From: a virus
Virus record (IMG/VR): IMGVR_UViG_3300044644_000945
Span: 24,325 to 88,324 of that record
Length of the DNA: 64,000 nt
Strand: one strand, 5' to 3'
In this document: piece after piece, positions 1-64,000 of the stretch
Layout of the letters: every line of letters starts with the position of its first letter
Numbering within the stretch: the first letter of the stretch is position 1
Position numbers and translations under genes: made by a program
Notes under the pieces: generated by a model
The model's database searches: none
What the model was told of the DNA's origin: nothing
The model's input: only the letters and a program-made list of their open reading frames with translations

Positions 1-1011
1 TGGGTATGGTAAATCAAAATTTCTATTCTCAAAATGATAGATTGCTTCATGAAGTTTAGAGTTTGTATCTCTAATCCACATTTTTAGAGTATCAGCAGAT
101 ATTTTGATTGCTCCAACTTGCATGTATTGATCTATAACAATGAATCTAAATTCAAAATCATAGTCAGCATATTTTGGACTATCCAAATATACACTTTTTA
201 CTAATATATAATACATTGAAGCTTGAATCCAGTATCTATAATACTCAATTGTGTCTTGAAAAGAATTAATATCTTTACTAGTTTTCTTTAAGTCATTGAC
301 TCTGATTACTTTATTAGTATGATCAAACACAAGATTGTCAATAAAACCTCTTAAACCAAATGGTAATTTCTCTGGAAAAGCAGCAAGCTCAACCTCATTA
401 AACATCTCAACTTCATCAGTAATTTTATCTTTGGTGTAACCCATAATCTTCATTACATGGTCAGAAGCTTTAATAATTTCTACTACATCTTTAGCATTGT
501 CATACATTGCATGATCAACCTTAGTTTTACCTTCACAGTTTTGCATATATTCCCAATAACTTCTATGGTCATCAGTAAGTATTTTATCAATACGCTGTTG
601 ATCAGTCTTTAAAGTCTGATACAAGTTCATGTCTACTAAAATATCTAATATAGCATGTTCAAAATGCTCTAGTAGATATCTAGGATCACCCATTGCTTTA
701 AGTTCTGAGTAATGAACAAAAAGTCTTTCTAGTACTTCTTTTGGATTTGCACTAGGAACACTAGTTGCCATTAGCACAAACTCTTTATCAAAGTCATCAG
801 GATTTAAGAATAAGCAGTGTATCAGCTTACCTTCAATCATGTTCTTGTCAGATGTGTCATCTTTTTGCCCTAATATATAGTGCAAATAAAATAGTTTAGG
901 ACTGTACAATAACTTATTCAAACCTGAATAAGACATCATAAATGTTTTGTCAAAAAATTCTTCTTGTTTTTGCAGCATTTCTGCTTGCGTTGGCATTTTA
1001 AATACTTTCAT
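1..1011 (-). CDS. PD-(D/E)XK-type nuclease (exonuclease VIII-like), 3' end outside window
   Basis: The frame is open from an ATG at 1011 to the window edge (337 codons), so the C-terminus is missing. The translated product contains GFIDNLVFDH followed about a dozen residues later by NDLKKTSKD, which fits the D-x(n)-(D/E)-x-K core of phage exonucleases of the PD-(D/E)XK superfamily (compare DLKTT in RecE-like enzymes). A role in end resection for single-strand annealing recombination is inferred from the neighbouring SSB-like and Sak4-like genes. It overlaps the GIY-YIG gene by 14 bases, so the two are probably co-transcribed. The family call is by motif only. Confidence 0.7.
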   Translation of the reverse strand, partial: MKVFKMPTQAEMLQKQEEFFDKTFMMSYSGLNKLLYSPKLFYLHYILGQKDDTSDKNMIEGKLIHCLFLNPDDFDKEFVLMATSVPSANPKEVLERLFVHYSELKAMGDPRYLLEHFEHAILDILVDMNLYQTLKTDQQRIDKILTDDHRSYWEYMQNCEGKTKVDHAMYDNAKDVVEIIKASDHVMKIMGYTKDKITDEVEMFNEVELAAFPEKLPFGLRGFIDNLVFDHTNKVIRVNDLKKTSKDINSFQDTIEYYRYWIQASMYYILVKSVYLDSPKYADYDFEFRFIVIDQYMQVGAIKISADTLKMWIRDTNSKLHEAIYHFENRNFDLPYP

Positions 1012-1465
1012 TTTTACAATTTTGCATATCTCTTAGAAAATATCTTCCTAATATATTACCATTATAACTATTGCTGGTCAGCACATCAGCTTTAATTTGA
1101 TGTGCCAACTCACAATAGTTGAGGTATTTTTTAGTACAACATAATTCTAAAATCTCTCTTTTATACATTAATTTTCCTTCTGTTTTAATCTCTGCAGTAA
1201 GTTCTTTACAACTACCATAGTAATCTAACCAGTTGGACTCTTTAGAAACTCTTTTGATTTTCTTTCTAGTACCTGTTTCTAACTTTTCTTTTTTTGTAAC
1301 TGCAGTCTTTTTGGTAAACTGCAAACTTTTTTTGCCAATGTAAAATTTACCTGTTTTAATGTGGGTAATTCTGTATACAAAACCTATAAGGTTCTGATAA
1401 TCAGGCAGATCTTCAATTTGTGTAATTACTTTGTTCTTACATGAAGGTAGTATCCAATTGCTCAT
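998..1465 (-). CDS. GIY-YIG endonuclease
   Basis: This 155-aa protein has the GIY-YIG signature near residues 28-45: GFVYRITH followed by KFYIGKKSL. The middle is Lys-rich, as expected of a DNA-binding protein. Free-standing GIY-YIG enzymes in phages (Seg-like) are often homing endonucleases, and this one sits between a nuclease and a primase as an inserted gene might. A repair or recombination nuclease is the alternative. It lies 21 bases downstream of the primase stop. Confidence 0.75.
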   Translation of the reverse strand: MSNWILPSCKNKVITQIEDLPDYQNLIGFVYRITHIKTGKFYIGKKSLQFTKKTAVTKKEKLETGTRKKIKRVSKESNWLDYYGSCKELTAEIKTEGKLMYKREILELCCTKKYLNYCELAHQIKADVLTSNSYNGNILGRYFLRDMQNCKNESI

Positions 1466-1486
1466 AATGAAATGTTTGTAACAAAA

Positions 1487-2497
1487 CTACAAAATAATTT
1501 CATTTAAAACATTATACTTTGCAACTGCTTTATCTAAAACAGGAATAAAAATATATGCAGCTTTTTTTATACCATGGTCTTTTACCATATCACTAAAATC
1601 TTTACTTAGTGGTATGTAACAGAATGGTATATTAAACCTATCTAAATAGTACTGCATGCTATCAATACCTGCTTTGTCACTGTCCATATAAGTAACAACA
1701 GCTTTATACTCTAATTTGAATCTATTGATTATCTTATCAGAAAGTTTTGTATTCTCACTATCAGGAGCTATTACATCTACATCTAGTCCAGGAATACTTT
1801 TGATTGCCATACAATCTTTTAAAGAAGATGTGATTATTAAAAACTTTTTACCTTCTATTTGGTCAATACCTTGAACATGTTGTCCAAGTTTCAAAAACTT
1901 CTTTTTGCTATTTATTGGCTGATACAGTTTATACAGTTCATTATTACTATTAAAGTAACCATATACATTCTCTTTTGCTACAGTAAATAATTCATCAACA
2001 AGATCATCATCTATTTTTTTACACATAGTGTAACTAGCAATAGGAACAACATTGTACTTGTTTAGTAAATCACTTCCTATATTATACTGTAACCAATATT
2101 TAGCATCATTTGTGTTCCATTCTCTTGTTATGTAATCTGATACAATCCATTGAGATATTTGAAAATCTTTTTTAGGAATAGTTTTGCCACCATTTAAGTA
2201 ATCACTATAATCTTTCATTATAGTATTTATGGTATATGCATAATCTTTTTTCCATATGTGCATCATTAACTCAATAGCTGAACCACCTTTACCTGTAGAA
2301 AAACACTTGTACTTATACTGACCACCTTCTTCATAATAATATATATACATAGAAGGAGTTTTTTCATCAGGATTAAATACACTATGAATTCTTACTCTTT
2401 GACCTCTAAGAGGTTCTGGTAATTGCAAATAGTTTTCAAATATCCAGTCACTTGGAACTTCTTTGATATCACATACAAAATTCTTTAAACTAAACAT
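1487..2497 (-). CDS. DnaG-like primase with TOPRIM domain
   Basis: This 336-aa protein would make RNA primers at the fork. The N-terminal part (about residues 30-80) has FNPDEKTPSMYIYY and CFSTGKGG, like the CHC2-type primase start, but I see no clear zinc-ligand set. The TOPRIM part lies at about 215-310: TSSLKDCM replaces the usual catalytic Glu motif, and YMDSDKAG supplies the metal-binding DxD. The SLKD form is, as I recall, common in primases of Bacteroidota phages. It is in one run with the SSB-like, ATPase and DnaB-like genes, which supports a replisome role. Confidence 0.8.
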   Translation of the reverse strand: MFSLKNFVCDIKEVPSDWIFENYLQLPEPLRGQRVRIHSVFNPDEKTPSMYIYYYEEGGQYKYKCFSTGKGGSAIELMMHIWKKDYAYTINTIMKDYSDYLNGGKTIPKKDFQISQWIVSDYITREWNTNDAKYWLQYNIGSDLLNKYNVVPIASYTMCKKIDDDLVDELFTVAKENVYGYFNSNNELYKLYQPINSKKKFLKLGQHVQGIDQIEGKKFLIITSSLKDCMAIKSIPGLDVDVIAPDSENTKLSDKIINRFKLEYKAVVTYMDSDKAGIDSMQYYLDRFNIPFCYIPLSKDFSDMVKDHGIKKAAYIFIPVLDKAVAKYNVLNEIIL

Positions 2498-2514
2498 AAC
2501 TTGTTGGTTTTAAA

Positions 2515-2543
2515 TGAAAAGGGTAGACATTACATCTACCCTT
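2515..2543 (-). terminator. intrinsic terminator after the SSB-like gene
   Basis: On the minus strand the stem AAGGGTAGA/TCTACCCTT (9 bp) with loop TGTAATG is followed by a T run. It lies between the SSB-like stop and the primase start, so it would reduce read-through into the primase. The loop matches the UGUAA-type loop seen in other terminators of this window. Confidence 0.8.
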
Positions 2544-2569
2544 ATCTTAAAAAATAAAACACATTTTAA

Positions 2570-3301
2570 TTATGGAAGCTGTAAGTCATTTATATTATTT
2601 TCAAATACAGGAGCTGAAAATACTTCAGAAGCTGGAGCAAAACCTGCTGTTAATGATTCATTACCATCTGTTTGAGGAGTTTCTGCTGTCTTTTTAAGAA
2701 CAATATGCGCATCTTCATTGAATGGAATTAACTTAGCATCATCTGCAGTGTTTGCATATGCAAATTTACCCTCAGTTCTTTTTGGTAAATATAATGCATA
2801 ACTTGGATATTCAGAACCTTCTTTGAAATATTTTTGTGCAGCAATTGTAAAATAGATTTTATAACCACCTTTAATAAGAAAAGCTCTTACCTCAGCTACA
2901 AGATCTTCAATAGTTGGTGCATCAATGTTCATACCTTGAAATTGATCTAACAAGTTCAATTGTTTTAAGAATGTACCTAAGAAATTTGTAATTGACTCAT
3001 CTCTTGTGATAGTCTTACCTTTGTATTCCCAGTCTTTAAAGCCATATTGATTAGCTTTTACATTACTAGTTTGACCTTTATAGTTACCTTTAGAAGGATC
3101 TAATCTATTGATTTGAAAACCTTCAAAATCATCACCTAACTCAGGACCCATTAAGCTAAATATCAAGTTGTATTGATTTGCATCATAAGGAGGTCTTTCT
3201 AATTTCAGATCTAATACTGTACATTGGTGTGTACCTGGTTGTAAACCTTTTTGAACATATGTACTTTCTGCTGCTGTAAAATTGTTTAAACTAAAACTCA
3301 T
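2570..3301 (-). CDS. putative single-stranded DNA-binding protein
   Basis: This 243-aa protein has no clear motif by eye. It begins like phage SSB and recombination-mediator proteins (MSFSLNNF...), is rich in beta-type sequence, and has a low-complexity linker at about 205-230 before a short C-terminal end (NNINDLQLP) that faintly recalls an SSB tail. Its place between the DnaG-like primase and the Sak4-like ATPase is the main support. A terminator sits directly behind it, which would suit an abundant protein. The function is inferred. Confidence 0.5.
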   Translation of the reverse strand: MSFSLNNFTAAESTYVQKGLQPGTHQCTVLDLKLERPPYDANQYNLIFSLMGPELGDDFEGFQINRLDPSKGNYKGQTSNVKANQYGFKDWEYKGKTITRDESITNFLGTFLKQLNLLDQFQGMNIDAPTIEDLVAEVRAFLIKGGYKIYFTIAAQKYFKEGSEYPSYALYLPKRTEGKFAYANTADDAKLIPFNEDAHIVLKKTAETPQTDGNESLTAGFAPASEVFSAPVFENNINDLQLP

Positions 3302-3326
3302 TTTTTCTAATTTTTAATGTTATTAA

Positions 3327-4118
3327 TTAATCTATAAATACTTGATCCCAGTGTGTTGTTACTGTTCCATCTTCTGCAATTTCAGAGATAACAATCTCTT
3401 TATTTCTCAGATGTTCTGGTCTTGCACCACATAGGATATCATCTTGTGTCTTAAAACTCAAGATATTTTTGTTACCTTTTCTCACTAAGTATCCAATAGC
3501 ATCTGCTTTGGATGTAGTGAATATTTTTAACTTGCCTGTAAGATTTAAATCTAAAGCTTCAAAGCTGTTACCATTTTTCTCTAACATAGTGTCTTTTACG
3601 TGACCTAGTAAGATTAAATGAGGTGTAAGTGCTTTAAATCTTTTGATAATATCTTCAAAAGCTTGTCTTAACCATGGATATCCAGCACCATTTGCCATAT
3701 TAAGGATGGTTCCATGTTTAGCTTTACCACCTGTTGTGGCTGTAAACCAGTTTGCACCCATAGGAGATTTTGAATACAAAAACTCTGCATAAGATACACA
3801 CATGTTTTCTAAAGCTGATATTGTGTCAATAGCAATATACTTGTATGGCTTACCAGCATTTATAATTGCCTGTTCAAGATTGAACAAATCTTGTATAGTA
3901 GTAATTTTAATCTTTACTGCTGATACATAGTCAGAACCATCTTCTAAGTCAATCAATAAACTATCTTTCAGTTGTGACAACAATGTTGTTTTACCTACTT
4001 TAGGTTTACTAAAGATTACAAGATTTTTAGGACTTTTTGTAACTGCTCCTACTATACCAGTAGGTAATGAAATACCTGGTACTACAGCTGTCTCTGCTGT
4101 CTTTTTTACTTCTGCCAT
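3327..4118 (-). CDS. Sak4-like RecA-fold ATPase
   Basis: This 263-aa protein has a Walker A at about 37-45 (SKPKVGKTT) and a Walker B strand at about 94-101 (YIAIDTIS). This is the layout of the AAA_24/Sak4 group, which in phages acts with an SSB in single-strand annealing or strand exchange. LIDLEDGSDYV after Walker A is also typical of the group. It overlaps the next upstream gene (4106-4753) by 13 bases, so the two are probably translationally coupled. A role as a recombination ATPase is family knowledge; the exact activity is inferred. Confidence 0.7.
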   Translation of the reverse strand: MAEVKKTAETAVVPGISLPTGIVGAVTKSPKNLVIFSKPKVGKTTLLSQLKDSLLIDLEDGSDYVSAVKIKITTIQDLFNLEQAIINAGKPYKYIAIDTISALENMCVSYAEFLYSKSPMGANWFTATTGGKAKHGTILNMANGAGYPWLRQAFEDIIKRFKALTPHLILLGHVKDTMLEKNGNSFEALDLNLTGKLKIFTTSKADAIGYLVRKGNKNILSFKTQDDILCGARPEHLRNKEIVISEIAEDGTVTTHWDQVFID

Positions 4119-4753
4119 TTTTTACCTTCTTCAATTAAAGTATTTAACCATTTTTTATTTGATAAGGGCACTTTGTTCACAATACAATAGATATCTCTAA
4201 TTGTCATTTGTGCATAGTGATTATCTTCTTTTTCTGTAAAAGGTTCTTCTTCTAAAGAATCAAAATCAACTGTATCAAGGTTTAAGTCTAAACTTTGTTG
4301 TGGTGTTGATGTTTTTGTCATTTCTGGATAAGCTGTCTCAATCTTATTTCTACTAATTAGCTCTAATTCTGTCAATCTTACAGAGTATGTAGGTGCAGGT
4401 AAAGGAGTGCCATCATTTCTATGTGTTACTTCTACACTGAAGTTAGGAATACTTCTCCAATCAGGTCTGTTTTTCATTTTGTATAGGTTTCTATAACCTT
4501 CTTCATAAGGTTTATCAAACCAATCAAATAGTTCAACAAATACATCCTGATTTTTTGAAATTTCACTTGCATAAAATCTAATACACTCTGATTTTTTACC
4601 ATCAACTCCTTCAAACTCACTACCTTGGTAGCATAGTTTAGCATAGAATAATGGATTCTCAATTCCTGAATCTGCAAATAGTTGTTCCCAGTAAGGTTTA
4701 AACTCTGCTGTAATTACATTAATGTGCTTCTTTTTTCTTAATAGTTCTGCCAT
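4106..4753 (-). CDS. hypothetical protein in replication operon
   Basis: I do not recognise this 215-aa protein. It is hydrophilic, with an acidic stretch at about residues 160-180 (DTVDFDSLEEEPFTEKED) between an N-terminal domain and a short C-terminal segment. The start overlaps nothing upstream, and the stop overlaps the Sak4-like start by 13 bases. Its place between DnaB-like helicase and Sak4-like ATPase suggests a replication or recombination accessory role. Confidence 0.65.
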   Translation of the reverse strand: MAELLRKKKHINVITAEFKPYWEQLFADSGIENPLFYAKLCYQGSEFEGVDGKKSECIRFYASEISKNQDVFVELFDWFDKPYEEGYRNLYKMKNRPDWRSIPNFSVEVTHRNDGTPLPAPTYSVRLTELELISRNKIETAYPEMTKTSTPQQSLDLNLDTVDFDSLEEEPFTEKEDNHYAQMTIRDIYCIVNKVPLSNKKWLNTLIEEGKKWQK

Positions 4754-4770
4754 CTTTAACTAATTTAAAT

Positions 4771-5754
4771 TTATATTACTTTTCTAATTATTCTACAGGT
4801 TGGTTCTATAGCTTCTTCAACAAGCATTTGAGCATAGTTTGCTCTATACCATTGAATGCCTACTTCACCATACCTGTTTTTTAATACATGCATTGCCAAA
4901 AGATATTTATCACTTGGTCCAATTACATACTGTGTTGGTCCATAGTACATCAGATTATACTTTGCAGGTCTGTTATAAGCAATCATAACATCAGCACATT
5001 GTAATAAACTGTCACTACCATAAACATCTTTTTCTGTAGGGTAATTTCCTTGTTGCCCTGGTTTTTGTCTTTCAGCATCATCTATCTCTCTATTCAACTG
5101 AGTCAGTATAAGAAATACAACAGGTAACTTATTTTTCATCTCTGCTAACATAACAGCAAGATTATTTAAAGTTTCTTGTTTGTTTTTCTCACTACCACTT
5201 TGTTTTATCAAAAGAGTGTGATCTAGTGTTACAACAAATGGTTTCCCAACCTTTTTGTAAAACTGCATTAATGCTGATTGCATTTCATTAACAGTAAGAG
5301 CTTTGTCAATAATGAACTCTTCTCTGCCTTTGTTTGCGTGTGCATACGCTTTCAACTTGTCAAAATCTGATTTAGACAATGGAGGCATTCCATCATCTTT
5401 AGCAGATTGAAGGTATCTAATATTCATGTTGTTTGCAGATGAGAACTCACGTAGTGCCATGTTCCTACCTAGCATCTCAAACTGAAAATGTAAAGTTGCA
5501 AAATCCTGCTCAGGATTTAAGTTCTGTAGCTCTCTTGTTAAGGAGCTTGCTATCAATGTTTTACCAACACCAGGTCTTGCACCAATTACATACAAAGAAT
5601 TCCATTCTATACCATTAAGTCCAATAGCATTAAACTGTTTCCATTGAGTCTTTAATGATTTAGAATGCCCTGTTGCTCTATTATGAATATAGACCAAACC
5701 TTCATTCATTACGTCATAGTAATGTTTCCATAAATCTGTGCTAGTTGCACTCAT
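4771..5754 (-). CDS. DnaB-like replicative helicase
   Basis: This 327-aa protein would unwind the fork as a hexameric RecA-fold helicase. Walker A is GARPGVGKT at about 58-66, Walker B is FVVTLDH at about 173-179, and LTQLNREID at about 218-225 is the conserved motif of DnaB C-terminal domains. It is shorter than full DnaB (about 450 aa) because the N-terminal collar domain is replaced by only about 45 residues. It heads the run of replication genes that ends with the primase. Confidence 0.85.
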   Translation of the reverse strand: MSATSTDLWKHYYDVMNEGLVYIHNRATGHSKSLKTQWKQFNAIGLNGIEWNSLYVIGARPGVGKTLIASSLTRELQNLNPEQDFATLHFQFEMLGRNMALREFSSANNMNIRYLQSAKDDGMPPLSKSDFDKLKAYAHANKGREEFIIDKALTVNEMQSALMQFYKKVGKPFVVTLDHTLLIKQSGSEKNKQETLNNLAVMLAEMKNKLPVVFLILTQLNREIDDAERQKPGQQGNYPTEKDVYGSDSLLQCADVMIAYNRPAKYNLMYYGPTQYVIGPSDKYLLAMHVLKNRYGEVGIQWYRANYAQMLVEEAIEPTCRIIRKVI

Positions 5755-5810
5755 AAATGTTTGCGATTTAGATTGTAAAAATACTAAACTTTTGAGAGTT
5801 AAACAAATTT

Positions 5811-6548
5811 TTACCAGATTATTTCAGGTAATTTTTTTTGTTCTTTAAGATGTTGATTTACAGCATTGAATATATTATTACAATCCCAACTAGCAGATTT
5901 TGCATATGCTGCTGAGGCAGGATGTGAACACTGGAGAAGTAAAGTGTTATTTAATATACCATCTACTAAATCTTCATAATGTTGTGCTTTTTTACCCATG
6001 AACACCCACACATAGTCGTTGTAGGAAGCATTCAACATGTCTACTAAATATGCAATAAAAGGTTGCCAAATGTCAAGATGTTTGCCAATCTTATTGATTT
6101 CAGTAGTAAGTGCAGTGTTGAGTAATAAAACACCTTGATTTGACCAGCGTCTCAAATCTGGATCAAATGTCTTTACATCTTTTTTGCCTTGGTACACTGT
6201 GTCATTAACAGCATGTAACATATAGCGCAAAGATAATTCTGGTTTTTTTGTATTTCCACAAGAAAATGCTATACCATCAGCTACACCTAATTGAGGATAA
6301 GGATCTTGTCCTAGCATTATTACTCTTGTTTTATCATATGGACATTCCATAAATGCATTAAACACTTGTTTAAGAGGTGGTGTAAATCTTTGATTTTCAG
6401 CCACACACTTTTCTAGTGTTGTCATTATTGTCACAAAATCTTCTGATAAAAGAAAACCTTTTAATACATCATGCCAACCAGATGGCTTGAGCATCTCATA
6501 TAATTTTCTTGCATATTCTTCTGATGTAGTTTTTTGTATGTTAGACAT
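5811..6548 (-). CDS. ung: family 1 uracil-DNA glycosylase
   Basis: This 245-aa protein would remove uracil from DNA. The water-activating motif GQDPYP (residues 80-85, Asp82 as catalytic base), the uracil-binding LLLNTALT (141-148) and the leucine-loop motif near His209 (HPASAA in place of the usual HPSPLS) are in the right order and spacing, and length matches family 1. The changed leucine loop could alter DNA intercalation. Its start faces the plus-strand gene at 6583, so promoters of both strands share about 35 bases. Confidence 0.9.
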   Translation of the reverse strand: MSNIQKTTSEEYARKLYEMLKPSGWHDVLKGFLLSEDFVTIMTTLEKCVAENQRFTPPLKQVFNAFMECPYDKTRVIMLGQDPYPQLGVADGIAFSCGNTKKPELSLRYMLHAVNDTVYQGKKDVKTFDPDLRRWSNQGVLLLNTALTTEINKIGKHLDIWQPFIAYLVDMLNASYNDYVWVFMGKKAQHYEDLVDGILNNTLLLQCSHPASAAYAKSASWDCNNIFNAVNQHLKEQKKLPEIIW

Positions 6549-6563
6549 TTTGTTATATATTTG
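6533..6563 (+). promoter_or_regulatory. Bacteroidota-type promoter TTTG-N19-TATATTTG
   Basis: TTTG at 6533-6536 and TATATTTG at 6556-6563 are separated by exactly 19 bases, matching the Bacteroidota consensus TTTG/TAnnTTTG. The -33 box lies within the first codons of the opposed ung gene. A start near 6570 would leave a leader of about 13 bases before the ATG at 6583. Confidence 0.7.
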
Positions 6564-6582
6564 TTACTTAAAAATATTAATT

Positions 6583-6909
6583 ATGGAAAACACAGAACCT
6601 AAATTAGATCCTAACTTCAAGTTTAAAGTTTTAAAAAGTGATGCATTAACTACTATCAAAATTAGTACTGCTTTTTATTTAAATATTAAAGAAGCACTTT
6701 ATTTTTTAGTAAAAGATAAATCTAAAAAAGAAGTAGATGATGCAATTAAACAAATCAATGAACAAAAAATCACTGAAGAATGGGTATATCACTATAAAAC
6801 TTTATTTATTCTTTCTGCTGAAATTGAAAAGAAAGCAGATGAAGCTGGTGATATGGAAGAAAAAACTAAAGAAGAAGTTGAAGAATATCTTAAAAAGTTT
6901 GCTGGTTAA
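6583..6909 (+). CDS. small hypothetical protein, lone plus-strand gene in the minus block
   Basis: I chose the ATG at 6583, which lies just behind a consensus promoter; an upstream start would overlap ung. The 108-aa product is charged and mostly helical, with a Lys/Glu-rich C-terminal half (EEKTKEEVEEYLKKFAG), and has no motif I recognise. Its stop overlaps the stop of the convergent gene at 6906 (shared TTAA). Being the only plus-strand gene left of 29 kb, it is probably controlled separately. Confidence 0.7.
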   Translation: MENTEPKLDPNFKFKVLKSDALTTIKISTAFYLNIKEALYFLVKDKSKKEVDDAIKQINEQKITEEWVYHYKTLFILSAEIEKKADEAGDMEEKTKEEVEEYLKKFAG

Positions 6910-7283
6910 AAATAATAACCTATTATAGCACCAAGCTCTACACAATTTTGTATAGCATCAGATAACTCTTTTTTATTACAATCAGCAAAACTCTTATACT
7001 CTTTAGAAGCAGGATCATAAAGTCCTGCTTTTTCTTTTACAATCTCTTTCATTTCTTCAAATGTATGTCCTGTTTCTCTAGCCAATTCTCTTATACATGC
7101 ATGTACTTTAGCTAATTGTCCAGAGGTTTTGTCATCTTCATCAACTATTTTAGTGATATATACTTCAACAATTTCTTCTTCAGCTAAATCTTTTTCAAAT
7201 TGAAAGTATTTTGCTGCATCTTCACTTGTTAATAGTTTTAATTTACCACCATGTTTACCAAATCTAACTGTTATATTTTGCAT
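6906..7283 (-). CDS. NinB-like recombination protein (tentative)
   Basis: This 125-aa protein has a C-terminal half (about 55-125) with HACIRELARETGHTFEEMK and a later KELSDAIQ segment. These resemble phage proteins with a NinB-like helical domain. It overlaps the start of the SF2 helicase stop region by 20 bases, so the pair is probably co-translated. A recombination role is inferred from this likeness and from the neighbouring helicase and HNH genes. Confidence 0.5.
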   Translation of the reverse strand: MQNITVRFGKHGGKLKLLTSEDAAKYFQFEKDLAEEEIVEVYITKIVDEDDKTSGQLAKVHACIRELARETGHTFEEMKEIVKEKAGLYDPASKEYKSFADCNKKELSDAIQNCVELGAIIGYYF

Positions 7284-8373
7284 CTTGCCAGGTTATTTTT
7301 GATTGATCTAAATCACTTAATGCACTGATTACCCATTCTGTATCTACAGTATCTGCATATGCAAGAATATGTATTACAGATTGTTCTTCAGGACTTAATC
7401 TAAGTAATCTACCAATGCGTTGGTTACTTTTTCTCTCATTACTGTATGCATGAAGTATGATACCATACTTTAAATTTGGAATATTTACACCTTCATTAAG
7501 TTGCTGCACTGCAGATAGACATTTAAATACTCCTTGTTTAAATGCTTCAAGGTTATCTTCACTATTTGGATTTTTACTATGATAGCTGTTTTTACATACT
7601 CTATCAGCCTGATCAGTATTATTACAAAAGATTATACACTTATCATCTACATTCTTGAGTAAGACGTTTTTAGCATAGTTTTCTTTTGTTTTATACTGCA
7701 TTAAACCTTGCATGCGCATAATACGCATCTTCTGTTTATTACCTAAAGAGAATGTTTTCTCTATCTGATTAGTCCAATATGCATAATGTTCTCTTTCAGA
7801 AGTCACAAAGCCACCAGTTTTTGTAGCAACTTTATGTGTCCTGTAATTGTTAAGAGGTAACAGGTGCACTATTATTCTATAGTCATTAAGAATCTTATCA
7901 TCAACAGCATCATCTGTAATGTACTCATATACTATAGGACAAAATCTATCTACCATAATACCTTTTTCTGATGTAGCATGGCGTGGTGGTGTACCAGAAA
8001 GTCCTAGTATGTCACCATGGTAAAACAATAAGTAGTTCTCATGTGTATACAACAAGTTATGACACTCATCAAGGTATATACAATCATATTCTACATGCTG
8101 TTTTGTAATAGATAAATAAGTTGTAAAAGTTACATGCTCTAGTAAATGTTCAAGTTTAAACTTTGCAGCTTCTTCTTTCCAAGATGTAAATATAGAAAGT
8201 TTAGGAGCTACTACTAGAAATTTGCGATCACCATTGAGATATCTTTCTTGCATATGGCGTAAGCCAATGAGAGTTTTACCAACTCCCATGCTTACACCTA
8301 GACTACATCTAGTCTTGTTTTTTGTTGATTGTAGAGCTAGGTTTTGTATTTCTTCTCTCTTTGACTGCTCCAT
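7264..8373 (-). CDS. SF2/SNF2-type helicase
   Basis: This 369-aa protein has Walker A GVSMGVGKT (26-34), motif II LDECHN (101-106), motif III GLSGTPPR (124-131) and motif VI QRIGRLLR near residue 320. It is therefore a complete two-domain superfamily 2 ATPase. Similar short helicases occur in crAss-like and other phages near the replication origin or recombination genes. Its start lies inside the preceding gene (65-base overlap). Confidence 0.85.
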   Translation of the reverse strand: MEQSKREEIQNLALQSTKNKTRCSLGVSMGVGKTLIGLRHMQERYLNGDRKFLVVAPKLSIFTSWKEEAAKFKLEHLLEHVTFTTYLSITKQHVEYDCIYLDECHNLLYTHENYLLFYHGDILGLSGTPPRHATSEKGIMVDRFCPIVYEYITDDAVDDKILNDYRIIVHLLPLNNYRTHKVATKTGGFVTSEREHYAYWTNQIEKTFSLGNKQKMRIMRMQGLMQYKTKENYAKNVLLKNVDDKCIIFCNNTDQADRVCKNSYHSKNPNSEDNLEAFKQGVFKCLSAVQQLNEGVNIPNLKYGIILHAYSNERKSNQRIGRLLRLSPEEQSVIHILAYADTVDTEWVISALSDLDQSKITWQDAKYNS

Positions 8374-8635
8374 CTGTTTTCTTTTTATAAGATCTTTGTT
8401 TAGGCATTTCTACTTTAGTAGTTTCTTCTTCTTCTTTGAATTTTGCATCTATTTTAGCAAAATCATAGTCAATTTTATCTACCCATCTAATACCTAATAA
8501 CAATTTGTTACAAAATCTAATAAATAATGTTGGCTTTTTTTGCATCCACAGCATCAAGCCTTTACCTAATACTGCTTCTTCTTGTGTCTTTGTTCCTATT
8601 ATCAGGAACCCAATAAACTTACTGTTACTGCTCAT
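8309..8635 (-). CDS. hypothetical basic protein
   Basis: This 108-aa protein is not recognised. The first half is moderately hydrophobic (FIGFLIIGT); the second half is a long Lys/Glu-rich, probably disordered tail. It overlaps the helicase start by 65 bases and the HNH gene stop by 11 bases, so it is tightly packed in the operon. Confidence 0.6.
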   Translation of the reverse strand: MSSNSKFIGFLIIGTKTQEEAVLGKGLMLWMQKKPTLFIRFCNKLLLGIRWVDKIDYDFAKIDAKFKEEEETTKVEMPKQRSYKKKTDGAVKERRNTKPSSTINKKQD

Positions 8636-9041
8636 TTTCTAATCTGTTAAGTGAAAAATTTAATTCTTTAGCTTCTTTAGGATGAAGCTCAATCCATGTA
8701 TGGCAGGATCTACATACTGACAACCATGTAGGTTTGTCAAGATAATGTAATCCTCTGCCTTTTTTGTGATGTACATCTGTACTTTGAAGTGTACAATCTT
8801 TTAACCTAGCTTGACATCCAGGATGTAAAGATAAGAAATCTTTTCTCATTATAAAATATAATTTATCAAGAGGATCCTGTTTATCTGCTTTAGGTTTTAT
8901 TGGCTTTGGAAGTTTTTTTGGAAGTGGAGTTGAGTTATCCTTTAACCAACATTGTTTGCAATACTTATTGCCATTGTGGTTTTTCCATATAAGTTGTTCA
9001 CTCTCACAACCATTGCAAATTTTCTTTTTTGCTTGTATCAT
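8625..9041 (-). CDS. HNH-type endonuclease with N-terminal zinc finger (NinG-like)
   Basis: This 138-aa protein begins with a four-cysteine finger (CNGCE...CKQCW, residues 9-31), then a Pro/Lys linker, then DVHHKKGRG and CRSCHTWIE, the His and Cys motifs of an HNH fold. NinG-type recombination nucleases and free-standing HNH enzymes share this make-up. Its neighbours (helicase, NinB-like protein) favour a recombination role. The start overlaps the glycosyltransferase stop by 4 bases (ATGA type). Confidence 0.7.
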   Translation of the reverse strand: MIQAKKKICNGCESEQLIWKNHNGNKYCKQCWLKDNSTPLPKKLPKPIKPKADKQDPLDKLYFIMRKDFLSLHPGCQARLKDCTLQSTDVHHKKGRGLHYLDKPTWLSVCRSCHTWIELHPKEAKELNFSLNRLENEQ

Positions 9042-9703
9042 AAAATTTTTATTGCATGTGGTAATAAGTAATCATTAAATATAGTCTCAAGTGTACCATC
9101 TAAAAGTATTCCTTCACCTTGATATTTTTCATGACCTTTTTTTAGATTTTTTAAAGAAAAGTTTTCTCTTTTATAATGTAACAGGTTAAAAACATCATCT
9201 GAAAATACAGGATTAGGTAAAGGATTTGCTACATGTGCACCAGCTAAATAATTTATTTCACTTATGCTTTTATTTTTAAACATCACTAATTTGCTGTAAC
9301 CTTCTGAAGGAGCACCATATGTTAATTGTTCAATTGGTAAATCATCATGTGTAACATCAATCATGTTATAACCTTGTGTTTTAATAACATTTACATCTTC
9401 TTGTAAACTTAGTAAATCAGTCATTGATATGTCAAGTAATTCATCAATATCACAAACAATAATCCAATCTGCATCAGAGTTTTTCCAAATGTTGTTCTTC
9501 CAATCTTTTAACAATTCTTCTGTATATACTGGAAAAATACCAATATTGCAACTAGCATCTTTACAAATTTGTATACTGTTGTCTGTAGAACCATTGTCAT
9601 AAACATTAATTGTACAATCAGAAAATCTATCTTGATAGTGTTTTAAATAAAAAGGAAGCATTAGTTCCTCATTTTTCATTATGCTAAATATTTCAACTTT
9701 CAT
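9038..9703 (-). CDS. family 2-like glycosyltransferase
   Basis: This 221-aa protein has YDNGSTDNS (about 35-43) and CDIDELLD (about 85-92), the nucleotide-sugar binding region and DxD motif of GT-A fold enzymes. SIMKNEELMLPFYLKHY at the N-terminus is typical of the group. It overlaps the methyltransferase by 11 bases. The pair may modify phage DNA or a cell-surface glycan; the sequence does not say which. Confidence 0.8.
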   Translation of the reverse strand: MKVEIFSIMKNEELMLPFYLKHYQDRFSDCTINVYDNGSTDNSIQICKDASCNIGIFPVYTEELLKDWKNNIWKNSDADWIIVCDIDELLDISMTDLLSLQEDVNVIKTQGYNMIDVTHDDLPIEQLTYGAPSEGYSKLVMFKNKSISEINYLAGAHVANPLPNPVFSDDVFNLLHYKRENFSLKNLKKGHEKYQGEGILLDGTLETIFNDYLLPHAIKIL

Positions 9704-10289
9704 TTTTTTTAAATATCAATAGTGTATGTTTAAAGTAATCAATTTCTCCAAAAGAACAGTTTCTTATATCTTCTGTTAAATCTTTTTGATATACAAAATC
9801 TTTTTCTTCAAACAGTTTAATGACTTCATCATTGTTTTTACAATTTACATGTCCAATTCCCATTTGACCTACTATTGCCCAGGAAAGTATTAGATAACTA
9901 TCACAAAGTTTAGTTATATTATCAACAAATGCATCTTGATATTTTTGTGGAATATGTTCACCTACTTCAAGTGATATGACAATACCTTTTTTTGTTAAAG
10001 GTAAATCAAATGCAAGATTATGAGGTAGTATTTGAAAAGGTGTGTTTTTTACAGGACATTCTGGTTCAATACCTATTAGATTTTTAAAATCATTGTCATG
10101 TAGTTTTTGTAAGTAGTAAGCATTACCACAACCAAAATCATAGATAATATGTTCTTTATGTTGTGATAAAAAGGTGACAAACCATCTTGCTAAATCTGGA
10201 AAGTCTAGATGAACTGGCAATGCTGTTGTAAATGATGAATACCAATAACCAGTTTCATGAACTGTGTTTTCTATGATATCATTATTCAT
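9693..10289 (-). CDS. SAM-dependent methyltransferase
   Basis: This 198-aa protein has the class I SAM-binding motif DFGCGNAYY (51-59) followed by IGIEPE and later ISLEVGEHI. There is no DPPY-type motif, so a small-molecule or glycan substrate is as likely as DNA. Its stop overlaps the glycosyltransferase start, and its own start abuts the stop of the 94-aa gene at 10289. Confidence 0.8.
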   Translation of the reverse strand: MNNDIIENTVHETGYWYSSFTTALPVHLDFPDLARWFVTFLSQHKEHIIYDFGCGNAYYLQKLHDNDFKNLIGIEPECPVKNTPFQILPHNLAFDLPLTKKGIVISLEVGEHIPQKYQDAFVDNITKLCDSYLILSWAIVGQMGIGHVNCKNNDEVIKLFEEKDFVYQKDLTEDIRNCSFGEIDYFKHTLLIFKKNES

Positions 10290-10573
10290 TACTGCTCTAA
10301 ATTGTCATAATCAATATAGTCATCATCAAAGATTTTATCTTCTGGAGCAACATCTAATAGATCTTCTATGTCTTCTTCTGTAAAGTCATCTTCTAAATCA
10401 TCTTCTATGTCTTCACGTGCTGGACCATGTCTAAGCACACTGTGTATAAAAGGGTCATTAAATTCTTCACCATGGTTGTAAGCTAAAAGATTTTTTAGAT
10501 CTTGATCAGTCATCTTTAGAAACTGTTCTATTGACATTTCAATACATTTACCATTTGGTAACTGATAGATCAT
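10289..10573 (-). CDS. hypothetical acidic protein
   Basis: This 94-aa protein is strongly acidic from residue 50 to the end, with runs such as EDIEDDLEDDFTEEDIEDLL. I see no known motif. It could be a DNA mimic or simply a disordered tail protein. It is the first gene after the gap at 10574-10669. Confidence 0.6.
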   Translation of the reverse strand: MIYQLPNGKCIEMSIEQFLKMTDQDLKNLLAYNHGEEFNDPFIHSVLRHGPAREDIEDDLEDDFTEEDIEDLLDVAPEDKIFDDDYIDYDNLEQ

Positions 10574-10588
10574 TTTGTTATAATTTAT

Positions 10589-10617
10589 AAAATATGTACT
10601 AAAGTACTACATATTTT
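10589..10617 (-). terminator. hairpin, possible terminator
   Basis: On the minus strand AAATATGTAGTAC and GTACATATTT pair around a TTTA loop with one bulge, followed by T/A-rich sequence. It sits between the 125-aa gene stop and the 94-aa gene start. Confidence 0.45.
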
Positions 10618-10669
10618 TCACTATAATCAGCAATGTATTGAGGTTACTAAAATATTTTACACTATAACG

Positions 10670-11047
10670 CTATAAGTTAGCTCCATTTGTAAAGTTTTCT
10701 ATAAACTTATCAAACTCATAATGTAAACTTCTACCATAAGCACCATCCATTTCAAAGTTTGTAATGATTATTCTTTTTGACACTGTGTCTATAGTTATCA
10801 AAAGTTTAATATCATAGTACATTTGTGTACCTATTCCAAACCCTTTGTCAGAATTCCAAGATTCTGGTGGTACAAGTTTACAAAATAACATTCTTGCAAG
10901 ATAATCAGGATCTTCCCACTTAACTTTTCTATTAAGCACATCATATACTATGTGAAGTATGTTATGTGCTAAGTCATGTGTATATAAAAACACACTACCA
11001 TAAGGACCTCTAATTTCTATTTGACCACTGTTGACGTTTGTTTCCAT
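10670..11047 (-). CDS. hypothetical protein
   Basis: This 125-aa protein is not recognised. It looks like a compact mixed alpha/beta protein with a conserved-looking IEIRGPYGSVFLYTHD start. The stop codon is directly followed by a sequence that also follows the portal gene stop (see findings). Confidence 0.6.
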   Translation of the reverse strand: METNVNSGQIEIRGPYGSVFLYTHDLAHNILHIVYDVLNRKVKWEDPDYLARMLFCKLVPPESWNSDKGFGIGTQMYYDIKLLITIDTVSKRIIITNFEMDGAYGRSLHYEFDKFIENFTNGANL

Positions 11048-11189
11048 AAGCTACTTTTATTCCAAACTTAAACCATAACAGCTTTAAATACAAAGAATAA
11101 TTCCATGAAGAAAGAGTAGATTCTTTTTTTACAAATACGCCTGCTCCAAATTCCTTACTGTTGACTATTGCTATTACTTGAACTTTCAT
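11010..11189 (-). CDS. small hypothetical protein
   Basis: An ATG at 11189 opens a 59-codon frame ending at 11010, overlapping the next gene by 38 bases. The product is basic and aromatic (SSWNYSLYLKLLWFKFGIKV) and could associate with membranes. It fills what would otherwise be a gap in a tightly packed operon; that is the main support. Confidence 0.45.
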   Translation of the reverse strand: MKVQVIAIVNSKEFGAGVFVKKESTLSSWNYSLYLKLLWFKFGIKVAYGNKRQQWSNRN

Positions 11190-11223
11190 ATATTTTTGTG
11201 TTAATTTACAATATTACAAAAAA

Positions 11224-11790
11224 TTATTTATTATCTTTGTTTTCTTGTCTTTTTTCCATGTAAGTTTTAAAAATATTTCCAAATCTACCTTGTACTGTAC
11301 CATCAGCCATATTTAGCTCTGGATCTTTTTCAAGAGATATACAATCAATTAAGTCACCATCTTCATCTGCCATTTTACCTTCTCTTTTGATAACATGTAT
11401 ATCCATAACAGAAGAGTCTTTAGTTTCAAATGTAGTCATAAGTACTTCAATCTTTGGAAGATCTTGCCAATCAACAGGAATACCTTCATCTTTATTACCT
11501 TTTCTTAACCATGCTTCTGAAGACCATGAATAACAAAGAGGTTCTAGATCATTCTTAAACATTTCATCAAATAACATTGGAATTATTTCTGCAAAAGCTT
11601 CTTTGTTACCAACATTTTTTAATGCATCTCCAGGTATTGGCACTATAATAACAGTAAATTCTTTTTCTACTGTATTTTTTGCAAGAACATTTATCATAGG
11701 ATCTACCCCACCATTTCTTGCTAAAGACATTGTCATGTTATGAATTACATCTGATTTAAATGCATCAATAAATTCTGAATCACTTTTCAT
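11224..11790 (-). CDS. hypothetical protein
   Basis: This 188-aa protein is not recognised. It is soluble, with an acidic C-terminal part. It lies 12 bases after the stop of the 160-aa gene and seems to be in the same operon as it and the AP2-like gene. Confidence 0.6.
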   Translation of the reverse strand: MKSDSEFIDAFKSDVIHNMTMSLARNGGVDPMINVLAKNTVEKEFTVIIVPIPGDALKNVGNKEAFAEIIPMLFDEMFKNDLEPLCYSWSSEAWLRKGNKDEGIPVDWQDLPKIEVLMTTFETKDSSVMDIHVIKREGKMADEDGDLIDCISLEKDPELNMADGTVQGRFGNIFKTYMEKRQENKDNK

Positions 11791-11802
11791 ATTTTCTATT
11801 TT

Positions 11803-12285
11803 TTAAAATGGTAATGTGTCATCTTCTTCTTCAACTACTTCATACTCTTCAACTAGAATGTCTTCAGGTAAAACTGTTACTGGACCAGCTGTAACTGATA
11901 AATCATTTAACATCATGTTTTTTACATGTTCTGTAAGTTGAACACTTAACCAGTCTTTAGGTAATTCTACAGACGCTGCAGGCTCTACTTCAACCACATC
12001 AGTTAATTGTTCTATCCACCATGCAGCAGGCATTAAAGTCATTTTAGCAAATTTGTCTGGAGAATTAGTAGGACACCATTTTAGTGTCTTACCTACTTTA
12101 GAAATAAAATAATTAACTCTAAAAGGTCTTTTGTCAGAGTAAGCAGCTAGTTTATCTCTTGTAGAACCAGATACTTGCATTCCTGCATCTTCCATTAGCC
12201 GATGAATTCTAATCATTTGACTAACATTGCCATCATATTGTAAGCCATAGTAATGACCAAATATTTTACTATAATCTTTTTTCAT
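11803..12285 (-). CDS. hypothetical protein with SSB-like acidic tip
   Basis: This 160-aa protein ends in EEEDDTLPF, very like the acidic -DDxPF tip by which bacterial SSB recruits partner proteins. The first 100 residues are basic and aromatic, which would suit nucleic-acid binding, but no OB-fold pattern is evident by eye. It could be an SSB, or a protein that competes for SSB partners. It is 2 bases from the AP2-like gene. Confidence 0.55.
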   Translation of the reverse strand: MKKDYSKIFGHYYGLQYDGNVSQMIRIHRLMEDAGMQVSGSTRDKLAAYSDKRPFRVNYFISKVGKTLKWCPTNSPDKFAKMTLMPAAWWIEQLTDVVEVEPAASVELPKDWLSVQLTEHVKNMMLNDLSVTAGPVTVLPEDILVEEYEVVEEEDDTLPF

Positions 12286-12287
12286 AG

Positions 12288-12491
12288 TTATTCTTCTTTA
12301 GGTTTTAATATTTGTAATTTGTCTTTAGATGCACCTAGTCTTAGGATTGTTATATCTCTAAGTCTAGCTGCTTCTCGTGGATCATCAGATAATCCACATT
12401 CATGTGTAACATTTTTATATGTAAAGGTAGCTCTGAATTTTTTATACCTTTTATTATAGTGTACACCTTGATACTCATTTTTATTGTTCAT
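12288..12491 (-). CDS. AP2-domain-like DNA-binding protein
   Basis: This 67-aa protein is little more than one domain: YQGVHYNKRYKKFRATF, then GLSDDPREAARLRD. This follows the AP2/ERF pattern (Y-x-G-V, W/F-x-A, the L-G-x-F-like turn and E-A-A helix). In phages and mobile elements such domains are usually found with HNH homing endonucleases; here it stands alone. It overlaps the start of the following gene stop by 11 bases. Confidence 0.65.
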   Translation of the reverse strand: MNNKNEYQGVHYNKRYKKFRATFTYKNVTHECGLSDDPREAARLRDITILRLGASKDKLQILKPKEE

Positions 12492-13206
12492 TTTCTTTTA
12501 CTTTTAACTCTTCCTCCCATTCATTAGACAAGACATCTAACATGTTTTGAACTTTTTTAGCAAGTCCTTCCATGGTAAGATGTTTAAGATGAGTTTTAAT
12601 TTCTTCTAACTCATCTATTATTTCTTGTTTACTTAATGTTTTTAGTTCTCTGAATTGTTTCATTAATGTATCCATTTCTTCATCTGAACATTCATGTATA
12701 CCCATTGCATCTATAAAAGCTTGTGATGAACTATAGTTTTCTAAACAATTTTCATCATATAGATATTCTTCTATTAAAGCATCCATACCTCCCTCATCAT
12801 ATACATGTTGAGAATATGATTGGTCAAGTCTATCTATACATTCACCATTTTCCCATATACGCTTACCTGCAAAGTCCATCCCACTTTCTGCAAATGTTAT
12901 TTCACATTTAACCTCATAGTGTTCTGATATCATTCTTATAAGTTCTTCAGGTGGTCCCCATGCACTATCACCAGATATCTGTAATGTTTCATCAGATATC
13001 ATGGTGCAGTCAAATTCCCACCATCTAGTACCATAAAAAAGATATTCACTTCCATTGGTTGGTAAACCTTCTTTATTAGGAAAGAAGCTGTTACCCCAGT
13101 CTACAAAATAATTATGATTTTCATAGTTATTAAATAGTACTTGTAGTTTTGCCAGTACATCTGGTTTACCTTCTATTGTTACATTATTCCAACAATGATT
13201 TGCCAT
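12481..13206 (-). CDS. Api92/YubB-like protein (ferredoxin-like fold)
   Basis: This 241-aa protein starts MANHCWNNVTIEGKPDV and has SGDSAWGPPEELIRMIS near residue 80. Phage and plasmid proteins of the Api92/YubB group have this layout, with a ferredoxin-like domain of unknown function. The C-terminal third is Glu/Lys-rich helix. No catalytic residues can be named. Confidence 0.6.
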   Translation of the reverse strand: MANHCWNNVTIEGKPDVLAKLQVLFNNYENHNYFVDWGNSFFPNKEGLPTNGSEYLFYGTRWWEFDCTMISDETLQISGDSAWGPPEELIRMISEHYEVKCEITFAESGMDFAGKRIWENGECIDRLDQSYSQHVYDEGGMDALIEEYLYDENCLENYSSSQAFIDAMGIHECSDEEMDTLMKQFRELKTLSKQEIIDELEEIKTHLKHLTMEGLAKKVQNMLDVLSNEWEEELKVKENEQ

Positions 13207-13212
13207 ATACTT

Positions 13213-13329
13213 TTATTTTAAGATTTCTGCTATTATAATTGCTGCAGCAAATAGTATTACTATACCTATTGCAACTTTAAATAGTGTTTCTATCACAAAG
13301 TCTAATTCCTTTTTTTCTTGTGGTGTCAT
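13213..13329 (-). CDS. small membrane protein (38 aa)
   Basis: The ATG at 13329 overlaps the stop of the 68-aa gene in an ATGA junction. The 38-codon product has a charged start (MTPQEKKELD) and one hydrophobic helix (FKVAIGIVILFAAAIIIAEI). A single-pass inner-membrane protein is likely. It is too short for the usual 60-codon cut-off. Confidence 0.65.
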   Translation of the reverse strand: MTPQEKKELDFVIETLFKVAIGIVILFAAAIIIAEILK

Positions 13330-13532
13330 AGTTTCTCTAATTCTTGTTTAACTAGTTTATAATCCTCAATAATGTGTCTGTTTTGCCACTGATGTTCTTC
13401 TAATGCTTCAATTGTGTTATTAACATCTATCAAAGCACATTCTTTAGCTCTTATTAAACAGTCTTCTTGCCCCATCTTCCATCTAACATGGGGCATATAA
13501 CTATCTATTAATTTTTGTGCTGTTATACCCAT
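13326..13532 (-). CDS. hypothetical small protein
   Basis: This 68-aa protein is helical and charged, with no motif that I recognise. It is overlapped at both ends: 10 bases with the 201-aa gene and 4 bases with the small membrane protein. Confidence 0.6.
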   Translation of the reverse strand: MGITAQKLIDSYMPHVRWKMGQEDCLIRAKECALIDVNNTIEALEEHQWQNRHIIEDYKLVKQELEKL

Positions 13533-14128
13533 TTCTTTTTTAGAATTAAGTTGTAGTAATCTGTAGTTTCTTTTTTACCTTCACTATGGCTAATCCAAGT
13601 GCATGGTGCTTTTTTTCTACATTGTGCAATTCTATCTGCTATTGGTGCAGATTTATCTGTTTCTCTTGTATAATACAACCAGCTTTCCCAATAATGATCA
13701 GCATATGGTGCTACAAATGTTACAGCTATTTGCCATTTAAAGAATACAAAAGAAATCATGGGACTCCATTCATATCTGTATGAGTCCCATTTAGTCTTCC
13801 ATCCTAATGATACAAAGTCAAATCCTATCTTTTTAGGTACTGCATGTAGATGTTTCATTTTTTCATCATACAATTCTCTAAATGGTTTTTCTCTTCTTGC
13901 ATAGGTAGGATTATTTTTGTTCCATTGTCTTGTTTCTCTTATACCTTTAACAGCTGATTTTATAGCTAATGCAGGTGTTGCTTTAACCCATTTTCTAGGA
14001 AAGAAGTATGGTGTACCTAATGCAACCTTGCCACAGTAAAACTGTAACTTCAAAGGTTTGAATGGAGAGTTATATGCTCTTAAGAAATTAAGGTCATTTA
14101 TGAAATACTTAATTTTATTTTTTATCAT
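13523..14128 (-). CDS. hypothetical basic aromatic protein
   Basis: This 201-aa protein is rich in Lys, Trp and Tyr (e.g. ADHYWESWLYYTRET). I see no signal peptide or known motif. Its start is 1 base from the stop of the exported-protein gene, so translation is probably coupled. Confidence 0.55.
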   Translation of the reverse strand: MIKNKIKYFINDLNFLRAYNSPFKPLKLQFYCGKVALGTPYFFPRKWVKATPALAIKSAVKGIRETRQWNKNNPTYARREKPFRELYDEKMKHLHAVPKKIGFDFVSLGWKTKWDSYRYEWSPMISFVFFKWQIAVTFVAPYADHYWESWLYYTRETDKSAPIADRIAQCRKKAPCTWISHSEGKKETTDYYNLILKKKWV

Positions 14129-14129
14129 A

Positions 14130-14510
14130 CTAATTTTTATGAAATTCTACATAATAACCTTTAGCAATAATCACTCTAAGACAGGTGTCATCTTCAAATA
14201 ATTGAATAGCTACTCTATCTCCTGATTCATCTAAACATTCTATAATTTGATATGCGTCACCATTGGTTGTAACATCTTTGGTCATACCTACAATTTGATG
14301 GAATGTTCTTATATTTCCATTTGGATAATAGAATACAATATCTCTAACACCATTTGCATTAAATACAACAGTGATATCTGCACTTTGCCATTCACCTTTA
14401 ACATTATTGCTTACAGGAATTAATGATGTATATTTTTTAACAAATGTGTCTTGTGCAATGCACACAAAGCTGCTCAATAATAGTAGAGCTGCTAATAATA
14501 GTTTTTTCAT
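14130..14510 (-). CDS. exported protein with signal peptide
   Basis: This 126-aa protein begins MKKLLLAALLLLSSFVCIAQD, a clear signal peptide with probable cleavage after CIA or CIAQ. The mature part is about 105 residues of beta-type sequence. A phage protein sent to the periplasm may change envelope properties or block superinfection; this is inference. The ATG is in an ATGA overlap with the 39-aa gene. Confidence 0.7.
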   Translation of the reverse strand: MKKLLLAALLLLSSFVCIAQDTFVKKYTSLIPVSNNVKGEWQSADITVVFNANGVRDIVFYYPNGNIRTFHQIVGMTKDVTTNGDAYQIIECLDESGDRVAIQLFEDDTCLRVIIAKGYYVEFHKN

Positions 14511-14626
14511 TTTTTTACAGGTTTAGGATTACACGTATGACCATCACTCCATTTAATTCCTGGAGGTGGTGTTGTTTCTGGTGAGCTGTATATTGTACCA
14601 CACTCATTACATACAAATTTGTTCAT
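14507..14626 (-). CDS. small zinc-ribbon-like protein (39 aa)
   Basis: The ATG at 14626 starts a 39-codon frame whose stop overlaps the next gene's start (ATGA). FVCNECGTIYSSPE gives a CxxC knuckle, and HTCNP near the end could supply further ligands. Function is unknown. Confidence 0.6.
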   Translation of the reverse strand: MNKFVCNECGTIYSSPETTPPPGIKWSDGHTCNPKPVKK

Positions 14627-14630
14627 TAGC

Positions 14631-14720
14631 TTATTTCTTCTTAAATATAAGGTATAAACCTATTATAAATCCAGCTATTACAAAACTAGCTGCTATTATT
14701 CCAACTATAAAATGTATCAT
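14631..14720 (-). CDS. tiny membrane protein (29 aa)
   Basis: A 29-codon frame from the ATG at 14720 encodes MIHFIVGIIAASFVIAGFII followed by a KKK end. This is a single membrane helix with a positive tail. It lies between two genes of the operon with 4-base gaps on either side. Confidence 0.5.
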   Translation of the reverse strand: MIHFIVGIIAASFVIAGFIIGLYLIFKKK

Positions 14721-14724
14721 AATG

Positions 14725-15114
14725 TTATTTCTTTTTAAATTTGTTAAACAATTCTAACAATTCATGAAGATTGTAATATCTTCTTGTAAGAGCTGTATGT
14801 TTATCTTCATTATAATAAAGACTGTTATACGTATTGCGTGCATAATACAAACCACGATTTTTATTACCATGATATATACTAAAATGATTTTGTCTCCATT
14901 CAAGAAATTCTATAACATGTTTGTTTAAATCTTCCTCACTATACATTCTTTCTGATTGCCATTTAGCACCTTCAATAAATGATTTTTCTGAATCATCTCT
15001 TATAGTTTGATTGCTGTGATTTTTAGCAGCATCTATAAGCGCTTGGTTTGGTTCAGCAGGATTTACTATACCATCAATAAAGATTTCAATGTCTTGTTTA
15101 GGTTCTTGTTTCAT
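14725..15114 (-). CDS. hypothetical protein
   Basis: This 129-aa protein has, in its middle, FIEGAKWQSERMYSEEDL, a phrase common in phage proteins of the small helper type often annotated only as hypothetical. It overlaps the 66-aa gene by 17 bases. Confidence 0.6.
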   Translation of the reverse strand: MKQEPKQDIEIFIDGIVNPAEPNQALIDAAKNHSNQTIRDDSEKSFIEGAKWQSERMYSEEDLNKHVIEFLEWRQNHFSIYHGNKNRGLYYARNTYNSLYYNEDKHTALTRRYYNLHELLELFNKFKKK

Positions 15115-15298
15115 AATAAAAATTTGGTGTATAATTAGTATTAGTTATTTCACTAACACTTGTTATTCTTTTTAAAATTCTTTTTCCTTTTGTAAAGTTT
15201 CTAACAGCTTCCATAATATTGGTAGCTTCTACAATTTCTTCAAGGTCTGTGGCTTCATCATTACGTTCTGCCCAGTAACATACTAAATATTTTTTCAT
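15098..15298 (-). CDS. hypothetical small protein
   Basis: This 66-aa protein (MKKYLVCYWAERNDEATDLE...) resembles short phage proteins of unknown role. It is the first gene downstream of the structured RNA at 15316-15498, whose transcript would run into its leader. Confidence 0.6.
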   Translation of the reverse strand: MKKYLVCYWAERNDEATDLEEIVEATNIMEAVRNFTKGKRILKRITSVSEITNTNYTPNFYYETRT

Positions 15299-15315
15299 TG
15301 TTTTTTTGTATTAAT

Positions 15316-15498
15316 AACACATGCTAACTCATACCAAGGAATTCAACCTTGAGTCTTACTACTTCTGTCTTGGTCATTGTCCTCGTATCTTGCTAATACT
15401 AAAATATCATAGATATTGTTCTTAGTGTCGTTCCTGTCCTAGCGCGTTGCAGGCAAGCGATGTTTTAGCAACCTAAACTATATGAGTCAGCATGTGTT
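15316..15498 (-). ncRNA. structured non-coding RNA closed by an 18-bp stem
   Basis: Bases 15316-15333 and 15481-15498 are complementary over 18 positions; the only non-Watson-Crick position is a G-U pair if the minus strand is transcribed, which fits the direction of the genes around. Inside, read on the minus strand, TTGCTAA pairs with TTAGCAA, an ACTAA/TTAGT helix encloses ATATC/GATAT, and CAAGG/CCTTG forms a T-arm-like hairpin next to the closing stem. No frame with a start codon uses this stretch. I match it to no known RNA family by eye. Confidence 0.7.
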
Positions 15499-15503
15499 TA
15501 ATT

Positions 15504-17333
15504 TTACATAATTGTCTTTGATTTTATAAGCTTATCTACTCTTTTAGATACATAAGCTATAATATCATTTGGAAGATTTTTGATATCAGTCATCTTAATG
15601 TGATAATCAAACATTTCTTCACAAGGAACATGTTCTTCTATGGCAATCTGAATTACTTGAAAACCAAGTGATTGCGCCATAGTAACTTTCTTTCTGGTAT
15701 CATCAATGGCTTTTTGACCATCATAACCACTTGCATATGGAGCACCATCAGAGATAACAAACAACAAACAAGGATCTTGATTCATAGATCTTATCTTTTT
15801 AGCAACAGCATATATGGCATGACCATCTCTGTTGTTATGTCTTGCAGATATATCACCTAGTGTATAACCATTGATACCTTTACCATGTTCTACATATGTA
15901 CGTATCATGGTATCACCATATGATCCTCCACCACCTCCATCTGCAGTATGACCATATACATATATTCTTGCATCTGGTACTTTTCTAAATACCTCATACA
16001 AGAATATAGCAGCTTGTCTTGCTTTCTTGATTTTGTGACCATCCATAGAACCAGACTCATCTACTAACACACCTATGTTAAGCTTGTTAGTCTTAACTTC
16101 ACCAAATCTTTCATAGATGGTAGGTACATTTTGCTTAGCTTCTGCAATCTTGTTAGTATCAAGTCTACCAGAACGCATAGATTTCATAGCAAACTGATAA
16201 TCTTTACATTTTCTAGCAAACAATTGTGCTAACACAGATGCTTTACATGTATCTATTTCTTTAAGTTCTCTTTGATATCTAGCTTTATCTACTTCTGGCT
16301 TAATAAACTTAATAGTACTATCGTCTGAATTACCATCAGAATCATAGTTATGTTTCTTAGGTGGAGCATTTTTCTCATCCATGTCTTCAGTAAAATCCTG
16401 AAATTCTTTCATAGACTCTTCATCTTCTTCTACTGGAGCACCACTCATCATCTGTTCCATCAAAGATTTAGCAAGGTCATTCATATCATCAGCTGTAGGA
16501 CCAGGATTTGGACAAGAACCATCTGGTTCAGGTTCTTCTTCATTATCTTTGATGTACTTTTTAACTACACCATGCATGTAAGAAGCTTGTTGTTCACATT
16601 CTTGAGAAGTACTAGGAAAACCATGTTTTTTTACATAGCTTTCAATTTGTTTGATAGGTTTCTCAAACTCTTGCATCTCTTCTTCAGTAATATGTGCAGG
16701 ATATCTTAGAAACTTAGTAATAAGCTCTAACAATCTTTTACCTTCATGTTCTTCAGAAGACAATGGTTCATATGTTTCATCAAACTTATGTTGCTTATAC
16801 TTTTGCACAAACTTACTATATCCTGGAAATCTTTCTGCAAGCTTTTTATTTACACGCTCTGTGTTTAAGATTGTAAATAACAAATCTTTAGGTGTAGTCC
16901 TAGTATCAGGAGACATAGCATTCATAGTACGTACATAATCACCTTTACCTTGCATTGTTGCAAGAGCTGCATTTTGTATAGCTGCACCATAAAATGCATC
17001 TAGCAATTTTGTGTCATGATTTTTATACTTTCCATCTTCACCTTTTAGCATAGTAAGTGGTACATGTATAGTTGGTGCAGTAGTAGCTCTTACATCTTGT
17101 CTTTGCAACTTAGATGTAAGTTTCATGTCTTTTGTGACATTCATAACTTTAAACATACTACCAATCATGTTAGCAGCTGTTTTAAGATTTTGTGTATCTC
17201 TTACAAAATATGAAGAGTAACCACTTCTAGGTGCATCATCCCAGTCAAACAACTCATTTCTTTTGTCATAAAAAGAATATGCATCTTCTTCTTTTCTTCT
17301 AAACCAATCTCTATTAAAACCTATTTTACTCAT
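15504..17333 (-). CDS. VWA-domain protein, cobaltochelatase CobT-like
   Basis: This 609-aa protein has an acidic middle (about 285-340) and a C-terminal VWA domain whose metal-ion-dependent adhesion site begins with DESGS near residue 425, followed later by ISDGAPYASGYDG. CobT and related VWA proteins work with a MoxR/CobS-type AAA+ ATPase; the gene directly upstream encodes one. Such pairs occur in T4-like and other large phages, and their role there is not known. Metal insertion or protein remodelling are possibilities. Confidence 0.8.
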   Translation of the reverse strand: MSKIGFNRDWFRRKEEDAYSFYDKRNELFDWDDAPRSGYSSYFVRDTQNLKTAANMIGSMFKVMNVTKDMKLTSKLQRQDVRATTAPTIHVPLTMLKGEDGKYKNHDTKLLDAFYGAAIQNAALATMQGKGDYVRTMNAMSPDTRTTPKDLLFTILNTERVNKKLAERFPGYSKFVQKYKQHKFDETYEPLSSEEHEGKRLLELITKFLRYPAHITEEEMQEFEKPIKQIESYVKKHGFPSTSQECEQQASYMHGVVKKYIKDNEEEPEPDGSCPNPGPTADDMNDLAKSLMEQMMSGAPVEEDEESMKEFQDFTEDMDEKNAPPKKHNYDSDGNSDDSTIKFIKPEVDKARYQRELKEIDTCKASVLAQLFARKCKDYQFAMKSMRSGRLDTNKIAEAKQNVPTIYERFGEVKTNKLNIGVLVDESGSMDGHKIKKARQAAIFLYEVFRKVPDARIYVYGHTADGGGGGSYGDTMIRTYVEHGKGINGYTLGDISARHNNRDGHAIYAVAKKIRSMNQDPCLLFVISDGAPYASGYDGQKAIDDTRKKVTMAQSLGFQVIQIAIEEHVPCEEMFDYHIKMTDIKNLPNDIIAYVSKRVDKLIKSKTIM

Positions 17334-17349
17334 AGTGTTTTTGTATTAT

Positions 17350-17376
17350 AAAAAAGGGAGACTGTTACATCTCCCT
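17350..17376 (-). terminator. intrinsic terminator after the MoxR-like gene
   Basis: The minus-strand stem AGGGAGA/TCTCCCT with loop TGTAACAG is followed by a six-T run. It separates the ATPase from the VWA gene, so the partner is transcribed by read-through or by its own promoter. Confidence 0.85.
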
Positions 17377-17390
17377 GTTTTAGGTTATTA

Positions 17391-18674
17391 TTAAAATGCA
17401 GAAATTATAGATTTAACCTTAGCACGCTCAGATGCACCTATGCTATCCTCAAATAGAGGCATAACAACACATTCTATAGCATTGATCAAGTCAAATCCAT
17501 CTACTACTAAACCAGCAGTTTGAAGAGTATGTCTAACAGATATGCTAGTAGACAACTCTTGGTCTTTGTATTGCTTTCTAACCTCATTAGCTACTTTTAC
17601 AATAGCTTTTGCAGGTTTCTCTTCAATACCAGTTCTAATCATAAGAACTTTAATTTCGTCTTTCTCCTGTGGATACTGTGTCTCAATAGGGAAAAATCTA
17701 TCTAGTAATGCTCTATCTAATGCATTAGTACCTGAATACTCAGAACCAATATTAGCAGTTGCAATAAACACAGTATCAGGATGAACTTCAATCTTTTGAT
17801 CTGCTTCATCATGAGCCACATCTACAGGCAAATATCTTCTACCATCTAAACATGGGAACAAGATATTATTAGCTGCCAGTGGAGCTCTAGAAAGCTCGTC
17901 TAAGAGCACAATTCCACCTGACTGGATATGAGATACAAATGGAGCTGTTTTGAACTCAGAAATGCCTTCTTTATTAAGTGTATGAACACCTAGTAAAGCA
18001 GACTGAGCATCTTGAACAGTACCCATATCTTGTATAAACATTTCTTTACCCAAAGCTTTAGCCAAGTGTTTAACAATTTCTGTTTTACCAGTACCAGTGT
18101 CGCCTATTAACATGATATTTTCACCACGTAATACATTGCGTACAAGTAAATACCACATGTCAGGTTCAATATGGAAACCTATGTCTTCTCTTGTAGGTAC
18201 AGGATACTTAGCTGCAATAGTTCTTTTAAGACTTGCACCTGATGATGCTGTAGCACCTGCTGCAGGCATGGCAAACTTAGCATCCCAGTCAATTGTATAT
18301 CCATAAGGAGTAAACAACTCAGACATCTTTTTGGCATTTTCTATACCACACCACTCAATGGTTGGATTATCAATCATATAGTCCATTAGATAATCAATAA
18401 TAGGATTAGCTTCTGGACACTGTTGCTTGTATGCAGTGTTATTATATGTCAATGCAACAATATCTTCTTTGCGAAAGTGCAAGTGATCAGCTTCTGGGAA
18501 GTCATATTTATGTGCTGCAAACACAGTACCTAAAGGAAATGCTACAATCTCAGCAATAGGAGCAGTTATTTTGATGTCCTGTACTGCAATTGGTAATGTT
18601 TTCTCAAAGGATTGACCTGGCAATGTTTCAATTTGAAAACTTGTTCCTTCTAAAAATGCTCTAAATAAAATCAT
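17391..18674 (-). CDS. MoxR/CobS-like AAA+ ATPase
   Basis: This 427-aa protein has Walker A GDTGTGKT near residue 195 and Walker B GGIVLLDELSRAP about 55 residues later, then a sensor/arginine-finger region NALDRALLDRFFPIE. This is the MoxR/CobS arrangement. The N-terminal 140 residues are not recognised. With the VWA protein downstream it forms the typical ATPase-VWA pair. Confidence 0.85.
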   Translation of the reverse strand: MILFRAFLEGTSFQIETLPGQSFEKTLPIAVQDIKITAPIAEIVAFPLGTVFAAHKYDFPEADHLHFRKEDIVALTYNNTAYKQQCPEANPIIDYLMDYMIDNPTIEWCGIENAKKMSELFTPYGYTIDWDAKFAMPAAGATASSGASLKRTIAAKYPVPTREDIGFHIEPDMWYLLVRNVLRGENIMLIGDTGTGKTEIVKHLAKALGKEMFIQDMGTVQDAQSALLGVHTLNKEGISEFKTAPFVSHIQSGGIVLLDELSRAPLAANNILFPCLDGRRYLPVDVAHDEADQKIEVHPDTVFIATANIGSEYSGTNALDRALLDRFFPIETQYPQEKDEIKVLMIRTGIEEKPAKAIVKVANEVRKQYKDQELSTSISVRHTLQTAGLVVDGFDLINAIECVVMPLFEDSIGASERAKVKSIISAF

Positions 18675-18747
18675 AATTTGATGTATAAATAATTAATAAT
18701 GTTTGAATTTTTCTTAAAAAAGTAAATACTTTTAATTTGTCATATAT

Positions 18748-18783
18748 AAAAAAAGTAAAAAGGTGCCATTTTTGACACCTTTT
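18748..18783 (-). terminator. intrinsic terminator after the 159-aa gene
   Basis: The minus-strand stem AAAAGGTG/CACCTTTT with a ten-base loop is followed by TTAC and a seven-T run. It ends the transcript of the genes at 18788-21614 before the MoxR-like gene. Confidence 0.85.
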
Positions 18784-18787
18784 ATTA

Positions 18788-19267
18788 TTATGCTAAACCT
18801 CCCTTGAAGTCTGTGATGTTGAAATTACTATCATCATCATCACTATCAGGTCCTAGTTCATCAAGCTTAAGTTGTTCAAGTTCAATTCTAATTTTAGCTA
18901 TTGATTCTTCATCTTGTTCTTCAAAAGCTTTGTCTAATCTTCTCTTGATGTCAATCACTTTATCTTTGATATGTTTAGGTAAACTATTTAAAGCATTTTC
19001 AATTTGATTAGAAATTTTACTGATTGTTTTTGTATTGTTCTTTTGTGACAACTCTGAAACAATTTCTTCTTTAGTATCTTGAAGATTCTGAATAAGAATA
19101 TCAATCATACCTATAGTCTCAAAGGGTTTACCTTTTGATATCATCATAGATGCATGAGGTACACCATCTTCAGTTACATCAACACCTACAAGGAAATGAG
19201 AGTTAAATCCTGGTTGATCAATTTCTTTTTTAAAATCTTGCAATTTGTCTAATACACTTTTTTTCAT
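18788..19267 (-). CDS. hypothetical acidic protein
   Basis: This 159-aa protein is helical, with a Glu/Lys-rich second half and an acidic run DELGPDSDDDDSNF before the C-terminus. No function is evident. It is the last gene before a strong terminator. Confidence 0.6.
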   Translation of the reverse strand: MKKSVLDKLQDFKKEIDQPGFNSHFLVGVDVTEDGVPHASMMISKGKPFETIGMIDILIQNLQDTKEEIVSELSQKNNTKTISKISNQIENALNSLPKHIKDKVIDIKRRLDKAFEEQDEESIAKIRIELEQLKLDELGPDSDDDDSNFNITDFKGGLA

Positions 19268-19276
19268 GTTTTTTAT

Positions 19277-19597
19277 TTATTTGAATTGTTCTAATAATTT
19301 TGTCACTGAGTCATCACATTGTTCTATAATGTTTACTACAGGTGTTAATTTATCAATTATATCACATGCAGTTTTGTAGTATTCTGTCTCTTTGAACTTT
19401 GCTACATACTCTGGTTTAACTTCTTTAATAGCTGTTGCTATTCCCAATGGTGTTTCTACTTGTTTACTCACCACATTCTTGTCAAGGTTCTTATCAAGAA
19501 CTGTTTTATAGTTTTTAAGTCTATAATACATGAATATTATCTCTGCATTATTTAGACCTGCAAATCTATTTTCTTCTGAAACTTTTTTCTTAGCCAT
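19277..19597 (-). CDS. hypothetical protein
   Basis: This 106-aa protein is helical and Lys-rich (MAKKKVSEENRFAGLNNAEI...). It is not recognised. It overlaps the 175-aa gene by 8 bases. Confidence 0.6.
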   Translation of the reverse strand: MAKKKVSEENRFAGLNNAEIIFMYYRLKNYKTVLDKNLDKNVVSKQVETPLGIATAIKEVKPEYVAKFKETEYYKTACDIIDKLTPVVNIIEQCDDSVTKLLEQFK

Positions 19598-20117
19598 TTA
19601 AATCAATGTTTTCAGGTGTAATAAATAAAAAGTTTTTTGGTAATAACCTTCTCTTAATGAACTCATTAACTATATCTACAGTAGATATACCTAATTTTTT
19701 AAGAGTTGCATTTTTAGGTAATGTCATTAACCAATCAAAATCTCTTTCTCCAATTTTAGCATGTGGAAAAATAGACTTAACAAGATTTGTTTCATTTCTA
19801 TAAAAGACTTTTGCTTTCATAACATGTAAAATCTTTGATGCTTTTTGATAGTCATTTACCACCTGTGTAATAGTACTAGGTGTCATAGCAGCAATCTGCT
19901 CTGGACTATACTCTTTTAAACCATACATCAATCTTCTGTACATTTGTCTTTGTACTAAGTTAAGATGCAAGTTATCAGCAGTTTTTTGAACATTTTTGTT
20001 CTTATACTCTGATTTTGCCTGATAAGTATCTGCATATTTTAGCAAATTTGTTTTACCAGCTTTGTCATACACAATAATTCCTTGAGAATTAGCTGTAATA
20101 ATTGTTTTATTTTTCAT
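19590..20117 (-). CDS. hypothetical protein
   Basis: This 175-aa protein is basic and not recognised. It has LVQRQMYRRLMYGLKEYSPEQIAAMTPSTI near residues 55-85, a segment that could form a small helical DNA- or RNA-binding domain. It precedes the 106-aa gene with overlap. Confidence 0.55.
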   Translation of the reverse strand: MKNKTIITANSQGIIVYDKAGKTNLLKYADTYQAKSEYKNKNVQKTADNLHLNLVQRQMYRRLMYGLKEYSPEQIAAMTPSTITQVVNDYQKASKILHVMKAKVFYRNETNLVKSIFPHAKIGERDFDWLMTLPKNATLKKLGISTVDIVNEFIKRRLLPKNFLFITPENIDLNG

Positions 20118-20187
20118 TTTATAAAACTTTTAGTTAATAATACTTTAACTTCAACAGATTTAACTCTGTTATATTTGACATTTATTC

Positions 20188-20343
20188 TTATTCTAAGCTT
20201 TTCATAATAGCTTTTATCTGCTCGCTTAAAGGTTCTTGTACTGATTGAATTGCTTCAACCCATATACATTTAGCCACTGATTCAGTTACACCAGCTAAAG
20301 TATATAAATCTTTGTTCTTAGACCACCATGTTTCAAAACTCAT
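20188..20343 (-). CDS. small hypothetical protein (51 aa)
   Basis: The ATG at 20343 overlaps the stop of the 95-aa gene (ATGA). The 51-codon product starts MSFETWWSKNKDLYTLAGV and is helical. The coupled start is the main evidence; the length is below common cut-offs. Confidence 0.65.
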   Translation of the reverse strand: MSFETWWSKNKDLYTLAGVTESVAKCIWVEAIQSVQEPLSEQIKAIMKSLE

Positions 20344-20627
20344 AATATATCTGTATAATCATCTGTTTCTTTAACTATCTTGATAAATCTTGCATCTAAA
20401 AACTCTGTGAGTACTATTTTGTCAAGACTTGTATCTGGTACATTTTCATCATACAATGATAAATCAATAGTTTCTAAATACTCATCTGTATCTGTATTAA
20501 AGATATCTACAGACAGACTGTCTAAATTATACTCTAGCATGAGAGCATTAATAGCAGCAGGTTCTACATAGTACATTTTTTGTACCTTGTTACCTAGGTT
20601 AATAACTTCTGTTAAGGTTGCTTCCAT
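20340..20627 (-). CDS. hypothetical protein
   Basis: This 95-aa acidic protein has no motif I recognise. It follows the ParB-like gene by 2 bases and is coupled by ATGA to the 51-aa gene. Confidence 0.6.
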   Translation of the reverse strand: MEATLTEVINLGNKVQKMYYVEPAAINALMLEYNLDSLSVDIFNTDTDEYLETIDLSLYDENVPDTSLDKIVLTEFLDARFIKIVKETDDYTDIL

Positions 20628-20629
20628 AA

Positions 20630-21385
20630 TTACATGATAGATTTAATAAGTTTGTTATATTCTTCAGGATCTTGTGTAACCATTTTAAACTTGTCTTTAT
20701 TAAGTTTAAGATTTGCTATAAATTTAGCATGACCATATGAATTACAAGTATTAATAAAATTAACATATGATGCAATAAAGAGTTTATTACTCATTCTATC
20801 CATTCTTTTAACAACTTTTAAAGCATCTGTAATACAATCAAGTAAAAATACACCTCTAGATTCATCATTAATTCTAAATTCTCCTTTTTTAATACAAGAT
20901 GAAATTGAACTACCACCTGAACTAAATCTACATTGTTGATTCATAAGTACATCAGCAACTTGAGATAATTCAATATCATAAATATTAAAATACTTGTTTA
21001 ACTTGATGTAATCTTTTTCAACACATGCCCATACTTTGATATAATCACGCATTGACCATGATTTAGAACTATTGTTTAACAATGCTAATTTTTCAGCAAG
21101 ATCTACTGAATCTGCTATATCAATTTCTACATAAGGTACATCATAACCTAATCTCATGCACGCATGATATAAATGTTGACCATCAATGATATAATTTTCT
21201 GGTGTACCACAAATAAAGTCTAATTGAGATATTACAATAGGTCTTATTATACCCATCTTTTCAATTGATTCTGCCATTTTAGTAACATGTTGTGGAATCA
21301 CTGATCTATTAACTGCTGCTAATAATGCAAATCCTTTACTACCTGAAAGACTTAAATGTTTAATTTCTAATTTTTTGTGTTTCAT
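20630..21385 (-). CDS. ParB/sulfiredoxin-fold protein
   Basis: I prefer the ATG at 21385 (251 aa, MKHKKLEIKHLSL...) because an ATG at 21433 would add 16 residues overlapping the preceding gene. The N-terminal domain has the ParB pattern: VNRSVIPQHVTKMAESIEKMG, then RPIVIS, then IIDGQHLYHACMRLG. Domains of this kind bind DNA and hydrolyse CTP in true ParB, but many phage versions are nucleases or regulators. No centromere-like repeat is visible nearby. Confidence 0.75.
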   Translation of the reverse strand: MKHKKLEIKHLSLSGSKGFALLAAVNRSVIPQHVTKMAESIEKMGIIRPIVISQLDFICGTPENYIIDGQHLYHACMRLGYDVPYVEIDIADSVDLAEKLALLNNSSKSWSMRDYIKVWACVEKDYIKLNKYFNIYDIELSQVADVLMNQQCRFSSGGSSISSCIKKGEFRINDESRGVFLLDCITDALKVVKRMDRMSNKLFIASYVNFINTCNSYGHAKFIANLKLNKDKFKMVTQDPEEYNKLIKSIM

Positions 21386-21422
21386 AATTACTTGTTTTGT
21401 GAAGATGACACATTTTCGTGCT

Positions 21423-21614
21423 TTAATCTTCAATTAATGTTTTTGTATTGTATTTGAGTAACAATATCTTTTCTACTTTGCCAAATCTTACTTTGATAGC
21501 CTCGCCAGGTATAACATTGATGACTTCACCTGTACCAAACTTGGTATGTTTGATAAAATCACCAATATTATATGCTCTTTCACCATTCTCTGGTGTACTT
21601 TTACTTTTCGCCAT
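21423..21614 (-). CDS. small UvrD C-terminal Tudor-like protein
   Basis: This 63-aa protein matches the small barrel at the end of UvrD/PcrA helicases: GDFIKHTKFGTGEVINVIPG, then IKVRFGKVEKILLL. In UvrD/PcrA this domain touches RNA polymerase. A stand-alone copy may act on host transcription or repair; that is inference. Confidence 0.65.
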   Translation of the reverse strand: MAKSKSTPENGERAYNIGDFIKHTKFGTGEVINVIPGEAIKVRFGKVEKILLLKYNTKTLIED

Positions 21615-21924
21615 TTTCTTTTTTTATTAAATCTATTGCTCTTTGATGTCCTTCAAGAGCATCTTCATAAGATGAGTATCTCTCCTGATATTGGTCATTT
21701 ATTCCTCCAAATATCATGGTTTCCCATAATATAAGACCTTTGTTATCCCAAGAATGATCTAATCCAAGAAATACTGTTGATACACTTATTTCATTGCCAT
21801 TTTCATCTTCTAAGATATCAAATCCAATTTGTTTTTTAGTTGGATTTTCTTCTATCCATTTTGATGCTTCTCTTACAGATACAGCAACAGGCTGATTATC
21901 AGCAGTTAATATATACCAGCTCAT
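21601..21924 (-). CDS. hypothetical protein
   Basis: This 107-aa protein (MSWYILTADNQPVAVSVREA...) ends with EDALEGHQRAIDLIKKENGEK, a pattern often found in small phage proteins of unknown role. It overlaps both neighbours (14 and 4 bases). Confidence 0.6.
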   Translation of the reverse strand: MSWYILTADNQPVAVSVREASKWIEENPTKKQIGFDILEDENGNEISVSTVFLGLDHSWDNKGLILWETMIFGGINDQYQERYSSYEDALEGHQRAIDLIKKENGEK

Positions 21925-22280
21925 GATTTTTCTTTATTATGTTTATGTACTTTCTTAGCTACACCTATCATAGACTTCTGATCTATAAAATATGCATCTA
22001 TTAAATCTTTGACATTTTGCATTTCCCACAAAGGAACCTGTGCCATTACATGTACGTATGCATCAAATGTTTCATACAAATTAACAGTTTCTTCTTCTTT
22101 CTGGTCAAAATATAAATCAAAGAACTTACTTTCTAACTTCTTAAATTGTAATAAAAAGTTATTTACAAAGTTTTTAAAAACTCCTGTAAACCAATTTTCT
22201 GCTTTCATATCTACTATGTAGTTCTGAAGCACCTGTGCAGCTATAGCTGTGTGTAATACTTTTAGTTCTCTAGGTATCAT
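21921..22280 (-). CDS. hypothetical helical protein
   Basis: This 119-aa protein seems all-helical and is not recognised. ATGA-type overlaps join it to both neighbours, which supports translation. Confidence 0.6.
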   Translation of the reverse strand: MIPRELKVLHTAIAAQVLQNYIVDMKAENWFTGVFKNFVNNFLLQFKKLESKFFDLYFDQKEEETVNLYETFDAYVHVMAQVPLWEMQNVKDLIDAYFIDQKSMIGVAKKVHKHNKEKS

Positions 22281-22582
22281 CTCTTAATTTTTTGTTTAGA
22301 TGTATGTAATATTTTAAAGCATGAAGGGTCAAAATTTACATGATATCTATTATTTTCAATAGTTACTGCAAATTCAAAGCCTTCTCCTTCTTTTAAAACA
22401 GGTATGTTGTCTATAATATTATATTGCCATGGTCTTATTCTACACCAAGTTACTGCACCTACAGGTACATCATCACACCAAACACAATTTTTTACATTAT
22501 TATGCCAATGCAGAGGTTTAATAACTTCTAAGAACAAAATATCTTTAGTATCTTCAGGTATTGGATTATACTTATAGCTCAT
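22277..22582 (-). CDS. hypothetical protein
   Basis: This 101-aa protein is rich in Trp, Pro and His (e.g. KPLHWHNNVKNCVWCDDVPV) and looks like a small beta-rich domain. No function can be given. Confidence 0.6.
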   Translation of the reverse strand: MSYKYNPIPEDTKDILFLEVIKPLHWHNNVKNCVWCDDVPVGAVTWCRIRPWQYNIIDNIPVLKEGEGFEFAVTIENNRYHVNFDPSCFKILHTSKQKIKR

Positions 22583-22584
22583 GA

Positions 22585-23208
22585 TTATCTTGTTAAATTT
22601 AAACTATTTAAACCTCCTGCTAGACATTTAATATCTTCTATCAACACTTGTTTATTAGGCTTGCCTAATTGTTGCCACTTGTTACAACTAATAGTAACAT
22701 ACTTGTGGTCCATGGCAATAATCTTGTACATACCTTCAAATGTTTTTAAGTGTATTCTATTACCTATCTTGTACTGATATCTGTTTTTCAACAGCATGTA
22801 CAGTCCTATCAATTTATGATATGAGTAATCATCATTTGATGCAAGATATAACAGCTGAATGTTGTTTATTTTATTGATAGAATACTGTTCAGCTTTATAG
22901 TCATCACAAATTGTGACATCTTGTGCTACTGTAATAGGTAATATGTGCTCTTGTATTTTTATAAGAACACAACCATTTGGATCTAACTTCTTAGAGTGTT
23001 GAACAGTTGATAAGTTGATTGCAGAAACATTTTCTTCTTTTAAGAATTCATTTCTATAATCTCTTAGCTTTTTAAGAACACTTGCTATGTTATCTAGTTC
23101 TTTATGAACTAAATCTATAGCAAATGTTCTATCATCAATCTGTTTACAGCTAAGAATGCACTTATATAAAGATGTCCTTAACTGCTTTGGAAACTCCAGA
23201 TTCACCAT
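22585..23208 (-). CDS. hypothetical protein
   Basis: This 207-aa protein is not recognised. The C-terminal half contains IGNRIHLKTFEGMYKIIAMD, suggesting a small beta-barrel. Its start overlaps the 64-aa gene by 47 bases, which is long for this operon; a downstream start is possible. Confidence 0.55.
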   Translation of the reverse strand: MVNLEFPKQLRTSLYKCILSCKQIDDRTFAIDLVHKELDNIASVLKKLRDYRNEFLKEENVSAINLSTVQHSKKLDPNGCVLIKIQEHILPITVAQDVTICDDYKAEQYSINKINNIQLLYLASNDDYSYHKLIGLYMLLKNRYQYKIGNRIHLKTFEGMYKIIAMDHKYVTISCNKWQQLGKPNKQVLIEDIKCLAGGLNSLNLTR

Positions 23209-23356
23209 ATTTTTCCATTATTTCTATATACTGAGCTTCTTGCTCATAATAGTTTTGCAAGTCTGATTTCTCTTCTTGTGTAAGACGATCATAACTTTTG
23301 TTGTACATCACTTCTGCGTAATGTTGTTTTTCTTCAGGACTAATTTCTAGTGCCAT
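23162..23356 (-). CDS. hypothetical helical protein
   Basis: This 64-aa protein is charged and helical (SYDRLTQEEKSDLQNYYEQE). It lies 23 bases downstream of the 55-aa zinc-knuckle gene. Confidence 0.55.
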   Translation of the reverse strand: MALEISPEEKQHYAEVMYNKSYDRLTQEEKSDLQNYYEQEAQYIEIMEKYGESGVSKAVKDIFI

Positions 23357-23379
23357 AATCTTAATTTTGTTTGAGTTGG

Positions 23380-23547
23380 TTAATAATCTTTTTTTTGCAC
23401 ATATCTTGCAATTCTTTTACAGTTTCTACATCTGTACTTGTGTATTATTGTCAATACTTTAATGCAACTATACTGAACAGGGTCAGTTGATGCAACTAAC
23501 AAACCTTCAGAGGTCTGTAATCTTCTACGTTTTTCTTTACGCGCCAT
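23380..23547 (-). CDS. small basic zinc-knuckle protein (55 aa)
   Basis: The ATG at 23547 begins a 55-codon frame. The product starts MARKEKRRRLQTSEG and has YRCRNCKRIARY near its end, so it is strongly basic with one CxxC pair. A nucleic-acid binding role is likely. The leader contains a long hairpin (23571-23615). Confidence 0.6.
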   Translation of the reverse strand: MARKEKRRRLQTSEGLLVASTDPVQYSCIKVLTIIHKYRCRNCKRIARYVQKKDY

Positions 23548-23804
23548 GTTATAAAGAGATTAGAGTTAATAACAGAAACACCTTCATAGAATTTTCTCTA
23601 CAAAGGTGTTCTGTTACATAAAACATTATGACAAATTGCAGTCTTTCCTGCTGTCACCTATATACAAATTATACTTAAATGAAATAATATTTGAATGTAA
23701 GTTAAGTATTTAACTAATTAAAGCATTTGTACGACCAACATTTCAAGGTTTGAAAGGATTAATATCACCTACATTCATAAGTACTCTTCCGTCAAAGAGC
23801 AATA
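23548..23804 (-). other. structured non-coding stretch
   Basis: This has no frame with a start longer than about 11 codons. Read on the minus strand it holds a 19-bp stem with bulge and wobble pairs (23571-23615, AACAGA...TCTGTT), a nested GCAG/CTGC inside GACA/TGTC, and an 8-bp ATACTTAA/TTAAGTAT pairing. It may be a 5' leader of the 55-aa gene or an RNA of its own. Confidence 0.5.
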
Positions 23805-24062
23805 CTAAAATGATATAGCACTTTTAAGATGCAAAGCATCTTTTTGCAGTATATCATAAGCTTTTGCCATGTCTATCATGTCTTTATCTCTAAGATCTGC
23901 TAGTTTTTTAGTGATAGACTGGATAATTTCATTTTGTTCTGTAGTAGTAAAATCTCTTCTAAGAAGAAATACAACTTTATCTACATACTCATTTTTAATT
24001 TCTGGCTCTGGAGTAAGAAAAGCTAACAGCTTTACTCTCCAATTTTGTACTAGTTTTTTCAT
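23805..24062 (-). CDS. hypothetical small protein
   Basis: I start at the ATG at 24062 (85 aa, MKKLVQNWRVKLLAFLTPE...). An ATG at 24149 would add 29 residues that look unlike a folded domain. The product is helical and charged, and not recognised. Confidence 0.55.
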   Translation of the reverse strand: MKKLVQNWRVKLLAFLTPEPEIKNEYVDKVVFLLRRDFTTTEQNEIIQSITKKLADLRDKDMIDMAKAYDILQKDALHLKSAISF

Positions 24063-24488
24063 AATATTTAATGATTTGTTTGTTAATTTTTTATTAGCAC
24101 CCTCTTTCTTACACTGGGAAGTGATAGCAGCCTCACTGTTCGTATTCACTGTTCTGAAATAAGAGTAGGGTCAAGCTGAGAACTCATTTGTGTTGCTTTT
24201 TGGAAACCTCAGAGTATTTCATCATCATGGGTAATATTTACAAGCTTCTTAACCTATTCCTTTCTCAAGGGAACAACACATCTACCATTACTGATAGTAT
24301 CTTTATGTAAAACCACGCCAATTTGGCTAACTTTTTACAAAGGTTTCAATGTTTAACCTGTTTTGTACACTATATTATACAAATATGCAAAAAAGCATGT
24401 AAAATGTATAATATAATGTACAGTTATTGTTACTAAAAGCGTGCTTTACAGGATGTCGCTTTTTGCCTGTGAAAATATAACAATATTA
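24063..24488 (-). other. non-coding region with a long inverted repeat
   Basis: I find no convincing gene in this 425-base stretch. The main feature is an inverted repeat at 24364-24422 that pairs TGTACA-C/T-TATATTATACA and ATGC around an A6/T6 loop, giving a stem of about 25 bp with an internal loop. A short GCCAA/TTGGC hairpin lies near 24320. On the minus strand this region lies between the 49-aa and 85-aa genes. Confidence 0.5.
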
Positions 24489-24638
24489 TTACTTAGCTAC
24501 TTCAAAGTAACCACAGAAGTAGCCATTTATTAATGTTTTATAAAACCTGACTGTTCTGTACCTGTTTTTTAGCAATGTGTATGCTACAATGATTTCTTGA
24601 TAAGTTCTTCTGATAAAATTGATAATTTTTGTTTTCAT
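24489..24638 (-). CDS. small basic protein (49 aa)
   Basis: The ATG at 24638 opens 49 codons to a TAA at 24489. The product (MKTKIINFIRRTYQEIIVAY...) is basic and aromatic with an amphipathic start. Codon use looks like that of its neighbours. It follows the 72-aa membrane protein by 19 bases. Confidence 0.6.
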   Translation of the reverse strand: MKTKIINFIRRTYQEIIVAYTLLKNRYRTVRFYKTLINGYFCGYFEVAK

Positions 24639-24657
24639 TTGATTTGTATAAGAGTTA

Positions 24658-24876
24658 TTAAAGTTCAGTTACTACATCATTTACATATGCTGATGCTCCA
24701 AACCAACCTATTATTGTTACTATCCAAAAAGGAATGCTGGTGGTGCAATCTACAAAAGTCGCAGGTGTTAATATGCTAATAAAAACACTAATAATAAGAG
24801 GTATAAATATACCTAAGCATACTATGCTAAAAAGTATAACCATTGTATGCAATATTTTGTTTACTAAATTTTTCAT
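24658..24876 (-). CDS. small two-helix membrane protein
   Basis: This 72-aa protein has two hydrophobic segments (about 11-38 and 48-64: MVILFSIVCLGIFIPLIISV and IPFWIVTIIGWFGASAYV). A membrane role in the host envelope is likely; holin-like or superinfection functions are possible but unsupported. Confidence 0.65.
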   Translation of the reverse strand: MKNLVNKILHTMVILFSIVCLGIFIPLIISVFISILTPATFVDCTTSIPFWIVTIIGWFGASAYVNDVVTEL

Positions 24877-25546
24877 TTGTTTGTTATTTGAGATTAAAAA
24901 ATATGTGTTGCTCTCTTAGGTAAATTTTAACGTGCCAAACCTACATATAAGGCACAGGTGATTTTTCATCTATCAGTCTTAGAGCATTGACTGGTGACTA
25001 CTTTCTTTCATAAAAAGCGGGTGGAAATAAAAATCATCATACTACATATAGTAATGATAATAGAGAATAAACATATATACTTACATACATAGTTTATGAT
25101 AAAAGAACTAATTTTATGTTCTATTTACTGACTATCAGCTGTGTAGCTATATAGTCGCTGAATTTTTGTTGTTTTTGAGAAGATTTTTTGAGAGTTATAA
25201 TAGTAGGAGAGTGGTTTTGTCATCATCTTAACCACTCTCTTGAACTATCATCTCAAACAAATAATGTTTCTCTTAACTATCTCAGCTACAGAGAGTTAAC
25301 TACTTATCAGTTGTGTTATTTATAGTAGTTACCATTGAAAAGAACTCTCACTGTTCTGTTGCATTATTCGCAATTGACCCTCGTGCTGAGACAAAATTCT
25401 TTGCAGTATCTCTAACACATTCTACATATTACTGAGAATAGTGCAAGAAACAGTGTTGTTATCTTGTGAAAGAATTGTTTTTGTCTTATGTTGGAAAGAA
25501 CTACACCCTTTTTCAGGGTGTGTTCTAACCTAATCAACTCAACTTA
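24877..25546 (-). other. 670-base structured non-coding region
   Basis: This has no convincing open frame on either strand. Hairpins seen by eye are GTGCC/GGCAC (24932-24955), CAGTC/GACTG (24974-24993), a long stem with GAGAGTGGTT/AACCACTCTC at its tip and TTTGAGA/TCTCAAA at its base (25187-25257), TTAACT/AGTTAA (25273-25299) and the terminator-like stem at 25498-25525. It lies directly downstream of the 184-aa gene, so it is either a very long 3' region or an independent RNA. Confidence 0.55.
25498..25525 (-). terminator. terminator-like hairpin after the 184-aa gene
   Basis: GAAC-ACACCC pairs with GGGTGT-GTTC around a seven-base loop; on the minus strand it is followed by the T/C-rich TTCTTTCC rather than a clean T run. 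A second hairpin (CAACTTAC/GTAAGTTG) covers the stop codon of the gene. Confidence 0.55.
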
Positions 25547-26101
25547 CTATGATGGTAAGTTGGCTGTTAACTGCTCTTGGGCAATTCTAAACGCATTCAC
25601 TTCTTCAACATTGTTGTATTGCAACAATTTGTCTTTAGCTACACCTGTTGGGTCGTAGCTTGTGAAGCGCAGAATTCTGTTACCATTGTGTCTAAGCTCA
25701 ATGCCTTCAGCACCTGTACGTTTAACAAACTTGGCAATAGCTGTTTCATATTCAGCTACTTCTTCAGCTGTATAATCACTAACAGGAATTGCTTTCAATT
25801 CCTTTTTAATGTTCAGCCTGTTTTTAAGTTCAGGTCTGTTGTCAATATCAGCCTCAGAGATTTCTTCAATGTGAAGACAACCCTGCATTTGATATTTCAT
25901 TTTTGCAAGACTTGTTTCAAGCTTGCTAATCTCGCCACTAAACAACATAGATTTAGTGTTAGTGACGTGAAGACCATTTGCTGTGAAACTTTCAGAAGTT
26001 TCTTCAACACGAAAATAACCACGTGGCTTGCTTGCGTCACGTTGAGTTTTGCTTGGTGTTACGTAGTCAACACCATTCTTTGATTTACATACTGTAATCA
26101 T
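25547..26101 (-). CDS. hypothetical protein, cassette gene 5
   Basis: This 184-aa protein is not recognised. It is soluble and charged, with a helical second half (YTAEEVAEYETAIAKFVKRTG). It has its own leader (26114-26190) of the type shared by five consecutive genes and a hairpin behind its stop, so it appears to be a single-gene transcription unit. Expression is probably strong. Confidence 0.7.
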   Translation of the reverse strand: MITVCKSKNGVDYVTPSKTQRDASKPRGYFRVEETSESFTANGLHVTNTKSMLFSGEISKLETSLAKMKYQMQGCLHIEEISEADIDNRPELKNRLNIKKELKAIPVSDYTAEEVAEYETAIAKFVKRTGAEGIELRHNGNRILRFTSYDPTGVAKDKLLQYNNVEEVNAFRIAQEQLTANLPS

Positions 26102-26113
26102 AATAAGGATTTG

Positions 26114-26190
26114 TTTTAAAGTTATACTGAGCCTTTTGGGGGTGTGGTGGTGGTGTGTTGTTTTGCGCTCTGTTTGGTGGCGGTGTGGTG
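26114..26190 (-). promoter_or_regulatory. repeated cassette leader, copy 1
   Basis: On the minus strand a C/A-rich CACCACC stretch (26137-26190, the longest of the set) is followed by TATAACTTTAAAA (26114-26126) and then the start codon. TAACTTTA is close to the Bacteroidota -7 box TAnnTTTG. Confidence 0.65.
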
Positions 26191-26200
26191 GTGTTTGTCT

Positions 26201-26233
26201 TTAAAAAGAGTGCTGTTGTTACACAGCACTCTT
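26201..26233 (-). terminator. intrinsic terminator of the 107-aa gene
   Basis: The minus-strand stem AAGAGTGCTG/CAGCACTCTT with loop TGTAACAA is followed by a T run. It lies 4 bases past the stop codon. Confidence 0.9.
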
Positions 26234-26237
26234 ATTA

Positions 26238-26561
26238 TTACCATACAACAAGTACATCATTTTCAATTAGAAAATGTACTGTGTGACTTGGTACATAGTG
26301 ATGGTTCTTTTTACCACGTACTGTAAATGTACCTCTGTCTACATCAAACCATTTGATTAGAGTTGTAAAATCTAATAGTTTGATATCAAACAGTATTTGC
26401 CAAGAGTCATTTATCTTTCTTGTGGTAACTGTTTCAGATTGTTTGTTAAGTCTATCATGTAAGATAGATGCACCTTGTGAGCAACTTCCTGTTCTCACAA
26501 AGTTTACATTTTCAAAAGGGTTGATGATTTCTTTTGTACCAATGTTAAAATGCTGTGTCAT
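26238..26561 (-). CDS. hypothetical protein, cassette gene 4
   Basis: This 107-aa protein seems beta-rich and is not recognised; DRGTFTVRGKKNHHYVPSHT is its most striking segment. It stands alone between its own leader (26574-26610) and terminator (26201-26233). Confidence 0.65.
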   Translation of the reverse strand: MTQHFNIGTKEIINPFENVNFVRTGSCSQGASILHDRLNKQSETVTTRKINDSWQILFDIKLLDFTTLIKWFDVDRGTFTVRGKKNHHYVPSHTVHFLIENDVLVVW

Positions 26562-26573
26562 AATGATTATTTA

Positions 26574-26610
26574 TTTAAAGTTATATATGTTGGGTGTTTG
26601 GTGGTTTGTG
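26574..26610 (-). promoter_or_regulatory. repeated cassette leader, copy 2
   Basis: Minus strand: a CACC-rich stretch, then TATATAACTTTAAA (26574-26587), then 12 bases to the ATG. It matches copies 1, 3 and 5 in order and spacing. Confidence 0.65.
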
Positions 26611-26613
26611 TTT

Positions 26614-26645
26614 AAAAATAAAGAGATGCTTTTACACATCTCTTT
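26614..26645 (-). terminator. intrinsic terminator of the 118-aa gene
   Basis: The minus-strand stem AAAGAGATG/CATCTCTTT with loop TGTAAAAG is followed by ATTTTT. Confidence 0.9.
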
Positions 26646-26649
26646 ATCA

Positions 26650-27006
26650 TTACTCAGCTAATGCATAAGCTTTACTATTCTCAGAATACTGTTCCCACTC
26701 ATGTATGTTATATCCATTCATTATAAAGCGACTGAACTCAGCAATATTATATTCTTCATCAGATTTATATTTAAAATCAGTTCTTGCTTCATTGTAGTAT
26801 CTAAACTCAGCTGTTTTTACATTAACAATTTTATCCCAATGATTGTAAGATACAAACTTATACAGTTTGTCTTTGATTACAGCTTCTTGGGATATTGCAG
26901 GTTCTGTATAAGTTCCATACAATACTTGCAAAGCAAGTTCAGGATTACCTGTTTGGTTAACTACTTGTAATAGTCCATTTAAGTTTACTTCAATTGTTGT
27001 TTTCAT
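26650..27006 (-). CDS. hypothetical protein, cassette gene 3
   Basis: I start at the ATG at 27006 (118 aa, MKTTIEVNLNGLLQVV...), because it stands at the usual distance from the repeated leader; a longer frame to 27084 would cover that leader. The product is charged, rich in Tyr, and not recognised. Confidence 0.7.
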   Translation of the reverse strand: MKTTIEVNLNGLLQVVNQTGNPELALQVLYGTYTEPAISQEAVIKDKLYKFVSYNHWDKIVNVKTAEFRYYNEARTDFKYKSDEEYNIAEFSRFIMNGYNIHEWEQYSENSKAYALAE

Positions 27007-27017
27007 AATATTATTTG

Positions 27018-27057
27018 TTTTAAAGTTATACATATTGGTGGTGAGGAGGTTGTTGTG
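27018..27057 (-). promoter_or_regulatory. repeated cassette leader, copy 3
   Basis: Minus strand: a C-rich CACCACC stretch, then TATAACTTTAAAA (27018-27030), then CAAATAATATT and the ATG. Confidence 0.65.
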
Positions 27058-27063
27058 TACAAT

Positions 27064-27088
27064 AAAAGTGTTGTTAAACAACACCTTT
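27064..27088 (-). terminator. terminator overlapping a stop codon
   Basis: The minus-strand stem AAAGGTGTTG/CAACACTTTT (one G-U pair) has a five-base loop that contains the stop codon of the 76-aa gene. A T run follows. Confidence 0.8.
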
Positions 27089-27304
27089 ATGTACTACATT
27101 TTCTATTATACTAATGTTTAATAAATCAATGTTTTCTGATAGTAACCAATTGTTACCTGCAATTAGTTTTCCTACAACAATTCTATGTTGTGCAATTAAC
27201 CCATATATTTGTTCTTCTTCATTGATTATATCAATGATTACAAATTCTACTTTTACAATACCAAAAGGGGTGTTTTTTTCAATAATGACTGTTTCGTGTA
27301 ACAT
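27074..27304 (-). CDS. hypothetical protein, cassette gene 2
   Basis: This 76-aa protein is rich in Ile and Val, with a beta-barrel-like pattern (FGIVKVEFVIIDIINEEE). It is not recognised. The stop lies inside the loop of its own terminator, and the leader at 27315-27350 is of the repeated type. Confidence 0.65.
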   Translation of the reverse strand: MLHETVIIEKNTPFGIVKVEFVIIDIINEEEQIYGLIAQHRIVVGKLIAGNNWLLSENIDLLNISIIENVVHKGVV

Positions 27305-27314
27305 AATTTATTTA

Positions 27315-27350
27315 TTTAAGAGTTATATACTTTGGTGGTGTTGGGGTGCT
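27315..27350 (-). promoter_or_regulatory. repeated cassette leader, copy 4
   Basis: Minus strand: CACCCCAACACCACC, then TATATAACTCTTAAA (27315-27329; C for T against the other copies), then the ATG after about ten bases. Confidence 0.6.
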
Positions 27351-27360
27351 GTCTTTAATG

Positions 27361-27384
27361 AAAAAGCAGGTTGTTACACCTGCT
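27361..27384 (-). terminator. intrinsic terminator of the 97-aa gene
   Basis: The minus-strand stem AGCAGG/CCTGCT with loop TGTAACAA is followed by TTTTT. Confidence 0.9.
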
Positions 27385-27390
27385 GTTTTA

Positions 27391-27684
27391 TTAACAACCA
27401 TAATGAGGATGTTCATCAAATGTTGGTTCATGTTCTTCAGGTTCTTCTAATTTTTGAAAACCTATGCCACAAACCATGTAGAAGTCTTCATCATCTTGAA
27501 TGACATCACCTACACATGTTGAACGAACTTCATTCATTGCCCAATCTACATGGTCATTTTGAGCATATTCAAACGCTTTCTCTAATGATGAAGCATTTAC
27601 AAAACCTGCATAAACTCTTGGTTGACATTCAACTTCTTCAAATTTGTTGATACCTGTTGAATGAAAAATGTGATACTGTTTCAT
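27391..27684 (-). CDS. hypothetical protein, cassette gene 1
   Basis: This 97-aa protein (MKQYHIFHSTGINKFEEVEC...) has a mixed alpha/beta look with an acidic C-terminus (EEPEEHEPTFDEH). It is not recognised. Its leader and terminator are those of the repeated cassette type. Confidence 0.65.
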   Translation of the reverse strand: MKQYHIFHSTGINKFEEVECQPRVYAGFVNASSLEKAFEYAQNDHVDWAMNEVRSTCVGDVIQDDEDFYMVCGIGFQKLEEPEEHEPTFDEHPHYGC

Positions 27685-27695
27685 GATAATATTTG

Positions 27696-27732
27696 TTTAA
27701 AGTTATTTTTAATGGTGGTGTTGTGGTTGTTG
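27696..27732 (-). promoter_or_regulatory. repeated cassette leader, copy 5
   Basis: Minus strand: CACAACACCACC, then AATAACTTTAAA (27696-27707), then CAAATATTATC and the ATG. Confidence 0.65.
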
Positions 27733-27742
27733 TAATAACAAT

Positions 27743-27771
27743 AAAGCACACCTGAGGGTACAGTGTGCTTT
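27743..27771 (-). terminator. intrinsic terminator with no gene before it
   Basis: The minus-strand stem AAAGCACAC/GTGTGCTTT with an 11-base loop starting TGTAC is followed by ATTGTT. The sequence transcribed before it (27772-28232) has no gene, which implies a non-coding transcript. Confidence 0.8.
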
Positions 27772-28232
27772 ATGTTATAATAAATGATAATGCTTTGCTA
27801 AAGCTCCTTTTTGGTATTACATGTCAAAGCAATAAGACAACACCTTTAGTTAGTTAAGTACAATGCTCTTCAGCTACATGTTAAATAATACTACACACTA
27901 CAAGCACAGTCTGGGGGGAGCGACTATGCCTATAGTATATAATATTCTGCATTGCATCTGTACACAATACAATGGAACAATGAAGCAGATTATTTTCTAC
28001 TAAGCTATATTACTTAGTGTACTAACTCTCACCTGAGAAAGTTGGCTTCATAACATAATAACATTCTATACAGAAACTTTTCCCAAAGTTATTCTATATT
28101 TTATATTATCATGCTGTATCAAGTGGGGGTATGGTGGTGCTTGTCTTTTGGCGTGGGGTGGTTTTGGTATACAGTACTCACTTTCTCTTCCTCAGAAGTC
28201 CTGAAAAATACCAAAAATTTTTTTTGAAACAC
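27772..28232 (-). ncRNA. probable non-coding RNA between two terminators
   Basis: The stretch lies between the terminator at 28242-28267 and the one at 27743-27771. The longest frame with an ATG is about 19 codons. A CACCACC stretch (28133-28165) and ATAACTTT (28085-28092) recall the cassette leaders, though with wider spacing. Hairpins by eye include ACTAAG/CTTAGT near 28010 and AACTTT-type pairing near 28085. The end points of the RNA are not known. Confidence 0.45.
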
Positions 28233-28241
28233 CAAGTAAAA

Positions 28242-28267
28242 AAACCCCAGCAGCACTGCCAGGGTTT
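28242..28267 (-). terminator. intrinsic terminator after the tRNA-like structure
   Basis: An 11-bp minus-strand stem (AAACCCTGGCA/TGCTGGGGTTT, two wobble pairs) with a GTGC loop is followed by a T run. It ends the thioredoxin and 69-aa gene transcript. Confidence 0.85.
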
Positions 28268-28361
28268 CAAAGTCACTGAGAGATTCAAACTCTCATCCAT
28301 CAACTTTAGTTGACATGTTTATCTACTGTGGTATTTATTCCCACTTACACCAAATGACTTT
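28268..28361 (-). tRNA. tRNA-like structure, anticodon not assignable
   Basis: On the minus strand there is a 7-9 bp acceptor-like stem (AAAGTCATT with AGTGACTTT), a D-arm-like TGGT/ACCA around a GG-containing loop, a variable-arm-like TCAAC/GTTGA and a T-arm GAGAG-TTTGAAT-CTCTC. I cannot find a sound anticodon stem in the part between D-arm and variable arm. It may be a degenerate tRNA or a mimic. Its 5' end overlaps the stop codon of the 69-aa gene. Confidence 0.35.
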
Positions 28362-28569
28362 AGTTATTCATTGTTAGCATTATGTCTTTCTCTTCTGTTA
28401 TTTCACATTCATAGTGCCAGCTTGCATCGCCATCTATGGTAAGTTTTATAAGCATCCCACCATCAGCTGTACCTTGTACTCCTATGACTTGTCTTGGATC
28501 TTGATTTATATCTGTTTTAACATAGACTACTTGCCCATAGTTAAACTTGCATCTTACTAATATTCCCAT
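28360..28569 (-). CDS. hypothetical small beta-barrel-like protein
   Basis: This 69-aa protein has KFNYGQVVYVKTDINQDPRQVIG at the start, a pattern seen in small phage proteins with a Tudor/SH3-like barrel. Function is unknown. It is joined to the thioredoxin gene by a 1-base overlap. Confidence 0.6.
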   Translation of the reverse strand: MGILVRCKFNYGQVVYVKTDINQDPRQVIGVQGTADGGMLIKLTIDGDASWHYECEITEEKDIMLTMNN

Positions 28570-28874
28570 TATTCTTCTGTATCAGGTTTTACAATTTCTG
28601 CTGTAACTTCTATGTTGTCTACATCTTTTTCATCACTGATCTCATTTAGTATAAGGTTGTACTCATAGTTTGTTATAAGACCTGTAGTTCTATGAACTTC
28701 AACCCCATCTTTTAAAAAGACAAGAACAGGAATTGTTCTTACTCTATACTTAACAGCTGTTTCATGATCTTTGTCTACATTGATCTCTATTAATTTTTCA
28801 CCTTCTAATCTTTGAGAAAGTGCTCTACATGGTCCACACCAATCAGCGTAGAATTTTAAAACTTCTATTTTCAT
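28569..28874 (-). CDS. thioredoxin-like protein
   Basis: This 101-aa protein has the active site YADWCGPCRAL (9-19) and the cis-Pro segment TIPVLVFLKDG (about 47-57), so it is a complete thioredoxin fold with an acidic C-terminal tail of about 20 residues. Phage thioredoxins may serve ribonucleotide reductase or oxidative folding. Its ATG overlaps the stop of an upstream start-less frame (see findings). Confidence 0.85.
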   Translation of the reverse strand: MKIEVLKFYADWCGPCRALSQRLEGEKLIEINVDKDHETAVKYRVRTIPVLVFLKDGVEVHRTTGLITNYEYNLILNEISDEKDVDNIEVTAEIVKPDTEE

Positions 28875-29034
28875 AATGTTGTATTTAATGCTTGTGTTAA
28901 TGTATAAGTGTTTGATGTAGTTGTGCCACCATAAAGTCTGTCATCTATAGTACTACCTGAACTGCTGTGCCCAAAAATACTTCCTTTATTACGAGTAGTA
29001 GGATACTTACTTGTATTGGACAACAAAGGAAGAT

Positions 29035-29235
29035 TTAAAAATTTCTTACTACAATTTCTATGTTATCTGGATTCTCAGCGTGTGCATCAGGAATGTCTCT
29101 TGTGATTTTAAAGATTAGATCTTTCTCAGATTTAGCTAATGCTGTTGATACAGGGATGATTAGTTTACTATCCTCATACTTACCTTCTTTGTCATATGTG
29201 TGTAGCAACACAGCATATTGAAATAACTTCTTCAT
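29035..29235 (-). CDS. small conserved-type phage protein, possible frameshift site at its end
   Basis: This 66-aa protein (MKKLFQYAVLLHTYDKEG... ending IEIVVRNF) resembles short phage proteins of unknown function that end in V-R-P-F. Its last codons form A-AAT-TTT before the TAA, a slippery heptamer pattern; a -1 slip would add 55 residues and end at the thioredoxin start. It is the first gene of the minus block, behind the bidirectional promoter region. Confidence 0.65.
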   Translation of the reverse strand: MKKLFQYAVLLHTYDKEGKYEDSKLIIPVSTALAKSEKDLIFKITRDIPDAHAENPDNIEIVVRNF

Positions 29236-29259
29236 GTGTTTTTTGTTTTAAAATTATTT

Positions 29260-29311
29260 TACAAATATATAATAAATTTGTAAAAGTTAAACTTTTCTTT
29301 ATATATTTGTA
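29260..29311. promoter_or_regulatory. bidirectional promoter region with 13-bp inverted repeat
   Basis: TACAAATATATAA (29260-29272) and TTATATATTTGTA (29299-29311) are perfect inverse copies. Each holds a TATATTTG -7 box pointing outward. For the plus strand a TTTG lies 21 bases upstream (29277-29280); for the minus strand the best -33 match is TTTA. The region sits between the two divergent blocks. Confidence 0.7.
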
Positions 29312-29336
29312 GTGTTAATTTAAATAAACAAAAAAC

Positions 29337-29741
29337 ATGAGCACACAAACAGAAGAAAAAAAGACACCTACTAAAGCAGAGGTGTTAAATTTTTACAAAG
29401 AACAAATTGAAGTTGCAAAACTTAGAAGAGATCTTGCAGAGATTGTATGTATAACTGCTGAGTTTGATGCAAGAAGAGTTGAAGCTATTGCTAAGCAAGC
29501 ACACTTTTCTAGACCAGCACAACAACAACCACCACAACAAGAAGGTATGCCAGAGGGAGTGATTCCTCATACTGTAACACAAGAGGACTTGGATGCAAAT
29601 CCTGAGTTAGCAGAACAAGGCATTAAGGTGGGTGATGTAGTTGGTATTTCAGAAAGACCACAACCTGAAGAACAAATGATGTCTGAAATTGATCCAGCTG
29701 CAGAAGATGAAGCTCCAGTAAGAAAACTAAAAAAAGACTAA
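29337..29741 (+). CDS. hypothetical protein, first gene of the plus block
   Basis: This 134-aa protein has a helical first half (residues 10-55) and a Pro/Gln-rich, acidic, probably disordered second half. It is not recognised. It directly abuts the GroES-like gene and may be an early virion or chaperone-linked factor; that is only context. Confidence 0.65.
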   Translation: MSTQTEEKKTPTKAEVLNFYKEQIEVAKLRRDLAEIVCITAEFDARRVEAIAKQAHFSRPAQQQPPQQEGMPEGVIPHTVTQEDLDANPELAEQGIKVGDVVGISERPQPEEQMMSEIDPAAEDEAPVRKLKKD

Positions 29742-30035
29742 ATGCAACCATTTGAAGAATTAACAGGAAGAAGAGTATTACTTACTAAACCTGTAAGAAA
29801 AGAAAGTTCTATTGAATTATCTGATGAGACTAAAGCTGCTCTAGATGCTGAAGCTATGAAAGATTGGACTGCATTAGAAGTGTATGCAATAGGAACAGAT
29901 GTTACTAAACCTAATTTAGTACCAGGTAAAAAAGTATATGTTCCTACATATAGTTTACAATCATCAGAAATTCTTGAAGTTGAAGGAGCTTTAAGAATGA
30001 TGATAAATGAAGGTGATGTAGCAATCATCTGGTAA
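29742..30035 (+). CDS. GroES-like co-chaperonin
   Basis: This 97-aa protein follows the Cpn10 layout: an opening strand GRRVLLTKPVRKES, then a region where GroES has its mobile loop, then VYAIGTDVTKPNLVPGKKVYVP and a final INEGDVAIIW matching the GroES end (SESDILAIV). T4 gp31 and similar phage proteins replace host GroES to let GroEL fold a large capsid protein. No GroEL is in the window, so the host chaperonin is the likely partner. Confidence 0.7.
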   Translation: MQPFEELTGRRVLLTKPVRKESSIELSDETKAALDAEAMKDWTALEVYAIGTDVTKPNLVPGKKVYVPTYSLQSSEILEVEGALRMMINEGDVAIIW

Positions 30036-30043
30036 TAATCCAT

Positions 30044-30135
30044 GCTATAAAAAACAAGTGAAATCCTGTCGCTACTGGGGTGTCCCCAAGTAGTTCTGAG
30101 TCACAAGGGCGTTTAGGTACAGGTGCATATAGCTA
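30044..30135 (+). ncRNA. structured RNA element before the PhoH-like gene
   Basis: An outer GCTATA/TATAGC pairing encloses a hairpin CTACT-GGGG/CCCC-AGTAG with a 3-base loop. GTGA/TCAC and CCTGT/ACAGG would cross, which suggests a pseudoknot. It lies in the leader of the PhoH-like gene and could be a cis-acting control element or a separate RNA. Confidence 0.45.
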
Positions 30136-30146
30136 AAAACAACAAC

Positions 30147-30797
30147 ATGCAAGAACCAAATAGAACAAGAAAGAATGACATTAAATATAATGTTACTCTC
30201 AACGAAGAACAAAAGCTTGCCAAACAATTAATACTAGATAATCAGATTACTATTATAACAGGTAGAGCTGGTTCAGGAAAAAGTTTAGTAGGTGTTGTTA
30301 CTGCATTAGATTTTTTAAATAAGAAACAAATCAGTAAGATACTTGTAACAAGAAGTGCAATTGAGGTTGGTAAATCTTTAGGGTTCTTGCCAGGATCATT
30401 AGATGAAAAGTTCAATCCTTACATGGAAGCTCTAATAGAAAATGCATACAAGTGTATGGATAAATCTAAGGTTGATATGTTTGTAAAGGATGATAAAATT
30501 TCAGCTACTCCTGTACAGTTTATTAGAGGTAAAACTATAGATGATGTACTTATTGTAGAAGAAGCACAAAACTTAACCAAAGCTGAGATGCTTGCTTTAT
30601 TAACAAGACTAGGTAAAACTGGTAAGATTATTATCAATGGTGATAATGAACAAAAAGATATTAGAGATGAGTACAATGGCTTATCATATGTTATTGAACT
30701 CTCTAAAAAGATTAAAGAAATACAATGGATTAAGCTTAAAGAAAATCATAGATCTGACTTAGTAGGTAAGATACTTGATTATGAGTATTCAAAATAA
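30147..30797 (+). CDS. PhoH-like ATPase
   Basis: I start at the ATG at 30147 (216 aa, MQEPNRTRKND...); a start at 30123 would fall within the structured leader. Walker A is TGRAGSGKS, Walker B is VLIVEEAQN, and INGDNEQKDI follows, all typical of the PhoH family. In phages these are thought to act in RNA or DNA metabolism; the exact role is not settled. Confidence 0.85.
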   Translation: MQEPNRTRKNDIKYNVTLNEEQKLAKQLILDNQITIITGRAGSGKSLVGVVTALDFLNKKQISKILVTRSAIEVGKSLGFLPGSLDEKFNPYMEALIENAYKCMDKSKVDMFVKDDKISATPVQFIRGKTIDDVLIVEEAQNLTKAEMLALLTRLGKTGKIIINGDNEQKDIRDEYNGLSYVIELSKKIKEIQWIKLKENHRSDLVGKILDYEYSK

Positions 30798-30798
30798 A

Positions 30799-30974
30799 AA
30801 GACCTCTGCTGGTGCACCAGTAAGTATCGAAGACAGGAATTACAGATCATAATGTCAAACATAATGATGTTGGCGTGGAGGTCCTCTAAATCGTAGGTTA
30901 GCACAGTTGTAACTCTGGGGGTATTCAAAAGTTACTGAAGGCTTAGTCAGTTGTGCCATAAACAACTGTTTTAT
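30799..30974 (+). other. structured non-coding stretch before the tRNA
   Basis: A GACCTC/GAGGTC closing stem (near 30801 and 30873) holds a perfect CTGG-TGCA-CCAG hairpin and an ATCAT/ATGAT pairing. It is followed by a second element with GCACA/TGTGC enclosing GTAACT/AGTTAC. I cannot fit either to a tRNA, as no T-arm is present. Confidence 0.4.
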
Positions 30975-31045
30975 AGTGTGGTAGAGTAATGGTAACTTGC
31001 TGGACTCATATTCCAGAGCTGAGGGTTCGACTCCCTCCCACGCAA
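30975..31045 (+). tRNA. tRNA with CAT anticodon (Met or Ile2)
   Basis: The cloverleaf is complete: acceptor 30975-30981/31038-31044, D-stem GAGT/ACTT, anticodon stem CTGGA/TCCAG with loop CTCATAT, a 4-base variable loop and T-arm GAGGG-TTCGACT-CCCTC. CCA is not encoded. The first acceptor pair is A-A, a mismatch, recalling the unpaired 1-72 position of bacterial initiators; the anticodon stem lacks the three G-C pairs of an initiator. A CAT anticodon cannot be told apart from lysidine-modified Ile2 here. Confidence 0.8.
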
Positions 31046-31059
31046 CTAAAGATAAAAGT

Positions 31060-31254
31060 ATGATGTTACAATTAGAACCAATGATACCTATTAAAAGAGT
31101 ATCTGACAACATGGAAGGTTATGCTTTTTTAGTTATTGATTATAGCCAAGAGCATGACTTGTTGTTTACATGTGCAATGGATGATGGTGAGATTTGGACA
31201 TTGAATAATAAAGAAATAAGATTTTGCAAAAACATATCATTAGATAGAAAATAA
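31060..31254 (+). CDS. small hypothetical protein
   Basis: I start at the ATG at 31060 (64 aa, MMLQLEPMIPIKRVSDNMEG...), just after the tRNA; longer versions would run through the tRNA. The product has a small beta-barrel look (YAFLVIDYSQEHDLLFTCAM). Function is unknown. Confidence 0.6.
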   Translation: MMLQLEPMIPIKRVSDNMEGYAFLVIDYSQEHDLLFTCAMDDGEIWTLNNKEIRFCKNISLDRK

Positions 31255-31259
31255 ATACT

Positions 31260-31578
31260 GGGGGTGACTGGTTTTGACAGGTCATTAGTAGGTAGTACAA
31301 TCAGCCAGAGAGATAACTGTAAACTAAGGTGAATTTAATAAATGGCAAAAACACAATCAGTGTAGTATCTCTAGGAGACAACGCACAAGTAGAAGCTAAC
31401 ATGAACAAAGTATTCTCTTTATTAGGAGAAGAAGTTGCTGTAGCAGCCTAGATTAAAAAGATTTCTCTGTTAGATTAAACAGAGTGGTGGATTGCTCAAG
31501 CCAAGCTTGACCCTATAAGCTGTATAAATTGTATTATTGATCATGGTTTGGACAGGGGTTCGACTCCCCTCACCTCCA
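31260..31578 (+). ncRNA. ssrA: tmRNA
   Basis: The ends form a tRNA-like part: GGGGGTG at the 5' end pairs with CACCTCC at the 3' end (one G-U), and AGGGG-TTCGACT-CCCCT is the T-arm. GACTGGTTTTGACAGG is typical of tmRNA 5' ends. The reading frame restarts best at GGA (31425), giving tag GEEVAVAA and a TAG stop at 31449. TTTATTA just before it matches the resume context that I recall from Bacteroides. A CTCTGTT/AACAGAG hairpin follows the stop. CCA is not encoded. It would rescue stalled ribosomes during infection. Confidence 0.9.
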
Positions 31579-31644
31579 CAAAATGTACAGTATTCTGTAC
31601 AAAATTGCACATTATGTGTGAAATAACCAACATTGAGAGAAGAA

Positions 31645-32040
31645 ATGGAAGTAAAAAAAGTAAATAAAAAACTAAGATTATCTACACAAGACATAGTGAG
31701 ATATCAACTTATAACAGAAGTATCATTCTTTAGAAAAGAATATTTGATACCTTCTGATTTAGAGATACTTACACTACTTGTAATGTGGGGACCTATTGAC
31801 TTAGGAGGATTTTGTGCATCTGCTGCTAGAGTTATATATCCAGAATCTTTACCAGAAGAGTTATCTACACGCGCGCAGAACATTAGAAACAGAATTGTTA
31901 AGCTTGAAAAAAGAAAGATAATTGTAAAATCAAAAACAGGTAGAAAAGTAATTGTACTTAATCCTGATATTGATATACAATCTAAAGGTAATATATTGTT
32001 AGACTATAATTATTTAGCAGTTGAATCCAATAAAGCGTAA
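31645..32040 (+). CDS. hypothetical protein, possible winged helix
   Basis: I start at the ATG at 31645 (131 aa, MEVKKVNKKLRLS...). The segment ARVIYPESLPEELSTRAQNI, then IRNRIVKLEKRKIIVKSKTG, looks like recognition helix plus wing of a winged helix-turn-helix, but this is by eye. It overlaps the IHF-like gene by 20 bases if that gene uses its first ATG. Confidence 0.55.
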   Translation: MEVKKVNKKLRLSTQDIVRYQLITEVSFFRKEYLIPSDLEILTLLVMWGPIDLGGFCASAARVIYPESLPEELSTRAQNIRNRIVKLEKRKIIVKSKTGRKVIVLNPDIDIQSKGNILLDYNYLAVESNKA

Positions 32041-32413
32041 AAGCATAGTAGAAATGACTGCAAAAGATTTAGATTTTGCAGTGGATATGGTAGATGATAT
32101 TGTATCACATTATTATCTAACACTACAAAGAAAGTTATCTAGTGCAGATCATCCATATATTGCAGTTCCCAGATTGGGAACTTTTGTAGTTAAAAAGAAA
32201 TCTTTAGTAGACATGATAACAAAGCATCAAAACTTTGTAAACAAGATTGAAAAAGATGAGCATATAACAGTGCATACATATGAGTTAATCATAAAGAAAC
32301 GCGCTGAAATACAAAGACTTACAAAACTACAAGAAAGAATGCAACAAGAACAAGAAAGAAGAGAAGAAGTTAAACTTAAAAAACAAATATACAAAGATGG
32401 AAAATCTAATTAA
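32021..32413 (+). CDS. IHF/HU-like DNA-binding protein
   Basis: This 130-aa protein has the HU/IHF order: an N-terminal helical pair (DFAVDMVDDIVSHYYLTLQ), then PYIAVPRLGTFVVKKK as the G-x-F beta part, then a long Lys/Glu-rich helical C-terminus that is not part of the family. IHF-like genes near the structural block are typical of crAss-like phages. It could compact or bend DNA for packaging or control late transcription. An ATG at 32054 is an alternative start. Confidence 0.65.
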   Translation: MNPIKRKSIVEMTAKDLDFAVDMVDDIVSHYYLTLQRKLSSADHPYIAVPRLGTFVVKKKSLVDMITKHQNFVNKIEKDEHITVHTYELIIKKRAEIQRLTKLQERMQQEQERREEVKLKKQIYKDGKSN

Positions 32414-32708
32414 AATTTGGAAATCACGCAATCAAATTGCAGAAGGTGTAAAGAATAATATCTTTAAAACTAAACATGTAGAAGACATTGCATTTTTTAG
32501 AAATGAAATATGTAGGTCTTGTGAGTTTATAGACACAAAAGGTTCTAAGTGTGCAGTACCTGGTACACAACCATGTTGTGGAGAGTGTGGATGTTCTTTA
32601 AAATTAAAGACTAGATCTTTATCTTCTGATTGTCCAAGAGGTTTTTGGAAAGCAGAACTTACTGAAGAAGAAGAAGCTATTGTAAATCAGCAACTAAAAA
32701 TTAACTAA
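32397..32708 (+). CDS. zinc-ribbon-like protein
   Basis: This 103-aa protein has at least seven cysteines in a compact set (CRSCEF, then SKCAVPGTQPCCGECGCSLKLKT, then DCPRGFW), enough for two zinc sites. Small proteins with this Cys pattern are common in Bacteroidota phages just upstream of terminase. The role is unknown; it overlaps the IHF-like gene by 17 bases. Confidence 0.65.
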   Translation: MENLIKIWKSRNQIAEGVKNNIFKTKHVEDIAFFRNEICRSCEFIDTKGSKCAVPGTQPCCGECGCSLKLKTRSLSSDCPRGFWKAELTEEEEAIVNQQLKIN

Positions 32709-32710
32709 TC

Positions 32711-33556
32711 ATGGCAATAGTATTTGAAGCACAAACACATTCTTATATATCAGTAGATCCACAAGATAAAACTAAATGGGTGTCAGTAACAACATTACTT
32801 GGTGCTTTGAAACAACCATTTGATTCTGAAGCAATTGCACTTAAATGTTCTCAAAATCAAAAGAAAACAAATAAGTGGCGTGGTATGTCACCAGCAATGA
32901 TTCAAGCTACTTGGAAAAAAGAATCAGAAAGAGCATGTACATTAGGTAACTGGTATCATGATCAAAGAGAACAAGACATTGTAGGTTGCAATACTATTGT
33001 AAGACATGAGGTAGAACTCCCAGTTATCAAACCTCTTTTAGATGGTACAGGAAAAAAGTTAGCTCCTTTACAGAAGTTAATCAATGGTATATACCCTGAG
33101 CATATGGTGTATCTAAAGTCTGCAGGTATATGTGGACAATCTGACTTAGTTGAGGTTGTAAATGATACTGTGCATATAACTGATTATAAGACTAATAAAA
33201 AGATTGACAAAACTTCTTTTGTTAATTGGGAAGGTGTTTCTAAAAAAATGTTAGGTCCTGTAGCACACTTAGATGACTGTAATTTAAATCATTATAATCT
33301 ACAGTTAAGTATTTATATGTATATTATACTGAAGCATAATCCTAATTTAAAAGCAGGTAAGCTTATTATTCATCATATTACTTTTGAAGAGGAAGAACAA
33401 ACAGATGAGTTTGGTTATCCAATAACAAAGTTATCTGATCAAGGTGAGCCAATAATCAGAGATATAGAAATATATGAACTGCCATATCTTAAAAGTGAAG
33501 TTATTGCATTGCTTAAATGGTATGAGAATAATAAAGACAAAGTAAAAAAGAAATAA
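32711..33556 (+). CDS. PD-(D/E)XK nuclease (RecB/Cas4-like)
   Basis: This 281-aa protein shows the superfamily core: GNWYHDQRE near the N-terminus, then GQSDLVEVVNDTVHITDYKTNKK with the D-x(n)-D-x-K residues, and later NHYNLQLSIYMYIL, the QxxxY motif of RecB-type nucleases. A processing role in recombination or packaging is likely. Its start is 2 bases past the previous stop, and its stop overlaps the next start by 1 base. Confidence 0.8.
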   Translation: MAIVFEAQTHSYISVDPQDKTKWVSVTTLLGALKQPFDSEAIALKCSQNQKKTNKWRGMSPAMIQATWKKESERACTLGNWYHDQREQDIVGCNTIVRHEVELPVIKPLLDGTGKKLAPLQKLINGIYPEHMVYLKSAGICGQSDLVEVVNDTVHITDYKTNKKIDKTSFVNWEGVSKKMLGPVAHLDDCNLNHYNLQLSIYMYIILKHNPNLKAGKLIIHHITFEEEEQTDEFGYPITKLSDQGEPIIRDIEIYELPYLKSEVIALLKWYENNKDKVKKK

Positions 33557-34179
33557 TGCTAAACTCAAATATACCATCATTTAAATGTCTTGTTAGACTT
33601 TCTCATTTTACAAAAGATGAAAAAGATAAGAATACATATCATAATGGGTATGCTTTTGCAATACAATCTGTAGAAGGCAAGATATTAACATTTCACATAA
33701 TGACAGATTATGGGATGCTTAGAAGTAGAGTTCCTATATCAGAAATATTTTTAAAGGTTCCTACTAAAGATATACCTTCACATTATAAACAACTGTGGGA
33801 TTGTTTTTCTCAAAATGTAACAGCTACAAAGTTTGATTACTTAAATGGAAAAAGATGCCAAGTAGTTTTAAAGAATAATGAAAAGGTTTGGGCAACATAT
33901 ATGTTTACTATAGATTGGTTTAACAATCCATATAGTGATGAACCAAGTGATTATAAATGTGGACATATATTAGTTTCTGATGATGGATATTTATTGTGTC
34001 AACCAAATAATAGAATATACTGGAAAGACAGTAACTGGGTAACACAAGATTTTCCTATAGAAAAGAAAAATATAAAAGTAGATAATAATCTTGAATCTGT
34101 AGAATCTTACTCAGATAGATGGGTAAGTGAAGATGGAGATTCTTTTTATTATAACATAAATTTAGAAAAGAATGATTAG
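33556..34179 (+). CDS. hypothetical protein
   Basis: This 207-aa protein is soluble, rich in Trp, Tyr and Asp, and not recognised. It overlaps the 171-aa gene by 8 bases. It lies between the nuclease and terminase genes. Confidence 0.6.
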   Translation: MLNSNIPSFKCLVRLSHFTKDEKDKNTYHNGYAFAIQSVEGKILTFHIMTDYGMLRSRVPISEIFLKVPTKDIPSHYKQLWDCFSQNVTATKFDYLNGKRCQVVLKNNEKVWATYMFTIDWFNNPYSDEPSDYKCGHILVSDDGYLLCQPNNRIYWKDSNWVTQDFPIEKKNIKVDNNLESVESYSDRWVSEDGDSFYYNINLEKND

Positions 34180-34687
34180 ATTATTTGACATAAATAATGG
34201 ACAAGTTGTACCATCAGAACATTGCTACACATTAAGAGATTTAAGGACAATCATGGATGAATATCCTGATGACTATCATAATGTATATGCATATCTGTTT
34301 TATATGACATGTCCTAACCCAGATTTAAATCCATATTTTGATACACCAGAACATGAAAAAGAAGAACTTATACTTTCGCAGCTTACTGTTAATTTTAGTT
34401 TGGAAGATGACACTATCATTACTGCTAGACAGTTTTGTGAAAAGCTTTACCAAACACCTACGTTTCGTGCGTACATGGGTATCAAAACTATGTTAGATAA
34501 ACTAGCTACTTACATGGAAACAAGTGAAATTACTGCTGGTAGAGATGGTAATATAAACTCTATTGTAAATGCAGCAGCAAAATTTGAACAAATAAGACTC
34601 TCATTTAGAGGAGCTTATAAAGATTTAATGGAAGAACAAAAAAGCTCTGTAAGAGGAGGGCAAAACTTAGGATACGATCAAATGTAA
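34172..34687 (+). CDS. candidate small terminase subunit or pre-terminase protein
   Basis: This 171-aa protein is helical in its second half (RAYMGIKTMLDKLATYMETS... then FEQIRLSFRGAYKDLMEEQ) and lies two genes before the large terminase, where a small subunit is often found. There is no recognisable DNA-binding motif, so this is positional inference only. Confidence 0.45.
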   Translation: MIRLFDINNGQVVPSEHCYTLRDLRTIMDEYPDDYHNVYAYLFYMTCPNPDLNPYFDTPEHEKEELILSQLTVNFSLEDDTIITARQFCEKLYQTPTFRAYMGIKTMLDKLATYMETSEITAGRDGNINSIVNAAAKFEQIRLSFRGAYKDLMEEQKSSVRGGQNLGYDQM

Positions 34688-34692
34688 ACATT

Positions 34693-34884
34693 ATGGAAAA
34701 ACAAAAATTATACAACTGGTTATTTCATTATAACCATCATGAAGAACTTTGGACAGCTTTTCATAGAGAAGATCATTCAGCATATTGGAATGGTACTCAA
34801 CCAACACACAGAATATATAGAGACCCTTCTTTTGAAAGTCTATTGATACAACTTTTTGATTTTGAATTTCCAAACAAATCATAA
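34693..34884 (+). CDS. small hypothetical protein
   Basis: This 63-aa protein is rich in Trp and His (FHYNHHEELWTAFHREDHSA). It lies directly before the terminase gene with a 2-base gap and is not recognised. Confidence 0.55.
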   Translation: MEKQKLYNWLFHYNHHEELWTAFHREDHSAYWNGTQPTHRIYRDPSFESLLIQLFDFEFPNKS

Positions 34885-34886
34885 GA

Positions 34887-37088
34887 ATGTATATATCTGT
34901 ACCAACATATGATGATACAACTGATGTATGGTCACACACAGATTTTGAAACAAAAGAAGAATTTGTAAAGTTTATGTGGTCCTTGTTTAAGGAACCAGGT
35001 AAATATGCATTTGATGAAACATCATATAAGTTTAATGAGCAGGCAAAAAACTTTGAAAAAAATAACAAGGTATATTGTTATGCACCTATGCGTTCAAAGG
35101 ACTATATTAACTATTGGGAAACTGAAAAAGATAAATGTAGAAATGGTGTAATATTTAAGAATGCAAAAAACACATGGTATCTTACTAGAGATTATTACAT
35201 GTGGTTAAACTTTCTACCTATATATAACAAAGAGATATCTAAGTTTGGATTTGCTAGTGTCAGAGATGCTCAGTATCATATGGCAATGTATGAAGAGATT
35301 GGCAGACATAGTTCTAAGCATGCTGTTATATTAAAGAAACGTCAGATAGCATCTAGTTATTATCATGGTGCAAAAATGATAAACTACTTTTGGTTTGAAG
35401 AAGGTTCTATCAATAAGATAGCAGGATCTTTAAAAGACTATATTGGTGAGAAAGGTACATGGCGTTTTCTTGAAGAATACAGAAACTTTCTTAATACATA
35501 TACAGGTTGGTATAGACCTTGTACTCCAGATAAGATATTTAACTGGGAACAAAAGATTGAAATAAATCAAGGTGGTAGAAAAAGAGATATAGGTTTAAAA
35601 TCTGTATTATTAGGACTTATATTAGACAAAGATCCTACAAATGGTGTAGGAGGTCCTTGTACTTTTTTCTTTCACGAGGAGGCAGGTATTGCCCCTAAAA
35701 TGAATCAAACCTTAGAGTACTTACTTCCTGCAATGAAGTCTGGTATGGTATATACTGGACAATTTGTAGCTGCAGGATCTGTTGGAGATTTAGATCAATG
35801 TGAACCTTTAAGAGAAATATTAATGATGCCAAACAGTAAAGATGTACTTGCTGTTGAAACTGATTTACTAGATGATAAAGGTACAAAAGGTCAGTGTGCT
35901 TTATTCATACCTCAGCAATGGTCAATGATTCCATGTATAGATGAGTATGGTAACTCTCTAGTAGAGAAGGCATTAGACATGATTAAGGAAGAAAGATTGC
36001 AATGGAAGAAAGATCTTAAACCTGATGATTATCAACTACGTATATCTCAGCATCCTATAACTATTGAAGAAGCATTTGCAAGTAGAAAAGCTGCTAAGTT
36101 TAATCCTTCATTAGTTGTATCACAGATAAGAAGAATTGAAGATGGTGAATATTATAAAGAGTTTCTAGAATTATCTAGAGGTGAAAATAATGTTATCACT
36201 GCAAAAGAATCTAAAAAGATTCCTATATCAGAATTTCCTATATCAGCAAAAACAGAAAACAAAGAAGGTGTACTTGTTGTATGGGAAAGACCTGCAAAAG
36301 ATCCAACCTTTGGAATGTACTACGCATCTATTGACCCTGTTGCAGAAGGAAAGACAACTACCTCAGACTCATTGTGTTCTATATTTGTATATAAGACATC
36401 ACAAGAAATTACCAAACATAAGGCTGATGGTACAATAGATTCATACATAGAAAGAGACAAGATTGTTGCAGCATGGTGTGGCAGGTTTGATGACCTTAAC
36501 AAAACACATGAAAGACTAGAGCTTATTATTGAATGGTATAATGCCTGGACAATAGTAGAAAATAACATATCTTTGTTTATTCAGTATATGATTGCTAAAA
36601 GAAAACAAAAGTATCTAGTGCCTAAAAGTCAAATATTATTCTTGAAAGAATTGCAAAGTAATACAAATGTGTTTCAAGAATATGGCTGGAGAAATGTTAG
36701 CACATTATTCAAGACTAATCTTGTATCATATGCACAACAATTTATTGAAGAAGAGTTAGATCATGAAACAAAACCTGATGGTACAATTGTAAAAACAACA
36801 TATGGTATTGAAAGAATACCTGATATAATGTTGTTGAAAGAAATGCAAGCATACAGAGATGGACTAAACGTGGATAGATTGGTTGCATTTTGTGCTATGG
36901 TTGCATTTGCACAAGTACAACAATCCAACAGAGGATATGTAAAACGCACTGAAAGAGAGGATGATAATTTGCAAAAGTCAAATAATTATGCTAAATTACA
37001 AGTGAGTCCTTTTCGTCATATAGGAAAAAATAAAAGCATAAATAGTGGTATGACAAAACCACGCAATCCATTTAGAAATTTTAAATAA
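34887..37088 (+). CDS. terL: terminase large subunit
   Basis: This 733-aa protein would cut and pump DNA into the prohead. The ATPase part has an adenine/Walker A-type segment KKRQIASS near 150-157 (a changed P-loop, as in many terminases) and Walker B FFFHEEAG near 259-266. The RNase H-like nuclease part starts at YYASIDPVAEG near residue 478, whose Asp is a metal ligand. Length and order match large terminases of crAss-like phages. Confidence 0.9.
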   Translation: MYISVPTYDDTTDVWSHTDFETKEEFVKFMWSLFKEPGKYAFDETSYKFNEQAKNFEKNNKVYCYAPMRSKDYINYWETEKDKCRNGVIFKNAKNTWYLTRDYYMWLNFLPIYNKEISKFGFASVRDAQYHMAMYEEIGRHSSKHAVILKKRQIASSYYHGAKMINYFWFEEGSINKIAGSLKDYIGEKGTWRFLEEYRNFLNTYTGWYRPCTPDKIFNWEQKIEINQGGRKRDIGLKSVLLGLILDKDPTNGVGGPCTFFFHEEAGIAPKMNQTLEYLLPAMKSGMVYTGQFVAAGSVGDLDQCEPLREILMMPNSKDVLAVETDLLDDKGTKGQCALFIPQQWSMIPCIDEYGNSLVEKALDMIKEERLQWKKDLKPDDYQLRISQHPITIEEAFASRKAAKFNPSLVVSQIRRIEDGEYYKEFLELSRGENNVITAKESKKIPISEFPISAKTENKEGVLVVWERPAKDPTFGMYYASIDPVAEGKTTTSDSLCSIFVYKTSQEITKHKADGTIDSYIERDKIVAAWCGRFDDLNKTHERLELIIEWYNAWTIVENNISLFIQYMIAKRKQKYLVPKSQILFLKELQSNTNVFQEYGWRNVSTLFKTNLVSYAQQFIEEELDHETKPDGTIVKTTYGIERIPDIMLLKEMQAYRDGLNVDRLVAFCAMVAFAQVQQSNRGYVKRTEREDDNLQKSNNYAKLQVSPFRHIGKNKSINSGMTKPRNPFRNFK

Positions 37089-37096
37089 CATACAAC

Positions 37097-39832
37097 ATGC
37101 CAAAATTATATAATGCTCTTCAGCTTAAAGGAGGTGCTACTACAGAATATAATAGAATGGGTACACTTACCCAGCCTATTCAGTTTTTGCTTGCTTCACA
37201 AAAAAATGAGCAATGGGCAGCATGGAATCTAGATTGGTTAGAAATGCAAGGTCTTAAACAGTTAAGACGTAATGCAAGACGCTTGTTAAAAAATTATAAA
37301 CTTGCAAATGGTATCATAGATAAAACAGACTATATAGTAGAAGAAGATAATGAGTATGCAGAACTAATAGATACTCTTACAAAAGAAGATTTATCTGCAT
37401 TTGAATTAAAGTTCTTTCCTATTATACCTAATGTAATCAATGTACTTACTGGTGAATTTGCTAAAAGAAATGATAAGATTACATACAGAGCTGTAGATGA
37501 TACTTCTTTTAATGAGATGCTTGATGCTAAAAGAGGAATGATTGAAGAAACTCTTATGGCATATGGTGAGCAAAAAATGCAAGAGAACATTGCTAAGATG
37601 GGATTAGACCCAAACAATCAAGAGCAAGCTCAACAAGCTCAACAGATGATGTCTCCAGAAAGCATTAAGACTTTACCAGAAATAGAACAGTTCTTTAAAA
37701 AAGATTATAGATCTATGGTAGAACAATGGGCAGCTCACCAGCACTCAGTAGATACTGAAAGATTCTATATGAAAGAATTAGAGAACATGGCTTTCAGAGA
37801 TATGCTTATTACTGATAGAGAGTTTTGGCATTTTAAATTGAATGAAGATGATTATGATATTGAGATATGGAACCCTGTTCTTACATTCTATCATAAATCA
37901 CCTGAAGCAAGATACATATCACAATCTAACTGGGTAGGAAGAGTAGACTTAATGACCATATCTGATATCATAGATAGATATGGATACATGATGACTAAAG
38001 ATCAAATGCAACAGTTAGAAGCTATATATCCTGTTAAATCTGCAGGATATGCATTACCAGGCGTACAAAATGATGGTTCATTCTATGACTCTACAAGATC
38101 ACATGACTGGAATGTTGAGGGTCCATCATTAGGTATGCGTCAGTTCTTAGCACATAGAGATGCAGTACTTAATACTGGTGATGACATTATATATAGAATA
38201 CTTAATGAGTCTGAAGATTTAATGGACTTTAGTAATTACTCTTTGTTACGTGTTACTACAGCATATTGGAAATCTCAAAGAATGTTAGGACATCTTACAA
38301 GAATGGATGATGAAGGAATAATGCATCAAATGATTGTAGATGAAAACTTTAAAGTAACAGAAAAACCTATATATGACAATTCTGTTATAAAAGGTAAATC
38401 AAGAGACACTCTTATATTTGGAGATCATGTTGATTGGATATGGATTAACCAAGTATGGGGTGGTGTAAAGATAGGTCCTAACAGACCATCATTCTATGGT
38501 AACAATGATAACATGGGATTCAAACCTTTGTATCTAAATTGTCATCCATTGAAGTTTCAGTTTAAAGGTGATAACAGTTTATATGGTTGCAAGTTACCTG
38601 TTGAAGGTTCTGTATTCCATGATAGAAACTCACGCTCGCGCGCGCTTGTAGACAAGATGAAACCATTTCAAATTGGATATAATCTTACTAATAATCAGAT
38701 TGCAGATATCTTAGTAGATGAGTTAGGTACAGTTATTATGCTTGATCAGAATGCATTACCACGTCACTCAATGGGTGAAGACTGGGGTAAGAACAATTTG
38801 GCTAAAGCATATGTAGCAATGAAAGATTTTCAAATGTTACCTTTAGATACATCTATTACAAATACTGAGAATGGATTAAACTTCCAACATTATCAAGTAC
38901 TTAACCTTGAACAAACTCAAAGGTTAATGTCTAGAATACAGTTATCTAATTACTTTAAGCAACAAGCATTTGAAGTTATTGGTCTTACACCTCAGCGTAT
39001 GGGTGCAGTAAATGCACAAGAAACTGCTACAGGTATAGAGCAAGCTATCAACATGAGTTACTCACAAACAGAAATGTACTTTGTAAATCACTCAGAATAC
39101 TTAATGCCAAGAGTACATCAGATGCGTACAGACTTAGCTCAATACTATCATAGTACAAAACCTAGTATAAGATTACAATATGTAACATCTCTTGATGAAA
39201 AAATAAACTTCCAAATTAATGGTACAGATTTATTAGCAAGAGAGTTGAACATATTTACATCTACAAAAGTAAATCAAAAACAAATCACAGAACAAATTAG
39301 ATCATTAGCATTATCTAACAATACTGCTGGTGCATCTATATATGATTTAGGTAATCTTATCAAAGCTGATTCACTTGCTGAAATTGATCATACTCTTAAA
39401 AACATTGAAGAGAAAGTTAATGCTCAACGTCAACAAGATCAACAAGCACAACAAGAACAAATTCAAATGCAAGAACAAGCTGCTGCTGAAAGACAAGAAT
39501 CTCAACAAAGATTTATAGCAGAACAAAATCAACTTAATAGAGAATCTAATGAGCGTGTTGCTGAAGTTAGAGCATCTGTTAATACTGCAACACAAGATCT
39601 TAATGCAAATGAACAATCAGATTATATAGATACATTAGAATATCTTGATAAGAAAAATGCAAAACAAGTTGACCAATCACTGGCTAGAACACGTGAAGTT
39701 AATCAACAAATAAATGATCAAGAAAAGAATGCATTAAAAAACAAAGAGTTACAAGTGCGTCAAAGTATAGCTGATAAACAAGTACAAGTTGCATCAATAA
39801 ATAAAAACAAATATGACAAAAAGAAGTCATAG
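37097..39832 (+). CDS. portal protein
   Basis: This 911-aa protein follows the large terminase and precedes the scaffold and capsid genes, the usual portal position. The first 700 residues form a folded part; residues about 770-911 are Gln-rich coiled coil (QQDQQAQQEQIQMQEQAAAE), as in long portals of crAss-like phages. The call rests on size, order and the coiled-coil barrel-like tail. Its stop codon is followed by a sequence also found after the stop at 10670. Confidence 0.75.
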   Translation: MPKLYNALQLKGGATTEYNRMGTLTQPIQFLLASQKNEQWAAWNLDWLEMQGLKQLRRNARRLLKNYKLANGIIDKTDYIVEEDNEYAELIDTLTKEDLSAFELKFFPIIPNVINVLTGEFAKRNDKITYRAVDDTSFNEMLDAKRGMIEETLMAYGEQKMQENIAKMGLDPNNQEQAQQAQQMMSPESIKTLPEIEQFFKKDYRSMVEQWAAHQHSVDTERFYMKELENMAFRDMLITDREFWHFKLNEDDYDIEIWNPVLTFYHKSPEARYISQSNWVGRVDLMTISDIIDRYGYMMTKDQMQQLEAIYPVKSAGYALPGVQNDGSFYDSTRSHDWNVEGPSLGMRQFLAHRDAVLNTGDDIIYRILNESEDLMDFSNYSLLRVTTAYWKSQRMLGHLTRMDDEGIMHQMIVDENFKVTEKPIYDNSVIKGKSRDTLIFGDHVDWIWINQVWGGVKIGPNRPSFYGNNDNMGFKPLYLNCHPLKFQFKGDNSLYGCKLPVEGSVFHDRNSRSRALVDKMKPFQIGYNLTNNQIADILVDELGTVIMLDQNALPRHSMGEDWGKNNLAKAYVAMKDFQMLPLDTSITNTENGLNFQHYQVLNLEQTQRLMSRIQLSNYFKQQAFEVIGLTPQRMGAVNAQETATGIEQAINMSYSQTEMYFVNHSEYLMPRVHQMRTDLAQYYHSTKPSIRLQYVTSLDEKINFQINGTDLLARELNIFTSTKVNQKQITEQIRSLALSNNTAGASIYDLGNLIKADSLAEIDHTLKNIEEKVNAQRQQDQQAQQEQIQMQEQAAAERQESQQRFIAEQNQLNRESNERVAEVRASVNTATQDLNANEQSDYIDTLEYLDKKNAKQVDQSLARTREVNQQINDQEKNALKNKELQVRQSIADKQVQVASINKNKYDKKKS

Positions 39833-39941
39833 CGTTATAGTGTTAAAAATGTAAAAATAAAAATAGCTTACTGTTAAATCTTTCAGATTTAATTGGTAGA
39901 TTATATATGAAGAAGAATAAGAACTAATAATTATTAAACAG

Positions 39942-41201
39942 ATGAATACAGAAAACAACAAATCTCAGGTAGAAGACGTAATTATTGAAAACATTGATGA
40001 TTTTTTACCAATGCCTGGTGCAGATAGTGTGGTAACTTCAGATGATGAAGATGAAAAACCAAACTTATTTACTGCAAAAAACAAAGCTGTTAATCTTGAT
40101 TTCTTAGATAAGAATGATAATGATCAGCAAGATGATAAAGAAATTGTAGATTCTGCTCTTGATGAATTAGATACAACACTTAAAACAGGTGATGAATTTG
40201 ATGATGAAGATGAACCTAAGAAAAAAGGTGGCAGAACTAAAACAGACAAAAGTGGATTAGTTTCATTCTTAAAGAAAAGAATTGAAAATAATGAAATGTT
40301 TGCTTTTGATGATTATGATGAAACTAAACAATCATTAGATGATTACTTAGGAAGTCTATCAGAAAAAGATGTTGAGGAATTGTGGACAGCAAATGTTGAT
40401 AGTATCAAACAAGATGTTGCTGCAAAAACTCCAAAAGAGTTCTTTGAAAGTTTACCTGAAGAATTACAATATGCTGCAGAGTATGTTGCTAAAGGTGGAC
40501 AAGATTTAAAAGGTTTATTTAAAGCACTAGCATATGTTGAAGAAGTTCGTGAATTAGATGTAAGACAACCAGAGCATCAAGAGATGATTGTTAGACAATA
40601 TTTACAAGCTACAGGATTTGGAAATGGTGATCAAGAATTAATTGAAGATCAGATTCAAGAATGGTTTGAAGCTGGTAACTTATCTAAAAAAGCAAATCAG
40701 TTTAAACCTAAGTTGGATGATTTGCAAGAAGAAATGTTACAAGCTAAGTTAGCTCAACAAGAACATTTTAAAAGACAACAGCAAGCTAAAAAAGAAGCAT
40801 ATATGCACAACATATATGAGACTTTAAAACCAGGTGAATTGAATGGTGTAAAGATTGATGGTAAAAGACAAAAAATGCTATGGGATGAATTGACTACTGT
40901 AAAGTATGAAAGCATTTCAGGAAGACCTACAAACATGTTAGGTAAATTGTTGGAAGAATATCAGTTTGGTGAAAAACCAAGATATGATTTAATTGCTGAA
41001 ACTTTATGGTTACTTTCTGATCCAGAAGATTATAAAGAGAATGTAAGAAAGCAAGCAAAGAATGAGGTGGTTGCAGATACAGTTAGAAAACTTAAAACAG
41101 AAGAAGCAAGAAAGATTTCTTCTTATACAAGAGATGATGATGATGATCAAAGACCAGCTGCAAGAAAGATTACAAGACAAACAAATATATTTAAAAGATA
41201 A
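39942..41201 (+). CDS. candidate scaffolding protein
   Basis: This 419-aa protein lies between portal and major capsid genes. The N-terminal 90 residues are acidic and disordered-looking; a Gln/Lys-rich helical segment follows near 275-300 (QAKLAQQEHFKRQQQAKKE) and the end is basic. This make-up suits an internal scaffold that is removed on maturation. No protease motif is visible. Confidence 0.6.
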   Translation: MNTENNKSQVEDVIIENIDDFLPMPGADSVVTSDDEDEKPNLFTAKNKAVNLDFLDKNDNDQQDDKEIVDSALDELDTTLKTGDEFDDEDEPKKKGGRTKTDKSGLVSFLKKRIENNEMFAFDDYDETKQSLDDYLGSLSEKDVEELWTANVDSIKQDVAAKTPKEFFESLPEELQYAAEYVAKGGQDLKGLFKALAYVEEVRELDVRQPEHQEMIVRQYLQATGFGNGDQELIEDQIQEWFEAGNLSKKANQFKPKLDDLQEEMLQAKLAQQEHFKRQQQAKKEAYMHNIYETLKPGELNGVKIDGKRQKMLWDELTTVKYESISGRPTNMLGKLLEEYQFGEKPRYDLIAETLWLLSDPEDYKENVRKQAKNEVVADTVRKLKTEEARKISSYTRDDDDDQRPAARKITRQTNIFKR

Positions 41202-41226
41202 CATTAACCTTAATTAATTATTACAA

Positions 41227-42876
41227 ATGAGTACTCCAGTTTTAAACAATGGTCTCTTTTTGCGTGACACTACCTATAAGGTAAGCTCGCATGTAGATTC
41301 TTACCATTTGCAAAATATGCTTAAGACTTCAGAGCCTATGGATTTAGGACCTGTTGACTTATGGGCAATGACGCAAAAGGTAGAAATGCCTCTTTATCAG
41401 ATGGCATCTTTTGGTGGTAAAAACACCATTATGGTAGACAATGCTCGTGGAGAGTACAAATGGCAAACACCAATTGTACAAGATCTTCCTTACATTGTAG
41501 AAGATGTTGAACCTACACAAACAGCTTTAGGAGCTGATGGTACACTCTTCAAAATCAAAATTAACAGACGTATATTTGGATCAGGTGATATCATCACTTA
41601 TGACAAATATAAAGGTCTAGAACTTTACATTGTACCTAGTGAAGACATCCTTCCTTCAGGAGATGGTTTCATCTATACAGTACAATTAGTAAACAACAAC
41701 AACACAGCTACCTTAGACAAAAAGTATCTTAAACCAGGTACTAAATTCTTCAGAAAAGGTTCTGCTCGTGGTGAGTATGGAGAAAGATTCTCTGACATAG
41801 GAGAATTACAAAATGGTTTCAGAGAGTACTACAACTTTGTAGGAGGTGCTGAAGCTCACGTACACTATTCTATTTCATCTCGTGCTGACATGATGATGAA
41901 AGGTGGTCTTAATGCAGATGGTACAGTTCCTGTAACTGAAATCTGGAGATCATTTGATAAAAACCTTGATCCATCTATCACTAAGATTGATGACATGGTA
42001 AAATCAATGGGTAAAGATTGGATCAAAAAATCTTATGACAATGGAAATTTAACAAGATCTTTTGTTACTAATCTTGAAGCAGCTCACTTATCTAAAGTAG
42101 CTAATGACATTGAAACTTACTTAATGTGGGGACAAGGTGGTAGAATTAAACAAGATGGTCCAGATGATATCAGATTATCAGTAGGACTTTGGTCTCAATT
42201 AGATAACTCTTACAAAAGAATCTACAACAAAGGTTCTTTCAACTTAGAGTTGTTCAGATCAGAAATCTTTAACTTCTACAATGGTAAAGTTGAATTTAAA
42301 GGACCAGATCCAAATAGACAAATTATTGTTCAAACTGGTATGGCTGGTATGAGAATGGTTAATGAGGCTATCAAAAAAGAAGCATTCTCAGGAACTATTG
42401 GAGGTACTACTGGATTAATTGCTAACATGGATCAGTCTGGTGTTGGTGCTATCTCTGGTAAAAATGCAATGGACTTGAACTTTGGATTTGCTTTCACAAG
42501 CTATACAATTCCATTCTTGGCAAATGTTAAGTTTGTATTGAACCCAGCATTTGACAATGTTCACACTAATGATATTGAGAATCCAATCATTGATGGATAC
42601 CCATTATCATCTTACAACTTCATTGTATTTGATATCACTGACAACACTAATGACAACATCTTCTTGTTGAAATTAAGCTGGGATAATCAATTGAAATGGT
42701 TCTACCAAAATGGTACTATGGACTATATGGGTAGATCTCAAGGATTTGCATCTTCTGGAAACTTCAATGGTTATAGAGTATTTATGACTCAAACTATGCC
42801 AAGTATCTGGGTTAAAGATCCAACCAAAGTATTAAAAATTGTTATGAGAAACCCTGTAACTGGTGGATCATTCTAA
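41227..42876 (+). CDS. major capsid protein
   Basis: This 549-aa protein sits in the capsid position after portal and scaffold candidates and is followed by a strong terminator. It has a long N-arm, then a GGKNTIMVDNARGEYKW segment and several Gly-rich turns as in HK97-fold capsids of crAss-like phages. Codons seem more GC-rich than those of neighbouring genes (many aac, ttc, atc), which fits very high expression. Confidence 0.8.
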   Translation: MSTPVLNNGLFLRDTTYKVSSHVDSYHLQNMLKTSEPMDLGPVDLWAMTQKVEMPLYQMASFGGKNTIMVDNARGEYKWQTPIVQDLPYIVEDVEPTQTALGADGTLFKIKINRRIFGSGDIITYDKYKGLELYIVPSEDILPSGDGFIYTVQLVNNNNTATLDKKYLKPGTKFFRKGSARGEYGERFSDIGELQNGFREYYNFVGGAEAHVHYSISSRADMMMKGGLNADGTVPVTEIWRSFDKNLDPSITKIDDMVKSMGKDWIKKSYDNGNLTRSFVTNLEAAHLSKVANDIETYLMWGQGGRIKQDGPDDIRLSVGLWSQLDNSYKRIYNKGSFNLELFRSEIFNFYNGKVEFKGPDPNRQIIVQTGMAGMRMVNEAIKKEAFSGTIGGTTGLIANMDQSGVGAISGKNAMDLNFGFAFTSYTIPFLANVKFVLNPAFDNVHTNDIENPIIDGYPLSSYNFIVFDITDNTNDNIFLLKLSWDNQLKWFYQNGTMDYMGRSQGFASSGNFNGYRVFMTQTMPSIWVKDPTKVLKIVMRNPVTGGSF

Positions 42877-42889
42877 TAAATAAAAATGT

Positions 42890-42931
42890 ACTTGGGTGCT
42901 TACCATAAGAACAGCACCCAGGTCTTTTTTT
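42890..42931 (+). terminator. intrinsic terminator after the major capsid gene
   Basis: The stem ACTTGGGTGCT/AGCACCCAGGT (11 bp, one G-U) is followed by C and seven T. Strong termination here would set capsid mRNA apart from the following genes. Confidence 0.9.
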
Positions 42932-42944
42932 AAAACCAAAAGTT

Positions 42945-43169
42945 ATGAGTGCAAAAGTTGTTAAAGGAAGATTGATATCTGTAGAGAATATAGATAGAAA
43001 ATTTGGTTCTTCTGAAAGTTATATTGCTGTTCAAGTAGAAGATGCAGATGGAGGAAACGAAAGATGCATTCTATTTACTAGTGCAGAAATTGCAAAAGCA
43101 GAAGAAAGAGCAAAAAGAAATCCTGAAGATCTTACAGAAAAAGGATTCTTTACAAACTTATTTGATTAA
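42945..43169 (+). CDS. small hypothetical protein
   Basis: This 74-aa protein looks like a small beta-barrel with a helical end (VEDADGGNERCILFTSAEIA). It is not recognised. It follows the capsid terminator. Confidence 0.6.
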   Translation: MSAKVVKGRLISVENIDRKFGSSESYIAVQVEDADGGNERCILFTSAEIAKAEERAKRNPEDLTEKGFFTNLFD

Positions 43170-43186
43170 TTATAAACAATAAAGAA

Positions 43187-43312
43187 ATGGCAACAGGTAA
43201 AAATAAAGCAGTAATGGGGAACAACATTGTAGTAAAGAAAGCTACAAATCCTCAATCTGTAAAGAAAAGTGCTAAAGCTACTGTGTCACCAACAAAGTAC
43301 AAAAAAGCATAA
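43187..43312 (+). CDS. small basic protein (41 aa)
   Basis: An ATG at 43187 opens 41 codons rich in Lys, Ala and Thr (MATGKNKAVMGNNIVVKKA...). It resembles the short basic proteins of Bacteroidota phage virions. It ends just before the structured element at 43319. Confidence 0.55.
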   Translation: MATGKNKAVMGNNIVVKKATNPQSVKKSAKATVSPTKYKKA

Positions 43313-43318
43313 ATTTGT

Positions 43319-43445
43319 AACTTGTACATAGTATGGCAAGTTAAAGAGATACCCTCTCTCCCCGAAGTTGACATGGTCTACTTCTGTACCTGTAGAAATA
43401 CAGGTGCTACTCCTAAGATGTAACAACCTTGACGTGGTTTAGGAG
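43319..43445 (+). ncRNA. five tandem hairpins between structural genes
   Basis: In order: AACTTG/CAAGTT (43319-43342), GAGA/TCTC (43346-43358), GAAGT/ACTTC (43364-43384), ACCTGTA/TACAGGT with a GAAA tetraloop (43388-43405) and CTCCTAA/TTAGGAG (43410-43445). No open frame uses this stretch. It could be a stable RNA, a processing site or a leader of the 338-aa gene at 43508. Confidence 0.55.
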
Positions 43446-43507
43446 CTTTAAACTAGTAGTTACAAAAAACAGAGAAAAGAAAAAAACAACAACTTAAATT
43501 ATTACAG

Positions 43508-44524
43508 ATGGAAATCACAATGATAGACAAGCATCAGTCTTTAAAAAGAGGCAGCAGTGTTACAATTAGACCTTTTGTTGACAACATAAATGAAAACATG
43601 GGTTTAGAAAAATACAACATGGTATTATTTGAAGGTATTTTTCATGAAGAACAAATCATATGTCTTGAAAATAATGGTATCAAAAGATATGTTACAGGAC
43701 TTAATGAGTTTGCTCCAGAGGTAAAAAACTTACCTGAAGAAGAAAGAGAAGCGTTTATCAAAGACATTAGAAACACTGTTGCTCAATTAGAAAAAGAATT
43801 AGCAGCAAATGTTATTGATCCTAAAGATCCTGATTTTTGGAATAAAGTAAAATTACTTAGACCAAACAATGATGAGTTTTGGAGTAAGATTGCATTAAGA
43901 TGTAGTAATGATCCAGTGTATTTAGATGCTGCAAATGATCCTTATGATCTTATTAAGTTAAGAGCTATTGAGCATGGAGGATTCAGTATCATTGCAAAAT
44001 CATTACAACATGCTAGAGCTGAGGCTCCTAGATATAAGTTTTATTTAGATAAGTTTGAAGAAACTGCATCTATCAAAACAGAACTTAAGAAACTTAAAAA
44101 CAAAGCATTTTCTGAGTTACAAAAAATGTTTGATAAGAATACAAATAAGTTATTCTATGTATGTAAAGTAGTTGATCCAAATTCAACACAATACAAAAAA
44201 TCTACACCACTTGATGTGTTGTATGATAACATGGATAAGTATATAAGTGGTGAAACTGTAGAAGTTAATAAGCGTCAAACTGCACAAAAATTCTTGGATA
44301 TATGTGCATTAGATATGGAAACTCTAAAATTAAGAGCTGTTATTAAAGATGCTAATTTCTATAAGTTAATTGCAACAAGAGGTGATGGTAACATCTATCA
44401 TATGAAGTCAGGTTCTATGTTAGGTAAAAATCCTTCTGACATTTTAATGTATCTTAAGAATCCTTTGAATGAAGAAATTCTTTTAGATGTTATTACAAAT
44501 ACAGAAAAGTATTGGAATTCATAA
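43508..44524 (+). CDS. hypothetical virion-region protein
   Basis: This 338-aa protein is helical and charged, and not recognised. The ATG at 43520 is an alternative start. Its place between the capsid and connector genes suggests a virion protein or assembly factor. Confidence 0.6.
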   Translation: MEITMIDKHQSLKRGSSVTIRPFVDNINENMGLEKYNMVLFEGIFHEEQIICLENNGIKRYVTGLNEFAPEVKNLPEEEREAFIKDIRNTVAQLEKELAANVIDPKDPDFWNKVKLLRPNNDEFWSKIALRCSNDPVYLDAANDPYDLIKLRAIEHGGFSIIAKSLQHARAEAPRYKFYLDKFEETASIKTELKKLKNKAFSELQKMFDKNTNKLFYVCKVVDPNSTQYKKSTPLDVLYDNMDKYISGETVEVNKRQTAQKFLDICALDMETLKLRAVIKDANFYKLIATRGDGNIYHMKSGSMLGKNPSDILMYLKNPLNEEILLDVITNTEKYWNS

Positions 44525-44541
44525 TTTAAAACATATATACC

Positions 44542-44697
44542 ATGTCATTCAATAAAAAACAATTAGATGCAGATTCAAAATTTGCTAAAAAACAAGTAAA
44601 TAAACCACAACCTATTATACCTGTTTCAAAAAGTATTGCTACACCAAATGTAAAAAAGATGGGTGGTAGTATTAAAAAAAGTGGTAGAGGTTGTTAA
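44542..44697 (+). CDS. small basic protein (51 aa)
   Basis: An ATG at 44542 opens 51 codons; the product is Lys/Ser-rich and ends KKMGGSIKKSGRGC. It has no fold that I can see. A second short basic gene follows 12 bases on, and such pairs are usual here in Bacteroidota phages. Confidence 0.6.
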   Translation: MSFNKKQLDADSKFAKKQVNKPQPIIPVSKSIATPNVKKMGGSIKKSGRGC

Positions 44698-44709
44698 TAA
44701 GCATAAGTC

Positions 44710-44856
44710 ATGGCAAAGCAAATGATTAAACGCGCAGATGGTTCTACTTCTCAAAGAGGTCTTTGGGATAATATTAGAGCTAACAAAGGTTCTGGAAAGA
44801 AACCTACAGCTGAGATGCTTAAACAAGAGAAAAAAATAAAGTCTAAAAAGAAATAA
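44710..44856 (+). CDS. small basic protein (48 aa)
   Basis: This 48-codon gene encodes MAKQMIKRADGSTSQRGLWD, then NIRANKGSGKKPTAEML and a Lys-rich end. The RGLWDNIRANKGSGKKPT phrase is, as I recall, frequent in short proteins of Bacteroidota phages. It abuts the connector candidate gene and may be a minor virion protein. Confidence 0.65.
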   Translation: MAKQMIKRADGSTSQRGLWDNIRANKGSGKKPTAEMLKQEKKIKSKKK

Positions 44857-44858
44857 AC

Positions 44859-45572
44859 ATGACAAATGCTTTATTACAAATAAAGATAAAAGAACGCTTA
44901 AACAAACTTGCTAGTTTAGACTATGATAACATAGAGTGCTGGCAAGTTAGTGAGGCATTTAATAAAGCACAATTAGAGTGGGTGCGCAGACAAGTTCATG
45001 GTGCAAACCAGTTTAAAGAAGGTGATGAATCTTCTAAGATGAATATAGATGACATTCAAATACTACTTACAGATACTTTAGCAAATCCTGTAGTATTAAC
45101 CAAACGTGATCTTTATTATGAAACTGGTAATTTACCAGTTAATTATTTATATTTTAAAAGGTTTGCAGTAAACTCTATATCAGATTGTTGTATTGAACCT
45201 AGAAGAATGACTGTATATCTTGCACAAGTTGCAGATGTAGATAATCTTCTTACAGATAATTTTAGACAACCAAGTGCTGAATGGGGTGAAACCTTTTGCA
45301 CATTGTCTAGTAATAAAATAAAAGTATACACAAATGATGAGTTTGAATTAGCAAATGCTGTGTTATACTATTATAGAAAACCAAGAGAAGTAGCATTTCT
45401 AAACTGTGTAAATCCTTCAACAGGAGTTCCAGCAATTGCAGATGTTACTTGTGAATTTAAAGATGACATTGCAGAAATGTTAGTAGATGAAGCTGCTGCA
45501 ATACTGGCTGGTGATATTGAGTCAATAATGCAATATCAAAGAAACAAACAAAACTCAACAACTAATACTTAA
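44859..45572 (+). CDS. candidate head-tail connector (ring) protein
   Basis: This 237-aa protein has a helical N-terminal part, a beta-rich centre (RRMTVYLAQVADVDNLL) and a C-terminal helical pair, with conserved-looking FKDDIAEMLVDEAAAILAGD. Position after capsid genes and this layout suit the ring proteins that join portal to tail in crAss-like phages. The call is tentative. Confidence 0.5.
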   Translation: MTNALLQIKIKERLNKLASLDYDNIECWQVSEAFNKAQLEWVRRQVHGANQFKEGDESSKMNIDDIQILLTDTLANPVVLTKRDLYYETGNLPVNYLYFKRFAVNSISDCCIEPRRMTVYLAQVADVDNLLTDNFRQPSAEWGETFCTLSSNKIKVYTNDEFELANAVLYYYRKPREVAFLNCVNPSTGVPAIADVTCEFKDDIAEMLVDEAAAILAGDIESIMQYQRNKQNSTTNT

Positions 45573-45577
45573 ACACT

Positions 45578-46015
45578 ATGGACTTTACATCAGGATCATA
45601 TAAATTAAAAAGACCAGCAAGTTCAGCTGGATCTTCACTTGAATCACAAACTGCTGCTTGTGTTACTGAGTTAATGAATGCAGCAACAAGTTTTCATAAA
45701 ATGCACTTAAAGATTACAGGTCTTGGATCATATGCAGGACACAAAGCTTTGAATGAATTATATGATGCATTACCAGGACATGCTGATACTTTAGCAGAAG
45801 GATTCCAAGGTGCTGCAGAAAAATTATTAAATTATGAAGATTCTGCTCCAAGAGTTTTGAATTCTGTAGAAGAATCATTATCTTATATAAGAGAATTGTG
45901 TCAACAAGTTTGTTCATTGCAGGCAGTTATGCCATACAGTGAAATTGTAAATGACCTTGATATGATCAAAAGTACAATGAATAGTGTTAAATATAAATTA
46001 CTATTCCTTAAATAA
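45578..46015 (+). CDS. hypothetical helical protein
   Basis: This 145-aa protein looks all-helical after a Ser/Ala-rich start. It is not recognised. It lies 5 bases after the connector candidate and before the 539-aa structural protein. Confidence 0.6.
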   Translation: MDFTSGSYKLKRPASSAGSSLESQTAACVTELMNAATSFHKMHLKITGLGSYAGHKALNELYDALPGHADTLAEGFQGAAEKLLNYEDSAPRVLNSVEESLSYIRELCQQVCSLQAVMPYSEIVNDLDMIKSTMNSVKYKLLFLK

Positions 46016-46048
46016 TAAATGTATTATTAACCTTAAATATTTTATAAA

Positions 46049-47668
46049 ATGGCTTATTTTCCACATGCATTTCAAAAAATGCTCGTAGCAGGAAGCTTCC
46101 AGACAACAACTGGTATTGCTAGTTCTGCTTTAACTGCTGGACAAGTAGGTGTATTTAATGCTAACACCAACTTGACTGTTGATGCAACATTAACTACAAA
46201 TGCTTATCAAGTAAATCCTTTAGTGTATATTGCACAAGGAAGTTATCACACTGTTGATAAATTGGGACCTTATCATGGAGGTTACAAAGAATCAGTAAAA
46301 TCAAAAGGGATCAACCCTAAGTACATTAGTGCATACTATGTAACTGAACCATCTAATCCAGTACAAGATATTGTACAAATAGCTGCTACTGCTGGATGTG
46401 CTGTTACTTGTAACACTACTTACAGATTAAGACTTGATCTTAAAGGTTCTCCTGCATTGCGTTTCTTAACTCACAATGCTTACTTTACATTAGATGCTGA
46501 CACAGGATGCTGTGATTCATCTAACAACAACGTAGATCCAAACATTGTATTGTTAGGATGGGCAGACAGATTGGCTTTATACCCAACTGTTAAAGATTTT
46601 GTACAAGGTAGAGTATGGAACAGAGTATTATTGTCTACAGGTCTTGGTGCTACAGCTACAGCTACTGCTGCAAATGCATTGACAGTATCTGATAGAACAG
46701 GTATTGCTGCTGGTGATAGAGTTGTGTTTACTCCAACTACTGCTACTTCTGCAACTGGTTCTACTATTGCAGGTAACTTGTTTACTGTAGGTACTGCAAC
46801 TAACACAATCTTCTCTGTAGGTCAAGTACTTACTGGAACTGGTGTTGCTGCTGGTACAACTATTGTATCTCGTGTATCTGGTGGTGGTGGTACAGGTTCA
46901 ACTTTCTTAGTTAACATTTCACAAACTGTTGCATCTACTCCTATTAGTTCTACATCTCCTGTAATTGCTTATGTAATTTCAAGTTACACTGCTGCTACTG
47001 GTTCTGGTGCTGTTGCTTTAGTTGCTGCTGATACTATTCAAACTCCAAGTTCAACTGCTATAAGTAATGTTACAACTACTATTATAACTCCAAAAATTTA
47101 TGATGTAATTAGCTCTGCAACTTATGTTCCTTTAACAGGTGCTACTGCTCCTGACACAGTTGAGTCTTTCTTAGAAATTGTTGGTGCTTATGTAGATACT
47201 GTATTTGGTGACTGTTCTTTTGCTCCAAGAGATCACGTAGAATTACAACCAATTGAAATCTACGCTTCTCTTACTGCATTAGATCCATTAGGAAACCAAT
47301 GTTTAGCTCAATGTTTTGTTCCTACTGAAACTCAACAAGCTATCCAAGGTAGAGGTTTTGGTGAAACTCTTATCAGAGAGTTAATCTTAGCTAAGAGATA
47401 CCAACAAGAACCATGGATCCAAGATCCACGTTTAAGAGAGGTTCTTGATTATAATCCTTTCACTGAGATTACACGTGGTAACAAATATGTTGTTTACAAC
47501 ATCTTACACAGTGTTCCACGTAAAGCTAATCCAACAGGAATGATGGATAATGATCAATACTTGGTAAGAATTGTTACTGCAACACGTAATGCTACTTTTG
47601 AAGGTATCTTTACAAACTTGTTAGACTCTGCAAACAATCATGATGTAAATCTTGTATTGCAACCATAA
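46049..47668 (+). CDS. virion structural protein with inserted Gly/Thr-rich domain
   Basis: This 539-aa protein has two dense parts (about 1-195 and 360-539) and a low-complexity middle rich in Gly, Ala, Thr and Ser (e.g. VLTGTGVAAGTTIVSRVSGG), which looks like an inserted surface domain. No sheath or tube motif is evident. Codons are richer in GC, suggesting high expression, and a terminator follows, so a major virion component is likely. Confidence 0.65.
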   Translation: MAYFPHAFQKMLVAGSFQTTTGIASSALTAGQVGVFNANTNLTVDATLTTNAYQVNPLVYIAQGSYHTVDKLGPYHGGYKESVKSKGINPKYISAYYVTEPSNPVQDIVQIAATAGCAVTCNTTYRLRLDLKGSPALRFLTHNAYFTLDADTGCCDSSNNNVDPNIVLLGWADRLALYPTVKDFVQGRVWNRVLLSTGLGATATATAANALTVSDRTGIAAGDRVVFTPTTATSATGSTIAGNLFTVGTATNTIFSVGQVLTGTGVAAGTTIVSRVSGGGGTGSTFLVNISQTVASTPISSTSPVIAYVISSYTAATGSGAVALVAADTIQTPSSTAISNVTTTIITPKIYDVISSATYVPLTGATAPDTVESFLEIVGAYVDTVFGDCSFAPRDHVELQPIEIYASLTALDPLGNQCLAQCFVPTETQQAIQGRGFGETLIRELILAKRYQQEPWIQDPRLREVLDYNPFTEITRGNKYVVYNILHSVPRKANPTGMMDNDQYLVRIVTATRNATFEGIFTNLLDSANNHDVNLVLQP

Positions 47669-47690
47669 TACTGCAAAGTATATAAATATA

Positions 47691-47728
47691 AAAGAGGAAG
47701 TATTAATTTGCTTCCTCTTTTTGTTTTA
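47691..47728 (+). terminator. intrinsic terminator after the 539-aa structural gene
   Basis: The stem AAAGAGGAAG/CTTCCTCTTT with a ten-base loop is followed by TTGTTTT. Confidence 0.9.
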
Positions 47729-47736
47729 TTAAAATA

Positions 47737-47765
47737 TTTTTTGTAAATTCTTATTGTAATGATAC
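47737..47765 (+). promoter_or_regulatory. promoter-like element, copy A
   Basis: TTTTTTGTAAATTCTTATTG, then TAATGATAC, stands between a terminator and the next gene. Nearly the same sequence stands before the gene at 56262 (56234-56258). A late promoter is possible. Confidence 0.4.
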
Positions 47766-47781
47766 TTATAATAAACCAGTT

Positions 47782-48348
47782 ATGGCAATTAAACACACCC
47801 TTGCATTAGACATTCCAGATACAGCTTGTGAAAATATTATAAGAATATTAGATGCATCTGTATATGGAGAAGGACTTGATATTGATTGTCCTAGACTTGA
47901 CATATATTTACCAGGATTTTCTATTCCAATTTATTATACTGAAGATGATGGTTTAGCACCAAATTTTATATTAAATTTGTCTACATCAGATTTAGGTATA
48001 ACAGCAGCAAATACTGATCCTGGAACATTTCCTGATGGACTATATACAATAAGATACAGTGTATCACCAAATGATTTAGTGTATGTACAATATTATCATT
48101 TAAGAGTAACGCATTTAATGAATACTTACTATAGAGAGGTATGTAAAATTCAATTGCAAGCGTGTGAACCTACTGCAGAACAACATCAAAAAATGCATGA
48201 TTTGAGATATATCAAGATGTATATTGATGCAGCAAAAGCAAAGGCAGAATATTGCCATGCTCCAACACAAGCAGTAGAGATGTATACATATGCAGAAAAG
48301 CTTCTCGCCAAGTATTTAACAGGATGTTGCGTAACATGTAATCATTAA
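47782..48348 (+). CDS. conserved-type structural-region protein
   Basis: This 188-aa protein has a beta-sandwich-like first part (DGLYTIRYSVSPNDLVYVQ) and a helical C-terminal part with YIKMYIDAAKAKAEYCH. I recall similar proteins upstream of fibre genes in Bacteroidota phages, without a known role. It may belong to the fibre base. Confidence 0.6.
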   Translation: MAIKHTLALDIPDTACENIIRILDASVYGEGLDIDCPRLDIYLPGFSIPIYYTEDDGLAPNFILNLSTSDLGITAANTDPGTFPDGLYTIRYSVSPNDLVYVQYYHLRVTHLMNTYYREVCKIQLQACEPTAEQHQKMHDLRYIKMYIDAAKAKAEYCHAPTQAVEMYTYAEKLLAKYLTGCCVTCNH

Positions 48349-48370
48349 TAACCTTTAAATATTAAACCAA

Positions 48371-48535
48371 ATGGCACAATGTAGTAACTGTCAAGCACAA
48401 CTAGGTTGTGGTTGTCAAACAAGAAAAGCATCAAATGGTGCATCAGTATGTGTAAATTGTTTAAGCACATATGAACAAGCATTAGTTGTTAATAGCAACA
48501 ATCAAAGATTACAAGATCATAAAACAAACAAGTAG
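48371..48535 (+). CDS. small Cys-rich protein (54 aa)
   Basis: This 54-codon gene encodes two Cys groups (CSNCQAQLGCGCQ and CVNCLSTYE), enough for a zinc site. The next gene starts directly after its stop (TAGATG). It looks like a conserved partner of the 188-aa and 74-aa genes. Confidence 0.65.
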   Translation: MAQCSNCQAQLGCGCQTRKASNGASVCVNCLSTYEQALVVNSNNQRLQDHKTNK

Positions 48536-48760
48536 ATGGATGCTCTTATACGTATAAATGAAGTATTTGCTGAATCTGTATACGCATCTTATAAAAGAAA
48601 GCGTTATGGATTAAAAACTTGTTCTGCACTTATTGATGAAGAATTTGCAGATGACTTACGCAATCTTCTTATACGTGGAAGAGAAATGGAATTGTGTGCA
48701 TGCGTAATGCCTGCTGCGTGTAGTTTATCAAAACTTGAAGAAAAAATAAATACAATATAA
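48536..48760 (+). CDS. small hypothetical protein
   Basis: This 74-aa protein is helical with three cysteines near its end (CACVMPAAC). It is placed between two Cys-rich genes, with a 1-base overlap to the next. Confidence 0.6.
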   Translation: MDALIRINEVFAESVYASYKRKRYGLKTCSALIDEEFADDLRNLLIRGREMELCACVMPAACSLSKLEEKINTI

Positions 48761-50382
48761 TGGCAACACCAATAACTACTCCAGGATCTAATAGAGATAA
48801 CTGTCCTAAAATATCTACATCATGTGTGATATGGCAGGGTCCAAATATTCCTTGTATAGATTTATGTGCTGGAGATTCTATAGATGAAGTTGTATTTAAA
48901 CTTGCAACATTATTATGCGATGTTACTGAAAATATACTTGATGTTACAACACTAGAATTTGCTTGTTTTATACAAGCAGGTGTTGAAGAACCTCAAACTT
49001 TAAAGCAACTATTACAACTTATTATAAATAAAGTTTGTTATTTAGAAGCTAATGGAGGAGGTTCAGGTTCTGGTTCAGGAAATGAAGCAAGAGGTGGAGG
49101 TAATGCAGAATCAAATACATATGTAGACTTACCTCCATGTTTATATTTTACAAATGAAGATGGAGATCTTGTAACTACAATGCTTTTTACAGATTATCTT
49201 TTATATTTAGCAAATACTATATGTACAGTCATATTAGATATTAATAATATTAACTCTAATGTATCAATACTTGCAAGTAATGTGGCAACTTTACAACTTC
49301 AAGTTGCTAACTTACAATCATATACATATGAGATATTTGTAACTTCTCAATGTGCAAGTGCTCCTACACCAGGACAAACATTATTAATACAAGATGCTTT
49401 TGCAAATTTAGAAGCATCTTATTGCAATTTACAAAGCAGCGTAGGTTTATCTACACAATTAATTGCAGCAATAAATGCACAATGCCCTTCATTACCAGGT
49501 TTGCCTGTATTATTTGGTACAGGAACAATGGGTAGTATACCAGGATGGGTTGATACACCTATAACAGTTGCAGATACTATAAACAATTTATGGTTAACTG
49601 TATGTGATATGAGAAATAAACTTGTAAATTATTTTTCATTACCTCCTGTATTACCATGTGTATTAGCTGTACCAGAAAATGTTACAGTGTTAACAGTAGG
49701 TACAGCATATTCAACAATTACTTGGACTGCACCTAGTTTATCTGGAATTGAAGTACCTACAGGATATAGAATAGAAGTGTTTGAATGGACAGGTACAGCA
49801 CCAACTGGACCATCAGTATTTGATAATACTTATTCAGCTACTACTTTTACTACAAATATAGCATCAACAAGTATTGTTTTAGGTACAGAATATGTGGTGT
49901 ATGTTCATGCAATATATTCTTGTGGTGAATCAAATGGTGCACCTGTAGTTAGTGATTTATTAGTACCTGCTGTATTATTTTATGTTAATGTTGGACAAAC
50001 AAACCTGCCAACTGGTACTACATATTGTATTGAAAGTGGTTTACCAGTTGCATATACAACTCAAAACATAACAACAGATGTTGAATTAGTAAATGCTACT
50101 ACAGGACTTCCAGTAACAAATACATATACTTATAATATTGAAGTTACATTAAGATATGCAGTTTTAAGTTGTTCATTTTATGGAACAGCTTATATAGATG
50201 TAGTAATACCTATAACTCCTGGTAATTCAATAGGAACTTATACATATGAATCTGAAACTTATAATAATTGTGGTACTGCTTTATGTACTGTAGTAAATAC
50301 AACACTAGATTGTGGAGTATCAATTAATGATATGAATACAGAGTTTAATCCTTTAAGTAGTTTTCCAGTTTGTGGAGTATAA
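48760..50382 (+). CDS. fibre-like protein with FN3 domain
   Basis: This 540-aa protein begins with a motif shared by three neighbouring genes: CVIWQGPNIPCIDLCAGDSI at about residues 22-41. A Gly/Ser linker lies near 105-120. A fibronectin type III domain lies near 305-400 (VPENVTVLTVGTAYSTITW ... GTEYVVYVHAIYSCG). It is probably a tail or head fibre that binds host glycans, anchored by the N-terminal motif. Cys is frequent. Confidence 0.65.
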   Translation: MATPITTPGSNRDNCPKISTSCVIWQGPNIPCIDLCAGDSIDEVVFKLATLLCDVTENILDVTTLEFACFIQAGVEEPQTLKQLLQLIINKVCYLEANGGGSGSGSGNEARGGGNAESNTYVDLPPCLYFTNEDGDLVTTMLFTDYLLYLANTICTVILDINNINSNVSILASNVATLQLQVANLQSYTYEIFVTSQCASAPTPGQTLLIQDAFANLEASYCNLQSSVGLSTQLIAAINAQCPSLPGLPVLFGTGTMGSIPGWVDTPITVADTINNLWLTVCDMRNKLVNYFSLPPVLPCVLAVPENVTVLTVGTAYSTITWTAPSLSGIEVPTGYRIEVFEWTGTAPTGPSVFDNTYSATTFTTNIASTSIVLGTEYVVYVHAIYSCGESNGAPVVSDLLVPAVLFYVNVGQTNLPTGTTYCIESGLPVAYTTQNITTDVELVNATTGLPVTNTYTYNIEVTLRYAVLSCSFYGTAYIDVVIPITPGNSIGTYTYESETYNNCGTALCTVVNTTLDCGVSINDMNTEFNPLSSFPVCGV

Positions 50383-50410
50383 TAAAAAATAATAAATAAA
50401 TAATAAATAT

Positions 50411-51058
50411 ATGTCTTGTACTAACCCTAATTGTAATCCTGGATGTGGCTGTAATAATTGCTGTCCTCCAGTTCCACCACCAGTTCCACCTACACCTCCT
50501 ATATGTATAGGTGAAAATTGTGTTGAACATTATGATGGTGCTTGTGTAATATATACAGGTCCAAGCATTACTTGTGTAGGTATTCAAACTAACAATAGTA
50601 TAAATACTATTATACAAACTTTAGCAACTAGAATTTGTAATTGTTGTTTAAATGATATTTTAATAATTGAAAAATCAGCAAGCAATTTAACTCCAGTTGT
50701 TAATTCTGAATTGACATTTACAATTGTTGTAACTAATACAACTAATGTAAATGTTACAAATGTTATTGTTACAGATGTATTAGATGAATGTTTTGAATTG
50801 GTAAGTCATACTGTTACAAATGGTACATGGAATGCACCTACTTGGACAATTGGTACAATGGCAGCTTTACAAGTTTCTACATTAACAATAGTTGTAAAAC
50901 CTACATGTTATGGTTCATATGAAAATGTTGCAACATTAACTTCTGATCAAACAGAAGAATTAGAATCAAGTGTTACTGTTTGTACAAATTGTTGTCAAAA
51001 TCCATTAACAGAATTATTAAATAGAAGTCTGTTACCAACAACTGAATTTTATGAGTAA
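50411..51058 (+). CDS. fibre-like protein with DUF11-type domain
   Basis: This 215-aa protein has a Cys/Pro-rich start, the shared motif ACVIYTGPSITCVGIQTNNS (about 41-60), then a DUF11-type beta domain (NSELTFTIVVTNTTNVNVTN, then VIVTDVLDECFELVSHT) of about 100 residues. Its last residues NPLTELLNRSLLP recur in a separate 26-aa gene just downstream. A virion surface protein is likely. Confidence 0.65.
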   Translation: MSCTNPNCNPGCGCNNCCPPVPPPVPPTPPICIGENCVEHYDGACVIYTGPSITCVGIQTNNSINTIIQTLATRICNCCLNDILIIEKSASNLTPVVNSELTFTIVVTNTTNVNVTNVIVTDVLDECFELVSHTVTNGTWNAPTWTIGTMAALQVSTLTIVVKPTCYGSYENVATLTSDQTEELESSVTVCTNCCQNPLTELLNRSLLPTTEFYE

Positions 51059-51116
51059 AAAGGATGGTAGAGAAGAAATATCTAAATGATTATTAACAAT
51101 TAAAAAAATAAATAAA

Positions 51117-51197
51117 ATGAGCAATCCAGTATCAACTTGTGTGAATCCTTTAATAGCATTATTAAACAGATCACTTTTACCAAGTACAACACCTTAA
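51117..51197 (+). CDS. 26-aa gene repeating the end of the DUF11 protein
   Basis: An ATG at 51117, behind AAATAAATAAA-type sequence like the starts of neighbouring genes, opens 26 codons. The product ends CVNPLIALLNRSLLPSTTP, close to the C-terminus of the preceding protein (CQNPLTELLNRSLLPTTEF). It is either a remnant of a duplicated fibre gene or a real peptide. Confidence 0.4.
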   Translation: MSNPVSTCVNPLIALLNRSLLPSTTP

Positions 51198-51222
51198 TAT
51201 TAATTATAAAAATAAAAATAAA

Positions 51223-51816
51223 ATGGCTGATTTAAACACTATTAAAGCTAACATAGAAACATACCTTGATGCAGGGTTTTTTGATGTAGAATGTAACACA
51301 TGTTGTCCTGAATGTGGAAACATTTATGTATTTGCAAATGCAGAAATATTTTTAACATGGGCAGAAGCTGTAGGAGCAACAGTTAATCCTGGAGATGATC
51401 CTATTATTTCAGAAACTCCATGTTGCTATGAAAGATGTATTACAGAATTATACGAGTATGTAGGTTCTGCAGAAAACATTGAAAGAATATTAGATACTGG
51501 AATTGCAGAATATTCTACAATACAAGGAAAATCTTTTGTATGTCTTTTATTAGATTTTGCTGATGAAAATGATTTATCTGGAGATGATTTAACAGAATTA
51601 CTTTTGTCTATTCTTGATTTAGGTATTGTTGTTAGTTGCATTAATGGTAACACAGTAGTATCTAGTGTATCAGAGTGGACTAAATGGGCACAAGCAGCAT
51701 TAGAAAGTCCTATTATTACGTGTAAAAATGCTTGTTGTTTAACTACAACAGGTGGCTTACTAAAAAATTTACAACTTGCTGAGGCATTAGGATGGCTTCC
51801 TAATAATGGAGGATAA
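51223..51816 (+). CDS. hypothetical Cys-rich virion-region protein
   Basis: This 197-aa protein is acidic with about 14 cysteines (FFDVECNTCCPECGNIYVF at residues 18-36). It is helical in the second half. No match is recognised; it belongs to the fibre gene group by place and Cys content. Confidence 0.6.
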   Translation: MADLNTIKANIETYLDAGFFDVECNTCCPECGNIYVFANAEIFLTWAEAVGATVNPGDDPIISETPCCYERCITELYEYVGSAENIERILDTGIAEYSTIQGKSFVCLLLDFADENDLSGDDLTELLLSILDLGIVVSCINGNTVVSSVSEWTKWAQAALESPIITCKNACCLTTTGGLLKNLQLAEALGWLPNNGG

Positions 51817-51846
51817 TTAATATCAAACTAACAATATAAAACTAGC

Positions 51847-54813
51847 ATGTATCCAAATAATAACTGCAATGATTGTCCTGATTGTCCTGGTACTATAACA
51901 CCATTACCACTTCCAGATTTATCTGGACTTTGTGGTGATGAGTATAATGCTGCTTGTGTAATATATACAGGTGAAGATATAGATTGTTTGGGTATAGAAT
52001 CAGGAATGACTTTCTTAGAAGTATTAAACATTTTTAATAATGCATTGCCTATATGTGATTGTTGTGAAAAAATACCACAAAATTGTGTAGTTAGTGGATG
52101 GGGACCATGGGGTCCATGTGAATGTTATTATGAAGATGAGTTATTAGTATGTGGTAGAAGAAAACGTGAAAAAACTATTATCACTCCTCCTGCAAATGGT
52201 GGTACTCCTTGTCCACCTTTAGTTGAATATGAACCATGTGATGTTCCAGATGTATGTTTTACTTTTGGTAGTTATATATGTGACACAGATCCTAACTCTA
52301 CACAAATATTAGAATCTCCTGCAGGTTTGTTTAATGGTAAACCATATTATTTGTTAGAATTTGATTGTGAAGCTTCTGATCTTTATGTTTGGTATAACAG
52401 TACTACATTATTATGGCATATAACACCTGTTTTGGGTACTACTAATGCTTTATATCAAACATTAAATAATGGTGGTAACTATTTACCAATAAGTAATAAT
52501 ACTACACAAAGATGGAGTTTTGTTGAAGGAGGTAATAATTATTTAATTACTACACAGACAACAACATGTCCTGATGTAAATATTTGTTTTGAATTTTATT
52601 GGGCAGATGAAAATTTTGGAGATTTAACTTTTTATGCAAACATTGCGCCTATAAATTTAGGTGAAGGAAGTTATCCTATTTATAATTGGTCATATGAAGT
52701 ACCAGAACCAGGTGGTCCAATAGTATTAGATATTACTGTTTCATACGATCTTACTGAACAAAAATGGGTTTTTATAGTTCAAGATAATATGGGTGGAGAT
52801 CCTTTAATATGGAGCACTTTAGATACAAATACTTTTTATCCTTTTAGTACAACAACTATTGAGTGGCAATCAGTTGAAAACATAGAAGTTTATTATCTTG
52901 AAATGGTATCATCAACACAAGATGCTTGTGTTCAACCACCAGATGTTGATTGTGTATGGACTTGTACAGCTTGGAGTGCTTGTAATGCAGGTTGTACACA
53001 AACGCGTGTTTGTACTATAACTACACAAGCTTCAGGTAATGGTGTATGTTTACCATCACCTCCTACACAGCAATCATGTTGTGAACCAAGTTGTCCTCAA
53101 CCTCTTTCTCCTACTGTAGTTATATCTGGTACTAATGTACTTGTAACATTTACAGCTGTACCTGGCGCAGTAGGTTATACTTTAACATATAGTGCTACAG
53201 GTGGTAATCCTACATCATTATCAAGTTCATTACCATCATTTAGTTTTCCATGGGTGTGTGGTGTAACTTACAATGGTTCTATTACTACAAATTGTGGAAC
53301 TTTAACTAGTGACCCTACAAATTTTATTATTGAAATACCACCATGTCCTCAACCTCAGTTGTGTAATGGCGATCCTTTAAGATTTGTTTTAGGTAATGTA
53401 AATACTCCACGATCAGGTATAATAAAAATAGAAAGTGCTGCTGGGGATCTTAATCCAGCATTTCCTGTTTTAAATAATTCTAGTGGTACACAACCTAATA
53501 ATCCAACTTTTTATACTTCTGAACTTGCACAAGATGGTATTTTTATTGGTACTCTAGTAAACATTAATGTATCTGATCAAAATGGTGCATACTCATCACC
53601 TGCTATAATAAAATTAAATTGTAGTTCTACATCTTCAATATTTCTTGGTGAAATAAATAGAACTTTTAATGCAGGAGGCTCTTTTCAAGCATTTGGACCA
53701 GCTACAGGAGCAACATATGTTCCAATAGTACGTGCAATAAAATATCATAAACCTACAAATACTATATATGTAGGAGGATTGTTTGGTAAATATAAAGGTG
53801 TCTCATGTTCAAGAAATCTTGTATGTTTAGATGCTACTACAGGTGCAATTAAACCAACAAGTTATTTTAAATTAGGGATTCCAGGAATAGGTGAATTTAA
53901 TCCAGTCATTAATCCTGAACCTCGTGTATATGATATTCAATTTGATGAATCAGATCCTTTAAGTACAAAATTAGTAATAGCAGGAGCATTTAATGCTCAT
54001 ACAAGTTCTACTAATGTAGTTACTCTAGTACACAACATAGTAAGAATTAATTTAGATGGAACAATTGATCCAACATTTGCTATTACAAATACAAGTTTTT
54101 CTGCACAACAATCTCAACGTGATACTAGTTCTGGACTCATAATAGCTCCTTCATTTGTAAAAACAATATATGTTGATGCAATAGGTGACATATATGCAGG
54201 TGGAGCTTTTTATACTTATAAGGGATCACCTGCATATAATATTGTTAAAATTAAAAAGAATGGAAATAAAGCTCCAAGTTCAGAATTTTTAACTGGATCA
54301 GGATTTGCAACAATAACAAGTTTAGGTGCTATTACTAATTCAGGTTGGTTTAGACCATGGCTAGATGGAACAATAAATTATGGCACACCTACAACAACAC
54401 AACATGGAGTATCTGTAGATAAAATAGTACCTCATATAAATGGAATATTAGTAACAGGTAATTTTGCAATGTATAATAGTTTTGATGTTCCTGTTGATAG
54501 AGCAAATGGTTTAATTAAACTTAACATTGATGGATCAAAAGATACATCTTTTACTATTGATGATACAACAGTTTTACCAACTTTTTCTCTTAATACAACA
54601 GGTAGATGTGGGTATGATGTACGTGTTCTCAATGACAATAGCATTTTATTTGCAGGATATTTAACAACTTATCTAGGAACGCCAGGTGGTTCAAAAGGAT
54701 ATTATATTCTTAACTCTGATGGAACTGTCAATGGTACTTATTCATTTACTGCAACACCTCCTTCTGGTGGATTACCTATATTTTTTAATCATATTGCATC
54801 ATATTTTTATTAA
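51847..54813 (+). CDS. large fibre or adhesin with thrombospondin type 1 and delta-60 repeats
   Basis: This 988-aa protein has, in order: a Cys/Pro start with the shared motif ACVIYTGEDIDCLGIESG (36-53); a thrombospondin type 1 (TSP1) repeat at about 80-131 (SGWGPWGPCECYY ... CGRRKREKT ... CPPLVEYEPC); two beta domains; a second TSP1-like repeat at 369-412 (CVWTCTAWSACNAGCTQTRV); an FN3-like part at about 420-500; and delta-60-type beta-propeller repeats from about 600 (e.g. NTIYVGGLFGKYKG and DIYAGGAFYTYKG). It is probably the main host-binding fibre. Confidence 0.75.
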   Translation: MYPNNNCNDCPDCPGTITPLPLPDLSGLCGDEYNAACVIYTGEDIDCLGIESGMTFLEVLNIFNNALPICDCCEKIPQNCVVSGWGPWGPCECYYEDELLVCGRRKREKTIITPPANGGTPCPPLVEYEPCDVPDVCFTFGSYICDTDPNSTQILESPAGLFNGKPYYLLEFDCEASDLYVWYNSTTLLWHITPVLGTTNALYQTLNNGGNYLPISNNTTQRWSFVEGGNNYLITTQTTTCPDVNICFEFYWADENFGDLTFYANIAPINLGEGSYPIYNWSYEVPEPGGPIVLDITVSYDLTEQKWVFIVQDNMGGDPLIWSTLDTNTFYPFSTTTIEWQSVENIEVYYLEMVSSTQDACVQPPDVDCVWTCTAWSACNAGCTQTRVCTITTQASGNGVCLPSPPTQQSCCEPSCPQPLSPTVVISGTNVLVTFTAVPGAVGYTLTYSATGGNPTSLSSSLPSFSFPWVCGVTYNGSITTNCGTLTSDPTNFIIEIPPCPQPQLCNGDPLRFVLGNVNTPRSGIIKIESAAGDLNPAFPVLNNSSGTQPNNPTFYTSELAQDGIFIGTLVNINVSDQNGAYSSPAIIKLNCSSTSSIFLGEINRTFNAGGSFQAFGPATGATYVPIVRAIKYHKPTNTIYVGGLFGKYKGVSCSRNLVCLDATTGAIKPTSYFKLGIPGIGEFNPVINPEPRVYDIQFDESDPLSTKLVIAGAFNAHTSSTNVVTLVHNIVRINLDGTIDPTFAITNTSFSAQQSQRDTSSGLIIAPSFVKTIYVDAIGDIYAGGAFYTYKGSPAYNIVKIKKNGNKAPSSEFLTGSGFATITSLGAITNSGWFRPWLDGTINYGTPTTTQHGVSVDKIVPHINGILVTGNFAMYNSFDVPVDRANGLIKLNIDGSKDTSFTIDDTTVLPTFSLNTTGRCGYDVRVLNDNSILFAGYLTTYLGTPGGSKGYYILNSDGTVNGTYSFTATPPSGGLPIFFNHIASYFY

Positions 54814-54854
54814 TATTATCAGAAATGGTTTGTTGGTTTTCCATATTCTGAGGA

Positions 54855-54888
54855 ACTTCCCTCGCTGTTATGCGAGGGTTGTTTTTTT
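54855..54888 (+). terminator. intrinsic terminator after the large fibre gene
   Basis: The perfect stem CCCTCGC/GCGAGGG with a six-base loop, extended by AAC/GTT, runs into seven T. Confidence 0.95.
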
Positions 54889-54931
54889 ATAAAAACTTTT
54901 TACTACATTTGTATAACTCTAAATAATTGAT

Positions 54932-56200
54932 ATGAAAATCATTAGCAAATTAGTTTACCAAGGATTAATAAGAAAAAAGTCTAATCAAGAAGAAGCAGAC
55001 AGACTAGGTTTATCTTTTCATGATTACATGTGGTTTAAGAAAAGAACATTAGATGTTATAAAAAATATAGCAGATGATCAAGTACTAGATGATAATTTTT
55101 TTAAAAATATTGATAGTAAAATATTAAAAGAAAAAAATGAAGAATCTAAAGTAATTGAAACACATCAGAACTTAGATACTGGTACAAGTAAGATAACAGG
55201 TATATCTAGTACAGAACCAAAAACACCTGATGAGATAATTAAAATACTAGGCATTGATACTAGGATATGGAAGTTGTCACAGTTTTGGAACAAAGAACAA
55301 AATAATAAATGGTTAGTATCAGCATTAATAACAAGACTTCCACAAGAACAAGTAGCTCAAAATTCTTTTATAGAAGAGTTGTCTAAATATGAACTACCAA
55401 CCTATGATAAAATAAACCCTGCACACTTAAATGAAACATCTTCAGAAAAAGTATGTGGGGTTATTTCTTTACAAGACTTACACTTTGGTAAACCTGGTAA
55501 TGAAAACATGGGTGTAGTTATGGATAAAGCCATATGCTACTTAATAGGTAAAGCATATTCAAATTATAATCTTGAAAAAATAGTATTTGTAATAGGTCCA
55601 GATACACTTAACATGGACACATTTGATGGTACTACTACAAAAGGAACTCCTGTAGAAAATTCAGAAACAGCTACTAAAGCATACATGAAAGCATTTGATG
55701 CTATATGTCTAGCAATAGGTAAGATAAAACACTTTTGTGATAATCTTGAAGTTGTATTTATTCCAGGCAATCATGATAGATTATCCTCTTTTCATTTGAT
55801 ACATGCAGTGTCACAAGTGTTTAAACTTACTCCAGAAATAGTATTTAACACAACATACAAAGAAAGAAAAGTTGTAATGTACTATGACAACATGATTGCT
55901 ATTGAGCATGGTGATGTATCTTCTAAAAATAATCCTTTAGTATTTGCTACTGAATTTCCAAAAGAGTGGGGATCTTCTAAACATAGATTCTTATATACAG
56001 GACATTATCATGGTAGAAAAACAAAAGAAGTAATTACTGAGAATGAAGAACAAGGATTTATTACTAGAATAATTCCTGCACTAACTTCATCAGATTATTA
56101 TCATTATCATAACAAATGGACAGGTAATCAACGCGCAGCTATCATACATATACATGAAGCAAACAAAGGTTTGATATCTGAATTTGTATTCACAATATAA
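54932..56200 (+). CDS. calcineurin-like metallophosphoesterase
   Basis: This 422-aa protein has the phosphoesterase motifs from about residue 180: SLQDLHFG (D-x-H), GPDTLNMD in the place of GDxxx, FIPGNHDR, then IAIEHGD and TGHYHGR. The N-terminal 150 residues are charged and include a likely HTH (QEEADRLGLSFHDYMWFKKR). Its place among tail genes is unusual for a repair nuclease; a role at DNA entry or in virion maturation is possible but unsupported. Confidence 0.8.
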   Translation: MKIISKLVYQGLIRKKSNQEEADRLGLSFHDYMWFKKRTLDVIKNIADDQVLDDNFFKNIDSKILKEKNEESKVIETHQNLDTGTSKITGISSTEPKTPDEIIKILGIDTRIWKLSQFWNKEQNNKWLVSALITRLPQEQVAQNSFIEELSKYELPTYDKINPAHLNETSSEKVCGVISLQDLHFGKPGNENMGVVMDKAICYLIGKAYSNYNLEKIVFVIGPDTLNMDTFDGTTTKGTPVENSETATKAYMKAFDAICLAIGKIKHFCDNLEVVFIPGNHDRLSSFHLIHAVSQVFKLTPEIVFNTTYKERKVVMYYDNMIAIEHGDVSSKNNPLVFATEFPKEWGSSKHRFLYTGHYHGRKTKEVITENEEQGFITRIIPALTSSDYYHYHNKWTGNQRAAIIHIHEANKGLISEFVFTI

Positions 56201-56233
56201 GATACTTTCAAAAATCCTTTAATATCTACATAA

Positions 56234-56258
56234 TTTTTAGTAAATTCTTAATGTATAC
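56234..56258 (+). promoter_or_regulatory. promoter-like element, copy B
   Basis: TTTTTAGTAAATTCTTAATG, then TATAC, stands just before the ATG at 56262 and matches the element at 47737-47765 over more than 15 positions. It follows the phosphoesterase gene directly, so it would start the tail operon. Confidence 0.4.
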
Positions 56259-56261
56259 TGT

Positions 56262-56846
56262 ATGAATGAAATAAGAAAACCAGATTTAAATGCACCTAGG
56301 TTTAGAAAAACAAGTTGTAATATACTGAATGCTGAGTTCATAGAAAATTTAAAATTGAAATTTCCTCAGTATGAGCATCTTACATCAGATGAAATAAAAA
56401 ACATCATACACTGTTTTAATGATAATGTTTGGAAAACAGTAATTGAAGAAAGAGATGGTGTAGAATTACCATCACAAATTGGTCATATGTTTATTGGTAC
56501 ATGTCCTGCTGCTAAAAAGAGATACAACATGGACATGAAAACAAGTCTAGAATATATGCAAAAAATAAAGCATAGAAACTGGGAAAGTGATCAACATATA
56601 GCAAAGATATTTTTTACAACCTTTGCTAATAAGTATAGGTTTAAGAATCATGAACTGTGGGCATTTGATGCTACTAGAGATTTTAGCAGAACAGTAAGTG
56701 CAACATATCCAACTAACTGGAAAAAATATGTAGAAGTTGATCCTCGCATGAAAATCTCAAAAGTCTTTAATAGAGATAACTATTACAGAGAAAGAGAAGA
56801 ATCAGCAAAAGACCTTTTACAAGATTATAATGAATTTGACATATAA
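56262..56846 (+). CDS. hypothetical tail-region protein
   Basis: This 194-aa protein is basic and helical (MNEIRKPDLNAPRFRKTSCN...). I recall similar proteins in Bacteroidota phages between fibre and tail genes, but no function. It is 5 bases before the 223-aa gene. Confidence 0.6.
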   Translation: MNEIRKPDLNAPRFRKTSCNILNAEFIENLKLKFPQYEHLTSDEIKNIIHCFNDNVWKTVIEERDGVELPSQIGHMFIGTCPAAKKRYNMDMKTSLEYMQKIKHRNWESDQHIAKIFFTTFANKYRFKNHELWAFDATRDFSRTVSATYPTNWKKYVEVDPRMKISKVFNRDNYYREREESAKDLLQDYNEFDI

Positions 56847-56851
56847 AGATT

Positions 56852-57523
56852 ATGATAGCAATAGGTGAAGTTTTATCAAGAGTACGTAATCAAGTTAAGG
56901 GATCCAAACAAGATGCATTCCTTACTGATAGATACTTGTATTCTTTAGTTATGAAGCATGCAAAAATGCTCATAAGAAGACAAGACATACAAAATAAAAT
57001 CATGAAGTTTAATGCTGTATTTCAAGTATTAAACTTTGTTGAATTGATAGAAGTAGATAGAGCTGAATCTCAATGTCATTGCATTACTACAGGTTGTACA
57101 TTCAAGCGTACAAAAGAAAGAGTGCCTCGCGCATTTGAAGGCATATTTGGACCACTATTTAGATCAGTGACCTCAATAGACCTTTCAGAAGAAGTAGTTC
57201 CTACATTCCCTTCTGTGTTCCAAAAAATGGTAAATCAAAAAACATTCAAGTATAATAAAAAGAAATACTATTGGTATCTTGATGGATATGTATATTTTCC
57301 TAACTTAGAATGGGATGCAGTAAGAATAGAAGGATTATTTGAAGGAGATATAAGTCGTTATAATTGTGATACTACAGATGACTGTGCTTACATACAAGAT
57401 ACTATGTTTACAATACCAGAATACTTATATTCAGAAATAGAACAGCTTGTTGTAAAAGACTTATATGGAATGATGAATGTACCACAAGACAATCAACAAG
57501 ATAATAAAAACATTGTAAAATAA
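56852..57523 (+). CDS. candidate tail or connector protein
   Basis: This 223-aa protein has a helical start and a beta-rich remainder (KKYYWYLDGYVYFPNLEWDA). Size and order suit one of the connector or ring proteins of crAss-like phages. No motif confirms it. Confidence 0.5.
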   Translation: MIAIGEVLSRVRNQVKGSKQDAFLTDRYLYSLVMKHAKMLIRRQDIQNKIMKFNAVFQVLNFVELIEVDRAESQCHCITTGCTFKRTKERVPRAFEGIFGPLFRSVTSIDLSEEVVPTFPSVFQKMVNQKTFKYNKKKYYWYLDGYVYFPNLEWDAVRIEGLFEGDISRYNCDTTDDCAYIQDTMFTIPEYLYSEIEQLVVKDLYGMMNVPQDNQQDNKNIVK

Positions 57524-57529
57524 TATATC

Positions 57530-58675
57530 ATGCCATTAACTGAACCTAAATATAGAACCTTTGATGATTTAATGGACAGTGTTAAAATTGATTTATACAC
57601 TTATGATCTTGAAGGTCTTTTAAATCCTCAACAAATGATCAAAGTTGCAATGCGTTGTAACTATGATTTAGGATTGCGCATTAACATGCAAAAGTCTAGA
57701 ATAATAGATATACGTAAAGGAAAGGGTAAAGTTCCAGAAGACATGGATGTGTTAAACTTTGCTTTAGTATGTGAAGATAGATTAGTATCTGAAATTCCTA
57801 GTTATAATAAAACATATACTGAAGGTATTCTTGAAGGAGTTATATTAGCTCAAAACTTTTTAGAGCCAAGGTTTGTTAATCAATCTACAATATACACAGA
57901 TGTTACATTAGGTATGAATGTGATTAATCATCAGTTACATACTATGAATGTAGTAATACAAGCTTTTGCAACTGATGGTAGTTTACTAGATTTTGATGTT
58001 ACTGTTTTAGATATGGACAATGTAAGACTATACTCTGAATCAGTTCAAACAATAATAGGTGTTAAGATTGTTGTAATGGGTGCTAAAATAAGTACTGTTG
58101 GTACTGGTTCAGGAACTTGTCCTGCATTACTTGACTGTGCTGCAGATGGTACACCTAGAGTTTATTACACAACAAATGGTAGAAGAAATGAAAGCAGAAA
58201 TCCTGTAAGACTTCATATATACAAAACTGAATCATTATCTCCTGAATGTAGAGAAGATTATGATGCAAGAATGGATGATAGTTTTATAACAGGATTAGGT
58301 AGAAAAAAAGGTAACTACTATGATGCATATTTAAAGAATGGATTCTTACATGTTAACTTTGATGAAGGAGTTGTATTTTTAAATTACCAATCAGTTATGG
58401 AAGATGATGATGGTAATTTACTTGTATTAGATAATCCATATACAAATGAGTATTATGAGTATGCATTAAAGCAACGTATATTTGAAAACTTATTTATGGC
58501 AGGTGAACCTGTACAAAATCATTTACAACTAATGAGTGGTCAATTAAGAGCTGCAAGAAACAATGCTTTGTCTTTTGTTAATACTCCTGATTTTGCTGAG
58601 ATGAAAAAACTACATGATATGAACAGAAAAGCTCAATATCATAATTATTATAATATGTTCAAAAATTATTTATAA
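57530..58675 (+). CDS. candidate tail or connector protein
   Basis: This 381-aa protein is mixed alpha/beta and ends in a helical segment. It is one of three consecutive genes leading to the 1517-aa tail protein, whose start overlaps its stop by 1 base. A virion role is inferred from this coupling. Confidence 0.55.
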   Translation: MPLTEPKYRTFDDLMDSVKIDLYTYDLEGLLNPQQMIKVAMRCNYDLGLRINMQKSRIIDIRKGKGKVPEDMDVLNFALVCEDRLVSEIPSYNKTYTEGILEGVILAQNFLEPRFVNQSTIYTDVTLGMNVINHQLHTMNVVIQAFATDGSLLDFDVTVLDMDNVRLYSESVQTIIGVKIVVMGAKISTVGTGSGTCPALLDCAADGTPRVYYTTNGRRNESRNPVRLHIYKTESLSPECREDYDARMDDSFITGLGRKKGNYYDAYLKNGFLHVNFDEGVVFLNYQSVMEDDDGNLLVLDNPYTNEYYEYALKQRIFENLFMAGEPVQNHLQLMSGQLRAARNNALSFVNTPDFAEMKKLHDMNRKAQYHNYYNMFKNYL

Positions 58676-61600
58676 TGGCTGAAGATACAACAAACCAAGA
58701 TAGCTTACCAACTAAAGGTTCAAGTACAGGAAAAACAAATAGTTTTATAAAAGGCATGGTCAAAGATTTTTCAGAAATCTTTGTGCCTGAAGGAGTATGG
58801 ACTAATGCTATCAATGCTATTAATACATCACATAAAGGTGATGAAGGTAATCTTGGTAATGAACAGTCTAATAAATATTGTACATCTGCAACTTATACTA
58901 TTATAGGTTTATTACACAAGTATAGAACTGAATGGGTTGTATTTACTACTGATGATACAAATTCTGAAATAGGAATATTTGATGAAGCAGATTGTTCATA
59001 TACAGTAATAGTAAATGACAGATGTTTAAATTTTAAAAAGAAATATATAATTACAGGAGCTGTAAAGTATAATGCAGATTGTACTTATTCTGTGTACTGG
59101 CAAGATAATAATAATCCAGATAGAACATTAAATCTTGATCCTTCACGTATACCTTACATATGTACACCTATTCCAAATAGTTGTGGTGAAGAAAATTGTA
59201 CTAATGAATTAGACTGTGAACAACTTAGATTACATCCATATGTACAACAACCTTGCATTACTGTAGAAACAGCTGTAGGTTCAGGTCAATTACAAAATGG
59301 TAGTTATCAAGCAGTTATAGCATATTCTAATAATGGAATCAGACTTACAGATTATACCACTCCTTCAACTCCACAAGCATTATGGGACCATTCATCTTTT
59401 GGAGGATCAATAGATATTAATATTTCTAACTTAGATCCAAACTTTGAAGAGTATGAATTAGTTATTGTATCAGTTATTGCAAATCAAACTGTTGCAAAAA
59501 AAGTTGGCAATTATGATATTTCTCAAACTAAAGTACATTTAGATCAATACTTAGCAAGTTTAGAAACAATACCATTATCACTAATTCCTTTAAGATCACA
59601 GATATATGAGAAAAGTAAAAAGATGTTTTCTCTTAACAACTATCTTATAAGAACTAGTGTAACTACACAACCTTATTTTAATTATCAACCTTTTGCTAAT
59701 AAAATAAGAACAGAATGGGTTGCTGTACAATATCCTGCTGATTATTACTGGAAAGGTGGTAACAAAACAGGATACATGCGTGATGAAGTATATGCATTCT
59801 TTATTAGATGGGTATACAAAACAGGTGCAAAATCTGCATCTTATCATATTCCTGGTAGAGCTTCTCTTCCATCTGATGTTGTTATATTATCATCAGGTAA
59901 TTCAGATGTATTGCCAGGTAAAGATAAAGTATGGCAAACATATGATACATCTACAATTGCAGGTTTATCTGGTACATTGTCTGATGGTGGAGTTATAATT
60001 AATAAAGGTGACATGGCTTATTGGGAGTCAGGAGATGGAAGTGGAAATTCATGTTATAGTGTTAGCAATCCTAATACTGGTAATTGTTATCCTGATAATC
60101 ATCCTGAAATATGGGGCGATCTTTGTGGTAAACCAATAAGACATCACAAGATGCCATCTAATGAAACTATACATATTCATGATACAACAGGTAATTTTAT
60201 AAATATACTTGGTGTTCAGTTTAATAATATAGTACATCCTATAGATAATCAAGGTAATCCTATTAAAGATATTGCAGGATATGAAATATTAAGAGGTTCA
60301 AGAGAAGGTAACAGAACAGTTGTTGCTAAAGGTTTATTTAATAACATGCTTCAATATGATATACCAGGATCTACTGCTGGTGGTAGAAAAGGACTTGTTC
60401 AAAATTATCCTTATAATGATTTACGCCCTGATCCTTTTTTAAGTTCTAACATAACACCAGTAAGAGATTATTTTTCTTTTAACTCACCTGAAACAGCATT
60501 TGTTAAACCATATTTAGGTAGAGGTGTGTATGCTAGGATATATAAAGAACAATATGGTGTTGCTGCAGGTGCATATGAATTACCATATAGACATCCTAAG
60601 TTTAAAGTTTTAAGTGATACAGCATTTGGTTTTGCTTCTGTAGTAGGTTTAGGAATAGCTCTTTTATCAATAGTAGGTAAATCAAGTACTACTACAAGTA
60701 ATACTGGACATACTACTTTACCTGGGGCTCCTACACCTTTTTCAGCTGGAGAAAATATTAATAATGTGCTTCCATGGAAAATTCTTCCTACTAGTATTTA
60801 TCTAGGTTCTGCTGGAAGTAATGCAGGTGAAGTTAATCAAGTAACAAGAAATCCTCAATTTAATTTTGATACTAGTACAACAATAACTTCTGATGGTGGT
60901 CCAGGATCACTAGCTAGCAGTATTGCAAATTTTTCATTACAATTAGGTGCAAATGCAGGTACTTCAGGAAATACACTTCAAGTAGCTTCTACAATAGCAC
61001 AAATAGTGGCTATAGCTACTGCAATAGGAACAGGTACATTTTATTTTTATCAGGCAACACAACAAATGATTGAGATTATTAGAAAAATGGTTCCTTTTAG
61101 AAATTATGTGTTGCAATATAATAGTCATGGATTTTATAATAGTCATGGTAATGTTACAAATACAAATGTACCAAGTGGAGTACGACCTTCATTTAATAGA
61201 ACACTAACATCAGGTGGTGTTAAATATATAGGAACAGGTATACAAGATTTTAATACAAGTTATAGAATAAATAATCTTTTTAGAGGTAAATATGTTTGTA
61301 TTAATTTAACTAATAATACTAGTTTACCAGATATAACAGGTACTAATGCAGATATTTCAAAAATACATGTTACTCCAAGTAATCCTTTTAATATTAAGAA
61401 TACAAAGATAGCATCATATTATGGAGCTTTAAAACTTGATTATGAAAATCAATATGGTCAATTAAGTTCTATTGTACAAATACCAACTGATTCATGCATA
61501 TATCCTACTGCACCAGAATTAAATACAACACATTTTACTGCACCTATATTTGGTGGTGATGTTTATATAAATAGATATACAGATAAAAATCCATATTTCT

Positions 61601-63228
61601 TTTTTAATACATGGTTAATAAATGAACCTGATGGTATAGAATATAATTATGGAAATTATTTTAATGGACCTGAACCACAATATTATGCAAATTTTGAAGA
61701 CTATGATATATATAAAGACTTCACTATTGATATAGGTTTTGTATATTTTAATTTAGGCACTCCTAGTGATAAATATACTTTATATCCTTCTGGTCCTAAT
61801 GGCATACTTGCTTTTTCAGTTAGTGGAAAATGGATGTATTTGTTTAACAATGGAGTAAAAGATTTCTTTGTTGAATCAGAATTAAACATGGCATTTAGAG
61901 ACTATGGTGAAAATGATTGGGAAAAGTTCTATGATGTATATGGAAATACTTTTAATGATGTTTCTACAATGTTTAGATCAGACTTAATAACTAGACCAGT
62001 ATTTTATAAATATGACTTATCACTTAGCACAGCAAAACTGTACAACAATTTCATATCTTGGGGATTACTGTTACCAGCAGACTATGACCCAGTGTTATAT
62101 GAAACATGTTATGAATACTTTCCATACAGAGGTATCTATTCATTACAACAACAAGATGGACTTAAAAGAGACAACTGGAGAAACTTCTTACCACTTAACT
62201 ACTATACCTTTGAAGGAATAGTAACAAATATAAAAGCAGTTAACTCTAGTGGTGCTTTAGTTCTTTATGAAGATTTTAGTCCTTCACAATTTGTAGGTGT
62301 TGATACACTTAAAACAGATACAGGTGGTACTAAAATTACTATTGGTGATGGTGGATTATTTGCTAATAATATACAATCTCTTGTTAATGCAGAAGATGTT
62401 ATTGAGTATGGAGCTAGTATTTCAAATAGAGCTACACTTAATACACCTTATGGTTTATTCTTTGTATCACAAAAAGCTGGTAAAGTAATACAGTATGGTT
62501 CTGAAGGTATGAATGAAATATCTAAAGCAGGAATGAAAAACTGGTTTCTTCAAAACTTACCTTCTCCTTTATTAGAAGCATTTCCTGATTTTACAGAATA
62601 TGACAATCCTGTAGCAGGTATTGCTGTACAAGCTGTATATGATGCACAGTATGAATTATTATACATAACTAAAAAAGATTATAAGCCACTTGATTGTGTA
62701 GGATATGATCCTACCTTTGGTTTTTATGACACATGTGCTTGTGGAAATTGTCCTCCTAATTATACTTTAAATGGTACAATTTGTGAAAGAAATTTTGACA
62801 CTTCATTGTGTGATGATCCAACTTATACTTATAATCCAATAACAGGTGATTGTGAAAAAATAACTACTGAAAATGCTATATGTGATCCTCCTGTTCCACT
62901 TAATGTATTTACTTTTTGGTATGAAGCTTTAATAGGATGTGTTAATTATTTAACTAATTTTACACAAGGTACTTTACAATATGCAAAATGTTCATGGTTA
63001 AATAGATTTGACAATAGTGGTTGCAATAATGAGGTTGTTTCTCAAGGTGTTGCTCGTTATATATATGGAACCATAGCTGTTGGCTCTTTAATATATGATG
63101 GTATCAATCCAACTCCAGTTACTACAATGAATGGTAACTATGTGTCTAATAGTAATCAAACTGTGATAACTATTGCAGCAGGAGTTGTAACTGCAATAAC
63201 AAATTTTAGTGATATACCAAATTGTTAA
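58675..63228 (+). CDS. large tail protein, muzzle-type candidate
   Basis: This 1517-aa protein is beta-rich. The first 350 residues (GVWTNAINAINTSHKGDEGN...) look like the start of long tail proteins in crAss-like phages, which form the tail muzzle. Two hydrophobic segments occur near 655-672 (TAFGFASVVGLGIALLSIVG) and 770-800 (VASTIAQIVAIATAIGTGTF), which may enter the host membrane. The end carries a Cys-rich repeat (YTYNPITGDCEK). It is the longest gene of the window. Confidence 0.65.
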   Translation: MAEDTTNQDSLPTKGSSTGKTNSFIKGMVKDFSEIFVPEGVWTNAINAINTSHKGDEGNLGNEQSNKYCTSATYTIIGLLHKYRTEWVVFTTDDTNSEIGIFDEADCSYTVIVNDRCLNFKKKYIITGAVKYNADCTYSVYWQDNNNPDRTLNLDPSRIPYICTPIPNSCGEENCTNELDCEQLRLHPYVQQPCITVETAVGSGQLQNGSYQAVIAYSNNGIRLTDYTTPSTPQALWDHSSFGGSIDINISNLDPNFEEYELVIVSVIANQTVAKKVGNYDISQTKVHLDQYLASLETIPLSLIPLRSQIYEKSKKMFSLNNYLIRTSVTTQPYFNYQPFANKIRTEWVAVQYPADYYWKGGNKTGYMRDEVYAFFIRWVYKTGAKSASYHIPGRASLPSDVVILSSGNSDVLPGKDKVWQTYDTSTIAGLSGTLSDGGVIINKGDMAYWESGDGSGNSCYSVSNPNTGNCYPDNHPEIWGDLCGKPIRHHKMPSNETIHIHDTTGNFINILGVQFNNIVHPIDNQGNPIKDIAGYEILRGSREGNRTVVAKGLFNNMLQYDIPGSTAGGRKGLVQNYPYNDLRPDPFLSSNITPVRDYFSFNSPETAFVKPYLGRGVYARIYKEQYGVAAGAYELPYRHPKFKVLSDTAFGFASVVGLGIALLSIVGKSSTTTSNTGHTTLPGAPTPFSAGENINNVLPWKILPTSIYLGSAGSNAGEVNQVTRNPQFNFDTSTTITSDGGPGSLASSIANFSLQLGANAGTSGNTLQVASTIAQIVAIATAIGTGTFYFYQATQQMIEIIRKMVPFRNYVLQYNSHGFYNSHGNVTNTNVPSGVRPSFNRTLTSGGVKYIGTGIQDFNTSYRINNLFRGKYVCINLTNNTSLPDITGTNADISKIHVTPSNPFNIKNTKIASYYGALKLDYENQYGQLSSIVQIPTDSCIYPTAPELNTTHFTAPIFGGDVYINRYTDKNPYFFFNTWLINEPDGIEYNYGNYFNGPEPQYYANFEDYDIYKDFTIDIGFVYFNLGTPSDKYTLYPSGPNGILAFSVSGKWMYLFNNGVKDFFVESELNMAFRDYGENDWEKFYDVYGNTFNDVSTMFRSDLITRPVFYKYDLSLSTAKLYNNFISWGLLLPADYDPVLYETCYEYFPYRGIYSLQQQDGLKRDNWRNFLPLNYYTFEGIVTNIKAVNSSGALVLYEDFSPSQFVGVDTLKTDTGGTKITIGDGGLFANNIQSLVNAEDVIEYGASISNRATLNTPYGLFFVSQKAGKVIQYGSEGMNEISKAGMKNWFLQNLPSPLLEAFPDFTEYDNPVAGIAVQAVYDAQYELLYITKKDYKPLDCVGYDPTFGFYDTCACGNCPPNYTLNGTICERNFDTSLCDDPTYTYNPITGDCEKITTENAICDPPVPLNVFTFWYEALIGCVNYLTNFTQGTLQYAKCSWLNRFDNSGCNNEVVSQGVARYIYGTIAVGSLIYDGINPTPVTTMNGNYVSNSNQTVITIAAGVVTAITNFSDIPNC

Positions 63229-63246
63229 TTATAAAAAAATAAACTT

Positions 63247-64000
63247 ATGGCTTGCACATGCACTAGCACACCAACAAAAATATGTACACCAATTACAGCT
63301 GGTAGTCAAACAATTTGTAATTGTATAGAATCAAAACCACCAATACCATGTGCAGGAGAAATTATTGATCTTGGAAATAATACATGGATATGTAGAGATA
63401 CTCAAACTGTTGCAACTTCAGAGTGTAGTGAAGTATCTTGTGATGAAGCAAATGGTTTTGTATACAATCCTGTAACAAATAAATGTGAAAAAACTGTAAC
63501 AAGTCCTCCATGTGCAGGTGGTTATGTATTTAATCCTATAACAGAAGAATGTGAACCTCCTGGAGTAGATCCTACACCAATGTGTCCTCCAGGATCTACA
63601 TATAATTTTAGTACAAATACATGTACTACTTCTTCATTAAGTCCTGCTATTGTAAATACTACAACAGCATGTAAAGCTGATATAGTAATACTTGTTAGTC
63701 CATGTTCTGACCCTAATATAACACTTCGTAGAAAAGCTTTTTATGAACAACTTATAACTAATTTAACTCCAGGTTTAAATTCAGGAGATATTAGATTACA
63801 AGTTATGGTTTCATCAGTAGCTGCTCCTCCTTCAGTTGTTCGATTACTTGCAGGAACAGGTACTTTTTCTGGTCAACCTGGTGGAGCTGCAGCATTTTTT
63901 CAAAGTTTAAGTTCAACTTTTAGTTCAGCTACATCTTCTTGTAATGTAGGAAACAGTACTGCTAGAGGAATGATAGCTGCAATGGCTCCACTTTATGTAA
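63247..64000 (+). CDS. Cys-rich adhesin with VWA-like domain, cut by the window edge
   Basis: The frame runs from an ATG at 63247 to the edge (251 codons). Residues about 1-130 hold Cys-rich repeats with the phrase Y/F-N-P-x-T-x-x-C-E (FVYNPVTNKCEK, YVFNPITEECEP). A von Willebrand A-like domain then begins (KADIVILVSPCSDPNITLRR), where the metal-site motif DxSxS is degenerate. It probably forms part of the tail tip or a fibre. The C-terminus is unknown. Confidence 0.65.
   Translation, partial: MACTCTSTPTKICTPITAGSQTICNCIESKPPIPCAGEIIDLGNNTWICRDTQTVATSECSEVSCDEANGFVYNPVTNKCEKTVTSPPCAGGYVFNPITEECEPPGVDPTPMCPPGSTYNFSTNTCTTSSLSPAIVNTTTACKADIVILVSPCSDPNITLRRKAFYEQLITNLTPGLNSGDIRLQVMVSSVAAPPSVVRLLAGTGTFSGQPGGAAAFFQSLSSTFSSATSSCNVGNSTARGMIAAMAPLYV

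Follow-up and report, generated by a model that had tools for sequence, protein, structure and literature searches.

Judging from sequence comparison, an element of 183 nt on the minus strand of the window (the whole 64,000-nt stretch of viral DNA analysed here, taken from a virus record of 88,324 bases) is probably a real RNA that we found described nowhere. Comparison with homologues shows a conserved phage RNA of predicted tRNA fold, comprising a 14-18-pair acceptor-like stem, a D-arm, a T-arm, the elbow pair 19-56 and an insert of 96-109 nt; the window RNA is predicted to be a tRNA-like fold in which the long closing stem stands at the acceptor place and is followed by U8-R9, the D-arm, the insert and the T-arm (Table 1).

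Position and fold of the window RNA

The element fills the gap between the gene for a VWA protein and a 66-aa ORF, starting 5 nt past the VWA stop codon and ending 17 nt before the next ATG, and no minus-strand frame stays open across its length. A preliminary description had placed an RNA in this gap and had pointed to the complementarity of its ends (15481-15498 with 15316-15333; 18 positions, one G-U on the minus strand); the gap is indeed occupied by the element, between VWA (ending at 15504) and the 66-aa ORF (starting at 15298), and the complementarity is borne out by both the sequence and the fold. The minus-strand RNA folds at -54.1 kcal/mol (z -4.55) and the plus-strand RNA, more weakly, at -46.5 kcal/mol (z -3.22), each beating 200 of 200 dinucleotide shuffles; two relatives introduced below, L007 (z -1.27) and G043 (z -1.36), are not clearly more stable than their shuffles.

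The T-arm-like hairpin of the preliminary description is found at 15334-15352, as described, and was a real clue; the whole predicted tRNA fold around it, with U8-R9, D-arm, T-arm and elbow pairs, had been missed. A long-range TTGCTAA/TTAGCAA pairing also proposed there (minus strand, 15465-15471 with 15390-15396) is present in the window but is not conserved, since L004, the closest relative, has the same D-arm as the window and no TTAGCAA, which makes the pairing impossible. This helix belongs to the free fold of the window RNA and would break or compete with the D-arm: the energy model favours the free fold at -54.1, with the D-arm broken, over the fold at -48.7 with D- and T-arm forced.

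Every member of the family reads, from 5' to 3', as P1, a U-A or U-G spacer, GUUU and AAAC enclosing a loop of 8-9 nt, 96-109 nt of insert, the T-arm and P1'. The T-arm has six T-stem positions and a 7-nt loop and is stacked on the closing stem, which counts 14-18 pairs across the family, so that P1 and T-stem together form a stack of 20-24 pairs. The cloverleaf order, U8, D-arm, T-arm and elbow pairs expected of a tRNA are all found; CCA is not encoded at the tRNA-like 3' end.

Table 1. Parts of the tRNA-like RNA and its neighbouring genes, in window coordinates
Feature	Position	Strand	Remarks
Whole tRNA-like RNA (predicted)	15316..15498	minus	length 183 nt; 5' terminus at 15498
5' strand of P1, the extended acceptor-like stem (18 pairs)	15481..15498	minus	14 inner pairs modelled
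UA spacer, tRNA positions 8-9	15479..15480	minus	U8 in 6/6; R9 = A or G
D-arm GUUU-AGGUUGCUA-AAAC, loop with G18 C19	15462..15478	minus	stem invariant 6/6
Insert domain replacing anticodon arm, 109 nt	15353..15461	minus	96-109 nt across family
P2 5' strand, anticodon-stem analogue, CUUGC, weak	15453..15457	minus	p 0.02 for window sequence
P2 3' strand, GUAAG	15355..15359	minus	
Motif GACAAU-N6-GACA	15366..15381	minus	other spacings; 5/6 members
T-arm UCAAGG-UUGAAUU-CCUUGG, G56 in loop	15334..15352	minus	5/6 pairs with double changes
P1 3' strand	15316..15333	minus	
Upstream gene, CobT-like VWA protein, 609 aa	15504..17333	minus	context only
Downstream 66-aa ORF	15098..15298	minus	context only

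Relatives and covariation

The family consists of six distinct sequences on eight phage records, all uncultured: G000 (the record of the window), G046 (carrying L004), G001, G047 (carrying L007) with G045, G002, and G043 with G044. G047 and G045 are identical over the element, and G043 and G044 over 180 bases. The VWA gene found no relatives in IMG/VR. The neighbouring MoxR-type ATPase, used as a query, led to 67 loci, among them L004, where a homologue follows VWA with a closing stem that is unrelated in sequence yet still complementary. L007, and later G001 and G002, were first picked out by a script seeking a T-arm stacked on a long stem. A covariance model built from the window and L004 alone recovers L007 at 6.8e-7 among 70 sources; with filters off and five sources the same model scores L007 at 47.5, G001 at 43.7 and G002 at 43.3 bits, the next match reaching 12.4. 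A second model, built from five members, gave the sixth member in L307, which equals L316 (G043; 99.6 bits), and in 43 records searched whole it made three strong matches, namely G000, G001 and G002.

No match was obtained by DNA similarity with four queries (the window region, G001, L007 and G043) against 50,697 phage records, nor at E 0.01 by the covariance model R2 (best 0.28) in nine phage records selected on their VWA or terminase similarity, with phi14:2 taken by its accession. Gapped DNA patterns were run against viral and genome collections, and the best-pairing extras among the matches listed seem to be neighbouring ordinary tRNA genes; R2 over 300 loci from these listed matches reached at best 25.9 bits (E 0.12), loci L442-L477 being covered by the script scan only and not by R2. 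The settings of this script differed between runs: the mismatch rule of one run lost L004 and L007, G043 (with a bulge in P1) is absent from the listing of another, and reversed-sequence controls in five of the six runs gave 0, 0, 6, 1 and 1 hits. On other viral contigs, two seemingly ordinary tRNA genes (L306:4044-4145; L260:2526-2625, minus) have a leader and a trailer complementary to each other, which lengthens the acceptor stem to 20 and 17 Watson-Crick pairs, respectively; a long P1 alone is therefore not special.

In the six-row alignment 97.9% of 143 cells pair, against 40-50% in slid versions, and 18 of 24 pairs have changed on both sides, a number reached in 0 of 500 shuffles, the alignment having been fitted to the tRNA-like structure, which favours the pair count. 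Double changes affect 13 of the 14 modelled P1 pairs and five of the six T-stem pairs. Such covariation, proposed in the preliminary description as a check on its discrete structured RNA, is thus seen in the homologues and backs that idea; the closing stem is kept as a stem with its sequence free. The D-stem never varies (6/6 members), so that covariation is silent on it, for or against, and assignment of the putative D-arm rests on its position, its loop content and the tertiary pairs. Using tRNA numbering, we assigned the elbow pair 19-56 as C-G with T-loop UUGAANU in the window, L004 and G001, and as G-C with T-loop UUCAAUU in L007, G002 and G043; this switch coincides with one clade split and counts as one event. 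The pair 15-48, assigned in the same way, is G-C in the window and L004, A-U in L007, G002 and G043, and unformed in G001.

Five of the six inserts contain GACAAU and GACA separated by 2-8 nt, an arrangement present in 0 to 49 of 3000 shuffled inserts (0-1.6%); the insert of G001 is the one without it. The distance from this motif to the T-stem is 13, 13, 3, 25 and 25 nt in the window, L004, L007, G002 and G043, respectively. The helix P2 at the base of the insert stands out clearly in L004, G002 and G043 and is weak in the window; in G001 and L007 it does not exceed chance. Its combined Fisher p of 5e-5 counts G002 and G043 as independent and is too small, because these two share the same helix. 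P2 is offset by 0-5 nt on the 5' side and 1-6 nt on the 3' side, and tRNA geometry is not kept.

Gene context and possible function

The members occupy four different gene contexts with co-directional flanking genes. The window and L004 elements both follow VWA; in L007 and G045 the elements lie after a 170-aa ORF and before one whose first residues read as metallophosphatase-like; those of G002 and G043 follow a 186-aa ORF; and that of G001 lies between ORFs of 102 and 139 aa. In G002 a homologue of the 170-aa ORF of L007 ends 717 nt upstream of the element, so the L007 and G002 sites lie close together and are partly related. Co-transcription of the window RNA with VWA, as suggested in the preliminary description, is plausible, and since other members follow other genes, VWA is no fixed partner of the RNA. 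The elements begin 5-9 nt past the upstream stop (window, L007, G002, G043) and end 11-49 nt before the next ATG (window, L007, G001, G002, G043). Directly upstream of the main RNA, two phages, L004 and G001, carry another tRNA-like RNA, which is smaller and likewise has a lengthened acceptor stem (L004:5932-6037; L083:14902-15016, minus).

The terminase of the phage resembles those of crAss-like phages of Bacteroidota (tblastn, 131 of 50,697 phage records; 24-27% identity among the 15 matches listed), from which we infer a Bacteroidota host. The window also holds a full tmRNA gene (31260-31579, plus strand; tag ANMNKVFSLLGEEVAVAA) adjoining a tRNA-Met, and its record is the only one of 11 tested to exceed the tmRNA cut-off. 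Among related phages, 90-155-nt genes resembling tRNA-Leu/Ser occur, often with AGTCAGG...CCTGACT and with inserts in the anticodon region (L013:16242-16366, L014:13529-13666, L015:10572-10671, L017:10463-10608, L023:12223-12362, L025:10906-11012, L027:6806-6960, L035:956-1094, L009:326-433 and L056:15846-15935), on which default ARAGORN makes no call; by our own reading those of L015 and L027 have a D-loop hairpin. A tRNA of G001 (L078:3315-3388, minus) has the anticodon CTA and may be an amber suppressor, and one phage contig has a cluster of tRNA-like genes with common TAGTCAGG/CCTGACTA stems (L119:6940-7542), two of which are called by ARAGORN (His, Ile).

We propose, giving the idea about an even chance, that the element is a phage-encoded tRNA mimic acting in trans. 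It would be transcribed together with the operon, cut out of the operon mRNA at or near P1, either by RNase III or by single-strand cuts and trimming, and kept stable, its elbow being treated like that of a tRNA; 20-24 pairs are long enough for RNase III in principle, and the tRNA elbow is read by TruB, TrmA, RNase P and EF-Tu. The effector part would be the insert, which carries the GACAAU..GACA motif. Most likely the RNA would tie up or redirect a tRNA-handling host factor, serving either as a decoy for a defence that cleaves tRNAs or, like the YrlA Y RNA, as a tether, two options that sequence cannot tell apart. That the neighbours change while the body is kept argues for action in trans, and the tight packing speaks for the RNA being released from the transcript of the operon; against the tRNA mimic, packing between genes suits a cis role too, and the family has only six members. 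More tentatively, and less likely than not, the family may represent a new class in which a tRNA scaffold bears a conserved effector domain for the anticodon arm and acts as decoy or tether against tRNA-based defence or RNA turnover. If so, the phage relatives would hold a toolbox of tRNA-derived RNAs, to which both the small tandem RNAs of L004 and G001 and the class II-like RNAs of other relatives would belong.

The main rival is punctuation in cis, in which the fold marks an RNase P or RNase III cut site separating the mRNAs on its two sides, and the RNA released by the cut serves no additional purpose. The close spacing to the upstream stop (5-9 nt) and the next ATG (11-49 nt) and the freedom of P1 to vary in sequence would suit it; a cut signal, however, needs no domain of 96-109 nt with a kept motif, and the neighbours vary among phages. 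This explanation is rather unlikely. It is improbable that the RNA belongs to the Y RNAs as a divergent phage member related to YrlA and tethering host Ro60/Rsr. The plan is the same in words, a large 5'/3' stem and a D/T-arm domain within 90-150 nt (accessible part of PMC8394870), but the YrlA model RF02553 matches the element in none of the eight records (nor does it find anything above cut-off in 14 control genomes), TROVE is absent from all 16 phage records examined with a positive Deinobacterium control, and the adjacent VWA is CobT-like. In addition, P1 lacks conserved sequence, unlike the Ro-binding stem.

A tRNA gene with an anticodon-loop intron, spliced to a working tRNA, would present a cloverleaf with an insert at the anticodon, and ARAGORN with a lowered threshold and introns allowed makes doubtful calls; at normal settings with introns allowed it makes none on the element, the P2 offsets (5' 0-5, 3' 1-6 nt) leave no five-pair anticodon stem in tRNA geometry around the insert, the closing stem has 14-18 pairs and not 7, and the insert is below group I intron size. 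We consider this origin decidedly improbable. A decaying, functionless tRNA gene would be in keeping with the many odd tRNA-like genes with inserts in relatives of the phage, and is highly improbable given that the compensatory changes and the kept motif show selection. Scarcely credible is a small mobile DNA element with terminal inverted repeats: 18-bp complementary ends enclose 183 bp in the window, where ATTA happens to flank the copy on both sides, but the ends differ wholly among relatives and yet stay complementary, L004, L007, G002 and G043 have no flanking repeat, and the element is single-copy in G000, with one match per record in G001 and G002.

Comparison with known RNAs

The preliminary description knew of no named family for this RNA, and in Rfam no family matches it at gathering scores and none fits at permissive scores, where the matches are to snoRNA, lncRNA and other models, far under their cut-offs. 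The best permissive match for the window element, snoU36a (E 0.023), aligns over the T-arm stretch, lies far below its cut-off and was rejected. The literature searched, outside which most subscription papers lie, contained no description of this RNA.

With tRNA (RF00005) the phage RNA shares the way in which acceptor, U8-R9, D-arm, T-arm and elbow pair 19-56 are ordered and spaced. In the all-Rfam scan the tRNA model, which is independent of our alignment, aligns the acceptor, D-arm and T-arm of G044 and leaves 90 nt at the anticodon (24.4 bits against a gathering cut-off of 29; E 0.0039); it also reaches G043 (E 3e-4) and G002 (E 0.038), thus three of the eight records, and does not reach the members in the window, L004, L007 and G001. 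In contrast to tRNA, the phage RNA has an acceptor stem of 14-18 pairs and not 7, no anticodon arm with a 7-nt loop, no CCA and no score above gathering. tmRNA (RF00023) likewise joins a tRNA-like end domain to a large insert, whereas the phage RNA has a D-stem and about half the size, with no match to the model and, by our own reading of the frames, no tag frame ending in Ala-Ala at the element. GOLLD, ROOL and OLE are far larger, and the phage RNA differs from them in having no Rfam match. They are described, in the accessible part of PMC12286853, as large structured bacterial RNAs of unclear function. RNAC and RNAD of T4, whose function is yet to be found according to the accessible part of PMC9697503, are phage small RNAs like the present one, a likeness by description, since they are not known to us as tRNA-like.

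On our best reading, the nearest in kind would be the bacterial Y RNAs, with YrlA nearest in plan. YrlA carries its Ro stem elsewhere than at the acceptor ends or the anticodon, and Ro binding needs a conserved stem motif; the phage RNA, in contrast, has a P1 without sequence conservation, ends at the acceptor and bears its extra domain at the anticodon. In PMC8394870, YrlA RNAs are described as modular and roughly 90-150 nt long; their two ends form a large stem, and D and T arms are present in a tRNA-like domain. By this description, the large end stem and the D/T-arm domain are shared with the phage RNA; the tRNA-like domain of YrlA has been suggested, in the accessible text of PMC7790460, as a possible competitive inhibitor of anticodon nuclease. 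The phage family would make testable what phages gain from non-decoding tRNA-like RNAs, and since ARAGORN misses the element, more of them may hide between phage genes. Bacterial tRNA mimicry is known from tmRNA and Y RNAs, and a phage family that keeps the elbow and has the anticodon replaced would add a third plan.

Follow-up and report, generated by a model that had tools for sequence, protein, structure and literature searches.

Shared bipartite leaders as candidate early promoters of single-gene cassettes in a crAss-like phage

Within the window analysed here, a stretch of viral DNA of 64,000 nucleotides, five consecutive small genes of the minus strand, mostly unrelated to one another, and one putative non-coding RNA (ncRNA) are each preceded by a similar leader. 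With a probability slightly above one half, we interpret this arrangement as a series of early promoters, one per gene, recognised by a factor that the phage encodes, the leading candidate being a virion RNA polymerase. Judging from their sequence, the leaders very probably function as promoters, while the proposal that it is the virion polymerase that reads them is evenly balanced. In the mechanism proposed, each small gene, as well as the ncRNA, would constitute a separate transcription unit, in which a bipartite promoter and an A/T leader precede the gene and a hairpin terminator follows it. The promoter would consist of a C-rich, G-poor box (C-box) ending with ACCCCC or CACCACC, followed after about 8 bases by CAGTAT or TAACTTT (AT box). 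A phage-specific factor, putatively the virion's giant DFDxD RNA polymerase, would recognise the C-box and start transcription in or close to the AT box.

The phage is a member of the crAss-like group (Crassvirales), with a terminase, portal, and major capsid protein of the crAss type (PHROG matches with E values of 9e-61, 3e-84, and 2e-30, respectively); its terminase matches those of crAss phages at 24–26% identity. Scans of its genome covered the whole contig of 88 kb, which is incomplete. The single-gene leaders are restricted to about 2.5 kb of this contig, in support of the original prediction of a separately controlled regulon. From its position, the array is probably an early-gene block.

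All five leaders originally predicted were confirmed (Table 1). In each, a C-rich, G-poor box is separated by about 8 bases from an AT box, which is followed by a short leader. A sixth one (approximately 28174–28105), absent from that prediction, lies in front of the ncRNA. The box assumed to be common to all of them is present as exact TATAACTTTAAA in the leaders of genes 25547, 26238, and 26650, but is replaced by TATAACTCTTAA in that of 27074 and by AATAACTTTAAA in that of 27391. The distance from the leader to the ATG is usually 20–45 bases, and the leaders begin just 10–30 bases past the preceding terminator. As expected, a terminator or terminator-like hairpin is found at the 3′ end of every one of the five genes (−10.5 to −21.6 kcal/mol, z from −2.9 to −6.6). 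The ncRNA is predicted to fold (z of −5.1), with no match in Rfam. For gene 26650, the start at 27006 is the most likely one, as the upstream starts in the list of open reading frames would cross its leader.

Table 1. Features of the array, in window coordinates
Feature	Positions	Strand	Details
Putative ncRNA	27737–28105	−	about 370 nt; without sizeable ORF
Leader of ncRNA	28105–28174	−	C-box ACCATACCCCC 28135–28125, 8 bases, CAGCAT 28116–28111
Terminator hairpin of ncRNA	27744–27770		z −2.65
Gene 27391	27391–27684	−	97 aa
Leader of 27391	27685–27733	−	CACCACC 27714–27720, 8 bases, TAACTTT 27699–27705
Terminator of 27391	27365–27384	−	z −3.3
Gene 27074	27074–27304	−	76 aa; relative in L158 array (41%)
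Leader of 27074	27305–27353	−	CACCACC 27334–27340, 8 bases, TAACTCT 27319–27325
Terminator-like hairpin of 27074	27064–27088	−	z −2.9; overlaps stop codon
Gene 26650	26650–27006	−	118 aa; in the sibling, the 27074 leader precedes a diverged relative
Leader of 26650	27007–27056	−	CACCACC 27037–27043, 8 bases, TAACTTT 27022–27028
Terminator of 26650	26620–26645	−	z −4.9
Gene 26238	26238–26561	−	107 aa; orthologue in L072 array (47%)
Leader of 26238	26562–26610	−	CCACCAAACACCC, 8 bases, TAACTTT 26577–26583
Terminator of 26238	26206–26233	−	z −6.6
Gene 25547	25547–26101	−	184 aa; most conserved cassette gene
Leader of 25547	26102–26202	−	double C-box (CACCACC at 26187–26193 and 26146–26155), then CCCCC, 8 bases, CAGTATAACTTTAAA
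Terminator-like hairpin of 25547	25497–25526	−	z −6.0; poor U-tract

The TATAACTTT box taken alone occurs in the 88 kb contig at chance level (41 matches with up to two mismatches, 44 expected). Exact TATAACTTTAAA is present in three copies, all of them inside the array; as a stand-alone signal it was rejected, its match count being at chance level. CACCACC is enriched (18 copies versus 2.5 expected), with 7 of the 18 located within 26146–28139. Unlike the TATAACTTT box alone, the composite leader (C-box and AT box) is above chance. A position matrix was built from the five leaders, with the ncRNA leader outside the training set. It gave scores of 42–57 for its own five leaders, 21.0 for the overlapping second C-box of the array, and 16.4 for the ncRNA leader, versus 12.4 for the best site outside the array and at most 9.3 in five block shuffles. 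The motif search originally proposed for the five leaders thus confines them to the array, and in the sibling phage to the syntenic place. In leave-one-out matrices, the leaders of 26238, 26650, 27074, and 27391 outscore all sites outside the array, although the margin for 27074 is narrow (19.4 versus 18.2). The leader of 25547 fails to do so (4.0), since its C-box sits 5 bases farther from TAACTTT. A generic scan for a TA-box with a C-rich stretch returned mostly coding noise and was set aside. A further copy of TATAACTCTAAA, at 54912–54923, lies just past a host-type promoter and probably within a 5′ leader.

In a scan of IMG/VR with the exact leaders, a sibling species was the only genuine match, the others being rejected as coding or chance matches. 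In the sibling phage, these same leaders precede other genes. Conserved genes behind unconserved leaders had been named as evidence against the original prediction, and the opposite is seen: the leader of 27074 is identical over 38 consecutive bases, with its gene replaced by a different one. The leader of 25547 is also conserved. The C-box stretch of the ncRNA leader (28120–28174) is 98.2% identical in the sibling, compared with 73% for the adjoining spacer and 89–90% for the genes, and the 5′ half of the putative ncRNA is 97.9% identical. The two phages have traded cassettes, the breakpoints lying at leaders and terminators. Recombination at these sites would swap genes while leaving their control unchanged, which is possible because the units have their leaders in common.

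About 12 more distant contigs carry a similar array in the same place, with the order ACCCCC, 8–9 bases, CAGTAT, AT leader, ATG; the 25547-type leader in these genomes reads ACCCCC-N8-9-AGTATTAA. The bipartite layout and the spacing of 8–9 bases are kept before an orthologous gene at 25–30% protein identity. The recurrence of the bipartite leader in relatives supports the original prediction, but the most conserved part is the C-box with CAGTAT, rather than the TATAACTTTAAA box. Each lineage uses a private C-box word, which recurs within its array but is nearly missing from the remainder of the record. Such words lie inside the array, on one strand only, in six of six cases in a 121 kb record and in five of five in a 57 kb record. 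In three records, each about 120 kb long, two of three copies fall inside the array; the third match (in G007, G009, and G010) appears to lie at the end of a coding gene and was not counted as a promoter. Leaders are more similar within genomes than between them (30.9 versus 18.7; label permutation, 0 of 2000). In L013, L153, and L158, a clear C-box is present at the outer units only; at the inner genes, a terminator is followed immediately by an AT leader. A loose bipartite regular expression, applied to 1.3 Mb, gave 34 matches versus 24 in the reversed control (9 versus 3 before an ORF); it is a weak general detector, hardly enriched, and the orthologous sites are clear all the same.

The 25547 family includes more than 20 relatives, often with two paralogues per array, and none was found in cultured phages. 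The original prediction held that the control unit, not the genes, had been copied. The shared leader agrees with the first part, but genes have been copied too, because this family is present as two paralogous cassettes in relatives. Searches of PHROG and Pfam with the cassette proteins gave no usable match, nor was a convincing one found for the product of 27391. The AlphaFold model of the 25547 product (pLDDT of 78) has no Foldseek match at E < 1e-3; weak matches to SSB and phage-coat folds, below significance, were not usable.

The likeliest reader of the leaders is the giant virion DFDxD RNA polymerase, followed by a phage activator acting with the host polymerase. A phage-coded polymerase, as originally suggested, is plausible because sibling genomes encode a protein of about 3,800 residues (3,849 and 3,773) with the crAss RNA-polymerase motif DFDxD, although its role as the reader is one that we infer. 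These giant proteins were found in two relatives and not in the incomplete contig of the window, which appears to break beside the corresponding gene. The sibling protein aligns in register with the phi14:2 polymerase at the motif, with a modest pairwise profile match (probability of 59%), and has no match in the PDB. The virion polymerase of phi14:2 transcribes early genes, and the early genes of crAss001 are found at the equivalent genome end (PMC10136315, PMC8375218). No promoter for a crAss-like virion polymerase was found among the open-access papers covered by the search. Because the layout recurs in related phages with a sequence version of their own, the leader is a good candidate as the signal at which the giant packaged RNA polymerase starts transcription.

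Host-type signals were sought as well. The −7 element of Bacteroidetes promoters is TAnnTTTG, and the criterion applied was TTG or TTTG at −33, 19–23 bases, and TAnnTTTG at −7. No TTG-N18-23-TAnnTTTG site is present on the minus strand of the array, while such sites occur elsewhere in the contig. Sigma-70 promoters (TTGACA, 16–18 bases, TATAAT) number 18 in the region versus 20.4 in shuffles, none of them consistently at the leaders. Host RNA polymerase might nevertheless act with a phage-coded activator, the C-box replacing the host −33 element and TAACTTT serving as the −7 element, although we consider this rather unlikely. TAACTTTA in the window fits seven of eight positions of TAnnTTTG, and a co-evolving activator would also give a lineage-private upstream box. 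However, most relatives have CAGTATTAA as the AT box, a sequence that departs from TAnnTTTG; the analysis yielded no candidate for the activator; and, if the array is the earliest block, the activator would need to be made or carried in beforehand.

It is improbable that the leader is instead a 5′-UTR element of translation or mRNA stability, copied before small genes, in which case transcripts would begin upstream of the C-box. The usual distance to the ATG and the site past the host-type promoter would suit such a role, but a similar C-box precedes a non-coding RNA, and the array has no host-type promoter, its leaders following so closely upon terminators. Still less probable is a role as Rho loading (rut) sites, at which polymerases that read through the hairpin terminators would be stopped. 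The transcript strand of these stretches is rich in C and poor in G, and each stretch lies directly downstream of a terminator, but Rho sites are loose in sequence, whereas here a private word is kept at 8–9 bases from the AT box, and the stretches are conserved along with the leader and ATG, not with the terminator. The least probable explanation, in which the repeats have no regulatory role and are either hot spots of recombination or passive products of tandem duplication, agrees with the exchange of cassettes, but not with leaders that are more conserved than the neighbouring DNA, share one layout in lineages with different words, and keep a fixed position before the ATG, always in the orientation of the gene.

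Beyond the single array, we can tentatively speculate about promoter dialects within a clade of crAss-like phages, in which the C-box word of each lineage would co-evolve with its virion RNA polymerase, the words changing together inside one lineage. Each word would mark out an early regulon private to its lineage, made up of single-gene cassettes and one conserved RNA, and phages would exchange these units by recombining within the leaders and terminators they share. Lineage-private words would supply polymerase–promoter pairs that may not cross-react. In uncultured aquatic crAss-like phages, the leaders mark what is probably an early regulon; they also show how these phages could trade small genes under constant control, and offer a concrete sequence for testing with a crAss-like virion polymerase.

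Among known systems, the middle promoters of T4, in which a MotA box replaces the −35 element, similarly have a phage-specific box upstream of an AT box. In the array, by contrast, the AT box is not kept across relatives as a host −10 or −7 element, and no MotA-like protein was identified.

Cluster K mycobacteriophages carry start-associated sequences (SAS/ESAS), which are also short repeats. They stand just upstream of the start codons of small genes unrelated to one another, most copies share one orientation, and the consensus, specific to the subcluster, is kept while the gene families differ (PMC3203893). The likeness is in organisation only, as the leaders consist of a C-box and an AT box, whereas SAS/ESAS have another sequence (core GGGATAGGAGCCC) and another host. 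ESAS contains 17 bp inverted repeats, absent from the array leaders, and SAS sites are spread over the genome, in contrast to the single compact array seen here, where every gene has a terminator of its own.

N4 (PMC4496689) and P23-45 (PMC10770324), phages with a virion RNA polymerase, likewise have a compact repeated motif before early genes, and for P23-45 this motif tracks the presence of the virion enzyme (PMC10770324). Start sites were mapped in both (PMC4496689, PMC10770324), whereas the array is known from its sequence. N4 needs a hairpin promoter (PMC4496689), but the DNA of all five leaders folds at about 0 kcal/mol, no better than shuffles, with no N4-type hairpin bearing a GC-rich heptamer; the P23-45 motif is AT-rich without a C-box (PMC10770324), which the array leaders have.

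The early regions of the crAss-like phages phi14:2 and crAss001 offer a further comparison. The C-box leader is absent from their early regions, though the phi14:2 virion polymerase is the one that has been studied, and the best score of the 25547-type leader matrix in phi14:2 is 12.6, versus 13.2 in its reversed control. Both phages nevertheless resemble the array in having small early genes beside the replication block, near the point of divergence, and they encode a giant DFDxD polymerase, as two relatives of the window's phage probably do (PMC10136315, PMC8375218).

The viral contig (88,324 bases, 31% GC; the window is its bases 24325–88324) belongs to a crAss-like phage, as judged from its terminase, portal and major capsid proteins. 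Replication genes are located on the minus strand and structural genes on the plus strand, with the cassette region immediately to the left of their divergence. All five cassette genes are preceded by a common leader and end with a stable hairpin, confirming the shared leader and terminator-like hairpin described in the original prediction. The TAACTTT or TAACTCT box begins 21–23 bases upstream of the ATG, and in four leaders the gap between it and the end of the C-rich stretch (C-box) is 8 bases. In the leader of 25547, the 8-base gap is followed by CAGTAT, the end of which overlaps TATAACTTT.

The composite leader is more than a chance occurrence. Taken alone, TATAACTTTAAA is found at chance level (41 near-matches vs. 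44 expected). A matrix derived from the five leaders gives them scores of 42–57; in the rest of the 88 kb no site beyond the region exceeds 12.4, and shuffled sequences reach 9.3. In a leave-one-out test, four leaders outscore every site that lies outside the array, one by a small margin; the leader of 25547 does not, owing to a five-base offset between its two boxes. TAACTCT is not restricted to sites with a C-box: it also occurs in a probable 5′ leader without one (compare 54879–54930).

A sixth copy of the leader, at approximately 28174–28105 and not part of the matrix training set, scores 16.4. It is followed not by a gene but by a region of ~370 bases with a strong fold (z −5.1), the 5′ half of which shares 97.9% identity with a sibling phage. 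In that phage the leader itself has a C-box stretch that is 98.2% identical, compared to 73% for the neighbouring spacer and 89–90% for the neighbouring genes. The putative non-coding RNA was found only in the window phage and the sibling species, and its place in other lineages is taken by a small gene (M-K-T-I-Y-F-I...). The tRNA-like element nearby was detected by neither ARAGORN nor Rfam; an odd 'tRNA-OTHER (taat)' adjoins the early region of crAss001, and L063, a more distant relative, has an odd tRNA with the anticodon 'caag'.

Features of the cassette region and other elements of the window
Feature	Position	Strand	Description
Leader	5′ of genes 25547, 26238, 26650, 27074, 27391	minus	C-rich stretch almost without G, then TAACTTT or TAACTCT
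Putative ncRNA	27737–28105	minus	Own C-box leader and terminator; strongly structured, highly conserved
tRNA-like element	28266–28357	minus	Acceptor and T arms good, variable arm present, anticodon arm irregular; 92.5% identical in sibling
Conserved non-coding blocks	24871–25265	minus	Downstream of array, including a CCACCCGC stretch; 24871–25037 94% in sibling; a piece common to relatives L011 and L078
Site without full C-box	3361	minus	AGTATTTATA, upstream of gene 2570–3301; similar site at 118289 of relative G007; signal barely exceeds reversed control
Host-type promoter	54879–54930	plus	Followed by TATAACTCTAAATAATTG; kept in sibling
Cobaltochelatase-type pair	15504–18674	minus	Neighbouring genes matching CobT-like and MoxR/CobS-like AAA ATPase phage families
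tmRNA	31260–31579	plus	Phage-encoded, tag ANMNKVFSLLGEEVAVAA, next to tRNA-Met; also in relatives, with tag variants

The sibling, represented by three IMG/VR contigs (L006–L008) that are mostly 81–94% identical to the window in those stretches of the region that both share, has the same leaders in its array but a different content. The leader of 27074 is identical there over 38 consecutive bases but stands in front of another gene, a diverged relative of 26650 (27% over 75 residues), which ends with the terminator that follows 26238 in the window. Control unit and gene have therefore recombined independently. When the window matrix is applied to the whole 98 kb sibling, sites are found at 95.8–97.1 kb, with none comparable elsewhere.

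About a dozen further lineages were retrieved by searches with PhoH and the 25547 family. At the syntenic position, L072, L063, L024, L013, L021, L153, L158, L177, and others have a small-gene array in which C-boxes and AT-rich leaders occur. The C-box precedes every unit in L072 and L063; in L013, L153, and L158 it is found at the outer units only, with the AT leader of the inner genes immediately following a terminator. The leader of the most conserved gene consists of ACCCCC, 8–9 bases, and CAGTAT or TAGTATTAA. The C-box word varies with the lineage (CAACCTTCAACCCCCC in L063, CCCTTTACACCCC in L072, CAACACCTAAACCCCC in L024), and leaders are more similar within a genome than between genomes (30.9 vs. 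18.7; 0 of 2000 permutations). These words are private to the array: all six matches in G008 (121 kb) lie inside 1.7 kb, and all five in G012 (57 kb) inside 1.75 kb, in each case on one strand. Three records of ~120 kb contain exactly three matches each, two of them in the array and the third 2.6–3.1 kb off, apparently where a coding gene ends. Other arrays contain relatives of 26238 (47%) and 27074 (41%), so the gene set is old in part, with order and content turning over; the 25547 family often has two paralogues per array. The original prediction is supported in its main point, a copied control unit and a separate regulon.

We consider the leaders to be promoters with a probability of about 80%, and the array, by its position, is probably an early block. 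The virion polymerase of phi14:2 transcribes early genes, and the early genes of crAss001 lie in a corresponding block (PMC10136315, PMC8375218). The phage-coded polymerase of the original prediction is plausible in view of giant proteins in the sibling and G007 (3,849 residues with SDFDIDT and 3,773 residues with SDFDVDA, respectively), and the chances that a virion polymerase reads the leader appear roughly even. Around the catalytic motif, both proteins can be aligned in register with the polymerase of phi14:2 (E 9e-5, probability 59%); a PDB profile search of the giant protein did not find the phi14:2 polymerase structure. In the sibling, the gene of this protein adjoins those of 644- and 2,023-residue proteins. 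The two complete genes that come first in the window contig encode 649 and 2,023 residues; since sizes and order agree, the contig seems to break off next to the polymerase gene. The main alternative is that the leader is read by the host polymerase assisted by a phage activator. Host-type promoters (TTG N18–23 TAnnTTTG) are present in the genome, two of them kept in the sibling, and none was found on the array strand within the array. The leaders form no hairpins, which gives no support to a hairpin promoter of the N4 type.

This leader is absent from phi14:2 and crAss001, and therefore belongs to a mostly environmental clade. Its nearest published parallel, in organisation, is provided by the SAS/ESAS elements of cluster K mycobacteriophages (PMC3203893).
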